A stretch of DNA of 64,000 nucleotides from Heterobasidion occidentale (Eukaryota > Basidiomycota > Agaricomycetes > Russulales > Bondarzewiaceae), in contig JBCAQO010000004.1 in the NCBI GenBank assembly GCA_039111635.1, forward strand, positions 2,914,001-2,978,000. Reading direction: 5' to 3'. The position numbers were made by a program, and so were the translations under genes. Numbering within the stretch: the stretch's first letter is position 1; each line of letters begins with the position of its first letter. Of this stretch, positions 1-64,000 are shown piece by piece. The notes beneath the pieces were generated by a model. It worked only from the letters and a program-made list of their open reading frames with translations. It ran no database searches and was not told the DNA's origin.

Positions 1-1735
1 ACGCCGAGGGACCACCCCCGCCAACCAACACAAGGAAGCGAGAAGAGAGATCGGGTCCACGGCCTGTGGTGCGATACACGCTCGTGCCCAAACCATCTCT
101 CTTCGTCGCGAACCCGGATCGGCGGGATACCTCGTCAGACACGCTATAATCGCGTCTCACTCTCGCACTTGCACTCTTTTCGGTATGATCCCTTGTTGTT
201 CTTTTGATATGTCTCTTGCCAGGATAGAGCTTGACCGGTTCTGCGCTTTTTTTCTTGGCTAAATGCGGACTTTGCGCTTCATCTCGAACAATTCACGATA
301 CATTCACGACCTTCACGAATTCACTTTGCGATCTATCTTCCCTGACTTATTACTTCATCTTCATGACCTGTGTGTACGATGCACCTCAATGCGGCCTCCT
401 GTAGCTCATGCTGTCTCATTACTGACAATGATGTCCTTCTCCTGTGGAATGTAGACTAATCAAATTAAACACCACTCGCAGGGCGCACCCTGAAGGATGA
501 ACAAGATGGACCCATAGTCCCTGATCTTCGATATCTTACGAGTAATTTGCATTTTTTTCCGATTTTGAGATCTCGCTCGCCTTTTTCATTTTGACACCTG
601 TGGCGCGGAGAGCTCGTGCTGCCTCGGCGCTTTCTGGCCTGCGGACCCAAAGTGGCTTACTTCCAGGTTGTCGTCCGAATGCCAGCAATCGCCTCCCCCC
701 ATTGAACCTCTGGCACGCAGCATCGACCGCAGCGAGTGGCGTCTTTGCGCCCTCGTCAGCGGGACGAACATGGTGATCCCCTTCCTCATCTCCGCGTCCG
801 ATAGGAAGCTCACGTACAGTCAGGATGCCCGCTCGCCGGAACTTGTTTCCCTCATGTTCGTCATCTGCCATCTCCGGATCGAGTGCCGTCTTTCCGGGGA
901 TGGACTGCAGTTGGTCATAACTCGCTCACTACCCCTGGGGCCTACACGGGGTTACCCCCACACACCACGTCGAAGACACCGCTGCAAGCCCACGCTCCAG
1001 CCGCACCGCACCCCTCGTGACGGACACTCGCCAAGGCCTAGTGGCGAGACTGCCGTTTTCCGGTCTGTTGCGTCGCGAGGTGTGTTCCCCTCTCGCGGAG
1101 GCCACTCGTTCGCGAAGACCCAAGTGCGGGACCGTTGCGTCGGGCATGGAAGGCATGATCAGGCCCCTCTGGCACCGTGAAATTTGACGCCCTTCTCTAG
1201 CGTCCGCTCGCGAGCAGTCGTCTGCCGAGATTCATGACGCTCCCCGTGTGCCGACTCGTGCCAGCGCGAGCGGAAAATAGGCGCGAATCAGGCCTTTTGG
1301 GGGCAGCGTTCGCGTATGCGAACAAGTGTCCGTCTGATCGAAGCGCGGGTTCCTTTGGTGGGTGAGGTCAGTCTGCTGTCGCTGGGTGCAAACTTGTCCA
1401 TTTAGGCTCGGCCAGAGTACGTACCTGATGTGCTGTGTGTCGAAAGACGATGTTCTTTCCACATATGCGTTCTCTGATCTTCCGAAGGCATCATAGTGCG
1501 ACGAGCCTTTACACATCCCAATATCGCGCGCTTGATCAAGTGATAACCCAACACGGCTTGGACGTTCCGACGTGGTATTGTTGAGGGAACGTTGCTCGGT
1601 CATGTCAGACACTCGGACTGTATATGTACCATGGAACGATATACTTGGACATTTCCGCGGATTCCGGATGACACAGCCGGTACGACATACACACATACAC
1701 TGACACAATTGTTTCCTGCCTCCGGGCGACATCAT
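1..1735. other. Intergenic, no gene recognised
   Basis: I see no conserved protein, spliced gene model, RNA gene or repeat here. The open frames are short, overlap on both strands and carry no motif. The right end is the 3' flank of the acyl-CoA-binding protein gene, which reads leftwards and stops at 1736. Confidence 0.5.
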
Positions 1736-2339
1736 CTATGCAGCTTCGATTTCTGCGATGTGCTGCTTCGCCTCCTCCGTGTCGGCTTTCTTGAGAACCT
1801 GACAACCAGAGACAGCTTTAATTTTGGCGCGGACATTATAATACGTTATCGAGAGATCATCGTACCTCGAGAAGCTTCTCGATATACTTGGAGTAGGCGT
1901 CCTCCTTGGAGGTCCCCTCTACCTTCTTCCACGCATCCCTGAGCGGACATAATTCAGCGCACTGTACACCCCTCACCATCAAAGGATCCATCGATCCCCA
2001 GTGGCGTTGAACTGGAGGACGCACCATTTCGCCTTGCCGGTAAAGTCCATAAGACCGGGTCTAGGAATATTGACATCCCCGACAGTCGCTGCGGTCGGCC
2101 ATAGCGGAAATAGGTGATAGTTAGTGCGCATACGCGAGCTCGTTCTCATGCCATGGACGCTTACCCTGCTTGTAATACGAGTAGAACTGTGCGATGCCCC
2201 GATTAGGCACTCAGTTCGCCGTCAAAGGAGATAAGGTGAGACCCACGTAGAGCTGCTCGTCCTGCGTAGGCTTGATGGGCCCGTCCTTGGGCAGGCCCTG
2301 GACGATGCTAACGGCTTTCTCGAACTTGGTCTGGGACAT
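1736..2339 (-). CDS. Acyl-CoA-binding protein (ACBP), 5 exons
   Basis: A small cytosolic carrier that binds medium- and long-chain acyl-CoA esters and supplies them to lipid metabolism. On the minus strand five exons join to 104 aa: 2247-2339, 2165-2186, 2025-2088, 1866-1938 and 1736-1798. The phases agree across all junctions. The family signature is clear: an [10 protein letters not shown] start, then DEQLY joined to FYSYYKQ, then [12 protein letters not shown], then [20 protein letters not shown] with the acyl-CoA-contacting Tyr and Lys. ACBPs are usually 86-105 aa, so the length fits; the last exon adds a helical Ala/Glu-rich tail. The first donor is GTGGGT, the others ordinary. The ATG at 2339 is the only one giving a family-like amino terminus. 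Identification is secure; the exact first splice donor is slightly less so. Confidence 0.93.
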
Positions 2340-5300
2340 GGTGGACGGGCGTCGATGGGGATCGTGATCGCACAAGGCAAGGCAGAGGCGGTGGGGACAC
2401 GCTCGGAGATCGATACGGGGTGTTGGTTGGTCATGTCCCAACTAGGCAGCCGTTGTGTTCAATAAGCGCCTAATCGGGCCATTTCGCTGCATTTCAATTC
2501 ATTTCCGGGCGTTACACGTCACGGACAACCCCTCGGGCACCGGAATCGACGCCAGATTAGGACCAGATTTGCGTGCTTCGAGTCGTGCCTGTAATCTGGG
2601 GCGTGACAGATCGTTGGCAGGATTTGGGCGACGCTGGGGCGCCAACCCCAACACCTGTAAGTGTGCAGTAGGTATGCGGTAGGCGAGTGATTGAGACCGT
2701 CCCAAAACTCAAAAACAAAAACAAAAGCCCCACTGTCCTCGACCAGCGCCCGGCATGCAAGTTCGTTGAATTCACATGGCAAACGCGTCGGTCTAGGTCC
2801 ACCGCATCATCATAGCGAGCAACCAATTCAGGAGATGACCTTAATTCATCAAATCGGATCCCCCTTGCGCATCGCGTTCTCTGAGAACACGGTTATGAAG
2901 CACACCTCAAATCTTCCACATAGCCCGTGCAGGCCCATGCCGAGTCGGATGCGAGTCTGGAATCATTTATATTACAGCGGACGCCTTCTAGTGCCGCAAA
3001 ACAACGTATGAATCGACATGACAAGTGCGTCAGAAGCAGGTCGTCGCCCGCAAGTTGTGCCTATGACCCATGAGGGGCTCCCACGATTTTACCTTTACCA
3101 AGCTCACCAAGTTCGCACCATATAGTATCCGATGGTGCACGGTGACGCTCATAGAAACCAAAATTCGCGTCTCCGCACGAAGATCCCTGATTAACTCGTC
3201 GAGCCGCGATGCGCGGTCGCACCTACGCCCGCCGCATCTGAGGGACGTCGTCATCCTCGTGCCGAAGCACAGCGTGTCCGTTGCTTGGCTCTCTCGGCTG
3301 GCGTGATGATCAAAAAAACGCGCCCGACAGCCCAACAGTGGCAGTTTGGGGAATGGAAAGCGCCGACGTTCTTGACCTGAAGAGGTCCGCGCTGATGGTC
3401 GCGCGCGAATTCGGTCCCCGCCCGCCCTCCGCCATCTCCGCTGACCCTCTTTGGCTGCAAAATCCCCCCCGAATCGTTGATCGATCGAATCCCCGCTCAC
3501 AGCCTTCCCAAGGACGCACACGAACAGGGTGGGTGCAAGTTGAGCCAAGGCCTAGAGGCCATCATCTGCATCACCCGGAAGGCCAGCGACGCACACAAGC
3601 CACCCTCCGCAGCCCACAACCCACAACACGTCCGGCTGGCGAGCGCCGTTCTACGACGCATGCCCGCTGCCTGGAAACCTCGCGGGACGTCGCCTTCTGG
3701 GCTTCTTGCGAAAGAGACGAATCGCTGGGGGCCATCTGCGTCCGCTGAGCCAATCGGGCCCCATCGAGCCATCGAGATAGTTCGAGATACCGCGATAACG
3801 ATTGGAAAATAGAGTGAGGGGCCGTCCGGCGCTCGTTTGCTCTCAGCTGCACCCTCCGTCCCCCGGGCCAGACCAGGTTCGCGAGGAACCCGTGCTGCCC
3901 AGCTTGGAAGCGGTGCAGAGCCTCGCAGAGCCGGAAGCGTGCTCCCAATGGCGCTACTAACGCCGGACCACCCGGGTTTCAGGCCCAAGGTTCGTAGCCT
4001 CTCTTGGGGTTTGAGCTCGTGCCTCACCGTGGGCCACACTGTCGCCGTCTTTGGGCTCCCACGAGCGGGGACCGTGAGGTGCAGGAGACTCTCATACTCG
4101 GGGGGTGCGCAAAGCTACAGCGTGATGGGCTGTTTGCGAGACCTGAATGAGTGGTCTGAGTTGACCCCCTTCTGCCCTCATAATAGGCGCCCGCATCCGT
4201 TCTGCTTCGCGCCGAAGATGCGCATCACGACGGGCGCCTAACGAGCCGCTCTAAAGACAGAACTTCCTCACCTCGCCAACCCCGCCTCGCGCGATTCATG
4301 ACTCAGTCCGGGTTCTCCTACCGCCGGCGCTTCCATGCGACACGCCTTCCCGATGCCTTGCAGTCCAGTTCTCGATTGGTCTCAAGAGGACTGGGAAGCA
4401 AGACAGGAGAAGGAGAAGGCAGGAAGGAAAGGAAGGGACACCCACAGGCGCGCGCGAGATCGTTCGAGCGCTTGCGTGAAGCAGCCAGCGCAAGGACGCA
4501 TCCCATCTTCTGGGCTGGAGCCCGTGTCAATCTGGGAGCCCCACCCGATTGGTGCCCAATCTGTCGAAAGACAAATGGGCGAGCGTCGGACGCTGGGGCT
4601 CGCAGGACGAGGGGGGCTACCGCCGGACGTATCGGCCGGGCCCCCGCGGACGCCGTCGCGTTTGACGCCCAGAGATTCTGCCCCAGGTTCGTCCCCGCGC
4701 GCGCTGCGTTCCGCCGTCTTGGATGATCGCCGACGTGGATTCCCGGGAGGGGGAACGGGGTGCGGGAGGCGCTCGTTGTGTGAGGCGAGGACGCGTACAC
4801 GGGGGGGACTGTTCGGGGGTGGCTGGGACGGAGGCTGATGAGTGATGGTGATGTGCTAGTGGACTCGGAATACAGTTCCGTCGAAGCAGCGGTAGCATGC
4901 TGTGCGTAGACCGCGTCACGATGGCTAGTTCTCCTGGCGTACACATACACAGGACGTACTTATGGGGGGGCCTGGATGCTGCAATCGTCATTGCGCCTCG
5001 ATATGCGACGGCAGAAAGTCCAGAAAACGGGCATGCGTACACTGCCCCCAGAGGATCTTCCGACGCTGCCCTCGTCGCCCGATCGGCGCAGAGGCTGAGC
5101 ATGATCGCACGGAAAGTCCAGACGGAACGATAAGGCTGTAGCCTGTATGTACTTACTGTAGGGGTTTCGAACTCGACGTCGTGGGCTCTGGAAGCGTGGC
5201 CGCGTGGCGTCACGCGGTCGTCACGTCGTGACGTAGCACGGCCGCCCCCGTCACTGCTGCGTCTGCCAGTGACGATTGGATCGCAGAGCTCGGCCGCACC

Positions 5301-5398
5301 GTACGTCCACCGTGCCCAACAGCGAGCACACACACACACAACACACGCATCGTCCCCTCATCGGACCCCCATCTCCCACTGACATCCCATCGATCGAC
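2340..5398. other. Intergenic, no gene recognised
   Basis: Three kilobases between the divergent ACBP gene (-) and the PH-domain gene (+). Open frames up to 240 codons exist on the minus strand (4617-5339) but look like GC-rich chance frames: low-complexity Arg/Pro/Ser, no motif and no splice logic. The stretch presumably holds both promoters. Confidence 0.45.
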
Positions 5399-7809
5399 AT
5401 GTCCCATCCGGTAGCCCCGCCCACGCCGCAGGAGGTCATCCGGAAGCTGTCCATCCACTCTGCTGCGAAGCCCAAGGTTTGCGCGTGCCCTCCTCCCCTC
5501 CCGTCCCCTCCCTCGTCCGCTGACCTGCCTTCCCCGCTGCCCCCATTTCTCGCTCCGCTCCTTTCTTCCTCGGCTCCCGCTCCACACCCAGATCACCCCG
5601 CCTGCAGGCGGCCTCGTCTCGGGCACCGAATCGGACTCGGACTCCGTCTTCTCGCCCGACCACGCCTCGCCGTCCGCCCACGCGGCGAGCGTCAGCGGCA
5701 GCTCGTCCGCCCCTCCCCCGCTATCCGCGATCGTCGAGCGCCGTGGGCCCGCGGGCGGTGAAGACTCGGAGGACGACGAGGACGACAACGACGCCCCGTT
5801 TATGGCAGGCGACGGCGACGGCGACGGCGCGCGCAAGGCGGGTGAGAGCGACCTCCTCGCGGGGTACCTGTGGAAGAAGGGCGAGCGACGAAAGGTGCGC
5901 CGTGCGCCGTCTACGTGCGCGTGAAGCGCTCCTCCTGACACCGCCACCCCCGCCTTCTCCCCCTGTCGCCCCGCGCCCCCGTCGCCCCCGTCCGCCATCA
6001 GAACTGGAAGCGGCGGTGGTTCGTGCTGCGCCCCGCGCACCTCGCGTACTACAAGACGTCGGCCGAGTACCAGCTGCACCGGCTGCTCGACCTGCACGAG
6101 GTGCACACCTGCACGCCCGTCTCGCTCAAGAAGCACGAGAACACGTTCGGCGTCGTCTCCGCCGCGCGCACGTTCTACCTCCAGGCGGAGTCCCAGGCGG
6201 AGATGCAGGCGTGGGTCAGCGCGCTCAAGGACGCCAAGGAGGCCCTCCTCGCCACCTCGACCACCCACTCGCTCAACGCCGGCATCGGCGCCCCGCGCCC
6301 CCGCCCCCGCAGCCGCAGCCGCACACGCACACGCACGCGGCGCCGGCCCGATCCCGATTCCCGTCGCGCGACCTAAGGACGCGTTCTACCACCCGCACGT
6401 GCCGGCGCCGGTGACGCCCTCGCCGCCCTCGCACGGGTACCGCGGCGGGAGCGGCGGCGGGATCACGTCGTCGGACTCTGAGGACGGGTCGCCGAACGCG
6501 GCGCGGGGGCTGAGCTCGTCGCCGACGTCGATGCCGTTTTCGACGTCGCCGTCGGGCAGGCCGCCCGCGACGGCGAAGGACGCGAGCAAGGCGACGGTGA
6601 TCGCGGGGTACATCATGAAGTGCGGCTCGAAGCGGCGCAACTGGCGCAAGCGGTGGTTCGTGCTCAACGGCGAGAAGCTGATGTACTCTGGCAGCCACAT
6701 GGTGCGCCTGCGCGTTCGTGCCGAGCGGCGTGCGCGATGGGACTGACGAAGGGTGCTGTTTATCTTATTTTCATTTCTGTATATCTTAGGACACGAAGCC
6801 GCATCGGCAGATCCCGCTCTCGCAGATCCTGGACGCGTTCGAGTACGATCTGCCTCAGCACCGGGCTGCGCCGGGGCAGCTGGGGACGGGGCCGTCGAGC
6901 GTGCCGGCCGCGGTGCCGCGGGGGGCGGGAGAGGACGTGGACGGGGGGCACGGGAAGCAGACGTTCAAGATCGTGACGACGAAGCGGACGCTGCTGCTGT
7001 GCGCGCCGAGCGAGGAGGAGGAGATCCGGTGGCTGAGCGCGGTGCGGGCGCTTATCGCGCGGCGGCAGGACGCGGGGGTGGTGCCAGGGGAGAAGGACAA
7101 GGACAAGGGCGGCAGCAGCAGCAGCAAGGGCCCGCCGGTCGGGGGCAGCGAGGTCGGGAGCCACCCCCATTTGTCGTCGGATCGGGATCGGGATCGGGCA
7201 GCGGAATCAAAAACAGGAAGGACCTCGGCGTCACCGCAGGCAGCGTGGCGGAGGGCGTCGTCTCTGAGAGGCCATGAGCATATGGGAGAGCTTCATTTTT
7301 TTTTTCTCTCTTTTTTTCTATCTTTCGTGTGGAAGAGTCGGGAATATGTGGGGCCTGTGCTCATCTCGTTTACGATGGGATGCGGTGGCGTGCGTGCTGA
7401 CGAAGGTGCATGTAAATACAGTTGTATAATACGTCTATATGCTGCCTTGAATGGACAGGGTGAAACGGAAGAACGGACGGGGAGGGGGGGAGGGGGGCGA
7501 CGAGGGCGGGGCTTGGTTGGCAAGAGGATTGATTGCTCGTATAACCATATGGGGGGAGGCTGGCAGGGAAGGACGGGGCCAAAGGCTAGTGGGGTCTGCC
7601 CGGTCGATGTTTGTATGCCGATGAATGGAACGCCCCCCCGAGGGCAGCGTGACAGGCGCTCCCAGAAGCAAGATGCGGAACGGCGCCGCACCGTCGGTCG
7701 ATTGTGCCTCCGATCTGAGCGGCTATCGCAAATACGCATCCAAAATGCTTTCCTGGACATCCTGGGCTGCTCCCAGCTACTTCCCAGCTGCCCCCCAGCT
7801 CCCGCCTAG
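5399..7809 (+). CDS. Tandem PH-domain protein
   Basis: A protein with two pleckstrin-homology domains, expected to bind phosphoinositide membranes as an adaptor. Exons: 5399-5476, 5592-5894, 6002 to about 6300 continuing to 6701, and 6790 onward. After an acidic Ser/Asp-rich region (to about residue 115), PH1 runs from AGYLWKKGERRK across an intron into NWKRRWFVLRPAHLAYY and ends with the MQAWVSALKDA helix. PH2 begins AGYIMKCGSKRRNWRKRWFV and ends EEEIRWLSAVRALI, split by an intron at 6702-6789. Both hold the basic KRRWFVL strand and the C-terminal Trp helix of the fold. Between the domains the frame shifts by one base in a C-rich tract (about 6290-6312) without any usable intron, probably a sequence error. 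The carboxyl end is uncertain: the frame stays open through low-complexity sequence to 7809. The start is the first ATG in frame with conserved sequence. Confidence 0.8.
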
Positions 7810-8161
7810 GCGCCCGGGGGCCACGAGGCGGTGTACATAGTGTGGACCCATCACATCAGCTCTGTCAGCGGGACCCCGGGGCGAGGGAGGGGGTCAGGGG
7901 GCCCCGGGGCTGGATTCGGAGCTGGTAAGGGGCCTTTGGGCGCAATTAGAGATATGGATCGGGTGGACGTGGGGGTGGCTGGGGGCGGGGAGGGGATGGC
8001 CGCTGTCTAATGGGCAGATTCCCACGAGGCCATTCCCCGGAGGAGGACAGTTGTGTTTATAACTGGAGGCCGCTCGTCCTCTCCCGCCTCCCTGTCCTTC
8101 TCCCCCACCCCCCCCTTTCCTTGTATTATTCCTTGTACAATTCCTTGTCCTTCCCACACAC
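7810..8161. other. Intergenic between PH gene and first Zn2Cys6 gene
   Basis: GC-rich and then pyrimidine-rich (CT tracts about 8080-8150) leader directly before the ATG at 8162, typical of fungal promoters/5' leaders. No gene seen. Confidence 0.4.
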
Positions 8162-10631
8162 ATGCAGGACCTCTCGAGTCCGCGAAGACCCATCGCCACC
8201 TCCAAGGGCACCAAGAAGGTCGGAGCGCCAAAGGCGAAAGGCGCGGTGCGCGCTAAGTCGGGCTGCTACACCTGCAGGATCCGTAGAAAGGTCGGCGTCA
8301 TTTTTCAATTGATTTTCCCTCCCCGATGCCATCTCTCCCCGCCTTGCCCTGCCCTGCCGTACCCCGCTCCCCCTCCCGCTCCCCCTCCCCTGCACTCCTT
8401 GCTCACCGCCACCCACCCTCTTCCTTTAGAAATGCGACGAGCAGCCCAACGATGAAGGTCGCTGCAGACATGCGTCCGTCTCCGCCTCCAGTGCCTCGGT
8501 TTTGGCCAGAAGCGTCCGGAATGGCTCAAGGTCAGTTCTTCATGTCTGCGCCACACACGCGTCGCATTCGCTTACCCGCCTCGTCCAGGAGAACAACAAC
8601 GTCTCCGTCTTCCGCGAGAAAATAAAAGACTACCTCGCGGCCCAGGGCATGATCAAGGGCCACTCGGGATCCGGCGCTCGCACCTCGGAAAACGAGGGCA
8701 TCCTCCTCCTCGTCCCCGACGCACGATCAGACATGTCCAGCTCTCCAACTCCCCTCTCCCCCTCCTCCAGCGACGACCACAGTCCTCGCTACAATAGCGG
8801 CCTCGAAATTTCCGCGGTCCGCGACCACTACTCCTCTCTCCCCATGCACACACACCACTCTTCTTATAGTACGTTTCCCCCCGCCCTCCCCCATTCTTTC
8901 GATCCATCTCTAAAAAAATATTACTACCCTCCACCAGCTCCATACACCCTCCCCGAGCTCAGCCCTGACTCCGATCGGGGTCACAGCATCCTTCCCAACG
9001 GCAACGACCTCATGTTGCCTTCGTACGGCCAGCCGAGTAACATATTGCCTCCACCTAGTCTAGTCTCTTTGTCGTCTTGTAAGACCACGTACCGTTATTA
9101 AATATGTAGCCTGTATAGTACTCAATGCCCTTGTTTTGGTAGGGCATAATAACCAATCTATCTACCCCGCTGTTGCTCCTTCTACTCCCTCCGCGCCCGC
9201 GTCTGCCTCCTCGTCTGCCTCGTCCTACTCAGCAGTCGTCCCCTACGCTGTCCCCTTGCCCGTCAATAGCCTGACCCCATCATACTATCAACAATACACA
9301 TATGATGATGACCTCGACGATCTCTCTGACCCTTCAGCGCCCGTCTACTCAGTCCCCCTCGGCCTCCACGCCAACATATTGCCCCACATCCCTGATGATC
9401 AAAATGATCTGGTCCGACACTACCTCGATCACATCCTCACCGGGCGCCAATATATGCTTGCCGACAAGTCTATATTGGACTTTATCATCCAGACCATACA
9501 GTCTAGCGGCGCCGTCCGCGACGCCGTCTGCCTCCTCGCCACCCTCCATCGACAAGCCATTGGACAGAACCGCCTCTCCAATGGGCCTTCGGATTTTGGC
9601 CAGGGGTCGTCGGCCGACGCGCTCCAGACATACTACCGCATCTGCAGCAGCCTCAGCCCGAAGCATACGTACTCGGAGGACGAGGCGCTCACCGGCCTCC
9701 TCGTCGTCTCCGCCTTTCTCTTCGACGGCGGTAGGGGGCGCTGGTCGGACTTTCTCGGCGTCGCGTCCAACTGGGTGGAGAGCGTGCTCTCGCGGTTCGA
9801 CGACACGCAGACTTCCTCCTGCGGTGCACCGACAGCCAGCGGTTCATCATCAAGACGACGTTCTGGTTCGACATCCTCGCGTCGACGACGAAGCTCGAGC
9901 CCCCGCGGTTCCTGGTGTACTACCAGCGGCTGTGGGGCGCCCCGTCGGCGTACATCAGCGAGTCGCGGTTCGCGCCGTCGGCGTCGCAGGCGTCGGAGCT
10001 GTCGATGCTCACCGTGATGGGCTGCGAGAACGCGACGGCGCTCGCGCTCGCGGAGGTGTCCGCGCTCGCGTGCTGGAAGGAGCGCCAGCTGCAAAAGGGC
10101 ACGCTCAGTATGGTCGCGCTCGTAGAGCGCGGCAAGGCGATCGAGCGCAACCACCTCGCGCCGGGCTCGCCCGTCGTGCGCGCCGCGCCGCTCGACCCGT
10201 GGGCGACCGCGGAGGCGGAGATGGCGCTGCGGCGGCGGCTGACGTCGAACATCTTCCGCGCGGCGGCCAAGGTGTACCTGCACTCGGTCGTGTCGGGGGA
10301 CTACCCGAACTGCCCCGAGATCCGCGAGGGCGTGCGCGAGACGATCGAGTGCCTGCAGAGCATGCCGGCGGTCAAGTCGACGCTCTCGAGCTCGGTCCTG
10401 CGCAGCGTCGTGTTCGGGATCTGCCTCTGCGGGTGCCTCACGGACGACTACGCGGAGCGCGAGTGCATCCTCCAGCGGCTCGACGAGGAGTCGACGGAGG
10501 CGGTCGGGAACTGCGCAGAGGCGAAGCGCGTGATGCAGCGCGTCTGGGAGCGCCGCGACGCGGACGGGAAGCCCATCAGCTGGCGCGACGCGATGCAGGA
10601 GCTAGGCGCCGAGTCCCTGCTGCTCGTGTGA
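8162..10631 (+). CDS. Zn2Cys6 transcription factor, Fungal_trans_2 type (copy 1)
   Basis: A nuclear DNA-binding regulator of unknown target. Exons: 8162-8290, 8430-8530, 8589-8868, 8938-9078 and 9143-10631. The zinc cluster is at residues about 34-75: SGCYTCRIRRK, intron, KCDEQPNDEGRC, then TCVRLRLQCLGFGQKRPEWL in a shifted frame. A helix follows (FREKIKDYLAAQGMI). The long last exon carries the regulatory domain, e.g. VRHYLDHILTGRQYMLADKS, and ends KPISWRDAMQELGAESLLLV. Two one-base losses break the frame: after 8465 (CTGC-AGAC where CTGCCAGAC is expected) and after 9810 (CAG-ACTTC for CAGGACTTC). Adding two bases makes the exons sum to exactly 714 codons, so I read these as sequence errors. 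It is a paralogue of the next gene, which has the same domain order and the same closing motif. Confidence 0.85.
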
Positions 10632-13220
10632 GCGCGCACGACCCGGCGGCGGACGATCTCGCCTCGCACGCGTTGGATCTTCTTTCTCTTCTCTCTCTGT
10701 CTCTCTCTCTACACCTCTCTCTCGCAACTCTTTTCCATTCTGGGATTTCGAGCAGCCGGACGCGGGCCTCCCTCTCTTACGTGGGGATCGCGGTGTGGGC
10801 TGGATAAATAGGAGGCGTCGGGGCGACCCTGGTCGATCTGAAACGAACCAAGACCGAGACGGGAAGATGCACAGACGATATCAAGAGACGGGCACGGCTC
10901 TACTCCGAGCTCCGTCTCTCTCGCTTACCTTGCTATTATTGTTGTTTCTCCATTTCTTCCTCTCCGTCCTGCTCGCGCGCTCACTTGCTTTTGTCCGGTC
11001 TACGACGACGTCCGCGACCTGTACATAGGATCCTATCTCAGCTCCCTCGTCGTTCGCATGACCACCTGCTGTCTAAACTTGCTTTTACTTTTGTCTTTTT
11101 GTCTTTTTCACCTTGGATCGTCTCTTTCACCCCCTGTTCTGACATACGCTGTACACAAAATTCCGCCCCCTCGGCCGCGCATAGCATCGTACATAACATA
11201 GCACATCTGCCGCAATATCAAATTTAGCATATTATCTTCCCTTGAATCGACTCGACGCGACGCGACTGGGCCCAGCCAAGTTTCCGACGTCGAACACGGC
11301 GAGCTCGGCTGCGGTCACGCGCGTTTTAGCGAGGCGAGTGCAGCACCGCCCCCGATGGCCTCTGAGCTGTGCCCACTGCCGCCACCGACGTTCTCACCAG
11401 AAACGGACCGCCCTCGCTCGCTCGCCCACGAGTCGAGTCGCTTATCGCGGCGCTGTGGACGTCCTTCCTGCAGAACGTTCCTCGCGAGCACGGAAGCACC
11501 GCCAGTGCTACAGGCTGCAGCAGCCCCGATTGCACAAGTGCGTCCGCATCTCTTGCAGCTAATAGCCTCATACACCGCCCCCACCTCCTCTGATATGCGA
11601 TAATATGAGTATATACAACGACTTGCGAGGGGATCGTGAGGGCTGCACAGCCCCCGCGGAACATCGATGCGCATCGAAAGCCATCTAAAGCCATCTACGT
11701 GATACAGTGTTGATACATGCGATCCGGACTCGGGGCGAGGGCAAAGCAGGGCAGGGAGGCTCGCGCGGGGCGAGAGGATCAGGCCCCGCCGCGTCAGCCA
11801 GGCACGCGCTGGGCGATGCTGCTCTGTGATGCAAAAGTGATGCAAAGTGGTAAACTGCGATGATGGGCCTGCTGCCCTCGCGTCGCTGAGTTTGCTCCCC
11901 GCGCGTGCGTGCGTGCGTACGTATGCACTTGCTTGCCGCACGCACATACCACATCACGGTGGCCACTCGAGCCTGCCGGGCAGCCTGTCTGTGCGCACAC
12001 ACTGCGCGGTGACGGCGCCGCCTCGGGACCGATGGTCGACTCGACCAGAAAGGGAAGGGACATCATCGTTCTCGTGCGCTGTGCGGTGGACTCGGCTACG
12101 AGACGGCTCTATTCGAAGGCTCACGCAAGCGCTCTCAGCGCCTTGGTCATGGTGGTGCATACAATGCTGTACATACGAGCGAAATCCAGAAATACCGTGT
12201 CTGTGTCTGTGTCTGTCTGAGGGCATCACGTTATCGTGGCTGTTTCTGTGAAACGCAATCAAGCATGGAGGGTTGCGCAGAGAAAAAGGCTAGCCATGAG
12301 CATTTTACATTAGTAGTCGTTGTCGTCGTGTGGCAGCGTGTGGCAGCGTGCGGCAAGGACATGAAGACGGGCAGATCGGGCTTGCGTCACCTGACGAGCA
12401 GTCTGATCACCGTTCGAGCGGGGCCGGGGGCAGTAAGGTGTTCGCGCTAGGTTGACTCGAGGCTCAAGTTCGAAAGAAGCACGATCTGAGTCAGGGGCGA
12501 CGTTCTTGGATCCTTGAAACTTGGGCGTTTGAACGCGATGCGTGTGCAAACCGACGACGATTGAAGTCCGTCTCCGCGAGAAAGGACGCGTGCAACGCCG
12601 GAGGCCTTGCAGGACGACGACGCTTCGAAGGTGATGCGATTCGGAGCCGTGGCGGAACGCGCGAGGCGAAGGCAGAGGTCGGTCGCAGGACGGGCGACCT
12701 GGTGGCGTCTGACGTCGGTCCTTCGTCGGTCCTTCCGCTTGTACGACGAGCGGACATGGAGCGACGGTGTGAGCACGGGGCGGGGATGGCCGATGAGGCA
12801 GGGATAAGGTAATTGGAAGGCGCTGTGCTTGGACGGGCGTCTATAGAGAGCGCCAGAAGGGCTGGGAAGACGGGCGCTTGAGGAGGTGCATCCCATGATC
12901 TGAGAGATCTCGTGAATGGGGTGGCCTAGAGGGTAACGACCGCGGTCCCATCATATTCCGTCCCTGTGCGCTGGCTGGGGCACCATGTTTATTATCCTCT
13001 TCCTCGTCCACATTCCCTCCGGCGAAATAGAGACGGCCTTCGCCGGCTTGCCTGCTACGGTACCTTACGGACGTCCTCCCCTCCGATCTACCTCGATTTT
13101 TCCTCAAAACCTTCCTCGACTCTCGTCTGCATCCCTGTTCTCAATTCCGTGTGTGTACGATATTGGCCGCGTATCCCCTTGCACTCTCCCCTCTCCTCAC
13201 TACTCCCACCACGCCCCGCC
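10632..13220. other. Intergenic between the two Zn2Cys6 genes
   Basis: A 2.6-kb spacer. It contains CT-rich 3' flank (10670-10740), AT-richer sequence near 11080-11230, and open frames on both strands (for example 11315-11947 minus) with no recognisable motif. I find no RNA gene or repeat unit. Confidence 0.4.
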
Positions 13221-15886
13221 ATGACCGCCAGGCCGTCCTCCTCCAGCAACTCGCAGAGCGGCAGCCAGTCCCCGCCGTCCGATTTCACCTCCTCTGTCGA
13301 GACGTCCCCTGCCACCATCCCCATCGCCGTACGCGCCAGCTCAGACGACGGCGCGTCGCCCCGCTCCCAGAGTGCGCACGCCACGCCCAACATCCTCACG
13401 CTCGACCTCCAGCGCTCGACCTCCACGGGAAGAGGTGGCTGCTGGTGCGTCCTCCCTCCCACATCATCCCGCCGTCGCGTCTCACCTTACTAACGTCATG
13501 CTGACGGACCTCCTCCATACTAGGACGTGTCGCTTACGCAGAAAGGCACGTCGCTGTTTCACCCTCTCCATTAGCCCCGCAGTCGATGCTGACCGTCGCG
13601 CCCCACAGAAATGTGACGAACAGAGGGAGGAGGAGCTCGTGTCATACTTGCCGCCGGCTCCAATTGAGATGTTTGGGTTGGGGTCCTAGGCGACCAGACT
13701 GGATGCGGGTGCGTGCCGTACCTATTCGCGATCGGCATCGGCAATTGTCACCTTGTCTAACCTCTAAATGTTCCATCAGGATAAGGAGGCCGTTCAGAAC
13801 TATAAAGCGGAAATAAAGGCGCACCTGTTACGCCTCGGACTGATTCGCGGGCAGCCCCGGTCCAACTTTATCAGTTCTTCGCCTTCGACCCCATCTGCAG
13901 GTCCCAACGCCCTGCCGTTCCCAACGCACATGTTTCAGCATCAGGAGGGATCGACGAATGAATACGCTTTTCGCCTTGACGACTCGCCAATGACGCTAGC
14001 ATTCTCGTCCGGCGTGCCTTCTGTACCCAGTCAGTTCTCCGCAACCATAGATACAAATGAGTGATCGCTTACTGACCTGAATCGGGCGCGATTTGTAGTT
14101 CCCCACGATCTGGAACCGCGGGTTCCTCATCGTCTGCAAGATTCTCGGGGCCATCACCCGCTCCTGAATTCTACGAATCGTCCATGTTCACCTTCCAATC
14201 CGCGTCCGCTTCGCCATCAAGCTCCCAGGGACATCAAAATTTGCTGCAATTTGACACATTCGCCAGCGCGCCCGAACGTCCATCATATGAATACGATGCG
14301 CACGGCCAGGCGCTTCCTGCCGTCGCCGGGACAGACCAAAACGACAACGTGCGCAGGGAACACATCGCGTATTACTTCAACCACGTAAGGGGACTGCAGT
14401 ACCTCTTCTCCTGCAAAACGGCCACAGATGCGGCGAACGCGGTGAGTGTCATAGAACCCCAGGATAGCAGCACCCTGATTGACGCGCGCCAATCATTTGC
14501 CTAGAGCCTCGAGCAAGAGCCCCAGGGCGCCTTGTCGAACGCAATCTGTGCGCTGTCCAACCTGCATTACAGCAGCACCCAGCGCAGGGGTAGCTTCGAC
14601 GCATTGCCCGACCAGCTTCCAAATGACTCGCTCGCCCAGTTCTTCCAGAGTCAGGCTGCGCTTCAGCTCCAGAGCGCGCGTCAGCGAGTGCACTACACCG
14701 AGCACGACGCGATGGCGGCGCTCCACCTTGTTAGTTACTCTTTGTCGTCCACAGGAGGGAAAATGATACGCGGCGCAACAGAGTGGGCGGGGATGCTGGA
14801 AGTGGCTTCAGAGTGGCTGACGCAGACAAATCTGCACATCGATGAGAATCCAAAATTGACCCTGATGAAGATGAGCAGTCAAGCTGCGTTCGCAGTGAAA
14901 GCGACCACGGTGAGCTTCTTGCATCAGAGACAGAGACGCTCCAGAACCAGGATGTGCTGACCAAATTTGCTTTCGCAGTGTATGGATATTTTCATGAGCG
15001 TGACGCTGCAGCAGCCTCCACGCCTGCTTGCGCTCTACCGACGGCTGCTAGGGAGAGGAGGCAGCTACTGGGCCCCCTCTAGCTCGCATAGAGGAAGCGT
15101 CAGCAGCGGTGATAAGACCACGGAGCGCTACGACGTGCGAATGGATCAGCTCACAGGGTGCAGCGACGGCGTGATGCTGGCATTCGCAGAGATATCGGCT
15201 CTCGCACATTGGAAGGTACAGGAACAGCGGAGCGGGACGCTCAGCATCCGGGACCTCGTCGCGCGCGGGCAGGCTATCGAGCGCATGATGCAGCAGCAGC
15301 TGCAAGCTGAGGCAGGTGCGCAGGTGGGATTCATCGAGCCCAACCAGGCAATGGTGGAGGTCGTGAGCTCGACAGGGATGGTGTCCCCCATGGGCTTGCC
15401 CCCGCTGCATACTGGCCGTTCGTTCGCTTCTGGGACGAGCCACGACCTGTCCCGTCGTCTGGTAGACGCTATATTTCAAGAGACTGCGATGCTGTACCTC
15501 AACACGGTGCTCAGCGGTCCGAACTCTAGTGAGTGCTTGCCTAGGTTTTTAGCCGTGTGCGCGAGCGCTCATGCTCGGCCAATTTAGATGTGCCCGAGAT
15601 CATTCGGTCGACGCACTTGATCGTACAACTGCTGAGCCAGCTGCCCGCCGGGGAGCCCGACGAAGCACTTTTACTCCCACTGTGCCTGGCGGGAAGCATG
15701 GCGGATGCGCCGGCGCACCGAGAGTTGATCAGGAGCAGGCTGCTTCAGGTCGGAAAGGATAGCGCGAACGTGCGGCAGATAGCGGCGGTCGTGTTGGCGG
15801 TCTGGCAGCGTCGCGACGGTGGGGCGAGGATAATAGACTGGAGGGATGTTATGCTAGAACAAGGATTGAGGCTTTTACTCGTTTGA
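13221..15886 (+). CDS. Zn2Cys6 transcription factor, Fungal_trans_2 type (copy 2)
   Basis: Paralogue of the gene at 8162-10631. Exons: 13221-13444, 13524-13545, 13609-13708, 13780 to about 14033, about 14099-14441, 14505-14909, 14979-15528 and 15588-15886 (about 731 aa). The zinc cluster is assembled over three exons: GGCW / TCRLRRK / KCDEQ, then SCHTCRRLQLRCLGWGPRRPDW one frame away. Exon 2 is only 22 nt, and its downstream intron appears to use a GC donor (GCACGT at 13546). The regulatory domain includes REHIAYYFNHVRGLQYLF and the shared closing IIDWRDVMLEQGLRLLLV. One extra base lies in the GGAGGAGGAG tract about 13621-13637, inside the zinc cluster. The 3' boundary of exon 4 is unsure: GTCAGT at 14030 is the better donor but leaves the wrong phase, whereas GTTCTC at 14034 fits. 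Confidence 0.82.
13546..13608 (+). other. Probable GC-AG intron in the zinc-cluster region
   Basis: Exon 2 of the second Zn2Cys6 gene ends TCRLRRK at 13545. The conserved KCDEQ resumes at 13609 after a CACAG acceptor. The only donor preserving phase is GC at 13546-13547. The homologous intron in copy 1 (8291-8429) has a normal GT donor at the same codon. Confidence 0.6.
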
Positions 15887-16681
15887 AAGGGGAGATTAAC
15901 GCACCGACACGAAGCCGCTGGTCGCGCCGCCCGTACTCGTACATCCGACTATTTCCGATCTTCTAATCATTTACGACGTACTCATACCTGTCTTGTACCA
16001 TTTGCTATTTAATGTCGTGTTGTCTAGAATATGTTGGATAGATGCTGTCAATTGTCTTATTTAGCGCAGGATTGCTTTCGTACCACCAATCAAATTGTCT
16101 ATGTATCTTGTATTTTGAAAAACATGTCTATGACGACCTCGTGATAAAGCTGCGATTCAAGGTCGATGGATAGATGGAAACGCTGCCAGAGAGGATTGAA
16201 GGAGACAGGGAGGAGAGGGAGGAGAGAGAGGAGGAGTAAAAGTGATTCGGGTTGCTATACATATACCGATCCGACCGGGATATACCCTGGCTTCTATAGA
16301 CCGTCGTCCAATGGGGAGGTGAGGATCGATCCACACGTGACTTCATTACGAAGGGCGCCAGCGCTCAGCAGCGCTCACCCCCGCAGTCAGCGCCCGCGCT
16401 CAAGCCTTTAAACAGCTTTGAGCGCAAGAAAAATGTTCACGGGTCTGGAGGACAGTGTCGCGCAGCTCAGCGCTCATCGCAATGGAAGCTCAGCATCTGA
16501 TCGCGTCGCTCAGAACACGGTCCTCTGGAAGGGAACGGACCGAGAACGAGAACGGTCACGTGACTCTTCACGCGACGAAACACGAACCGCGTCTTTCCTG
16601 GCTGTGTCGTGACCGTTGGGGTTGTTCGTTTCCGTTGCCCTTCCACTGTTCCGTCGCACTCCCTCTTCATCACAGTCCATC
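15887..16681. other. Intergenic
   Basis: 3' flank of the second Zn2Cys6 gene and promoter of the GBD/FH3 gene. Nothing else recognised; purine-rich low-complexity sequence lies about 16190-16245. Confidence 0.4.
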
Positions 16682-18778
16682 ATGTTCAAGGGAATTCTTC
16701 CGGGAAGGAGAATGCCTTCCATGGAATTCACAATGGTCACTCCCCTCGGTGACAGCGCACCGAATGGCAAAGAAAACCAACCCAACATCCAGTCGCTGTC
16801 GCTCGCACAAAACAAGATGAAGGCAGGCAAGAGCATTTTCTTGGACAAGTCGAAGATCAAAAAGGGCAACACATCCCCCGTAGAGTCTGGGGAGATGAAC
16901 CAGGCCTTTGATCGACTGCTTGTGCGTTTTCGTCTCTGTCTCCATGGCCAGGTGGCTGACTGTTGCGCTTGTGGGCAGGACGACTTGCAAATTCCGTCTA
17001 CACTGAGGCCCAAACTGGCGGGCATGGAATCGTCTGTCAAGGCCGCCATGCTCAAGTCCTCACAAGTACTCGCTCTGGGCGTCGCACCTGCATCGCCTCC
17101 ACCCACGCCACGCAGTATGCGCCGAGTGCATAGCGGGAGCTCCCTATCCATCGAGTCACCGCGGCCGCAGCGCGTCTCCGTCGATCGATATCAGACTGCA
17201 GGGCATGCGTATGGTGCAGCTCTGTTCGATGCCGTCGGCTCGCAGACCCACCATGCTCGCGGCATGTCATTCGACATGCCAAGACCCAAGTCGCGCGCAC
17301 AGGGGAACACGGTGTTCTTGGAAAACGTAGTCGCAAGCAAGCCCGCGAAAGACAAGAGCGCAGTCAAGGTCATGTCGTCTGTACAGTTCGTCAGCATCTT
17401 GACAGGGTCGTCGAGCATTCAGTTGGATGTCGATATCATAAAAAAGCTGCGCTTGCTTCTGAGAAATGAATCCGCGAGGTAGGCCGTCGGTACAATCACT
17501 TGTCATCTCGAGACTCAACGGATGTGGTGGGCAAAGTTGGTCGCAGGACTTCCTCAAAGCGGGTGGTTACTCGGCTCTTCTGACACGGCTCAACGAGATC
17601 CTCGAGGTCGAATGGCGGTGCGTCAGTAGTTAAAGGTGACCACTGGTCGCTGGCTAAACTCTCCTCACAGAGAAGAGCAACATGATGACAAGATTCTGCA
17701 TGAGCTGTTACGGTGCCTCAAAGCCTTGTCGACATCATCTATCGGCTGCTTCGCCCTTCGCAGCTCCTGCCCGACGCCCTTCGTCCAGCTGGTGTCGCTT
17801 CTCTACTCCGACAAAAAGCCTGGCGATGTAGCGACGCGTCAACTCATCGTCGATCTTTTGCTCATCCTCTTTGAGCTCTACCCGCCAACTGCGCTGCCCT
17901 CCGTCGGCTCGTTGTCGCGCCGAGACACCTGGGATCGAAGCGCTTCCGAAATGCAGCCAGGTCAAGCCATCTCTCTTCCTCACCCTCACAAGACACTCTT
18001 TTCGCTCCTCCGCGCGATCTTGCTCACGCCTGCGCCGCCTTCGGCCGAGGCCCCGGCGGTGCCGGTTTCTCCACACGAATTCATTGACGCGCTTCATCGG
18101 CCACGGATCTACAAAACGTACCTCCAGGAACTCTCGGACATCTGCCGGGATTACTTCTGGGTGTTCTGTCATCCGAACAATGCGCTATGGAATCTGGCAG
18201 ACACAGATGAGGCCAAAGTTGAGAAGCCTCGGGCGCCTGGTGGTATGACGGGCGGCGTGGAATTTGAAGCTATGGGATACCTGGTATGACATTGTTTCTC
18301 CTAAGCAAACTTGCGACACTGAGGCCTAGTATTCCGCGGTAGACTACTCACTTCAGGCTCATCAACGCTCTCGCTAAGGCCGCGATTGATCTTGATCTAC
18401 CAATGGAGCACGCGTTATCGGCATACCAGCTTCACGTAGATCTCTTCCTCTCCGGACTAGAGCGCATTGTTTTGGTACATGTTCTTCTATATATACCCGT
18501 ACATATTCTCACACCAGTTGTACAACTAGATCGCGCGCAAAGCATCCGCAACATACTATCCCACCCTTCACCTCGAACTTTCGCGCTACATCGCGCTCGC
18601 GGCAGAAGCGCACTTCGAGCTTCCTTGGACCGTCTCTCGCCTTATCGGCCCCCCGCCATCCGCGATGTGCAAGCGGTCTGCGCATGGGAGCCCGCGCTCC
18701 CCGACAAAGAGGAGCGGTGCACCCGCAGCGCCCGTCCTCCCCTCCCCTCGGCGCATGGACCCGATCAAGTTCGATTGA
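16682..18778 (+). CDS. Formin-like GBD/FH3 (Rho-GTPase-binding) armadillo protein without FH1/FH2
   Basis: Six exons (16682-16921, 16979-17478, 17537-17617, 17671-18283, 18343-18474, 18530-18778) sum to exactly 605 codons. After a basic leader with KENQPN, the GTPase-binding half contains MNQAFDRLL and later VQFVSILTGSSSIQLDVDII. The armadillo/FH3-like half reads LRLLLRNESAS, SQDFLKAGGYSALLTRLNEI, LHELLRCLKALSTSSIGCFA, RQLIVDLLLILFELYPP, and TTHFRLINALAKAAIDLDLP. This layout is the Drf_GBD/FH3 regulatory module of diaphanous formins, which bind active Rho. No proline-rich FH1 or actin-nucleating FH2 follows; the frame ends PRRMDPIKFD-stop at 18778. It may act as a free-standing Rho effector or scaffold at growth sites; that role is inference. 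Intron 1 (57 nt) has no stop and is divisible by three. Confidence 0.82.
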
Positions 18779-20036
18779 TCTCATTCGACAGTTTGGCTGG
18801 GGGGTTTGCATTGACAGCGGGTCTGTTCGTGTGCCTGTTGCTACGCATACATTCATGGCATTACTACGCCTCGACTGGATTGAGGGCTCGGACACGATAT
18901 GATATGGACCACGATCATTTATGGCATTTTAGATTCTGAAGTGGGGCCGACGGGCGTCGTCTTCTCGTTTTCGTGCGCTCCGTTCTGGCGCCCGTTTACG
19001 CTCTTGGATCTGACAGACGCTTCAACCTGTTTTGCAACCTTGTTTGCCTTTTTTTAATTTCTCTTTTTCCATATTGTATGCTACTCACGCGCGATGTGTC
19101 ATCGCTGACGATTCTGACGACGACTGCGATGACGATGATGATTTCATGACAGACGGTGGTATGACTCTCTACGCCGTCGTTGCTGTTGCTGTCGCTGCTG
19201 TCGTTTGTTTCGAATTGGTGTCTTGCTTTACATTGTTATTCGCCCCGTTTTCCATTCCCCATGCAACGTTGGATGTTTGTTCTACCTTTTTTATGTCTTT
19301 GGTCCCAGCTTCATATGGTTTCCTGCGCATCGATATCGATCATTCACATATTCGCATGAAGCACTGCATGATGTACACTACGGATAGAAAGGCTCGTTTC
19401 GCAGGGTTCATGTGCGGTCAGATCTGCTCTCGGCTGTCCTGTGAACCATCCATAAAACATCTCCTCCGACATGCTTGTCTTTTCGTGAGGGAGCACGGTG
19501 ATCTGTCTTTACAATCGAATGATGCCCCATGCGGCGACATGAGCATGTATCCGCCTTGGCCCCCATCACGGATGACACACCATCATGATGCGTCGAGGAG
19601 CATCTCTGGATGTACTTATGGAGAGTCGAACACAGCGAGCTGCGAGCCCATCAACGCTATTTGTTTCATCGACGATCGCGGGTACTCACATCTACAGCAG
19701 TATTGGGAGGCAATTTGCCCGGTGCATCACGCCAGAAAGATCCGAACAGAGTAGTACATGTGTAAGTTGATTCCACACTTTTAGATCAACACGTTGCATC
19801 CGAGACGAACGATCGGTGCCGTTACCAAGCCACATCATACTACTCATACATACAACAACCTGTCAAACAGGTACGAGAGCGCGGAGTGTGTATCCAAGCC
19901 AGGGATCGGGAGCATCAGGGAACGTCGAGGGAATTACTTGAATTTTAATTATATCGAACAGCTGCGCCATCGTCCTCAGGCGCCCGGAGTGCAAGGGGTC
20001 CGCACGGAGCCGCACGGAGGCCATTGTTCGCTCGAA
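18779..20036. other. Intergenic between convergent genes
   Basis: 3' flanks of the GBD/FH3 gene (+) and the GMC gene (-). A 240-codon plus-strand frame (19032-19754) exists but has no motif, no splice structure and odd His/Cys/Asp composition, so I do not call it a gene. Confidence 0.4.
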
Positions 20037-23000
20037 TTATGAATTCGTCCTTCGAGCATTGAGCGCCTCTTTGATGATGTCCGCCGCCTTCTCGGCGACT
20101 GCGATCGTGGGCGCTGCCTAAGCAGACGAGTTAAAAACAGAGGGGCATCAGTAATCTGCACTCAGTAAGCACGCCACCACCGTCCGGGGGAAATAACACC
20201 GCGCTTATCGTGAATAGCGTGAACAAGGTTCCGAAAAGATGAAGCAGAAGAAGGCCCCGTAAAAATCAAACTGAAGAGTGAGAAGCTCGAAGGTGCGGGA
20301 GAAGACGGTGAAGGTGGAAGGGAACCGAAGAAGAAAAAAAGTGCAGGTGACGCATGGATTTTGGAGCACTTACTGTGTGGCCCGCGATGATCGTCGGGAA
20401 GACAGACGCATCCACGATCCTCAAGTTGGGTATTCCGTGCACACGCAGACGGGCGTCAACGACCCCGCCTTGAGACAGCGGGCTCATCCGCGCCGTACAC
20501 GTGGGGTGGTACAGCGTCTCGGTGCTCGCGCGGATATACTCGACGAGCTCCTCGTCGCTCGCGTCCGCCAGCCGATGTCCAAAGTGCGGATCCACGTTGC
20601 CGTGGTCGAGGATTCCAGCTAGCGGCTGCGAGCCCGCGACGCGCGTCAGAACGCGCATGCCACGGACCAGCACGTCAACGTCGTGTTCTGTCGAGAGATA
20701 CCTGCATCACGAACAAGACAGGGCGGTGCCGTTAGTCAACGGGGACACAACTACAACAGCTAGACGGTCATGATGTCATCGGTACCCAGACGTGGCCGAC
20801 GTCACACGCGCCTCGTGGTATGGGGCAACAGACAGGAGAATGACAGCATACTTGGGATCTATCACAGGTGCCTCGAACGGGTCTGAGGACTTCAGCGTTA
20901 TGGACCCCAAACTCGTAGGCCTGCGGCGTAGAGGCGAACGGGTATTATGAGATGCGCAGGCTCACGAGGAGGTTGTCCGACACGCACCGCAACAAGACCA
21001 TGTGTAGCCCCATCGTGTTTCCGACAGGCAGGATGGTCCGTCCATGCCCTTTGTAACCCATAGGTGTCACGAAGAACTCGAGATCGGGGCACTCGGGCCC
21101 CGAGGTCGAGTCTTCGGGATGCGTGGGGTACTTCTCTGTCGGAAATAGTTTGGGATCGGAGGAGCGGAAGAATGCCGCGGCCTCAGCGATCTGCACGGAA
21201 CAGTGATATGCAGTAAGCTGAGCGTCCGATGTCATTCAATGTAGACTTCTCGCACGTTGGTCGTCAAAGGACCTTTGCCTGTGGTCATGTACTGCGTCAG
21301 AGCAGAAAACGTCTTCATCTTCGACCCTCCTATGCCATTGCGCATCAGATAGTTCAAGGATTCCCCGGCCGTCTCTCTCAAAACAACATCGACCACAGGA
21401 TGGTCCATGAGGTGCGCGCCGACCCCAGGCAAGTCAGCGACCACAGGGATAGTGTGAGAACGGAGGTGGTCGGCGGGGCCGACACCAGACAGCATCAAGA
21501 TCTATATAGATGTCAGCACTCGACTTCCTGTTCTGCCGTACATGAAAGGCGCGCGCACGTGAGGAGTGTGAACCGCACCCGCACTGTGATTATCACCAGT
21601 TAATGACAGCGAGCATGAACGCAGGACAAAAGCACGACGCACGAGAGCACGACCTCTTTCCTGGCCCTCACCCGGAAGCGCGGCCCCTTCTCGCTTTTCG
21701 CAAACTCCACGCCCACGACACGCGTCTGGCCATCCGTCGTGTCAAAAAGGAGCTTCCTGACGCTCGCGTTGACCGCGACCGTCAAGTTCGGCCGGGCGAG
21801 TACGTCAGGAGTGAGATACGCAGACTCTGTCGTCACGCGCCGTCCTTTTGCATCGATGTAGGTCACTTTTCGTTTTCACGGCAATGACGGTTAATTGCTT
21901 CTCTAACAGACATGCGTCCTAGGTAGGCGGACTCTACTCACTAAGCTACACGCGGAGAGCTCGGTCAGCAAACATTTCAACCGTGTTTTTTGAAGGCTCA
22001 CTTTGGCCACACCCAGCGTTCCCTTGGGCGTGTTCAAATCATGCTCGCGCGAAGACCGACGTTCTCGCATGCATCCAAGAACCTGCGCGTTATTGGGGAG
22101 AAATTGCCGAAATTGCCGACTGCACCAAAAAAGTCATACACAAGCCGTGTTACTTTTCAAAGCCCTTGCGTGACGATAGGATTACTCACCTTCGACCAAT
22201 CCCTTTGCTCCTCGCTGAGTCGTGTCCACGCCAGGGAAGAGTTCGCTAGGGATGTACTTCTCGAATTTCAAGAAATATCTGAACATAGGGTGTGATCAGC
22301 GGTTCGCAGAATAGATATTTCAAAGACTTACTTGTGAAACTTGTTATAGGCCCACTCCTCTGCACCGTCTGTGCCAGCCATTCTGGCCCATTCGTCATAA
22401 TCGGACGGCGAGCCATAGTGGAAACTACGGCCCGTCGAAGGGAGTCATGAGCCTTCGCGTGAGAGACGATATCGAGGACGACGTCCTTACATCTGTGCGT
22501 TGATAGTAGAGCCTACAAGCTTTTTCAGTCCAGCTCACACGTCACAAAAGCCCACACTTACAGCCGCCGAGCATTTTTCCTGCATATCGGGTCAGTTTCG
22601 TGGACGATGGCATCGAAGCAGCCGCGTCCCCTCACCTCGAGGCCAATAGTGCGCTTTTTCGCCTGCGTTCGCCTGCGGCGTGGTGTACAGGTTAAAAACG
22701 CGGTCCGTGCCAAACAAGATACTGTATCCGCTCGGGACGCGTGCGAGGGCGAGCGAAAGCGCGCTTTTGTCGGACGAAAAAGTCAAGATAGAACTGGCGT
22801 GAAAGAATGACAGTGCGTACCTCTCGCCGGCTTCGAGTACGAGGACGCGGATTGAGGGATCTTCGGTCAGGCGTGAAGCGAGCACGCATCCCGCCGTCCC
22901 TTATATCCCCGAGACGCAAGAGCTCTCGAATTGAGCGGCGTATCTACCTTGGGGAACGAGGGCGAGCTTACCTCCACCGACGATGACCACGTCATATTCG

Positions 23001-23251
23001 TCGAAGTCATGATCGCCGTCGACGCTCCTCCCGACACTCCGCAGGTCTTCGATAACCTTCGAGCGCTTGGCTTTCGCGCGGACCTTGAGGATCTGCAGTA
23101 AGAGGTTGACGAGGACGCAGGCGGCGCTGATCTTGGCGAGACGCGGGCGGTCACGCAGCTTGAGTGGGATGATGGTGAGGGCTAGGGCGGTCAATAGGGC
23201 GGGTACATTGGACTGAAGCCAGAGCAGCTGGAGGACGACCGCTCGCGACAT
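20037..23251 (-). CDS. GMC oxidoreductase (choline dehydrogenase/alcohol oxidase-like), multi-exon
   Basis: A flavoprotein expected to oxidise an alcohol with FAD. On the minus strand the start ATG is at 23251 ([12 protein letters not shown]). Two hydrophobic segments follow ([12 protein letters not shown] and [15 protein letters not shown]), so it may be membrane-anchored. The FAD-binding Rossmann motif [11 protein letters not shown] spans an intron into [10 protein letters not shown] and VLVLEAGE. Further GMC blocks are [66 protein letters not shown] with [14 protein letters not shown], and the catalytic end [10 protein letters not shown] ... PTIIAGHT. A final exon, [19 protein letters not shown], ends at TAA 20037. 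The C-terminal His pair is present. More than ten short exons are needed and I have not fixed every boundary. The substrate cannot be read from sequence. It faces the RhoGAP gene head to head. Confidence 0.85.
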
Positions 23252-24305
23252 GGACAGAGTGGCTAAATCAACTGGAAAAGTCAAACAGGCGAGAGGAGCG
23301 CCGCTCGGTTGAGGTGACGAGCACCACAAAATACTCTTCGACTTGATGGGCTAGGGCTTTCTGGGTAAACGTGCGCCAAGACGAATATTCACAAGAGTTG
23401 CCACGCACTTTTCCGTTCGGGGAAGGTCGGCGCTCGACGCGCGTGCGCGTCAGCTTAGCCAGCTATGAGGAGTTGAATCGCAGAAACAAAGATGTGTGCA
23501 GTGTCAGACAAGTCGATGTAGACGACGAGTTTGCGGAGAACAAGCAAACGAGACAAAATACATATACTACCCCACGGGGCAGCATAGCGCCCGCCGGGAA
23601 ACCAGGCCCCTGTTGAGCCAGCAGGGAATCATGTGATAGAGCTATTCGGGAGCGGGCGTCGGTGGTGGGCACGGCGGCACGCACGGACGCGGGTGCGGTG
23701 GTGGTACATGAATAGCTTTCGGTGAACCTTGGCGGGCTTTCGAGCGTGAGGACGATGCTCCAAAACACAGAGAGATCCAAGTGGTGTGCATCGCAACGCA
23801 AGTCTGCTCGAAGTCGGCCACGTTGTTGATTTTTGTAGTCGGCGAAAGGCGCTGAGCCTCTTGAAGAGAGCAAGAGCTTTTGATTTTGAAATCCCTCGCC
23901 GACGACGGCTCGACGACGCTCGCCGCCTCTCTCCCCTGTTCAACGACACCATCTGCCCTTCCTCCGCCGCTGCGGTGTGCGCATTCGGCTAGCACAGGCC
24001 TCGCATGGGCTGTGGAGCGCGACAGGGGGTTATTTAGCGTGAGACACTGCATCAGCGAGGCGCTGCACCCGACACTCCTACCTCCTCTCTTCACCACCAC
24101 GTCTCCAACCCTGGCCTCGGGCCAGACCTCTCGACGTCCGTTCGGCTTCCTCGCAGCGCGCATAGGCAGACGCAAACACTCATCCTCGCAGATCTCCACC
24201 CGCGACGTCTCCGAGCCCAAACCCGCGCTCCCCCGCGCCGCCACCACTAACAGCACCGCCCCCACCACCGCAATCGCCCCTGCCCCTGCCGCTGCCGCCG
24301 CCACC
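23252..24305. promoter_or_regulatory. Shared divergent promoter region, GMC (-) / RhoGAP (+)
   Basis: One kilobase between two divergently read start codons. Continuous frames exist but code for nothing recognisable. I see no defined operator. The last 60 nt before the RhoGAP ATG are C-rich, with a CCACC context at the start. Confidence 0.4.
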
Positions 24306-26262
24306 ATGACCGCAGAGCACCGCGAATCCCCGCCATCCAAGGCCAGCCTCAAGGCCTGGTGGCAACACTTCACCATCGCGCAGAAGTTCAAGCCCCGGGA
24401 GCCCGAAAAAGGTGCGTCCTGCTCCCCGTCCTCGCCCGCTTCTCGCCGAGGGCCAACGCGCGGAACATGCGCTCTCGGACACCTCAGAGGTCGAGGAGCA
24501 CGCCGTGTTCGGGAAGCCGCTCAAGGAGAGCCTCCGGTACGCCAGCGTGCAGATATCGACCGCGAACGCGAACGGAGAGCTCTATGTGTGGGGTTACATC
24601 CCCGTCGTCGTGGCGAAATGGTGCGTCCCACTGCTCCGTGCTGGCGCGGAGCATCCGTTTCCCCCTTTTTTTTTTACGTTCGCGCGCACTCATCGACTCC
24701 GTTGCGCGGCGTGTTTGCCCAGTGGGTTGTACTTGAAGGAGAACGGTGCGTATCGGTATTGTCGAGTCCTGTATGCCATGGCTCTTGGCGCTCATGAGAA
24801 AAGACAGCGACCGAGGTGGAGGGTACGTTTCGCGTGAACGGGTCGAACAAGCGGATGCGCGATCTACAAGCGATGTTTGAGGCCCGGCCACGGGTGCGTG
24901 TTCGACACTCGTGCATCCGTGTTGAAGTGCGTCGCTCACAGCATGGATGCACACAGTACGGAAAGTCGTTAGACTGGAAGAAGGAGACCTATACGACGCA
25001 CGACGTCGCGAGCGTGTTTCGGAGATATCTCACTCAGATGCCGGTACGTGTTTCTCTCGTGTTGCGCGTTCGCTCCTGCTGAAGCCCTGCACCTGCAGGA
25101 GCCTGTGATACCCTATGATCTGTATTTCCAGGTGCGTGCGAGTCTGACGGACACCCCCTATAGTCACTAACGAGCGCGGACAGTTTCGAGACGCGATAGG
25201 TGGCTGCCCTGCGTTTTGGGCGCTCTTCATTCATACTGATATATCTGCGCAGCTAAGCAGCCATATATTCAAGACGAGGTGATCACGACATACAAGCGTC
25301 TGATCTCGTCGATGCCGCGAGCGAACCAGTACCTGCTCCTCTACGTGCTCGACCTCCTATCCGTCTTTGCACGCAAGTGCGACAAAAACCTCATGACGGC
25401 GAAGAGTACGCAAGCCCCTGTCTCCCCTCGTGCTTCCCCCTTCCTGACGCCTTCATCCCTGTAGACCTCGCGGTGATCTTCCGCCCGGGGATCATGTCGC
25501 ACCCGTCGCACGAGCTCTCGCCGAAGGAGCACCAGCTGAGCCAGGAGGTGCTCGAGTTCCTGATCGCGCATCAGGACTGGTTCATGCTCGACATCCCGCC
25601 GCCGCCTGCGAAGGCCAAGACGAGCGCGGCGGGCGAGGAGATGGACGACATGGCGCTGGTGTCGAGCTCGGACGACGACAGGTCGACCGTCGGCGGGTGG
25701 AAGCTCGTCGGCGGGCGCAGCGAGGCGGAGAAGCGGAAGATCGCGCGGCGCAGGACGACGACGGAGCGCGAGCGCGAGCGGCTGCGGATCGGTGAAGACT
25801 CCCTTCTTACTCGCTGACCCGAGACCGCACCAGTCGCTGACTCGACTCCCTTCCCCGTTCCCTCTCCTCATTCTCGCACTTTCCTCTCCTCATTCTCGTC
25901 TTCACCCCCGCGCCCTCCATCTCTTCGTTCTATCGCGTTTTGTAGGTCTAGGTCCGGATCGTGAGCGAGGGGGGAAGAGCTCCGTGGATCTATCCCCTGT
26001 CTCCGAGTCGCCGGGGCGGATCGACGGCGCGCACGCCATCTCGCGCAGCCGGACGCTGCCCTCGACGCGCTCTGGGCGGAGCAGCGCCAGTCGCGGGGGG
26101 CACTCCGCTGCTGCTGCTGCTGCTGGCCCCGGCGCAGAGGACGAGCGGCAAGCGAGGGTGCTGAAGAAGGCCCGCCGCGCGTCTGCGCAGCAGCAGCAGC
26201 AGCAGCAGCATTCTCCGCACAAGCGGCCGCCGCAGGGCGGCGTGCCTGCTGCGACGTCGTAG
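24306..26262 (+). CDS. RhoGAP-domain protein (Sac7/Bag7-like), 10 exons
   Basis: A GTPase-activating protein for a Rho GTPase; the Sac7/Bag7 family acts on Rho1, which controls wall synthesis and actin. Exons: 24306-24411, 24488-24620, 24723-24745, 24808-24893, 24957-25043, 25099-25131, 25184-25199, 25253-25405, 25465-25791 and 25946-26262, summing exactly to 427 codons. The RhoGAP domain (about residues 40-250) starts EHAVFGKPLKESLRYASV and GYIPVVVAKCG. It carries the arginine finger in VEGTFRVNGSNKRM, then HDVASVFRRYLTQMPEPVIP, and closes with MTAKNLAVIFRPGIM. The C-terminal third is disordered, Ser/Glu/Lys-rich, with an Ala run and a seven-Gln run near the end. Two exons are tiny (23 and 16 nt). 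The start is the ATG in CCACCATGA, although the frame is open upstream. FKS1, the usual Rho1 effector, lies 2.2 kb downstream. Confidence 0.88.
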
Positions 26263-26764
26263 GGGTGGGCCCCCGCCGATCGTCGCGCCCTCGTGGCAAT
26301 CTCTGCTTTCGTCCGCGTCGTGACCTTTTTGACTGGTTTCCTTTCGCTCTTCAGTGTCTGCCTGCCTGTCTGTCTGTTTATCTATGTGTTCGGTAGCCTT
26401 TCCCCCGTCTATACCCCGCCCTCCTGTTGTGTCCCTACATCTATCACGCCCGCTCGTTGTCCCGTCTCCTAACGAACCTGAACGACTCGTATGTGTGCCC
26501 CTCTTGTTGTTTTACTGCGGCTCGCTGTTTTTTTTCATCTTATCGTTCTTTGGACAGTACGTACTTACTACCGCCGGTGTGGCATGGTCGCCAGAGTGTA
26601 AATTTAGTGCAGCATCACGAAATATAATTACTCTGCTCGAGGGGGGTTTCAGTTTTCGTTTACGCCGGGTCATCGTGCTGGCATGTCGTCATCCTTTCGG
26701 TCGATATGAGGACGAGGTGCGACTCGCCGTCGTCTTTGGGATAGTAGTACGTAGCTCTATTTCT
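26263..26764. other. 3' flank of RhoGAP gene up to the gap
   Basis: Pyrimidine-rich 3' flank (TCTGTCTGTTTATC etc.). The minus-strand LRR-like gene should end here or inside the gap, but I cannot recognise its last exon. Confidence 0.35.
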
Positions 26765-26864
26765 NNNNNNNNNNNNNNNNNNNNNNNNNNNNNNNNNNNN
26801 NNNNNNNNNNNNNNNNNNNNNNNNNNNNNNNNNNNNNNNNNNNNNNNNNNNNNNNNNNNNNNNN
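26765..26864. other. Assembly gap (100 N)
   Basis: Exactly 100 N, the customary length for a gap of unknown size. It interrupts the 3' part of the minus-strand gene to its right. Confidence 0.99.
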
Positions 26865-27970
26865 GCACAACATAGGTATCCTCTGGCGCAACGGCAGGCC
26901 GGGGCCTATTGGACAGTGGGATGGAGTTATGCAGTCGGCGCCCTTGAGGTGAGATACCATAGTCACGGCGGTCGATATGGAGAACAAACGGATTTGTTGA
27001 TGAAAATAAGGACGGACATGAAGATAATTCTGAGAGCGAGTCGAGAAGGCTAGCAGGATGAAACAAAGCATTATTTGTGGCCGGGCGGAACGCACCGAGC
27101 GTTTGAAGGACCCTGCACGAGCATCTTGTCCCGCGAAGATCTACACAATGACGACCCTTATGAGTTGAGTGACTAGCCCTGTTTTCATTGCATTGACTCA
27201 CCTACGACACTGAGTAAAGGGAATTTGGAGATGCATTTGGAGATTTCATCTTCAATCTGCGTACACTTACGCAGCTGCAGAATACGAAGTTGCCACGGGC
27301 CTCGTCTTTGACCCTGGTCACCTTCTAGAGACCATGACATCGTGCCTGCAAGTCGAGAGATGCCCTGTGCAGTCAGCCTCGTCTCGCTGGCATCGAACGC
27401 ACAAAGCCCATTCAGAGCCTTGAGCTGGATTATCGTATCGTCCGTCAGGTGAGTACATCCAGGCAGTTGGAGAGCCGTCAGGAGGGAGTAGTCGGAAGTC
27501 GATGGTATGCGCTGGAGGAGAGGCAGGTGCTTATCGGAGAGCGCAATAGGATAAACGCGCATGACATCGGGCACTTCCGTGAAGACTTGGAGTATGACAG
27601 CCCATAAGCGTGGGTCCACTTCAGACATCCGGATGTCGTCATGTGAAGTCGCATCAGTAGCGGGAAGGTATGAGGGGATGAGGGCGCGGAGGATGTCGTA
27701 CGAAAGAGATAAGGCAGGCCGTTCGTATCGCAAAGACCAGAGGCCGAAGTCACATTGATCGGCATATTCGATCAATTTTCGGATACAGAAATAAGCCAGA
27801 GACGGAACGTATCGCAGATGCGCCGTCGGTTCCAGCGTAGACCTCTCGTAAGGTCCTGGATCATAGAGGGCGGGTGGAGGGAGCACAACACTGGTTATTA
27901 TCGTGCCGGCGTCATCTGTAGAGACCTCAGGCCTAGTCTGCCAGAGGATGATGGGTTTATCCATTGGCAA
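26865..27970 (-). CDS. LRR-like hypothetical protein, 3' end lost in gap
   Basis: Exon 1 (27202-27970) starts MPMDKPIILWQTRPEV and encodes about 256 aa. It then splices with a GTGAGT donor to exon 2 (from 27140), which stays open into the N run. The middle has leucine-rich-repeat character as in F-box/LRR proteins: TALQLPGCTHLTDDTI, IQLKALNGLCAFDASETRLT, and LRILQLRKCTQIEDEI. The 'TALxLxGCxxLTDDxI' spacing is typical of cysteine-containing LRRs. No F-box is apparent at the amino end. Such proteins often choose substrates for SCF ubiquitin ligases, but without an F-box that is only a possibility. Phase is consistent across the intron. The missing end is due to the assembly, not a visible mutation. 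Confidence 0.6.
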
Positions 27971-28488
27971 AGAAAGGACAAGTGAGAAGTCTGAGTGGCG
28001 GAACGACTTGTGCGGCTGAACGCGTCGACGCGTCGACGCGCTTCACATAAGCACGTGATTTGCGCCATCGAAACTATTTTAGACTTGTTTTACCTCTTCA
28101 ATTGGTCACTGAATATATATTCTTGCTAGTGCGGCAGTGTCGAGTTTATGCGATGTCCCAGCAGAGGTAGTGATGAGAGGTCAGGCTCAGCATGGAATCA
28201 TCATGAATTAGACTAAATGCAACGAGATGGAAAATTGTCAGCAGCGGAGTAAGAAGCAGCGGGCGGGCTTATGCTTATGTACGGCATCGCCTAGCTACGA
28301 AGGGAAATACAAGAGTAAATAGCGGCCGGATATCACTCTTCCTCTCACAACGTCTGAGGGTCGCTGGTAACCTCAGCCTTCCCATTAGATCCTTGCCTCA
28401 AGCTCTTGCTTTTCTCCTCGTCGATCGTTCACTCTTTTCAGCTACAGATCAACGTCTACACTGCCTATCTCTAAGACCTATACCTCCC
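27971..28488. promoter_or_regulatory. Divergent promoter region of the LRR-like gene and FKS1
   Basis: 518 bp between two divergent start codons. It includes a perfect palindrome with two MluI cell-cycle boxes (see separate entry), an AT-rich stretch with TATATAT about 28110, and a CT-rich leader (28380-28480) just before the FKS1 ATG. Confidence 0.5.
28020..28040. promoter_or_regulatory. Two MCB-like ACGCGT boxes in a 20-bp palindrome
   Basis: ACGCGT occurs at 28020-28025 and again at 28028-28033. The 20 bp at 28021-28040 read identically on both strands. ACGCGT is the binding core of the fungal G1/S factor MBF. The site is about 450 bp upstream of the FKS1 start and 50 bp upstream of the divergent LRR-like gene. 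Assignment rests on motif match only. Confidence 0.45.
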
Positions 28489-31400
28489 ATGGCTGCTCGT
28501 CCAGGTTACGGTCAGCCAGACCCTAGAAATCCTTTCGCCAATCCATCCCAACAGTATTCCCGTCCTGGGGGCGACTATGATGCCGAATCCGACGCAAGTG
28601 ATCACTACGGCGCTCGCACCGACAGCACTGCCCACCTTGCTGGTAGTGAGCAGTACTACGACCAGCCAGGCCAGTTTGATCCGTACGGTATGTCAGCCAT
28701 TGCATGCGCTACTTCAGCCCCCATCTCGGTTTCTCTTCTTTTCTGGGTTCCACACATGACCCAGACAACATGCCCATGTCGTTGTCACTATGGACCTGTG
28801 GAGGCCTTGAGTGACGACGTGTTTCAATAACCATCACTGCCGTTCCGGTCATTTGTGTTCCCCCTCTTGGTCCACATACTCATCCTTCATTCTCTCGTCA
28901 CGTAGGCCGTCGTGGTGAAACAGAATCAGACGGTGGTCACAGCCGCAGTTACGCCCCATCTATCGACTCACGCATGAGCGGGATGCCCCAACCTGGGCCT
29001 GCAGGCTCATCCGACCCTTATCCTGCTTGGTCTGCAGAGAAACAGATACCAATCTCCTATGAGGAAATTGAGGACATTTTCCTCGATCTTACACAGAAGT
29101 TCGGTTTCCAGAGGGACTCTATGCGAAACCAGGTACGCCTTCTGTGTTGCGAGAAGTTATGAGCAGCTGTAGTTAACTCCGGGTTTCGTCAGTTTGACTT
29201 CCTGATGCACTTGCTCGACTCCCGCGCGTCGCGAATGTCTCCAAATCAAGCGCTTCTCACCCTGCATGCTGACTACATTGGGGGCCAGCATGCCAATTAC
29301 CGCAAGTGGTATTTCGCCGCTCAGCTCAATCTCGACGATGCCGTCGGCCAGTCACAAAACCCTGGCCTGCAACGCCTGAAGAGTGTCAGGGGGACCACGG
29401 CGAAGTCACCCGGCGCCAAGTCTCTTGACACTGCTTTGAACCGTTGGCGCAATGCCATGAACAACATGAGCCAGTACGACCGCCTCCGGCAGCTTGCACT
29501 CTATTTGCTGTGCTGGGGAGAGGCCGGCAATGTTCGTCTCACGCCGGAGTGCCTATGCTTCATCTTCAAATGCGCCGACGATTATTATAGGAGTCCCGAG
29601 TGTCAAAACCGGGTTGACCCAGTACCGGAAGGTGTCTATCTTGAGACGATCATCAAGCCTTTGTATCGCTTCATGCGTGATCAAGGGTATGAGTCTGTGG
29701 ATGGAAAGTATGTGAGGAGGGAACGGGACCATCATCAGATCATCGGGTATGACGATATTAACCAGTTGTTCTGGTACCCCGAGGGCCTTGCGAGGATCGT
29801 TCTCACCGATAAGGTGCGCCATAGTGGTTGTATCTTGAATGCACATGGACATCCTCATTGACTATTTGCGCCTAGTCTCGTCTGGTTGACGTACCTCCAG
29901 CCCAACGGTTCATGAAATTCAGTCGTATCGACTGGAACCGTGTCTTCTTCAAGACCTACTTCGAGAAGCGCTCATCTGCGCATCTCTTGGTCAACTTCAA
30001 CCGGATCTGGATCTTGCACATTGCTGTCTACTGGTTTTACACTGCCTTCAACTCCCCAAAGGTTTACGCGCCCCGTAATAAGCAGTTTCCATCGGCGCCT
30101 ATGACGTGGTCAGCGACTGCTCTTGGGGGAGCTGTTTCGACCAGTATCATGCTTCTCGCAACGATCGCGGAGTTTCTCTATATCCCTACGACGTGGAATA
30201 ATGCCTCTCACCTAACGACTCGTTTCATATTCCTCCTAATAATTCTCGCAATCACGGCTGGCCCGACAGTGTACATTGCGAAAGTGGACGGTGTGGATAC
30301 GAATTCACAGATTCCCCTCATTATCGGCATCGTCCAGTTCTTCATTTCCGTCGTCGTGACCTTGGTCTTCGGTCTTCTACCATCGGGACGTATGTTCGGT
30401 GATCGTGTCGCTGGCAAATCAAGGAAGTACATGGCTTCGCAGACCTTCACAGCGTCCTATCCCGATCTTCCTCGCTCTGCTCGTGCAGCGTCCATCATAC
30501 TTTGGCTCCTCGTCTTTGGTTGCAAGTTCGCGGAATCGTATTTTTTCTTAACTTCGTCATTCAGTAGCCCCATCGCTGTCATGGCTCGTACCAAGGTTCA
30601 GAACTGCAATGACAAGTTACTCGGCTCTGCCCTGTGCACCAATCAAGTCCCATTCACGCTCGCCATCATGTATGTCATGGACTTGGTGCTCTTCTTTTTG
30701 GACACGTACTTGTGGTACATCATCTGGGTTGTCGTCTTTTCTATCGGACGCTCTTTCGCACTTGGCCTGTCCATCTGGACACCTTGGAAGGATGTGTATA
30801 CCCGCTTGCCCAAGCGCATCTACGCCAAGCTTCTGGCCACCGGCGACATGGAGGTTAAGTACAAGCCCAAAGTCCTCGTCTCTCAGATCTGGAATGCCAT
30901 CATCATCTCCATGTATCGCGAACATCTCCTTTCCATTGACAACGTACAGCGCCTTCTTTACCACCAGACCGATGGCCCTGATGGACGTCGTACCCTCCGG
31001 GCCCCACCCTTTTTCACGAACAATGAAGGGAATGGTTTCAAGGGTAATTTCTTCCCAGCTGGTGGCGAAGCGGAGCGGCGTATCTCTTTCTTCGCATCCT
31101 CCCTTACGACTGCCCTCCCAGAGCCTCTCCCCGTCGACGCTATGCCTACGTACACCGTGCTCGTCCCTCATTATTCGGAGAAGATCTTGTTGAGCTTGCG
31201 CGAGATCATCAGAGAGGAGGACCATAACACTCGTGTCACACAGCTGGAGTACTTGAAGCAGTTGCACCCCGTCGAATGGGATAACTTTGTCAAGGACACA
31301 AAAATTCTGGCTGAGGAGTCGCCCGACGATGATGAGAAGTCACAGAGCAAGACTGATGATCTTCCTTTCTACTGCATCGGCTTCAAGACGGCGTCTCCCG

Positions 31401-34400
31401 AATACACCCTTCGTACCCGTATCTGGGCTTCGCTCCGGGCACAGACGCTGTATCGTACAGTCTCCGGGATGATGAATTACTCCAAGGCTATCAAATTACT
31501 CTACCGAGTCGAGAACCCTGATGTTGTTCAGATGTTTGGTGGCAACACTGACCGGTTGGAACGCGAGCTCGAGCGCATGGCTAGACGCAAGTTCAAGTTT
31601 GTCATCTCTATGCAGCGCTACGCCAAGTTCAATAAGGAAGAACGCGAGAATGCTGAGTTCCTGCTCCGTGCGTATCCTGACCTCCAAATTGCGTATCTCG
31701 ATGAGGAGCCCGGTCCCAAGGGCGGTGACCCTCGTATGTTCTCTGTGCTCATCGACGGCCATTCCGAACTGGACGAGGAGACTGGCAAGAGAAGACCCAA
31801 GTTCCGTATCGAGCTTGCTGGTAACCCCATTCTCGGAGACGGCAAATCTGACAACCAGAATCACGCGATCATCTTTTACCGCGGCGAATACTTACAGGTT
31901 ATCGATGCCAATCAAGACAATTACCTGGAAGAGTGCATCAAAATTCGAAATATCCTTGGCGAATTCGAGGAGTACTCGATATCCAGTCAAAGCCCTTACG
32001 CTCAATGGGGTCACAAGGAATTCAAGAAGTCCCCGGTCGCTATTATCGGTACTCGCGAGTACATCTTCTCGGAGAACATCGGCATCTTGGGTGACATCGC
32101 CGCCGGAAAGGAACAGACGTTTGGTACCATGACAGCTCGTGCTCTGGCATGGATCGGTGGAAAGTTGCACTATGGTCACCCTGATTTCTTGCATGCGACG
32201 TTCATGACTACTCGTGGTGGTATATCCAAGGCTCAGAAAGGTCTCCACCTGAACGAGGATATCTTCGCTGGTATGAATGCCTTCGGTCGCGGTGGACGCA
32301 TCAAGCATTCAGAGTACTACCAATGCGGAAAAGGTCGAGATCTCGGTTTCGGTACTATCCTCAACTTCCAGACGAAGATTGGTACCGGTATGGGTGAGCA
32401 GATGCTCAGTAGAGAATACTATTACCTTGGCACACAACTTCCGATCGATCGGTTCCTCACGTTCTACTACGCTCATCCCGGTTTCCACATCAACAATATC
32501 CTTGTCATCTACTCTATCCAGGTATTCATGGTGACTAGTAAGTTGTGATTCGCGCTTGCGGTGGCCTCTTCTAATAGCGCCCTCTAGTGCTTTACATCGG
32601 TACATTGAACAAGCAGCTCTCCATATGCAGAGTCAGATTCACAGGGCAATGTGATAAGTGGACAACCCGGATGCTACAACCTGCTTCCTGTATTTGAGTG
32701 GGTGAAGCGTTGCATCGTGTCCATCTTCTTGGTCTTCTTCATTGCCTTTTTACCATTGTTTTTGCAAGGTATAGCTGTATCCTTTTTATGTTTGAATCGT
32801 TTTATTGATCGCTTTACCCCTTAGAATTGGTTGAGCGAGGAACAGGCAAGGCCCTTATTCGTCTTGCGAAACACTTCCTGTCACTATCACCCATCTTTGA
32901 AGTGTTTTCCACCCAGATTTACTCGCAGGCTATCTTGAGCAACTTGACATTCGGTGGCGCGCGCTACATCGCAACGGGACGCGGTTTTGCAACAACCCGA
33001 ATCTCTTTCACCATCCTCTACTCCCGATTCGCTGGCCCGAGTATCTACATGGGTATGCGCAATCTCTTGCTCCTACTCTACACTACAATGGCCCTCTGGA
33101 TTCCTCACCTGATCTACTTCTGGGCCTCTGTGCTATCACTTTGCATTGCTCCTTTCGTCTTCAACCCTCATCAGTTCTCTTTCGCCGACTTCATCATCGA
33201 TTACCGAGAATTCTTGCGCTGGATGTCACGCGGTAATTCAAGGACGAAGGCTAGCAGCTGGTATGGATATTGTCGTCTGTCCCGAACTATGATCACTGGG
33301 TACAAGAAGAAGAAGCTCGGTCACCCGTCCGAAAAGCTGTCGGGAGACGTTCCTCGTGCCGGTTGGAGAACAGTTATCTTCTCTGAGATTATCTGGCCAA
33401 TCTGCGTCGCCACCATATTCGTTGTTGCCTACATGTTCGTCAAATCCTTCCCCGATAGGAATGGTAATCAGCCTCCCAGTCCTTTGATTCGCATTGCCAT
33501 CATCGCTGTCGGCCCTGTAGTGTGGAATGCAGCGATCCTGTTGACCTTATTCTTCATCTCGCTGTTCCTTGGGCCCATGCTCAGTTCGTGGGCGAAGTTT
33601 GGCTCTGTCGTCGCGTCCATTGCCCATTTTGGTGGTTTACTTGGCATGATTGCATTCTTCGAATTTTTCGTATGTCTTTCCTCTCCCTTTCATCTCATCA
33701 GGTATTGACATCCCTGTTCAGTGGTTCCTTGAACTTTGGGATGCTTCCCATGCAGTTCTGGGAGTCATCAGTATAGTCGCAATTCAGCGTGCTATCCAGA
33801 AAATTCTGATTGCCGTCTTCCTCTCCCGTGAGTTCAAGCACGACGAGACGAATCGGGCATGGTGGACAGGTAAGTGGTACGGGCGCGGCCTTGGCACCTC
33901 CGCTATGTCGCAGCCCGCTCGCGAGTTCATCGTCAAGGTCGTGGAGATGTCACTGTGGACATCTGATTTCCTCTTGGCGCACATTCTGTTGATCATCATG
34001 ACCCCGCCCCTTCTGATCCCATACTTCGATCGGATACACTCCACAATGTTGTGTAGGTCTTGTTAACTTAATCAGTGTTTTTTCATCCTCTGACTCCCTG
34101 GCTCCCTGGTAGTCTGGCTGCGGCCGTCCAAGCAGATCCGCCCTCCGCTGTTCTCTACGAAGCAAAAGCGGCAACGTCGCTGGATTGTATGTTCATGTTG
34201 AGTGTATCGAGTATCACTTTGGCTCATGTCTCTCTCCAGGTTTTCAAGTATACCATCCTTTATGTCATCGTCGTGGCTTTCCTAGCTGCGTTGCTTGTTC
34301 TCCGTACGTGACACTTCTCATTTCCCATCAGTACATTGACTAACACCAATCTTCTAGCTGCGCTCTTCCGGAACGAGATCACGTTCAACTGCACTATTTG

Positions 34401-34413
34401 TCAAAATATCTAA
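28489..34413 (+). CDS. FKS1: 1,3-beta-D-glucan synthase catalytic subunit, 10 exons
   Basis: The plasma-membrane enzyme that makes 1,3-beta-glucan from UDP-glucose, activated by Rho1. Exons: 28489-28687, 28906-29132, 29193-29813, 29876-32537, 32589-32768, 32825-33669, 33722-34052, 34113-34186, 34240-34303 and 34358-34413 (about 1752 aa, normal for the family). The N-terminal Fks domain reads [20 protein letters not shown]. The first membrane block starts about residue 370. The large cytosolic catalytic region includes [49 protein letters not shown] and [15 protein letters not shown]. Two one-base shifts lie in exon 5: an extra A at 32630 and a missing T in the T run ending 32763. They cancel in length but put about 44 codons out of frame with a stop. 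As FKS1 is normally essential and single-copy, sequence error is the likely cause. Confidence 0.96.
30545..30571 (+). other. FKS1: FKS1 echinocandin hot spot 1 equivalent
   Basis: The nine residues FLTSSFSSP (about residues 573-581) align with the ascomycete hot spot 1 (FLVLSLRDP in S. cerevisiae Fks1). The normally conserved Arg-Asp before Pro is Ser-Ser here. Hot-spot-1 changes lower echinocandin sensitivity in ascomycetes. Alignment is by eye. Confidence 0.6.
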
Positions 34414-34768
34414 TCAATACAATCTTTATGATTGCCAGATGCGACTTGGACACTTTGGTATCGTTCTGCATTCGAAGACGTATTGATATCCAGGTTTCGC
34501 ATTGGCACAGGAAGATAGATCTTCACTTGTATATCATGGACAACATACCTATGACGTGTCTTTGGTTCATGTGATGACCCATACAGTACTATACTAGACT
34601 GCATTCTCATCGTTATTCGTTGAACATGGTTTTTTTTTCAATCCATCTTAAATGAGAGACGTTGCAAACATCTATGGAAGCGCACGTGAGCGTGATCTGA
34701 ATTCTTGAAGTGAGGGCAATTCGTTGCAGCTGCCATAGTCTGGCTGTTGCCAGTCGATAGCTGCCGCT
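34414..34768. other. Intergenic between FKS1 and the FHIP-like gene
   Basis: 355 bp holding the FKS1 3' flank and the promoter of the next gene, same strand. No other feature seen. Confidence 0.4.
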
Positions 34769-37700
34769 ATGGACTACTTTTCAAAGTTCTTGCGTTCCGG
34801 TAGTCAACCTTCTCCTAAGCCTTCTCATGATTATGCCCTAGAGTTCCATCAATCATGGCTCCTTGTCAAGGTGCACTATCGTTCACGCTACTCCATGATA
34901 GCCTCTTATTCTCGATTCCTCATCATTGTGCCTTGTCTCTAGAACACACTGCTGCACCCGGATGAACGACAACTGACTAGGGGGATTAAGTCTACAGATG
35001 TCCCTGTTCACCTCAAATCTATGGTGGATTTGTTGGTTTTAGAGTCGACTAGGACTGAGGAAGGGTTGGTATGCTGTCGTGAAGTGCATCTGTTCATGTG
35101 CTCACTTAAGGCCATCTCAACAGGGCAACTGGTGTTTGCTTGGAATATCTTTTGAAGAACGGTGGGCTCCCTGCACTTTCCTCTACTCACACGACGACTC
35201 TTACTGTGCGTGGAAGATGTGCTTGGTACCCTTGTCCGACTGAGCGAGGCAGATCGTCCGTCAGGCATTCAAGCTGAAGTCCTTCGCGCCGTTCAGAACA
35301 TGGTCGTTTTACTGGACGAGCAGTTCCTTGTTCACTCTGCTGTGCATAAAGCAGTTCTTCGTCTGTTGAGAAACTGTGTTGGTGACGATCTTCAGGAACA
35401 GATGGACAATCGAACTCGAAAGGTCATGGGTGCTGCTGGAAATGCGGTTCGTAGTTTGCCATCTGAGTACGAGGAAGACTGTGAGCACAATACCTTTTCT
35501 CGCTTTCATCATACTGATGAGTCGCACAGTGGTAAATCTCTTGTGCATCCTTTGCAGCCGCATCCGAACATACAGAGAATTGCTCATGATATTCTTCCAC
35601 GACAAGCATTGGTATCACTCCGAACCACTATTTTCGGTAGACGAGGAGGAGGATGAAGAAGAAGAGGAGGACGAAGACGTCAAAGAGGAGGCAGGGAATA
35701 GCCAACCTGCTACGTCTGAGACTTCAAATAACGATCGTCCTCCCTCCCTTTCACCATCTCAGGAGCCAGCGCATGGGTCGTCCCACACAAGGAAAACCGA
35801 ATACGAATTTCTCCTCTTCAATTATCTCCTTCGCTTTGTTCATCGTGAGGGGCAGATTGGCGACTTTGCGCGAGCTGGGCTCCTTTTCCTGATGGACGTT
35901 GCCATGTCTCCTGGCGAACAAATTCACAAATTAGCCGGGGAGGATCCCTCGTCTCCTTCACTCTCACTCAACACGCCTGCTTCAGATCCGATCACTGATG
36001 CTGCTCTCTCGCTTGCTGAGTATATTCTGGATGGCGATTTTTCCGAAGTTCTTGGAGCAGGTGTTGGTGCCGTCTACTCCCTCCTTCCATCAAAACTAGA
36101 GATCCGACCTCCCGTCCCGGCGGATGGCGCTCAAGGGAATAGCATGGTTCTCGGGAATAACCCAATCGAGGCGGAAGAGGCTGCAGCTCTTGAAGCGACC
36201 CGAGAGAAGCTTCCAGGTATGGGTGTAGAGATATCTACGAACCCTGATTTCAGATCTCGACTGGACCACTTCTTGAAGCTCCTTGAGTTCCTGGAAGACG
36301 TGTTTCGACGGAATGTGGTTCACGAAGATGCTGAATCTAGTCTCGATGCATCGACCCTTGTCGGCAGCGCGATCGTTCAATCCATCCTAGATGCTTTTCG
36401 ACGAATTTTCCTCGAAAACGTCCTCTACCCTTCCATCCTCGAATGTTCGGACGCAGATGGGAGCGCTGTGGCGGTGATGTCCTATATCGAGATTATGATT
36501 CGAACTCTCCACGATGGCCAACTTGCCAATCTCCTCGTCGATTTCCTCATGAGCGAAGATAATGACGAAGTTACGCGTACTCGCCAACGGCCTCATAGCA
36601 TGCTCACCCTTGGCCAGAATGCACCACCCCAGACCAAAAGAGCCGACAAGCAAATGAAGAAGATTCGACGAAAGAGTAGCGCCATGGTCCTGCTGGAAAT
36701 GGAGGCGCCAGACTCTAGACGGCAATCGGAGTACTTCACATCCATGGGTCGGTTCACTCTCAAGGATCTGCTACTTTCCAATCTTCGTTCCAGTAATCAG
36801 CCTACTGCAGCTGCTGCTTTGCAGTTGCTTCAGTCACTGCTGTACGAACACAATCAGCTCTGTGCAGAACAGCTGCTTAGAGTCATATATGATCCCAGGG
36901 CCACGAGCTTCCCAATACCTGCTATAATCAATCCCCTCCCCCAGGCAAGGAAGGCTACAACGCCCGTGGATGACAACGGCGACAGCGACGAGGAGGAAGA
37001 GATGTTCGTCTACCCGGTGCAGATGACCTTCTTTCACCAATATTGAATGGCCCTATTTATTCTCAACCAAATACCACATACTCAACTCACGAGCGTGAAA
37101 TGGGTTTATACCTGAATCTAATCTCGCGATTTGATCCACTACATGTCGGCGATACATTCAGCACGGGGTACGACAAGTACCTCGCAGATGCCCTCATTGC
37201 CATTCAAGAGTATAGCTCGTTCTGGATGGATCATGATGGCGAATCGCGAGAGAAACTGAAACACCGACTTAACCCCAACGACCCCATCTTATCATTGGTT
37301 CTGGAGTCACTGCGCAGGTTCTTATCGAATACCCCGGAGTTCAATATCGCACTGACCGGTGTGCTGGCTACGCTGGCGTTCGATGCCAATCGCTCCCTGG
37401 CGGGGTGGTTGACTTTTGGTTACAAGGAGGAGCAAATGGTTCTTGGACACAGGGATAGTGGTGTATCAGATCCAGAAGACGGCGACGATCGCTCTATTGA
37501 CTATCAAATCGAAGAGAGGTTGGGATCCGAATCATGGACCCTCCCCGCATCGAGCTTGGATGACTCCTTGAGGCCAGTCGTGCACACCATCTTCCAGGGA
37601 TTGGTCGGTCAACTGGAACGATATCGCCAGCTTGTCGATAACTTTGACAAGTACCTCCTTGAACGTCGACAGGGTCTTCTGTTTTCGGAGAACTTGACAG

Positions 37701-38245
37701 ACGCATTGACCCTTGCCTTGGATTTAGATGAAGCCGGTGCTACTATCCAACTTCGTCCGACTACTCCCGCTGCGCTCCCTGAGACACCACAAAAACCGAA
37801 ACCCACTCCAAAGAAGGCAAACTCGTTTGTGTCGTTCCTGACGCCAAGAAAGTTGAAACCTACTCCTTCAAAACAAACATCTTCTCTGGCGGATGCAAAT
37901 ACGCCTTCCAAGAATGTGGCTGCGAGTCCTTTTGGACCGCATTACCAACAGACGGGATCCATCGTTGTCGAGCCATTCGAGGCGCCCTTACCATCGGCTG
38001 GCCCGTGGACACCTGCGAAGCCACGTAAGTTCAATGCAGAAGAAGAGGACGTGTTTATGTCAGGGTGGGGTGAGGGGAAGAAGGTGGAAGAATCGGAAGA
38101 ACAGACTCAGTCGGAAAAGACCAGGACAGTGACTTTATCACAGCTGTTGGATAACGTGGTCATCTTGGAAGAGTCCATCAAGGAGCTGGTTGCTATCATC
38201 CATGCGCGACGGAGTCTTGGGATTGATTCTGTACGATACGTGTAA
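34769..38245 (+). CDS. FHIP/RAI16-like protein (FTS-Hook-interacting)
   Basis: Belongs to the RAI16/FAM160 (FHIP) family. Its members join FTS and Hook in the FHF complex that links early endosomes to dynein, which matters for long-range transport in hyphae. Exons: 34769-34870, 34943-35064, 35124-35161, 35217-35480 and 35530-38245 (about 1080 aa). Family blocks are SDRPSGIQAEVLRAVQNMVV-like sequence at exon 4 (ADRPSGIQAEVLRAVQNMVV), FLVHSAVHKAVLRLLRNC, LVNLLCILCSRIRTYRELL, EFLLFNYLLRFVHREGQIGD, and FNIALTGVLATLAFDANRSL. Exon 5 has one missing base at about 37015 (TACCC-GGT for TACCCCGGT). Restoring one base gives a whole number of codons, so this is probably an assembly error. The intron-2 donor GTTGGT is weak, and GTATGC four bases on would break phase. 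Ends 196 bp from the convergent DNAJ gene. Confidence 0.85.
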
Positions 38246-38441
38246 GTTCCACAAGGCGGTAGGAGAAAGAGCTCGTATACCCATGTCTGCATCTACTGCT
38301 TTGCTTGCTTTCATGTTCGGACGTCCATCATTACTATTATATAGTGCAATTTAGATGAAAACTCGCAAGCATAATCAAAACTCAAAGTACAAGGTGAGAA
38401 AACAGAATACAGCGGAGGGAGTCAAACAGGTAATTACGGCC

Positions 38442-39563
38442 CTACTTTCCTTTTCGTATCCTGCCCTTTCTGTTCTTTGTCGAGCCCTCTCCAAAAGACT
38501 TCTTTTTGTCCCCGAACAGCTTCTGTTGCAGCTTCTGAAACTCCTTGTCGTCTATGTCTGGAGGGTGAACAGCGACGCCTCGTCTCCTCTTCTTCGGAGA
38601 CTCTGCGCCATCTTCTACTTCCTCTAAGTCAGCTTTCCGTTTACCTTTGCCCTTGCCCCTCGGCTGAGGCTCCGCGTACTTGGCAGCGAGATTGTCGATG
38701 AAGCTGTCCGCATTTTTTTTCTTTTTCAAGATGAGTGCCTGCAGCGCGGAATGGTCCTCCTCATCCTCCCCATCCTCATCGTCTTTCTTCTCTTTCCCTT
38801 TTCCCTTCGCTTTTCCTTTGCGTGTACCAGGTTTCCCGCTCCCATAAAACTCGTCCCAGACTCCCAATTCACGGGCCATTTCCTCTGCTTCTTCTGCCTC
38901 CTTATCAGCCTGCTTCTTTCGGATGACTTTCCTTTTCTCGTCTTTAGTGCTCGATATCCAAGCGGACTTGGTGGGTAGCACCCCTTCTGTGATAAGACTC
39001 GATATCAAGATGATAAATCGTGTTTCATCCTCGTGCCTTGAATGAGGAATATGGTTCATGATTTCGTCAATGGAACCATCTGTGTTAAGGTATGCCTTCT
39101 TGAGGTCCTCCGTTTCCTCAGTAGAACCTGTGGAGAAGGTATAGTCAGGTTACATATCTCGTTGAGAGATTATACCCATACCCTGATACTCTTTCTTCAT
39201 TTGATCAAGTTTCTCCCTTGTGACTCTGTCGAACAGCTCCTCGAAGTATGCCTCCCATCCGTCCTCTCCCAGACCCACGTCGAATCCCTCATCAGTCTTG
39301 CCAGTCAGGTCATACCGATTCCGCTTCTTTGTATCGCTCAACACAGCATATGCAAAGCCTATCTGTTGGAACTTGAGTGACGCGTCTGCCTTAGCAGATT
39401 CGCCTTTGGTGGCATGTTTGTCGGGATGATATATGAGAGCAAGTTTCCTGTACGCCCTCTTAATCTCTTCGAATGACGCAGATTGAGTGAGGGTGAGAGT
39501 CGCGTAGAGGTCTACGGAATCGTTGCCAAAGAAGAGAGCGGCAGGGTCTCGTTGATCGTCCAT
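38442..39563 (-). CDS. DNAJC9-like J-domain protein, 2 exons
   Basis: An Hsp70 co-chaperone. In animals DNAJC9 is a nuclear histone H3-H4 chaperone. Exon 1 is 39182-39563 and exon 2 is 38442-39127, together 355 aa. The J domain is at residues about 17-85 with YATLTLTQSASFEEIKRAYRKLALIYHPDKH (read in two parts: helix II KRAYRKLALIYHPDKH with the HPD triad, then FQQIGFAYAVLSDTKKRNRYD). The family-specific middle follows: YFEELFDRVTREKLDQMKKEY, joined across the intron to STEETEDLKKAY and MNHIPHSRHEDETRF. The tail is Lys/Arg/Glu-rich with several nuclear-localisation-like basic clusters (SPKKRRRG) and the family-style end IDDKEFQKLQQKLFG. The start ATG at 39563 is the first in frame. A transposon end lies only 27 bp further upstream. 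Confidence 0.9.
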
Positions 39564-39581
39564 AATGGCGGCCTTGAGACG

Positions 39582-39587
39582 ACGCGT
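39582..39587. promoter_or_regulatory. ACGCGT box upstream of the DNAJC9-like start
   Basis: An MCB-type ACGCGT 19 bp upstream of the ATG at 39563, squeezed between the gene and the inverted-repeat element. Motif match only. Confidence 0.3.
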
Positions 39588-39590
39588 CTA

Positions 39591-39960
39591 CAGCTGTTTC
39601 CGAAATGATTGTCAAGCGCGTCGTGAGCCTGGGAAAATCAAAATAATGGAGAAAATGAGCTCAGAAAAGAGTTGCTCGTAGCTCACTCAATTTTGAACAT
39701 ACGGACTCGCTCTACAAACTAAACCTGAATGGGTTGGCGAGGCGCAGACGACTGGAGCAAAAATGGGGCAGTTTGAGAGAGCAGTTGTGGAGCTGGGTTT
39801 CCCAGCCCTAACCTGCCCTTGCGGCGAAACCAGAGCAGCTAGCGACAGGCGGAGACCACCCCCTTGTCCAAGGAGGCCTCCGAAGGCGATGGAGGCAAAA
39901 AGGAGGGCGTACGGCGCCGTCGTCGTCGTCCTAGCGCTGCTTTTGTCGGCGGCAGCTGAC
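39591..39960 (+). repeat. Left terminal inverted repeat of the 3.1-kb element
   Basis: Starts CAGCTGTTTCCGAAATG and ends GGCGGCAGCTGAC. The reverse complement is at 42356-42725 with about two differences over 370 bp. Confidence 0.85.
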
Positions 39961-40276
39961 ACGTGACACGTCATCGAACAAAGTGTCGTCGTTTGGCCGA
40001 TTTCTAGAGGCACATGCATAATTTTTTGGAATTTATAGATAGTGCTTGAACTTCATAAGGTTGGGGCATGCCTTTTAAAAAAACTGGGAGCTTGAGTGCT
40101 GCCCAACTTGCACCAAGATCTATTCTGTTTTTTCCAGTAGAAGTACAAATATAAACGGAGTCAGGTCAACCCAGATGCGTTGCTGGTGCATCCAAGAGAC
40201 CTCTGCAATGCTCTCATGGTGTAACTCGCACATTTCAATCACTTTCTGTGTGCTTGTCGACGATGACGTGTCACGT
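39961..40276. mobile_element. Nested MITE in the left arm
   Basis: A 316-bp insertion absent from the right arm. Its ends are a 16-bp inverted repeat, ACGTGACACGTCATCG at 39961-39976 and its complement at 40261-40276. The interior is AT-rich and non-coding. The flanking arm sequence resumes with ACCGGACATTGCC. The target duplication is not clear. Confidence 0.7.
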
Positions 40277-40289
40277 CACCGGACATTGC

Positions 40290-40485
40290 CTCAAATATCC
40301 CTTGGGGATATCCGTGGTATATTAGGAATATACCACGAATATACCACAAATATCCCCAGACCCCCCCTCGGTACATTCGTGGTATATCTGAGGTAAAGTC
40401 ACAAAATCCCTCGAATATCCCCAGGGGATATTCGAGGCAGGGTATATCCACGGTATATCCACGGTATATTCACAGTATATTGTTG
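40290..40485. repeat. Left subterminal GGTATATTC-type repeats
   Basis: Multiple short, partly palindromic units of the form CCACGGTATATTC / GGATATTCG / CCCTTGGGGATATCC. The same kinds of unit occur inverted at 42238-42340. Clustered subterminal motifs often bind the cognate transposase; that role is inference. Confidence 0.55.
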
Positions 40486-40759
40486 GTTTATTAGAGCTCA
40501 ATATTGATCATTTACCGCTTTGAAAGCGCCATATAGATACACATAAAATATATTTAAATATCAGTAAAATACAATAAAGCCATTGGAGGCTATACAAGGA
40601 TCCCAAAGGTGAAACACGACAATCCACAAAACATTCTGCCTAGAAGGCGCCGGTGCAAACAGGGCCCCCACCGCCCTCACCCCGCCTATTCCTCCTTAGC
40701 TCAAAACACACACCGCGAGATGTTATCTATCAGTACCAAAGAAGAGCACGTACCAGGCA

Positions 40760-41450
40760 GCCCGAGGAGCTCTTCGTACAGCTGCCTGGGCTTGACGGCG
40801 CCGAAGAACCAGGGCGCCTGTTCGAGGTAATAAGCGCAGAGTTCCGAGGCGCGGGGCCAGGGTGGGAGATAGGCTTCGAGGGCGTATTGAGGGAGGCAAA
40901 TCGACGCGTCTGAGAACGCGTGGGAGATCTCCTGGATTGTGTAGGGGAGGTTGGAGGGCGAGCCCGCGCTGGTGACGGCCGTGGATGGCCGTGAGGGGCC
41001 ATGGTTGGGGCTTTCCGGTAATTCATTCTCACCCTGTTCAAAGTTGGCATTGAGAGCAAGTGGACAGAGGAGGGAAATCTGCACTTACCAGGAGCAGCGA
41101 CTGCATAACGATGAGGTTGCACGGTCAGCACTTACTTGAGGAAAGGGGTAGCTGTGAGAGCATCAACGACGCACCCTGCCGATCGGCCATAGAACGTCGA
41201 GCCGCCATCGTCATGCAGCGCGAGCGTCCCAAGAATATCGAGTGTCGTGCTCTCGTCGGCCTCCTCACATGTTTTTTTGGCCTCTGGACGATCTAAGTCT
41301 TGCACCGCGTCGCCTCCGGCCGCAAGATGGAGGACTTAATCGACTTGATCTTCATGAGGTCATGGCGCAAGAGCGGGTGCTACTCGCGGGTGACGTGAAA
41401 GTGCGAGAGCACGAGGGCGTCCTCCAGCTGGTAGATGCGGTCGGACATGT
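40760..41450 (-). pseudogene. Captured fragment of a fungal transcription-factor (Fungal_trans) gene
   Basis: Three separated minus-strand pieces read in the order expected for a basidiomycete Fungal_trans regulator. First, a coil from 41448, MSDRIYQLEDALV ... HPLLRHDLMKIKS. Second, at about 41285-41170, TLDILGTLALHDDGG then STFYGRSAG. Third, at about 40890-40770, WPRASELCAYYLEQAPWFFG then AVKPRQLYEELLG. The last motif (LCxxYLEQxPWFFGxVxRxQLxEEL) is typical of the start of the regulatory domain. The pieces lie in different frames with intron-like gaps, one starting GTAAGTGC. No zinc cluster is found upstream and the rest of the domain is missing downstream. The whole fragment lies between the inverted arms, suggesting capture, although transposon insertion around a resident gene relic is the alternative. 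Confidence 0.65.
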
Positions 41451-42237
41451 CTGTTATTTGGAGTGCAGGCAGTCGGTGTCGGCGAGGATGAATCTGGGCA
41501 GCGTGGATGATAGGGGTTGGTGGGAGGGGCCTAGGAGGATAGACAAGGGCTGCTCACCGTGTGCCTTAGCCTGTGACGAGGATGCCTGCAAAGAGAAATG
41601 TCAATGAGAGACTGGCGACGAGCGACGATAATGAGCGAATATATGCACCAAAAAAGAATATCATACGACGAGCGCGAGCCCCTGTTTCCAAGCCCAACAC
41701 CCTGCCACCAGCAATCGGGATCCGTACACACGTCTCCTGTCGCCCCCGCCCCCACCCTTCCCCTCCCCCTTCCGCCCCCCCAGCACTGGTGTTCGACGCA
41801 TCGTCGGACGCATATATCCTGTTTTTTTTGAGGCCCATCTTAAGAAATAACATTTCAACATCAGAAGGGGAACAGAGGATCCAAGGGGACACGTTTGGAG
41901 AGGAAAAAAAAACTTGCCAAGGCCCGTCCATGCGTATCTTGGTGTCGGTATTGCGCGTCAAATTTGTTCCTCGTGTCCTGCTGTCTAGATTTGGCCGGTT
42001 TCTCTCGAGCTCGGGTCGCATGTGTCCTCCTTGTCATTGTTGTTGGAAGGGAAGTTGTATGTGTATCTGTTTGTTGGTGCTCGAGGTGTCGATGGACGGT
42101 GCAATGGTGCTGGTGGAGGTGGAGAGGTTACATGCAATAGGGAGTCGATAGAAGGAGGACGACTTGAAGAAATTTCGACGACGCGCATACATCACGTGGC
42201 CGTGGAGGTGGATGAGTCATCCCTCAACGTGTTGCGA

Positions 42238-42350
42238 CTGGGGGATATTAGGGGTATATTCCCTGCGAGGGATATTCGCGGTATATTCGTGGTATATTCC
42301 CAATATACCATGGATATCCCCTGGGGATATTTGGGGGCAATGTCCGGTGC
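42238..42350. repeat. Right subterminal GGTATATTC-type repeats
   Basis: Inverted counterpart of the left subterminal block: GGGATATTAGGGG, GGGATATTCGCGG, GGTATATTCGTGG, CCCCTGGGGATATTTGG. Confidence 0.6.
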
Positions 42351-42355
42351 GTGTC

Positions 42356-42725
42356 AGCTGCCGCCGACAAAAGCAGCGCTAGGACGACGACGACGGCGCC
42401 GTACGCCCTCCTTTTTGCCTCCATCGCCTTCGGAGGCCTCCTTTGGACAAGGGGGTGGTCTCCGCCTGTCGCTAGCTGCTCTGGTTTCGCCGCAAGGGCA
42501 GGTTAGGGCTGGGAAACCCAGCTCCACAACTGCTCTCTCAAACTGCCCCATTTTTGCTCCAGTCGTCTGCGCCTCGCCAACCCATTCAGGTTTAGTTTGT
42601 AGAGCGAGTCCGTATGTTCAAAATTGAGTGAGCTACGAGCAACTCTTTTCTGAGCTCATTTTCTCCATTATTTTGATTTTCCCAGGCTCACGATGCGCTT
42701 GACAATCATTTCGGAAACAGCTGTA
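42356..42725 (-). repeat. Right terminal inverted repeat of the 3.1-kb element
   Basis: Inverted copy of 39591-39960. Differences seen are an A for G near 42702 and one extra T near 42443 (CCTTTGG versus CCTTGG). Confidence 0.85.
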
Positions 42726-42769
42726 GATGTGTAGTGTGACGATCACAGAATATGTAATGTAGTCCTCCA

Positions 42770-43614
42770 TGTTAGGTCGAAGACCTATCACGTGCACCAA
42801 TGCACAAAAGGGATCCCTAGGCTAATACGTCCACAGCGTTGTAGAGTCGGAGGCTCCAATGAATGAAGACGATTGATCGTCTTTGGGCTCTTTCAAGGAA
42901 CTCGGAGTTGTTCTCTGCTTTGTCCTCGAAGAAGTTTAGGAGATGATCCTCGAGGTCTTCTCGATGATGAGGAGGAACAGGATAGTCTTCTCCTGTCCAA
43001 CAGATGACACGAGGAGGTGTCCAACTGAGAACGCGGAAGGCGGCAAGTCCGGTGTAGTAATGCGTGAAGAGGGAGTAAGTAGGGAAGAGAGACAAGGCCA
43101 GTGCTTCATCAAACCGTGTAAAGGAGTTTCAGATCTGACAGAGATCACGAAGTGTGGGCTAGGAAGGTAGCCAGACACCGGGTGCAGTGCAGAGATCAAA
43201 TATATTACAGGTGAATGAGCTGAGCTTCTTAGAAGCTCATCTCGGCTAAATATACAAAGAAGTATCTAGGGCAGGATTGCAATCTGGTCTGTGCACTTCT
43301 CAGGTACCGAAGTCAACAATCGAGATCTGTAAGCTAAGATGCGTCATCGATCTAACTATAGTACTGGGGCACTAATGTCTGTCCACATCCATATGAAATA
43401 CCGAGGCACATTGCGATTGATCAGGAACCAGGAACAGGGCCAGGAACTAAAGTCTGTCCACATCAAGAAGTAGGAACCGTAAGTAACCGTTCATGCAGTG
43501 AGCATGTAAATCGTAATGAGTCATGGAAATCAGTCTGAGTCTATAACACGTCCGAAGCACTTGACCAGTCCTATCACTCACGTGCGAAGCACGTGTTAGG
43601 ACGCGGTCCTAACA
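42770..43614. mobile_element. Solo LTR of the element-C family
   Basis: An 845-bp segment starting TGTTAGG and ending CCTAACA. It is flanked on both sides by CTCCA (42765-42769 and 43615-43619), a clean 5-bp target duplication. It matches the 3' LTR of element C (46291-47125) along its length with moderate divergence. No internal retrotransposon sequence is attached, so it is a solo LTR left by recombination. Confidence 0.88.
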
Positions 43615-43712
43615 CTCCATCTAAGTTCGTTCCGAACCAGTTCCGAACCTCGCCACAACACCGCTAGGGTTGAGACTCAATATAGGGCGTTCTCACTGGG
43701 ACTGCTCTCTTA

Positions 43713-44141
43713 GTGGGACATCTGAACCCCTCACAAACGAGTTCTTATGTGTTTGATTGGTCTTCGTCTAGACTGACCTGCTCATATACTTTTCTAGTGA
43801 TTGATACCTTGGAGCTTCACATCCACTCACTAGCGTTCAACAAAGAGTGTGCCGCGTACTCCAACAGGATTAGCAATGTCCCCTTATCCAATGATAGCGA
43901 TATAGACTACTCCTCTGACCATAGCAGTCTCTGGGAGAATGACTCCTCATCCTTCAGTGTTTCTTCTGTCGAGTCCTCTCCCCATGAGGTCCCCAAGCTC
44001 GAGGCCTACCTTTATTATTTTGGTCTCCGGGGTCCCAGACGCCGGGGTCCCAAGTTGATCTTTCAGACGTCCAAGGATGTCTTCACAGCACCCTCGGGGC
44101 CAGAGCAAGAACTTTGTCACATGCAGCTTCGGCCAGTCTAC
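43713..44141 (+). pseudogene. Truncated hypothetical gene, cut by an LTR
   Basis: A plus-strand frame encoding an acidic Ser-rich segment (DSDIDYSSDHSSLWENDSSS, then SVSSVESSPHEVPKLEAYLY) followed by GPKLIFQTSKDVFTAPSGPE and LCHMQLRPVY, where the LTR starts at 44142. The 'TSKDVFTAPSGPE' block resembles a motif I loosely recall from repetitive uncharacterised basidiomycete proteins, but I cannot name a family. No start codon is convincing. It is best seen as the 5' part of a gene destroyed by retrotransposon insertion. Confidence 0.4.
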
Positions 44142-44965
44142 TGTTACGAACTGCTCGTTCGGTAACCCAAGAGTAACAGGTTCTTCCCTAGGTCGCACGA
44201 TGGACTGAGTGGTGGACGAAGTCTCGACTGTATCGGGCAACGATACAGGAGGGAATAATGATTGACTCTAAGTTACACAGTGTGGTGACTGCGTAAGAAC
44301 AAAGAGAATAGACTGAAGATCCTCAGCCTATTCTATGGGCCTTATATACTGTATGGGGTATAGGGTAAGAGTCCGTGTGCTTCCCCGGGTTTCCATCCCA
44401 GGAGAGCTGTGGTCGCCGTCTCTCTCAGCCGGTGCCTACTCTTGTACTTCTCCAGTCGCACTGATCCATCATGGTGTGACGAGGTGCTTACCCATAAGCC
44501 CTAAGCCTATGGCATGTGAATGCCTCTCTTATTACTGTGTGAACTCTGTGAGCCTCGTGTCCCTCTCATATAGCCTCTACTGATGTCTTGAAGAACCATC
44601 AGTCTTGTCGGCTCCTAAGGACATGCCAAATACCTTGATGTACGCTCCGTAGTGGAGCCACCTAGCATGTGATGCTTGAACCATCGGTTAGACATGGCCC
44701 CGAAGGGCCCCGATCGGTCAAGTCATAACATTACCCCCTTTCTAGGTCCCAACTCCTGAGGGGACTACTCGCCCTTGCGAGCTTCATCGTCATTCCACGT
44801 ACAATTGCTTCCTGGTTGTCCAAACAGATTGGGATGCGTCCTCCTAATATGACTTTGTTTTCTGGGGCGAAGACCGACCTATGTCGTTTACAACGCCTAG
44901 GAGTTTTCCTTCTCCGTTGAGCTGTTTGATTTGAGGTTTTACAATATCGCCACAATACCGCTGAT
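44142..44965 (-). mobile_element. Truncated 3' end of an element-B relative (LTR plus 3' noncoding)
   Basis: An LTR of the B family (44142-44730, TGTTACG ... CATAACA), shorter than in element B because of a deletion near its middle. It is followed by the PPT-like TTACCCCC and about 230 bp matching element B at 50298-50530. Similarity stops near CACAATACC (about 44965). This is a decayed, 5'-truncated copy in the same orientation as B. Confidence 0.75.
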
Positions 44966-45170
44966 GAGCATGCACCCGCGCTAGGGTCCGAGGGAGGTAT
45001 TTGGGAAGCTTTGGGGAGATACCGAACAGCGCTAGACGAATACCGAAGACGCCGACTCGCACCGAACACGGTTGGTCCCTACCCGACCGACCGCAAGCCA
45101 CCGAAGGACGTTCGGCAGCACTTGGGTCAGTTCGCTTACACTTCACATACTTACCATAACCGCACAGGAG

Positions 45171-45945
45171 TGTTACAATAGGTGTTTACGAGATCGGAGC
45201 CAGTATTCCGGGTCGGCCGATGTGCTCCGTGAGTCGGTCGCTCCTTATCGCTTATCTTCCCGACTTCCACATGGTCGGTCAAAGGTGATCTTGCACCATT
45301 ACTTGGCCACCCTGGTCGTACGTTACTTCCTTCCTATTTTCATTGGTTCTCCAACACCTGTTCCTGCTACCTACGCTCGGGCGACGGATCCCGAACGGTC
45401 GGGATTTCGCCATCGCTGATTAACTTTTACCTTATCACCTTCGGAACCCATATGGACATCTCACCTACCTTCTTATCTTCTCTGTTCGCTAGGGCTTGGC
45501 GCCCAGTCGACATCTACTCTCATTTCTTGTTCAATATCTTACTTAGGGGCTCTGTTTACTATAAAAACCTACATACAACTCTGGAATAAACCAGCTTTCG
45601 CACCCCACAGTTCAGAGCTCATTCGCACTCGTCTCAACCATCAAAATCGTCTTCGTCGACTCCCGAAAACTTGTCATCCTCGTCGTTTGGCCTTGTTCGC
45701 GTTCGTACTCGTCTCTTCGCTCGTACCCCTCGTCCTCCCTCGTATATTGTCAGAGTCCTGTGTGGCTCTTGAAGCACGTAGTTGTCGGTCGCGACACTAC
45801 TTTCTCGTTACCGACCGAATCCCCGACTTGACCGACCGAACGTTCGGTCGGTGTTCGACGCAGTCCCGAAACCGTTCGGGCGCTATAATCTCACACTCCT
45901 CGCTGCTTCTCAGTACGCCATCGATTTCTAAAGTCATCACTAACA
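45171..45945 (+). repeat. Candidate LTR of another element (D), interrupted by element C
   Basis: Begins TGTTACAATAGG and ends ATCACTAACA, so the termini are inverted TGTTA/TAACA. Inside are a TATA-like CTATAAAAAC (about 45559) and AATAAA (45583), in LTR order on the plus strand. A plus-strand frame follows (to 46290) and is cut by the element-C LTR. No target duplication and no second copy are in the window, so this is tentative. Confidence 0.35.
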
Positions 45946-46290
45946 ATTCCTTGTGTATTAGATACTAGCTCCAGCACCCCCTGCATTAGAGGTTGTTTTG
46001 GTGTTGTGCTCGGCACTTAGAGCCACCTCTAGCGTATCATTTTGGAGCCACCGCGAGGGGTTAGTATTCAAAATTACCTCAAGGAATCTACGTCGCTCGT
46101 CCCGACCAACAGCGGAGCGCGAAGAACGACAAACAGTTATCGATAGCTTCAATACTCAGGAAACATCTGCCGACCGAAGTCTGTTCGGAGACGCCGATAT
46201 AGTCCCAGAACATTTATCCCACCATCACTACCTTGATCTCGAATCCTCACCATCGCTCTCGCCGCCACCCGACTCCACTTTCTTCTTAAC

Positions 46291-47125
46291 TGTTAGGTCG
46301 GAGACCTATCACGTGCACCGATGCACGAAGGGGTCCCTAGGCTAAACCTCCACTGGTTCGTATAGTCGTAGACTCCAATGGATGAAGACGATGGATCGTC
46401 TTTGGGCTCTTTCGAGGAACTCGGGGTCGCTGTCGGCTTTGTTCTCGAAGAGATTGAGAAGGTGATCTTCGAGGTCTTCTCGATGATGAGGAGGAACCGG
46501 ATGATCTTCTCCTGTCCAACAGATGACACGAGGGGGTGTCCAACTGAGAACGCGGTAGGCAGCTAGCCCGGTATAGAAGCGGATGAGTAGAGGGAGGGGA
46601 GGGAAGGGAGACAAGTCCAGTGCTTCGTCAGACCGTGCAAAGAGGTTCTCAGATCTGACAGAGATCACGAAGCGTGGGCTAAGAAGGTAGCCAGACGCCG
46701 GGTGCAGTGCAGAGATCGAGTGTATTACAGGTGAACGAGCTGAGCTTCTTAGAAGCTCATCTCGGCTATTTACGTACAGAAGTGTCTAGGGCAGGGTCAA
46801 GATCTGGTCTGTGCGCTTCTCAGGTACCAAAGTCAACGATCGAGATCCGTAAGCTAGAATGCCTCATCGACCTGCCATGTAGCCAAATATAGTAATCCGA
46901 ATCACTAATGTCCATCCACATCTTTGATCGATCAAGAACCAGGAACGGGGGTCAGGAACCAATGTCTGTCCACATCAAGAATCAGGAACCAGGAGTCAGC
47001 GTTCATGCGTTAGCATGTAAATGGTAAGGAGTCATAGAAAGCGGTCCGAGTCTGCAACAAGTCCGAAGCACTTGACCAGCCCATCCACTCACGTGCGAAG
47101 CACGTGTTAGGACGCGGTCCTAACA
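46291..47125 (-). repeat. 3' LTR of element C
   Basis: An 835-bp LTR, TGTTAGG ... CCTAACA, related to the solo LTR at 42770-43614. It is preceded (sense strand) by a purine-rich tract at 47126-47140. The left flank is TTAAC; the matching duplication should lie beyond the window. Confidence 0.85.
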
Positions 47126-47140
47126 CTACCCCCTCTCTAT
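47126..47140 (-). other. Polypurine tract of element C
   Basis: Sense strand reads AGAGAGGGGGTAG directly before the 3' LTR, the expected primer site for plus-strand DNA synthesis. Confidence 0.7.
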
Positions 47141-47541
47141 ACAAGTCTTCGGCGCTTGGCGGGTGCACCGATGGTAGGGGCGGGTCTCCTCAGGTGGACT
47201 TCGTCGAAGGTGGGGATGTTCCGAGCGGGATATCCGGTCCAGTTAGCGGTGTCGATTAAATGGTCTAATGCCTGCTTGTGGTACCCATATTCCTCAGCCG
47301 TCCTATCCATCTGCAGACGAAGGCGCCGGGACTGCATGCAATGCCTATCGTAGTCTTGAAGAAAGCCGCGCGCCGTAACGTCCGTTCTCTGACGAATGCC
47401 CGTGATTGGACATCCCACGACGAGATGGCCGGCGCGTCCACATTCCCAGCAGTTACGAGTAGCGGGGTCGGTGGGTGGAGAAGGCGGGAGAGTAGGCGGG
47501 TTAGGCCAGACGTTTCGGAGTCCAATGCGTCTGCAGGCCAT
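47137..47541 (-). CDS. Element C distal ORF with CCHC zinc knuckle
   Basis: A 134-codon frame ending almost at the polypurine tract. It carries one zinc knuckle, CWECGRAGHLVVGC (C-x2-C-x4-H-x4-C). Next come an Arg-rich helix (HCMQSRRLRLQMDRTAEEYG) and a basic end, APAKRRRLV. Zinc knuckles usually sit in Gag, upstream of pol; here one lies downstream of the integrase and chromodomain. The frame may continue upstream with the 47824-48795 ORF if a frameshift separates them. It could bind element RNA or act as an accessory nucleocapsid; this is inference. Confidence 0.55.
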   Translation of the reverse strand: MACRRIGLRNVWPNPPTLPPSPPTDPATRNCWECGRAGHLVVGCPITGIRQRTDVTARGFLQDYDRHCMQSRRLRLQMDRTAEEYGYHKQALDHLIDTANWTGYPARNIPTFDEVHLRRPAPTIGAPAKRRRLV

Positions 47542-47823
47542 CCCTCTTCAGTTGCGACAGGAACGTCCGGCGACTGGGGGGAGGTTTCGTCGACAATGAT
47601 AGGACGGGTGAGGTCGTCGCCGAGTAGGGGGGGGGATGGGGACACAGCAGGGGGTGACGGGGGTGGTACCGGTAGCGGCTGAAGTACCTGGCGATCCCGG
47701 ACGACTTGTTCGGGGTCGTAAGGGGGCTGGGGGTCGCGTGAATTCGGCGGTCTCCTCGTCGGTGGGCTGAAAGGGGTTTACCGCCGGGAGATCGGCTCGG
47801 GGGGATCGACTGTCATGGGTTCC

Positions 47824-48795
47824 TCAGCGTCGATCTGGTGAAACCCCTGTTCCTGTATATCCGGTTTTTGTCATAACCCAGGGCCTAACGTTATCCTCCG
47901 GGGTACATCCGCCGGGCCAGTAGCACGCAATGGGGTGAACCCCTCGACTGTTAAGCGGGAAGGAGTGGGTCGGCAGTAGTCCTTTAGGAACGTACTCTTC
48001 GATCTCTAGACGTGCTCCATTATGTCCTGCGAATCGGAACCAACGGATCGTGTTCTCCTTGTAGCGGATTCGAGCTAGTACATCGAGCCAGGCTGGTATG
48101 GCGTGCGCCTGTAGGAGGATGGAGCTGGTGGTGAAGATTCCTCCCAGTCGGAAATTTATCATGTCGTTGCGGATGGCGGGGAGATTGATCAATCCTTTCA
48201 TGCGGTAGGAGGTGACGGTGAGGTTGGCGAGGAGAATAGCTTGGGTCTGGTTGAGCGGTCCCGGAAAACCTGATAGGCTTGCGCCCAGACTGCTTGCTGT
48301 AAATAGAAAAGGAAGGCACGGGTTCTTCAAGCCAGGCTGGTTCAGAATGATAGGTGCCTCGTCCTCGGCGAGCGTGAGGTGGTAGATGCTATGATTCGTA
48401 TTCAGGTCCTGGTAGAGACGGATGTCGTAGAGGGGGTTGGGTATAGCGCGGATTCGAATACGAGGGTTTTCGTTGTGAATGGCGAAAGCCAACAGGGGAA
48501 TGGCGATGTGGGGGTTTGGCATTTCAGCTGGGAACCGGGGGATAACAAACTCTGTAAGGGGATCGGCGACTGGGACGCCTTCAGAAGGGATGTCGTCCTC
48601 GCTGTCGTAATCTGAGTCCGTGTCATCAATGAGCGTGGGTGTGGTAGTGGGCGGAGAGATGGTGCGAAGGATGAAGGGGTTGGGGGAGGAGGTGTTGGAG
48701 GCGTGAGGGGAAGTGGTCGCGGAGGTCATTCTGATGTTACTGAGGATATAGCGGGGGGAGTTGTGTAAGAAAAGGTGTGCGGGGGCAAGGGACAT
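47824..48795 (-). CDS. Element C ORF of unknown function between pol and 3' LTR
   Basis: A clean 323-codon frame. It has a Ser/Thr/Pro-rich beginning (TSATTSPHASNTSSPNPFIL), an acidic patch DDTDSDYDSEDD, then a globular-looking region with LTEFVIPRFPAEMPNPHIAI, DIRLYQDLNTNHSIYHLTLA and GGIFTTSSILLQAHAIPAWL. I recognise no family. A likely start is MTSATTSPH (Met 23) or the upstream Met. Length and sustained openness amid frame-broken neighbours suggest a real protein. Confidence 0.5.
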   Translation of the reverse strand: MSLAPAHLFLHNSPRYILSNIRMTSATTSPHASNTSSPNPFILRTISPPTTTPTLIDDTDSDYDSEDDIPSEGVPVADPLTEFVIPRFPAEMPNPHIAIPLLAFAIHNENPRIRIRAIPNPLYDIRLYQDLNTNHSIYHLTLAEDEAPIILNQPGLKNPCLPFLFTASSLGASLSGFPGPLNQTQAILLANLTVTSYRMKGLINLPAIRNDMINFRLGGIFTTSSILLQAHAIPAWLDVLARIRYKENTIRWFRFAGHNGARLEIEEYVPKGLLPTHSFPLNSRGVHPIACYWPGGCTPEDNVRPWVMTKTGYTGTGVSPDRR

Positions 48796-48848
48796 TCGAG
48801 TTGTAGCTGGGATGCTGAGGAATGTTTCTGTCCGATGCAGGGTGTCTT

Positions 48849-49013
48849 TTATACGATGGAGGAGACGCCAATGGTGGCAGCAGCGTGAACAGATCCGAGA
48901 ACAAGGGCGATGGCGATGGAGACAGCGGTGAGAGCAAGAGTCGCGACGACGGTATAAACGGCTACTGTGGATAGAGTGGGGTCGAAAGGGGTCATAGTCG
49001 TTTGCCTGGCCAT
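48849..49013 (-). CDS. Small predicted membrane peptide in element C
   Basis: A 54-codon frame from MARQTTMTPFDP that overlaps the last codons of pol in another frame. About 30 consecutive residues are hydrophobic (VAVYTVVATLALTAVSIAIA, then LVLGSVH), giving one strong transmembrane segment. No homology is known to me. It may be chance, but its position just after pol is where envelope-like ORFs lie in other LTR elements. Confidence 0.35.
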   Translation of the reverse strand: MARQTTMTPFDPTLSTVAVYTVVATLALTAVSIAIALVLGSVHAAATIGVSSIV

Positions 49014-49682
49014 GCCAATCCTCGGTTGGTCTGCTTTTGTAGCTCCTGGTATGCTTGAGTCCGCCAATTAGAGTTGTCCGATCGCTTCTGCTGCAGCTTT
49101 GATCGAGACGAATCTATATTGGGCTTCTTTGGCTGCGCTTCTCGATCGTTGATCGCCGGTGGTGGCACTTTTGATCGAGGAACCAGGGGCGGCCTCTTTA
49201 GCTGCGTCATTCGTTTGTTGATCTCTTCCATGATCTGGGGGATAGCTAATCCTGTAGCGAGAAGCTTCTTTCCGATCGGATGCTTCTCGAGCTTCTTTCT
49301 GATTTGATCTTCTTCGGCTACTCTGTTGAGTTCTAATTCGATTACCAGGGCCAGAATGGAGGCTTCCATTCCTTTGACTGCCCGAGGGTGCCGGCGGTAG
49401 AAGTCCTTTATGGCTTCTTGTGCGTTAGTGACGTTTGCCGCGGCTTCCCAAGAGTTGTCCGATTCCGGGTAGCCCTTCCATTTGATCAGGTACTGCAAGA
49501 TCTTCCATCTTCCGAAGCGTTGAGCTCCGACAATAGCTTCGACTTCGAATTCTTCTTGCCCTTCGATCAGGTCCGGAGCCGGTTTAGGGTAGTTCGGGCC
49601 ATAGACTTCGTTTTCCTTGTAGGGCGTGAGTCGACTAGCATGGAAGACGTCGTGAATGCGCTTCCAGCTATTGGGCAGTTTC
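48992..49682 (-). CDS. Element C integrase tail and chromodomain (3' part of pol)
   Basis: Continuation of the element C polyprotein left of the element B insertion. Sense reads LPNSWKRIHDVFHASRLTPY, the usual integrase 'HxVFHxSxL' block, then FEVEAIVGAQRFGRWKILQ and the chromodomain core YLIKWKGYPESDNSWEAA with the aromatic-cage Trp residues. Chromodomains direct chromovirus integration to marked chromatin. A charged tail of about 120 residues follows (EEDQIRKKLEKHPIGKKLL ... SRSKLQQKRSDN), longer than in element B. It is separated from its 5' part by 10.8 kb of element B. Confidence 0.85.
49678..49682. repeat. Target-site duplication of element B (left)
   Basis: GTTTC immediately outside the 3' LTR; identical to 60495-60499. 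Confidence 0.92.
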
Positions 49683-50297
49683 TGTTACGAACTGCTCGTT
49701 CAGTAACCCAAGAGTAACAGGTTCTTCCCTAGGTCGCACAATGGACTGAGTGGTGGACGAAGTCTCGACTGTATCAGGCGATGATACAGGAGGGAATAAT
49801 GATTGGCTCTAAGAATCCTGTAGGTACAGGGAGACGAAGAGCTTCGTATTCGAAGATACGAAAGAACGAAAGAGAATAGACTGAAGATCCTCAGCCTATT
49901 CTATGGGCCTTATATACTGTATAGGGTATAGGGTAAGAGTCCGTGTGCTTCTCCAGGTTTCCATCCTAGGAGAGCTATGGCCGCCGTCTTTCTCATCGGC
50001 GCCTACTCTTGTACTTCTCCAGTCGCACTGATCCATCATGGTGCGACGAGGTGCTTACCCATAAGCCCTACGCCCATGGCATGTGAACACGCCTCTTCAT
50101 TACTTGTGTGAACTCTATGAGCCTCATGTCCCTCTCATATAGCCTTTACCGATGTCTTGAAGAACCATCGGTATTGTCGGCTCCTAAGGACATGCCGAAT
50201 ACCTTGGTGTACGCTCCGTAGTGGAGCCGCCTAGCATGTGATGCTTGATCCATCGGTTAGACCGGCCGCGAAGGGCCCGATCGGTCAAGTCATAACA
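49683..50297 (-). repeat. 3' LTR of element B
   Basis: TGTTACG ... CATAACA on the plus strand, 615 bp. Compared with the 5' LTR: GTGGTGG/GTGTGG, AAAGAACG/AAAGACACG, ACTTGTG/ACTGTG, GCCGAAT/GCCAAAT and GGGCCCGA/GGGCCCCGA. Confidence 0.95.
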
Positions 50298-50312
50298 TTA
50301 CCCCTTTCTAGG
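50298..50312 (-). other. Polypurine tract of element B
   Basis: Sense AGAAAGGGGTAA immediately before the 3' LTR; the same tract is kept in the truncated copy at 44731. Confidence 0.75.
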
Positions 50313-51117
50313 TCCCAACTCCTGAGGGGACTACTCGCTTGAGCAGCAGCGAGCTTCATCGTCATTCCACATACAATTGCTTGCTGGTCGTCAAATAGAT
50401 TGGGATGCGTCTTCCCAATATCGCTTCGTTTTCTGGGGCGAAGACCGACCTACGTCGTTTACAACGCCTAGGAGTTTTTCCTTCTCCGTTGAGCTGTTTG
50501 ATTTGAAGTTCGGGGCATAGCCACAATACCCTGTCTCTTCTCCGGTGTTCTTCCTTCACCGCACGTTTTGTGTGAGTACACTCCTAGAGTCAATAGGCAG
50601 CTACTCGACCAGGCTCCCTGGTAGGTTTGATGAGCCAGTGTCATCTGGCGACGATGCAGAAAGGTGTTGTGCGAATGACTATAGGATGAAAATAGAAACT
50701 CGTCTGTGGATGGGTGTGTGTCGTTCTTCTTTAAAGTGCCGAAGGCCATGTCTCAGTGTTTCCAGGATAGATCTTCATCTCCGTGATCTCCGGTATCGAG
50801 GGGGACTCCAGGTGTGTGGGTTGATCGCTTTACTAAGGCTTAGGCCCACCAACCTATCAAGAGCGAACATTTCTCTTGACTTGTTTTGAGTCCGGCAAGA
50901 CCCTTTTGAAGATCCCTAACTCTGTCAGCCCCATACGGTGGCCTTGTCAGGTTAGAGATTGAGTGTTCGTCCAGAGTTTGTTTTTCACTAAGGGTATTGG
51001 ACACGAGGTAAGGACTTGAAGAATAGATTTTGAACCCCATGGTCTCTTGAATATACCATGGTATCCACCTTGACGGTAATTATGTGGGGTCTGCGTAAGG
51101 TATGTCCTGGTATTTTA

Positions 51118-52755
51118 ACGTCGTGCCGGACGTCCGTAGTTTTGCGTCTTTGCGGACGTCGGCTAGTTTATCCTTAAGTCATTGCGGACTGAGGCTAGTT
51201 TATACAGAAGTCATTGCGGACTGCCCTGCTAGTTTATGCCAAGGTCGTTGCGGACCTATCCATCTTCCAACGTAGGAGTACCTGTAAACAAGATGGTAGA
51301 CCATTTCTGTGCGCCGGAACATTCATCGGTGATGCACATAGGGCCCTAGACCAAGTACAGCCATCTTGACAGGGTTCCCATTGAGGAAGGATGGTGACGG
51401 TTTATACTATATCAACCGGATAACTTATAGAGTTGCGAGAATAGACTTTAAGCCTATTTTGACACAACTCACATGGCCCTGTAGACAGAAGGGCAGCTCA
51501 GTTTATCGTCATGAAGGACGGCAACTAGTTTATAGTCATTGCGGACGTCCGCTATCGCCTGGCTTGAACCTCCCGAGCCTCGATAGATTTAATCCTCCGG
51601 GGTGAGGGTAGTTTAAGGTCATTTCGGACTAGTTAGGGGACAATGAACTTGTCCCATAACTACGTCTCCTATCGCTTGAAGGAGTAAGTAGTTTATCGTC
51701 ATTTGCGGACTAGACCAACATCGTGGTGTCAACAATGATGTCGATCGACATCTCCTATGCTGAAAGGAGTGGTAGTTTAACGTCTTTGCGGACGCAGCAA
51801 TGCCGAAACATATCTCATGTTTGGACACTGCTCATGGCCCTGTAAAGGAAAGGGCAATCCCAGTTTAACGCCATGGAGGGCGTCCGTAGTTTACTGTCAT
51901 TGCGGACAGTTGTAGTTTTACATCGTTGCGGATGATTAACCTGAGGCACGATCCCAGTTGCCTCTTGACTGGCCCTTGAAGCGGAATCCTTGCTTCGGAC
52001 TTCAAGGGTAGAATGGGCACGCCATGGAGTAGTCGTGGTCCTGTCGTCGGAAGACTGACAACCGCTCCACGTTCCCAAACCCCTCGCACGGAATTGAACC
52101 GTGTCGACCCCATATTCTTTTACTGTAGGGCGTATGGAATATGGAAGCGCCTCGACCTAGTCGGCAGGGTTCTGCAACGGTGGAGGTCCTCACTTCCACC
52201 GTCTGCCAGAATACAACCACGCTCCGAGGGTCTTGGTAGCTTTAGCGTCGTTCCGGACGGTAACTAGTTTATCGTCATTGCGGACCAAGCCTTTCGTAGT
52301 TTTACATCGTTGCGGATGTTTTTTTCCGTTTTGGGTTACTAATGGAGTGCGGCCATTAGTTCCTGCATCGCAGATAGGGTCCCCTAATGCGGAAACGACC
52401 CTGTAAAACCGGAGATCCAAAGTGGGACGTCCAAAACACCTGTCAGACCTTGACAGCGAGGTTGGTCCACCGTTCCCCAACGGCGAACATGCAACACGAT
52501 TTCCCACCAATATTCATGCATCATTCATGTACCAGTACCAAGGTTATGTTGTGAATCCTAAGGCCTCCTAATGCGGAAAGGGCCCTGTAAAACTGGGGAT
52601 CCAAGCGGGACGCCCGATTCGCTTGTCAGAATACCTCTTGACAACGAGAGTGTTAGATGCTTGTCCTTGTCTTGAGACCGGAGGCTGCAACGCAAAATGG
52701 TCAGGTACTTCCCCTGCCTTCTTATCTTTTCACAGTTTAACGTCATGCAGGACGT
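51118..52755 (-). repeat. Array of at least 17 covarying GNRA-type hairpins
   Basis: Plus-strand unit: (T/C)AGTTTA, 0-8 nt, stem half ending GTC, six-base loop, stem half starting GAC. Positions: 51118-51133, 51145-51158, 51177-51190, 51209-51222, 51242-51257, 51507-51520, 51535-51546, 51616-51630, 51697-51710, 51781-51794, 51868-51883, 51893-51910, 51921-51934, 52246-52259, 52274-52285, 52304-52319, 52740-52755. Stems differ but stay paired: ACTGTC/GACAGT, ACGCC/GGCGT, CATC/GATG, AGGTC/GACCT, AGTC/GACT, ACGTC/GACGT. On the element's sense strand the loop is CGCAAN, containing GCAA in most copies, GAAA in one and GGAA in one, all GNRA. This argues for selection on RNA structure in the element transcript. 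Confidence 0.75.
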
Positions 52756-52825
52756 TCGTTCCGGCGTCCTGTGCGTGAAACCGGTACCTGAGGTGCGGAG
52801 GGTCCTTTCCTCTCCGTCACCTTGT

Positions 52826-54205
52826 CTAATATCCTCCCCCAATGTCTCCGTAGTCTCCGTACCCTTCGTCTGGTCTGTAGTAGGGGTCGATGTCATCGTA
52901 ATTATCGCCTTCGACCTCGTCCCAGGCGTCTAGTTCCGCTCGAGTCCAGGAAGTAGTTCGCTGAGTCGGGCGCTGGCGGACTGGAGTTCTTCTACCAATG
53001 TGTGGATGCGCTCCTTCAACTCGATTATCTCGAGGACGGTTTGGAGTCGGCGGATCTCTTGGTCGAGTTCTTCTAGGACTGCTTCGCCTGGGTTGAAGGG
53101 TTGCCCTTGTTCTCTGGCTCCCCCGTCCTTCATTTCTCCTGTACCTTGGAGGGTGCTCCTCATTGCTGCCTCCTGCGTCCTGCCCGGTGGATTGTCCTGC
53201 CGATATGGGAGGAAGGGCCTCTCGGTCCCTTCGTGCCTGTCGTTGGACCGTAGCCCAGACGTATTCGGTCTGGGTGGATGCGTCTCGACTACTTGTAGCC
53301 GGTACCGCTCTGCTAGCTTCGCTCCATGGCTGGACGCGGAATGGGTCAATCCGAACGGGATGGACAGGATGGGAGGAGTGTCTTGTGTCGGTGCGCGAGA
53401 TGAGGGCGGGTAAGAGCTCCAGATTGATGAAGGAGGAGAACTCGTCCGGATGAATGAGTAGGGCGTAAGCCCCATTATTTCCTCGGGCGTACCAGGAGGC
53501 GGCCCTATGATCATCTGCATAGGCCAGAAGCCTGACCTGGTTGCTCGCGTCAGCGAGGCGTCGGGGTATGTCGTCGCTCTCGCTTCCTGGTTGCCCTGCG
53601 AAGAAGTTAGCGAGCCTTTGTAAGGCCAGCGCTGTGGCCATCTGAATTACCGCGGAGATGGTGGTGCGCTGGAGTAGAGCGTCTCCTAGCCCTTCCAACT
53701 CTCCGGGGTGCAGATCTCGACTACTGGTAGGGGGCCCTCTGGTCCGGGTAGCTGATGCACCAGCCGTTGCTGGTTCTTGTACACCTGCCTCAACAGTTGT
53801 AGGCGATGCCAGGTCCGAAGGGTTTCCTGGTCTTCTTCCGCCTCTCGTTTCCTGCCTTGCGTCTCCTTGAGCCAACGCTGTCGTCGGTCGCGGAGGCGTT
53901 GACGGAGCATGCCTTCCTTCTGCTTGACGTCCTTCATCGTGCTCGTCATGAGTTCTCTCAAACCGTGGTGAGGTTCCGGAATCCGTTCGATCTTCGGCGG
54001 CGAACGCGGTTTGGTGGACGATGATTGGTATGGGAATTCCTTCTGGAGTCGCTGGGCGGCTGCTTCGGCTAGGGCGTCCAGTGTCGGGGTTGGCCACGGC
54101 CAGAACGATGTCTGGCGAGGGGTTTCTTGAAGGGGAGGAGGTAGTTCCATCACTGATGAGCATGGCACGTCCAGGGGAGTAGTTCAAGGAGGAGTAGTCG
54201 GACAT
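52826..54205 (-). CDS. Element B extra ORF (ORF3), unknown function
   Basis: A 459-codon frame starts MSDYSSLNYSPGRAMLISDG 57 bp after pol and ends with an acidic Tyr/Asp/Gly tail (YYRPDEGYGDYGDIGGGY). Parts of the other two frames look more protein-like. The third frame, about 54060-53690, encodes a basic coiled segment (MKDVKQKEGMLRQRLRDRRQ, RWLKETQGRKREAEEDQETL). The frame 53400-52930 encodes VLEELDQEIRRLQTVLEII and LKERIHTLVEELQSASARL. The real product is therefore probably a coiled-coil protein of about 460 residues interrupted by several one-base frame breaks. The middle (RRLADASNQVRLLAYADDHR, LLIHPDEFSSFINLELLPAL) is in the annotated frame. No family recognised; no zinc knuckle or membrane segment. 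Confidence 0.5.
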   Translation of the reverse strand: MSDYSSLNYSPGRAMLISDGTTSSPSRNPSPDIVLAVANPDTGRPSRSSRPATPEGIPIPIIVHQTAFAAEDRTDSGTSPRFERTHDEHDEGRQAEGRHAPSTPPRPTTALAQGDARQETRGGRRPGNPSDLASPTTVEAGVQEPATAGASATRTRGPPTSSRDLHPGELEGLGDALLQRTTISAVIQMATALALQRLANFFAGQPGSESDDIPRRLADASNQVRLLAYADDHRAASWYARGNNGAYALLIHPDEFSSFINLELLPALISRTDTRHSSHPVHPVRIDPFRVQPWSEASRAVPATSSRDASTQTEYVWATVQRQARRDREALPPISAGQSTGQDAGGSNEEHPPRYRRNEGRGSQRTRATLQPRRSSPRRTRPRDPPTPNRPRDNRVEGAHPHIGRRTPVRQRPTQRTTSWTRAELDAWDEVEGDNYDDIDPYYRPDEGYGDYGDIGGGY

Positions 54206-54262
54206 GTACTGGGGAGGATTCTTGCTTTGAAAGAGGGAGGGTGTCTCCCTTTTTATATCTTT

Positions 54263-57200
54263 CTAAAGCCTAATCGCCGCTGGTCGGGGCTTGTCTGGGT
54301 AGCTTTCGTGGAATTCACGAAGCGCCTCGTCGGCCGTATCCTTGAGGAGGGCAAAGGGTTCCCAAGTGTTATCGGCCTCGGAGTATCCGACCCACTTGAC
54401 AAGGTACTTGGTTCCTCGTCCCTGACGTCTTGAATCTAGGATGGCCTCCACTTCGTAGTGTTCTTCTTCATTCAGGATCTCTGGGGCAGGTCTGGGGAAG
54501 TTCCTCCCGTGGGCCTCTGTCTCGTGATATTCCGTGAGTATGGAGGCATGAAACACCGGGTGTATCTTCCATGTTTCGGGTATTTCCAACCGATAAGCCA
54601 GAGGACCGATTCTTTCAATCACTGAAAAGGGGCCATAGCGTCTGGGTGCCAGCTTGAATTTCGGATGAGTCGTCCGAATATGGGTTCCTTCTAACCAAAC
54701 TTGGGTTCCTACTTCCCACTGCGGAAGTTTCCTGTGTAGGTCCCGGTCCTTGGCGTGCTGCGCTGCCATTTGTAGACTTGCGGCCGCATCTTCTTGGACT
54801 TCTTTGATTAGCTGCAAACGTTCAGTTACTGCGGGCACCTTGGTTTCCAGAGCTGAGTCGACCGAATATGGTGGGTTGAACCCATAAAGGACTTCAAACG
54901 GCGACTTCCCAGTGGCGGAGTGCCTTCGGGTATTGTGGGAGAATTCTGCAAAGGGGATCAAGTCTACCCAGTTATCTTGATGGTAGTTGCAGAACACTCG
55001 CAGGAATTGCTCGATCTCTTGGTTTACCCGTTCTGTTTCTCCGTCCGTTTGGGGATGATAAGCCGTGCTGAGGGCAGGGGTAATTCCCATTCCTTTCCAT
55101 AGTTCCCTTGTGAACTTTGCCGCAAATTGAGGGCCTCTGTCGGACACCACTTTGGTTGGTAAACCGTATCGTTTGAACACATTGTTTTGGAAGAGCGTCG
55201 TGGTTTCTTCGGCCGTGATTGTCTTCTTGCACGGGGTTATGACTATTCCTTTTGATAAACCCTGATCGACTACCACGTTGATCGAGTCGTAGCCTCTGCT
55301 TTCTGGGAGATCTGTCACGAAGTCGGTGGAGATAAAGCGCCAAGGGACGTTTGTGGTTTCCAGCGGTTGGATCGGTGGATGGGTCCTATGGGGAAGGTTC
55401 TTGGTAGATTGGCAAACTGCACATCCATCCACATACGCGTGTACAAATTTGGTCATGCTTGACCACCAGTAATGGCGTTGGACCAATTCTAAGGTCTTTG
55501 CTCGGCCCGGGTGTCCTGTAGCCATAGTGTCGTGGTGCGTTTTGACAATCATTCGTCGAAGGAGGTCGTCCTTTGGGACGCATATGTAACCGTCGCGTCT
55601 TGTAATGCCCTCTTCATGTGTCCATTTTCCTAGGTCGCCCTTCATTGCGCTTGGGCCTTTTTCCAGCAGTTTCTTGAGGGCGATATCAACCAGCAAATCG
55701 TTTTCCGAGCGCGAGTGTCGAATAAGGGAGAGGATGTCCGAGGATACGAGTTCTGTTGCTTTGACGTGTATGCCTTCGCTTGGTTCTACTAGAGTTTCGC
55801 TGGACTCGGTGAAAAACCTGGACGGGAGTAGAGTCTGTGCCTTGTTATCAGATTCCACCCCCTCACTAAGGTCTGGACGCCTGGACAGAGCATCGGCATG
55901 ATTCGTAGTTCCAGCCTTGTAACTGAGCTGGAAGTCAAATCGGGACAAAAACAGACTCCAGCGTGCTTGTCGCCTTGACAGGTCGCGTGCCGTTTTAAAG
56001 TGTTCTAGGTTCTTATGGTCCGTCCAGACCTCAAAGGCATGTCGAGCGCCTTCGAGGTAGTGTTTCCAGTGCTCTAGCGCTTTGATGATGGCGAGAAGCT
56101 CGCGATCATGTACGTCGTAATTTCGTTCGGCCGGTGAGAACGATCCTGAGAGGTATGCAACAGGGTGCCAGTCGTTATCAGGTCCTTCCTGTAAGAGGAC
56201 TGCACCGTATGCCGCGAGGGAAGCGTCGGTAACAAGCCGGTAGGGACGCATCGGGTCAGGGTATAACAGGACGGGTTGACTGATGAAGGCTCTCTTCAGT
56301 CGATCGAACGCCTGTTGGCACTCCGTGGTCCAGTCCCATTTCATATCTTTCTTTGTGAGGTTATGCAGGGGCCGAGCGATCAAGGAGAATTTATCAATGA
56401 ATCGTCGGTAGAAGTTCCCTAAGCCTAAGAAAGAGCGGATGTCGCGAACTGTGCGTGGGATGGGCCATTCCTGGATAGCTTTAATTTTCGAGTCTTCCAT
56501 GGCGACGTGGTCTTTTGAGATCGTGTACCCAAGGTAGTTCAGCTTCTCCTTGTGGAACTCGCACTTCTCCGGTTTGAGGTAAAGATCGTTGTCGCGCAGG
56601 ATTTGGAGGACTCGCTGAAGAATCACAATGTGTTCCGCTGTGGTCTTCGTGAAGATGAGGATGTCGTCCATATATACCGCTATTTTCCGGGCCAGGATGA
56701 GTTCTTGGAAGATCATGTTCATCATGGCTTGGAAGGTTCCCGGGGAATTGCAGAGTCCAAAGAACATCACCGTAGGTTCGAAAAGTCCCAAGGGTGTGAC
56801 GAAGGCCGCCTTGGACTCGTCTCCTTTCTTGATACGTACGTTGTTATATCCCCACCGAACATCGAGCTTCGAGAACACCGTTGCGCCTTTAATAATATCC
56901 AATAGTTCTTGGATTAATGGCAGGGGGGTGACGTCTCGAATGGTGTGTTCGTTAAGGTGGCGATAGTCTTGTACCGGACGGAGCTTCCCATCTTCTTGCT
57001 TACAAAAAAGAAAGAGGCCGCGCTATGTGCTGTTGACCGACGTATTGTTCCTCTGGAAAGGTGCTCTTTGACGAACTTCCCTAACTCGTCATGTTTTTCC
57101 GGGCTCAGAGGAAATATCCGCGGGGCCTGGGGTACAAAAGACGGTTTGAGGTTTATCGCGTGGTCCCATATTGTATGTTGGGGGAGCCTCTGCGATCGTC

Positions 57201-58197
57201 GTTCGCTGAAGATGTCGAGGTAAGAATGATATTCTGTCGGCACCCGACCCTTCAAGTCGGTGGTGTCGATTTCTTCCTCCAGGTCTTCGTCAAAGCTTGC
57301 GAACCCCGAGGGTTCTGGAGCTACCTTCCTAATGACGGGTTCTCCTGCGCTATCCATTGCGGAGGAGTCAAACGGTGTTCGTGTTTCTTCAGCGACTTTT
57401 CCTGAAGCTTCGCCCTGGGCTGCCTCTTGTTGGGCTTGCCGGCGTTCCTTCCTTTCGGCTACTTGTTCTTCGAGCCACTCCCGAGCCTTGCGTTGTCGGG
57501 ATTTATGCTCGAGTAACTCCATGAACCGAGTTTTCCATTCCTTCGCGGGTACTTGGCTCCACTGTTCTTTAGTCCAAGTCCACGAAGGTCCTACCGGTTC
57601 TGAGACAAGATGCGGTTTCGTCCGCTGGGGAACCTTGTCACCGCGTAGTTTCGCTAGCCATACCTTCTTGGTAGGCTCTTCCCTTGCCTTGGTAAACCCA
57701 TATGGTTGTTGGCAATCTCTGGGGCATCGATCAAAGTGTACCTCACGGCGCCTCCACCCGATGGAGGGGTCGTGGTATTTCAACCAATCTGTTCCTAGGA
57801 GCATGTCGTCTTTCCCTAGATTGGTGATGAACATCTGGACGCGTTCAGTGTGAGTTCTCCCTCGTCTATCCCTGACGGTGAGATTCGCGTCTAGGCCTCG
57901 TCGAATGAGGCCTGCTTTGTTGATGGTGTCATCGACGTTGCGAACGCGGATGGGGCGGTTTAGAGGATAGGTGGGGAGGTTGTGCTTCCGTACCCATTCT
58001 TCGTTTACCAAAATCCCTTCGCATGCTGAGTCGATGGCGGCTCTGGCTCCAGCGCTTCTTCCTCGAGTTGTTAATCGCACGTCAAGTCGAATGGGGGTAA
58101 TAATGTGACTGTTCATTGCTCCGATTCGAATATATGACGGGGAATCATACTCGAGTTTCTTCGACCCTCTCTCTTCGGCTGGTGAAGGAGAGGTCAA
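54263..58197 (-). CDS. Element B pol: protease, RT, RNase H, integrase, chromodomain
   Basis: Two frames joined by a one-base break near 56992 (AAGAAGATGGG for AAGAAAGATGGG). The first (58197-56914) has the aspartic protease motif AAIDSACEGILVNEEWV and LLGTDWLKYHDPSIGW, then the RT start. The second (56902-54263) has RT with AVYMDDILIF (YxDD). RNase H has VTDASLAAYGAVL and the closing NHADALSRRPDL. The integrase HHCC finger (HHDTMATGHPGRAKTLELVQ ... CAVCQSTK) precedes a DDE core (FISTDFVTDLPESRGYDSIN, VVSDRGPQFAAKF, PQTDGETERVNQEIEQF). The tail has GPFSVIERIGPLAYRLEI, then the chromodomain YLVKWVGYSEADNTWEPF. All catalytic residues are present, so apart from the single break the enzyme set looks functional. 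Confidence 0.93.
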
Positions 58198-59700
58198 GAA
58201 AAATCCTCTGCCAGGTCCACCAACATCTGCCTTTGCTCGGCCTTTCCTACTCCTTGGAAGAGCGCTCGGACGCCATTAAATATCACTGATGAGTCCGTTG
58301 CTTCGAAGTCCGTTAGGCGGTACGTAGCGCTCTCCATCGCTCTGGCGTGATCCTCTCCTTCTCGCGGGAGGGTCCTCACGTTCCACCGAATTACCAGGTT
58401 GTGGTACCCGACGGTGGTGGCCATGAGAACTCCCCTCCTCCAATCCTCGATGTAGTCGCGCATCGTTTCCCACCGGGGATTCTTGCTCGTCTTTCATCCT
58501 CCAGGTTCTGCAGCGCGAGTTCGTCTACCTCCTCCACCCATCGGCTTGCGCGGATTTCCTCGAGACGGGGGAACGCCTCTACGAGGAGAACGACAGTCAG
58601 CTATCCCATGCCCTGGTCTTCCGCAATTGTAGCAGGAAAAGGGAGCAGGTCTCTTGCCATCGTATACACGCTTGTTCCGATTGGCGTCTCTTTTGCGAGA
58701 GGCATCAATATCCATGTCAACCACCGTTGTTCATTCTGCAGGGGCGTGGTAGAGTTGTAACGACGAGCAGGTTGGAGGTGAAAGCGATTGAGGAAGTCGC
58801 TTCGGAATGAGGTGGAGTTGGCGAGGATCGCCTTTTGAGCATTTCGGGCTCTTAGGCGTCCATCTATTTCGCAGGCAGTATTGACCCAATCTTGGATCGT
58901 GTCCTTCGGCGGAGTTTCCTTGTCATAGATCTTGTCCATGACCCTTGGATCAAGCCCTCTTTGGAAGTAAGGAACTTGTTCCTTATCGGTGATGTCGGCG
59001 TCGGCGGCGATAAGGATGAATTGGTTTGAATATTCATCCACCGTCATTTTTCCCTGAGAGAAGGACATAAGGGCACTTCGGGCCTTGTCCGTAAGGTTTG
59101 TTTCCTTGAACTGGAGTTTAAACCTGTCATGGAAGTCGTCCCAAGTCCCTACGGTTTTGGGCGGAGTCGCCCCTACTGTCCTCTTCAGGAAACTTTCTGC
59201 CCAGATGCCGGCTGTTCCATATCTCATACATGAGAGAGCGAGGGAAACTTTGTCTGAATCCGTCTTGTATCGGTCTGGTTCTGCTGTAAAAAGGAGGAGG
59301 CAATTCATGATGAATTTTTGTGATTGTGTTCGGTCTCCCTCGAAGTTGTCAGGGAGTTTGAGCTTGCCCCTTCCCGACGAGACGGGGGGGTCTGTAGGAT
59401 TTGTCGACATAATGTTTCGGGTGTTGATCGGTGTTTGAATATCCGAGGGCTCGGACTCGGATGTTCCTTCTTCTTCTTCCGATGTGTCCGGGATTTCCGG
59501 TTCGGGGTTCCTGTACTGGGGTGGCGCTACCCAGTCTCCTGCTATTTCGTCCCAAGCCCACTCAGCTTCTGTTTCGTCTTCTCTTGTGAAGAAGTATCGT
59601 CCTTCTCGGTACGAGCAGTTATCAAAGTTCGGGGGTGCTGGTTGATTGGTGTCGGAGTAATACCAGCGGTTTTCCCTTTGATGGATAGGACGATTGTTCT
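58194..59700 (-). CDS. Element B gag with zinc knuckle (frame-broken)
   Basis: The annotated Met at 59410 (MSTNPTDPPVSSGRGKLKLP) is preceded in the same frame by an acidic stretch (PEPEIPDTSEEEEGTSESEP) open to about 59700, so Gag starts further upstream. The capsid core is recognisable: TVGTWDDFHDRFKLQFKETN, LMSFSQGKMTVDEYSNQFIL. After about 58725 the frame slips (one G missing) to CYNCGRPGHGIADC, a CCHC knuckle. It slips again to a coil (RLEEIRASRWVEEVDELALQ) and, near 58475, to TMRDYIEDWRRGVLMATTVG, running into the protease frame at 58194. A Gag-Pol frame change may be natural at one of these points, but the first looks like a lost base in a G run. Confidence 0.75.
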
Positions 59701-59867
59701 GTCGAAGTTGGTCGTGGGTTCGTCTAGTGCCTGGTGAAATCCTAGGCCTAGGTCTTGCTCCAGGGTGTGTGAAGTAACTCTCTTCGGTGGGGGTCTATGC
59801 CACCGATGAGGGTTGTGAGGAAGAGTGTGGCAGCAAGCAGAGTGTGGTGCAAGGTAGGGCAAAAGCG

Positions 59868-59877
59868 AGTCTATTCT
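59868..59877 (-). other. Primer-binding site of element B, probable self-priming
   Basis: Two bases inside the 5' LTR the sense strand reads AGAATAGACT. Its exact complement, AGTCTATTCT, lies inside the LTR (60070-60079) about 34 nt downstream of the TATA box, where transcription would start. A transcript 5' end folding back on the primer site is the self-priming mechanism described for Tf1/sushi-type elements. No tRNA 3'-end complement (TGG...) is present. Confidence 0.6.
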
Positions 59878-59879
59878 AG

Positions 59880-60494
59880 TGTTACGAACTGCTCGTTCAG
59901 TAACCCAAGAGTAACAGGTTCTTCCCTAGGTCGCACAATGGACTGAGTGTGGACGAAGTCTCGACTGTATCAGGCGATGATACAGGAGGGAATAATGATT
60001 GGCTCTAAGAATCCTGTAGGTACAGGGAGACGAAGAGCTTCGTATTCGAAGATACGAAAGACACGAAAGAGAATAGACTGAAGATCCTCAGCCTATTCTA
60101 TGGGCCTTATATACTGTATAGGGTATAGGGTAAGAGTCCGTGTGCTTCTCCAGGTTTCCATCCTAGGAGAGCTATGGCCGCCGTCTTTCTCATCGGCGCC
60201 TACTCTTGTACTTCTCCAGTCGCACTGATCCATCATGGTGCGACGAGGTGCTTACCCATAAGCCCTACGCCCATGGCATGTGAACACGCCTCTTCATTAC
60301 TGTGTGAACTCTATGAGCCTCATGTCCCTCTCATATAGCCTTTACCGATGTCTTGAAGAACCATCGGTATTGTCGGCTCCTAAGGACATGCCAAATACCT
60401 TGGTGTACGCTCCGTAGTGGAGCCGCCTAGCATGTGATGCTTGATCCATCGGTTAGACCGGCCGCGAAGGGCCCCGATCGGTCAAGTCATAACA
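59880..60494 (-). repeat. 5' LTR of element B
   Basis: 615 bp, TGTTATG ... CGTAACA in the sense direction. Contains TATATAAGG (60105-60113 complement), a downstream hairpin-forming GAATAGGCTGAGG/CTTCAGTCTATTC segment, and about 200 nt of R-U5. Confidence 0.95.
60105..60113 (-). promoter_or_regulatory. TATA box in the element B LTR
   Basis: Sense TATATAAGG in AGTATATAAGGCCC; the same box is in the 3' LTR and in the truncated copy (44336-44344 region). Confidence 0.65.
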
Positions 60495-60499
60495 GTTTC
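60495..60499. repeat. Target-site duplication of element B (right)
   Basis: GTTTC directly after CATAACA; identical to 49678-49682. Confidence 0.92.
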
Positions 60500-63400
60500 A
60501 ACCTGAAGTTGACATTTCCTATGGTGTCAGTGATTTCAAATGGCCCAAAGCGTTTGGGTCTCAGTTTCTCTGATGGGTGATCGGTGTGGATGTTCTTCCC
60601 ATCAAGCCATACTTGATTTCCTTTCTTGAAAGGCGGCAGGTCCGTTCCAAAACGGTCGTGTTGGATCCTCATGGCTTCGGCTGCAATTTCGAGGCTGGCT
60701 TGTGCTTCCTTCCTAGCACGTTGCAGAGCTTCGAGGCGAGCATCGGCGGTGGGGACATTCGTGTTTCCGATGATGGCTGGGTAAGCCCGTGGTTGATATC
60801 CATGGAGAAGTTCAAAATGGTGACTTCTGCGTGGCTGAGTGCTGATGGTTTTTGTGGGCGTATTCCGCGTAGGGGATTAATCCAGCCCATCGTCTTGTGA
60901 AGAGCTGCAAAATGCTCTTAGGTATTGTTCTAATTCCTGATTCATTCGTTCAGTAGCACCGTCCGTCTGCGGTGATAGGCTGTGCTTTAAGCAGATTTGA
61001 CTCCTTAATGTTTGTGAAGGGATTGCGCTACTTTTGAAGCGAATTGAGTTCCTCTATCCGATATGATTTTATCTGGCAGCCCATAGCGTCTCCAGGTGTT
61101 TTCTAACAAGATTTTGGCTGTTCCATCAGAGTCGATAGTCTTCAGGCATGGGGGTTATTACTGCCGTTTTGGTGAATCGATCGGTTACTACATGTAGCGA
61201 GTCGTATCCATTTGATTCTGGTAGATCTGTAATAAAATCCATGGTTATTGTTCCGAAGGGTCGATCTGGGATTTCTGTTGGTTGTAGGGGTACCATGGTA
61301 GGATGTGTGTCGTTCTTGGTGGATTGACAGATGGCGCATCCTTCCACATATTGGTGAACTGTGTTCGATATTCCTGGCCAAGTGAATTCTTGTCCGACTA
61401 ATGCTAGAGTTCCCCTTTGTCCTGGATGTCCTGCTGCTAGATTGTCATGGTTTAGTTTGATGATATCTTGACGAAGTTGTTCGTTTCGAGGAACATATAT
61501 CTTTCTCGATGAAGGACCAATCCTTCTTCTTCGTTCCATTCTTGTAAACCTTTCTTCATATTTTGAGGTCCTAAGTTTTAATCTTGGCTAAGGTTTCTAA
61601 CAGCCATTCGTCTTTCCTGTTTTCTTCAATGATTCGTTTCCGGAGGTCTTCATCTATTATGGTAACGCCTCCTCGTCCAGTTGCCCTAATGTGAAGTATT
61701 TGATGAGGTCCCAACTGTTGTCTGTATTAATGGCATTGATTTCTGCAAAAGGTCTTCGGATATTTTCTGTGTTGTTGAAAAGTTGGGCTCCAAGAGTGTT
61801 TCGCCTGAATTGTCAAATTCCACCCCCTTTTTATGGTCTGGACGCCGTGACAGACCGTCGTATTTATTAGTGTCTCCTTCCTTGTGCGTCAACTTGTAGT
61901 CGAAACGCGAGAGGTAGAGTGACCATCGTGCTTGTCGACGGTTTAGTTTCTGGCTTGAACGGAACCATTCGAGGTTCTTGTGGTCCGTCCAGACGTCTAC
62001 CGGGTGGTCGGCGCCCTCCAAATAGTGTCGCCAAGCTTCAAAAGCTCGAACAACCGCCAGCAACTCTTATCATAGATTGGGTAGTTGCGTTCTGTAGGTG
62101 AGAGCGACTTGGAAATATAAGCACATGGGTGCCATTTTCCATCTTCGGCGACTTGTGATAAAACTGCTCCGGTGGCGAAGTCGGAAGCGTCGCATTCAAT
62201 GCGAAACGGATTCCTTGTGTCTGGCATAACGAGCACCGGAGATTCTGTGATATTCGTTTTAGCGTTTGAAACGCTTCTTCGCATGCTGGTGTCCAATCCC
62301 AGGTGCGTTCCTTCTGTGTTAGCTCAAATAGCGGTCGTGCTATTTTTGAGTAATCTTTGATAAATCTGCGATAAAAGTTGCAAAAACCCTAAAAATGTGC
62401 ATTGCACTTCCTTGACTTTTCCAGGGTCGGCCAGTCCATAATGCCGGCTACTTTAATCGGGTCCATTTCCAGATGTCCGTGTGATATAACATATCCGAGA
62501 TAGTCGATTTTCTTTTGTGGAAGTGGCACTTCGAGGGTTGTAGGTACAGGTCGTTGTCTTGTAAGATCTGTAAAACCTTTCGAACCGTCTTGATGTGATC
62601 GTCCATCGTTTTAGAGAATACTAGGATGTCGTCCATATAGATTGCCACTAATCCGGCGTAGATGAGGTCTTTGAAGAGGGCGTTCATCATAGTTTGGAAT
62701 GTTGCCGGCGAGTTGGTTAATCCAAAGAACATCACCAGAGGTTCATACATTCCTAGATTGGTGACGAACGCGGCCAGTTTCTCGCTTCCTTCCTTCATGC
62801 GTACGTTGTTATATCCTGTATCGACATCCATTAGTGAAAAGTATACGGCTTCGGCTAGAAGGTCCAGTAATTCTTGAATGATCGGCAAAGGGTACTTGTT
62901 CTTGATTGTTATTTCATTGAGTTTGCGATAATCCATTACTGGTCGTAGTTTCCCGTTCTTTTTCTTGATGAAGAAGAATGGGGATGCCATGTGCGATTTG
63001 GATTCTCTGATGAATCCTTTCTGGAGGTTTTCGTCTATGAATTTCTTGAGTTCCACTTGCTCTCCAGGGCTAAGACTGTATAGCTTGGGTTTGAGCGAGT
63101 GATCCATTCCTTCCTTGATCTCTATCTTGTGATCCCAAGGTCCGAGAGAGCGGTAGCTGTCCCTTTGGTCGACCTTCGAAAACCTTCCTATAATTCCAGT
63201 ATTCCTTCGGCACTATTTCTTCGAAGGATAGTTCAGGTTTCCCTTTGGCGGCTTCTTCTGCCAGTCTTTGTGAGTTGGTGTGCTTTGTTTGTTTTCCTGT
63301 CGGTGCTTTGACAGGTTTGCTTCCTTGAGCCGGTGTATTGGCATATGGAAGTTCCGTGGTTTCGGCGCGATGTATGTCGACGCCTTCTTCGGAGTCGTTG

Positions 63401-64000
63401 TATAATTCCAGTGCCTGTAATGTTCCCGTATCCAGGCATCTAACAAGATAGACTCCCTCTTCTTCAAGATCCTTGGAGGGAAGTGCCGGAAGTCCGCCAC
63501 CGTCCTCCGGAACGTCTTCTTCAGCCCATGTCGGAACCTTGTAATTTCTGGTTCGGGCTTTCAGACGTTCGGCATTCAACCTTCGAGTTGTGAACTCCGG
63601 ACTTGTAGGTATTGTCCGCGGATGTGGTACTGTGGTGTTTCCCACTTTCCGGCCTGGTACTGCTTTTCCCGGCTTTTGCACTGGTATTGAGTAGTCGCCC
63701 GTTTGCGGTACTGTTTCCATGCGCCGTATGCTTGGTTTAGGACGTCCTGGTTTTCTTGTAGCTCTTCTAGCTTTTACCGGTCCTCCTTTTATTTGGCAGG
63801 AGGGCGGGCATCTGGTAAAGTGTAGCCCGTAGGCATGCCAGTCGACTTCTGGGTTATGTTCTAATAACCAGTCGGTTCCTAAAATGACGTCTTCTTTTCC
63901 TATTTCCGCGATATAGAATCTTGCTGATTCTGTATGCGACCCCCCTTTTTCGCCTAGAACCTGTAGTTTGAGGTTGGCGAATCGTGTAATAGGTCCTCCC
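60495..64000 (-). pseudogene. Element C pol, 5' and middle part (frame-broken, runs off window)
   Basis: Sense from the window edge: protease end (EIGKEDVILGTDWLLEHNPE), linker, then RT from MDHSLKPKLYSLSPGEQVEL through FFFIKKKNGKLRPVMDYRKL and VAIYMDDILVF (YxDD). RNase H has ECDASDFATGAVL and VWTDHKNLEWF. The integrase finger is HDNLAAGHPGQRGTLALVGQ ... CAICQSTK, with the core start ITMDFITDLPESNGYDSLHV. Then comes the GPF tail, RPKRFGPFEITDTIGNVNFR, up to the element B insertion at 60499. At least four frame breaks occur between 63100 and 60600. Element C is older than B: it is interrupted by B and more decayed. Some breaks may still be sequence errors. Confidence 0.85.

Follow-up and report, generated by a model that had tools for sequence, protein, structure and literature searches.

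A 17-unit array of coremin-like, predicted Xrn1-resistant RNA hairpins in the 3' noncoding region of a Ty3/gypsy LTR retrotransposon

Tandem Xrn1-resistant RNAs (xrRNAs) of flaviviruses are serial Xrn1 blocks in the 3' UTR, few units in number, that leave a noncoding 3' RNA (sfRNA). A different motif, the coremin xrRNA (xrRNA_C) of BNYVV RNA3 and its relatives, consists of a GUC/GAC hairpin (here hp1) with a YGAD or YGNNAD loop, a spacer of 8 to 10 bases with a conserved AAACUA, and a second hairpin (hp2) (PMC10520033; Dilweg, Peer and Olsthoorn 2023). According to the available text of that report, the C-U of the spacer is crucial, a small hp2 is enough, the loops CGCAAU, CGCGAA, and CGAAAU resist Xrn1 in vitro, and two heptaloops are active as well; its authors suggested that closing of the hexaloop into a GNRA tetraloop disturbs function. 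CGAAAC, the sole C-ending hexaloop tested in that text, failed in the BNYVV context, and two natural chrysovirus motifs have loops ending in C (PMC10520033). The same source places coremin-like motifs in fungal viruses of the dsRNA families Hypoviridae and Chrysoviridae and calls the coremin structure unsolved in 2023. In yeast, a motif turned antisense gave no protection, as far as the available part of that study goes (PMC5869530). The literature that we found on coremin and Xrn1 consisted of virus papers.

The array described here probably comprises 17 coremin-like RNA units, each predicted to stall Xrn1 and to leave protected 3' RNA. It resembles the hexaloop form of BNYVV RNA3 coremin in its GUC/GAC hairpin, the C-G-N-N-A-D type of loop in about half of its units, its spacer leading to AAACUA, the candidate small second hairpin in many units, its sense-strand orientation, and its 3' UTR position. 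It differs in that 17 units stand in series in an LTR retrotransposon, that about half of the loops lie beyond the tested consensus, that a second loop class, CUNCAU, occurs with a CUG spacer, and that three units have longer spacers. Flavivirus xrRNAs share the serial 3' UTR blocks but have a larger, ring-like pseudoknotted fold, and the hypovirus and chrysovirus motifs sit in RNA virus genomes, whereas this array sits in an integrated element. Rfam covariance models gave no match at E values up to 10 in 51050-52850, which leaves no match to a known Rfam family, including the flavivirus xrRNA if present there. The LOOT motif, with six helices in the part of its description available, is unlike these units, and no match was found that would derive the array from a known phage. 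The original prediction knew of no described LTR-element array like this, and likewise no xrRNA-type array in a retrotransposon or LTR element was found among the literature matches listed, preprints and most subscription journals being beyond reach. We turned up no report of serial coremin-type units in an LTR retrotransposon, and this arrangement may be new; the coremin motif in viruses was known already.

The array lies in the window, that is, the whole 64-kb stretch of Heterobasidion occidentale DNA analysed, within a minus-strand element with the following features.

49683..60494, minus strand: Ty3/gypsy (chromodomain) LTR retrotransposon, from LTRs, flanks, and domains
49683..50297, minus strand: 3' LTR, from LTR comparison
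50301..50309, minus strand: polypurine tract (presumed), AGAAAGGGG on the sense strand, 3 bases from the 3' LTR, read directly
52826..54205, minus strand: ORF3, 459 aa, the last long ORF ahead of the array
59880..60494, minus strand: 5' LTR, from LTR comparison

The 615-bp LTRs are 99.19% identical over 617 columns, and this near-identity suggests a recent insertion. A 5-bp target duplication, GTTTC, was read directly in the flanks at 49678-49682 and 60495-60499. Pfam searches identified Gag, RT, RNase H, integrase, and chromo domains. The LTRs, the target duplication, the polypurine tract, Gag, and the RT-RNase H-integrase-chromo order together mark the element as a Ty3/gypsy chromovirus; we take AGAAAGGGG to be the polypurine tract from its position and from general knowledge of LTR elements. 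In the 2.5 kb from the ORF3 stop (52826) to the polypurine tract no ORF reaches 150 aa, and the array sits in this 3' noncoding sequence. ORF3 is arginine-rich by appearance.

As originally predicted, 17 paired units were seen in the 3' noncoding region of the minus-strand element. Their hairpins span 51120-52753, and all stem halves are able to pair. In sense order, with mismatches given for units recovered by the consensus search described below, the units are as follows.

52733..52753, minus strand: unit 1; hp1 52742-52753; loop CUGCAU; spacer ending UAAACUG; no clear hp2; 2 mismatches
52297..52317, minus strand: unit 2; hp1 52306-52317 (AUC/GAU); loop CGCAAC; no clear hp2
52265..52285, minus strand: unit 3; hp1 52274-52285; loop CGCAAU; next hp1 can act as hp2; exact consensus (0 mismatches)
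52237..52258, minus strand: unit 4; hp1 52247-52258; loop CGGAAC; spacer ending AAAGCUA; no clear hp2
51913..51933, minus strand: unit 5; hp1 51922-51933 (AUC/GAU); loop CGCAAC; next hp1 as hp2
51887..51907, minus strand: unit 6; hp1 51896-51907 (6 bp, ACUGUC/GACAGU); loop CGCAAU; next hp1 as hp2; exact consensus (0 mismatches)
51861..51881, minus strand: unit 7; hp1 51870-51881 (GCC/GGC); loop CUCCAU; spacer ending UAAACUG; own hp2 GCCCU/AGGGC
51773..51793, minus strand: unit 8; hp1 51782-51793; loop CGCAAA; own hp2 CUCCU/AGGAG; exact consensus (0 mismatches)
51689..51710, minus strand: unit 9; hp1 51698-51710; 7-base loop CGCAAAU; own hp2 CUCCU/AGGAG
51609..51629, minus strand: unit 10; hp1 51618-51629; loop CGAAAU; own hp2 CCUC/GAGG; exact consensus (0 mismatches)
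51526..51546, minus strand: unit 11; hp1 51535-51546; loop CGCAAU; next hp1 as hp2; exact consensus (0 mismatches)
51499..51519, minus strand: unit 12; hp1 51508-51519; loop CUUCAU; spacer ending UAAACUG; own hp2 GCCCU/AGGGC; 2 mismatches
51230..51255, minus strand: unit 13; hp1 51244-51255; loop CGCAAC; spacer 5 bases longer; no clear hp2
51196..51221, minus strand: unit 14; hp1 51210-51221; loop CGCAAU; longer spacer; next hp1 as hp2
51164..51189, minus strand: unit 15; hp1 51178-51189; loop CGCAAU; longer spacer; next hp1 as hp2
51137..51157, minus strand: unit 16; hp1 51146-51157; loop CGCAAA; next hp1 as hp2; 1 mismatch
51111..51131, minus strand: unit 17; hp1 51120-51131; loop CGGCAC; spacer AAAAUA; no clear hp2; 2 mismatches

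On the sense strand, a unit has a stem of 3 to 6 bp, a six-base loop, a spacer mostly ending in AAACUA, and then often a small hairpin. The stem core is GUC/GAC in 14 of the 17 units (one with the 7-base loop), AUC/GAU in two, and GCC/GGC in one. The kept loop feature is six bases with C first and A fifth (next to last). The claim that a GNRA pattern is kept had to be given up, as only 12/17 loops carry a GCAA, GAAA, or GGAA word, the others being three CUNCAU, one CGGCAC, and one of 7 bases; an array of GNRA tetraloops was rejected because the six-base loops and the three CUNCAU loops break that pattern. The AGTTTA reported beside each copy does adjoin nearly all of them and is, on the sense strand, part of the spacer UAAACU. 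Spacers carry AAACUA in 12/17 units, AAACUG in three, AAAGCUA in one, and AAAAUA in one, and three of the 17 are 5 bases longer, beyond the 8-to-10-base range of coremin. In most other copies of the element, the unit 9 position has the 6-base loop CGCAAU and the unit 17 spacer position has AAACUA. Eight of the 17 loops are hexaloops that fit the tested coremin consensus and one is a heptaloop that fits its extended form; five loops end in C and three have U at loop base 2 (U2), so that 8/17 lie outside it. Across 70 copies, the strict YGNNAD loop occurs in 435 of 1026 units. Xrn1 stalling can be inferred from the published assays solely for units that fit the tested consensus.

A candidate hp2 follows in 12/17 units: five have a hairpin of their own, and in seven the hp1 of the following unit could take this role. 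The other five showed no clear hp2. An hp2 score of at least 8 was found after 44% of 412 spacers, compared with 21% of random places in the array and 13% of shuffled sequences; among the window units, the hp2 listing covered units 1 to 8 and 10 to 16. In other copies, both arms of the unit 8 hp2 have changed. The middle pair at unit 7 is C-G in 29 and U-A in 13 of 42 distinct copies, and unpaired in none. Stems of 3 to 4 bp are weak, and alignment folding of single units often missed hp1.

The stem halves covary, as had been claimed. The covariation set comprised 16 of the 17 window units, with the 7-base-loop unit omitted. In this set, 95.3% of the stem cells were paired (0/500 shuffles as high), three of the four stem pairs had changes on both sides (5/500 shuffles as high), and the covariation score was 0.350, against a shuffled mean of 0.138 (0/500 as high) and at most 0.127 for slid versions. 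The 16 units did not stand out in how many pair types they contain (170/500 shuffles). The fourth stem pair, which played no part in unit selection, was Watson-Crick in 62% of 360 distinct units versus 40% in shuffled sets (maximum, 46%). A comparison of G-U with A-C (25 versus 41) gave the sense strand no preference. In the six most diverged copies, identity was 0.95 in the spacer, 0.86 in hp1, and 0.82 in the rest. The mean of hp1 and spacer exceeded the rest in 69/69 copies, although some of the diverged copies had hp1 by itself less conserved than the rest, and gaps were more frequent in motif columns (6%) than elsewhere (3%). A circular-shift conservation test, whose mask had three unit positions off by 1 to 2 bases, was modest (51/1655 shifts as high).

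The unit consensus GTCYGNNADGACNNTAAACTA matched nine times at up to three mismatches in the 64 kb (five exact) with 0.38 expected, and all nine matches fall within the array, in sense orientation; nowhere else in the window was one found. Stem, hexaloop consensus, and spacer are all without mismatch in the five exact units. Genome-wide, exact consensus matches numbered 545 + 544 = 1,089, compared with 0 + 0 for a reversed-pattern control. Removal of the truncated L062 and of 12 duplicate sequences from 83 fetched copies (L001-L083) left 70 distinct copies, whose blast pieces were 77 to 97% identical. A hairpin-plus-AAAC scan of these 70 gave 13.8 units per copy, compared with 0.09 in reversed and 0.43 in Markov-shuffled sequence. 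A unit-like place with loop TGATAT, one per copy (66/1092 matches), was by eye a plain CGGTT/AACCG hairpin and was dropped. The number of hairpins, which was to be compared between copies, ranged from 8 to 19 units and varies through tandem gain; copy L026, for instance, has a run of four similar units. Most of the 70 copies were fetched by array or motif similarity, and their arrays are therefore present by construction, which makes a check based on pol the fairer one. Array evidence was found in 22/24 pol-found copies (contigs C1-C6; 24 of 52 listed pol copies). Here, pol copies were paired with array or motif matches by eye via coordinates, and 21/24 agreed, some on a single motif match; the remaining three had 10 units in 1 kb, another repeat, and an LTR at the array place, respectively. 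A diverged relative (L158) has a run of unit-like repeats, mostly decayed-looking.

Changes in the loop and in the spacer were coupled. Among 1026 array units, U2 loops had the spacer CUG in 177 cases and CUA in 5, and of the loops with G at base 2 (G2), 741 had CUA, 57 the AAAG form, and just 2 CUG; these counts ignore kinship between copies, and the U2 units stem from three unit positions. Viral contigs gave 64 CGCAAY+CUA, 1 CGCAAY+CUG, 0 CUNCAU+CUA, and 6 CUNCAU+CUG matches (Fisher, 4.9e-8), where more than one loop base distinguishes the patterns compared and the phages are related (59 phage contexts form 24 flank clusters). One of the six CUNCAU+CUG matches is antisense within a 706-aa ORF. 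The linked changes at loop base 2 and at the final base of the spacer may reflect a loop-spacer contact. A weaker trend was seen for C-ending loops, which occur in 70/586 units with the standard spacer versus 296/403 in the three main other spacer classes.

The unit GTCCGCAAYGACNNTAAACTA was found in 64 stretches of viral contigs (66 sites; L084-L147), with about 3 expected by chance on a rough estimate, and stem-broken and spacer-reversed controls gave 0 matches each, which pointed to a shared RNA motif. By their flanks, the viral hexaloop units are mostly intergenic, some directly following tRNA-like ends or preceding a start codon (e.g., L097, L104, and L143), and similar stretches were seen in a Lactobacillus phage and in Synechococcus phages. 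The placement of one phage match within a tRNA gene did not hold up. Nine viral stretches carry the tetraloop form of coremin together with the spacer (L148-L156), each after a T-rich, terminator-like stretch. Hosts of such phages possess the 5'-3' nuclease RNase J. In prokaryote genomes, the consensus occurred in at least 116 stretches (L167-L282); since about 90 chance matches are expected on a rough estimate, the count alone is no evidence, and the evidence lies in the loop bias (CGAAAU in 49/118, CGCAAU in 17, and CGUAAU in 16 of the matches listed) and in the recurrence of the motif within single genomes, with several copies in Arthrospira PCC 9108 and several in onion yellows phytoplasma. 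Unlike in the array, hp2 enrichment was absent in the prokaryote matches listed (8% versus 11% at random places). Tentatively, and with somewhat more doubt than confidence, we propose that coremin modules may be a general roadblock to 5'-to-3' exonucleases: phages and bacteria would deploy them against RNase J and RNA viruses against Xrn1, and an LTR retrotransposon would have stacked them 17-fold. The swap between G2-CUA and U2-CUG would then mark a tertiary contact that builds the block.

The wide sharing of the motif bears on an alternative in which the array would serve Gag or the ORF3 protein as a binding platform in packaging, dimerisation, or nuclear export, with loop and spacer as protein contacts. 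The serial hairpins adjoin ORF3, which has no Pfam match and whose second codon positions are the least variable (29 copies), and packaging of Ty1 and Ty3 relies on host factors according to the partial text available. However, phage contigs, prokaryote genomes, and RNA viruses carry this hairpin-spacer motif as well, and because it is shared so widely, a Gag- or ORF3-specific site is disfavoured; we consider this explanation unlikely. Still less probable is that the main role of the units is to stop ribosomes or to shape translation, and not to act on an exonuclease: coremin motifs slow scanning ribosomes in vitro (PMC10520033, available text), but the units sit past the element's last ORF of at least 150 aa, where cap-dependent scanning is not expected. 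A DNA-level inverted-repeat binding site spread by tandem duplication without RNA function would account for the tandem expansion and for GTC-N6-GAC being an inverted repeat, but is very improbable given stems that change on both sides, an asymmetric spacer on the sense side, and the failure of the broken and reversed patterns in viral contigs against 64 intact matches.

Under the preferred reading as coremin-like roadblocks, the 5'-to-3' exoribonuclease Xrn1 would stall just before each unit's hairpin, and decay of the element RNA would leave protected 3' fragments, so that transcripts would likely be shielded. Units in series could form a tight block and, by a further step of inference, yield a ladder of 3' RNAs of up to about 1.4 to 3.1 kb with the polypurine tract and LTR. 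If single blocks are partly leaky, the leak would drop steeply in series, which may explain the unit number. A likely benefit would be rescue of the 3' part of decapped or cut RNA, and a second likely one would be occupying Xrn1. The genome of the element has two XRN-family loci (XRN_N) and several Piwi-domain loci. In yeast, Xrn1 is among the P-body factors at or near which foci of Ty3 RNA are located, and Ty3 retrotransposition drops when xrn1 is deleted, according to the part of that report available (PMC7175516). A transcript that meets Xrn1 at particle-forming sites could profit from blocks ahead of its 3' end. The proposal of a structured RNA element in the transposon transcript stands with a different motif type, since hairpin, loop, and 3' spacer match the coremin xrRNA. 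Among the roles suggested for it (Gag recognition, export, or protection from RNAi), protection comes nearest, with a 5'-3' exonuclease as the probable target and not RNAi as such. If this holds, genomic parasites too would fight or exploit 5'-3' decay, for which xrRNAs have so far been described as tools of RNA viruses, and whether Ty3-type elements use or resist Xrn1 becomes testable. The roughly 1000 units, with two loop classes and coupled loop and spacer changes, are natural material for working out the coremin fold.

The window also encodes a 1,3-beta-glucan synthase with FKS1 domains, in keeping with a fungus, and holds, at 44124-44938, a second stretch with 88% similarity to the LTR of the element and the internal sequence next to it.
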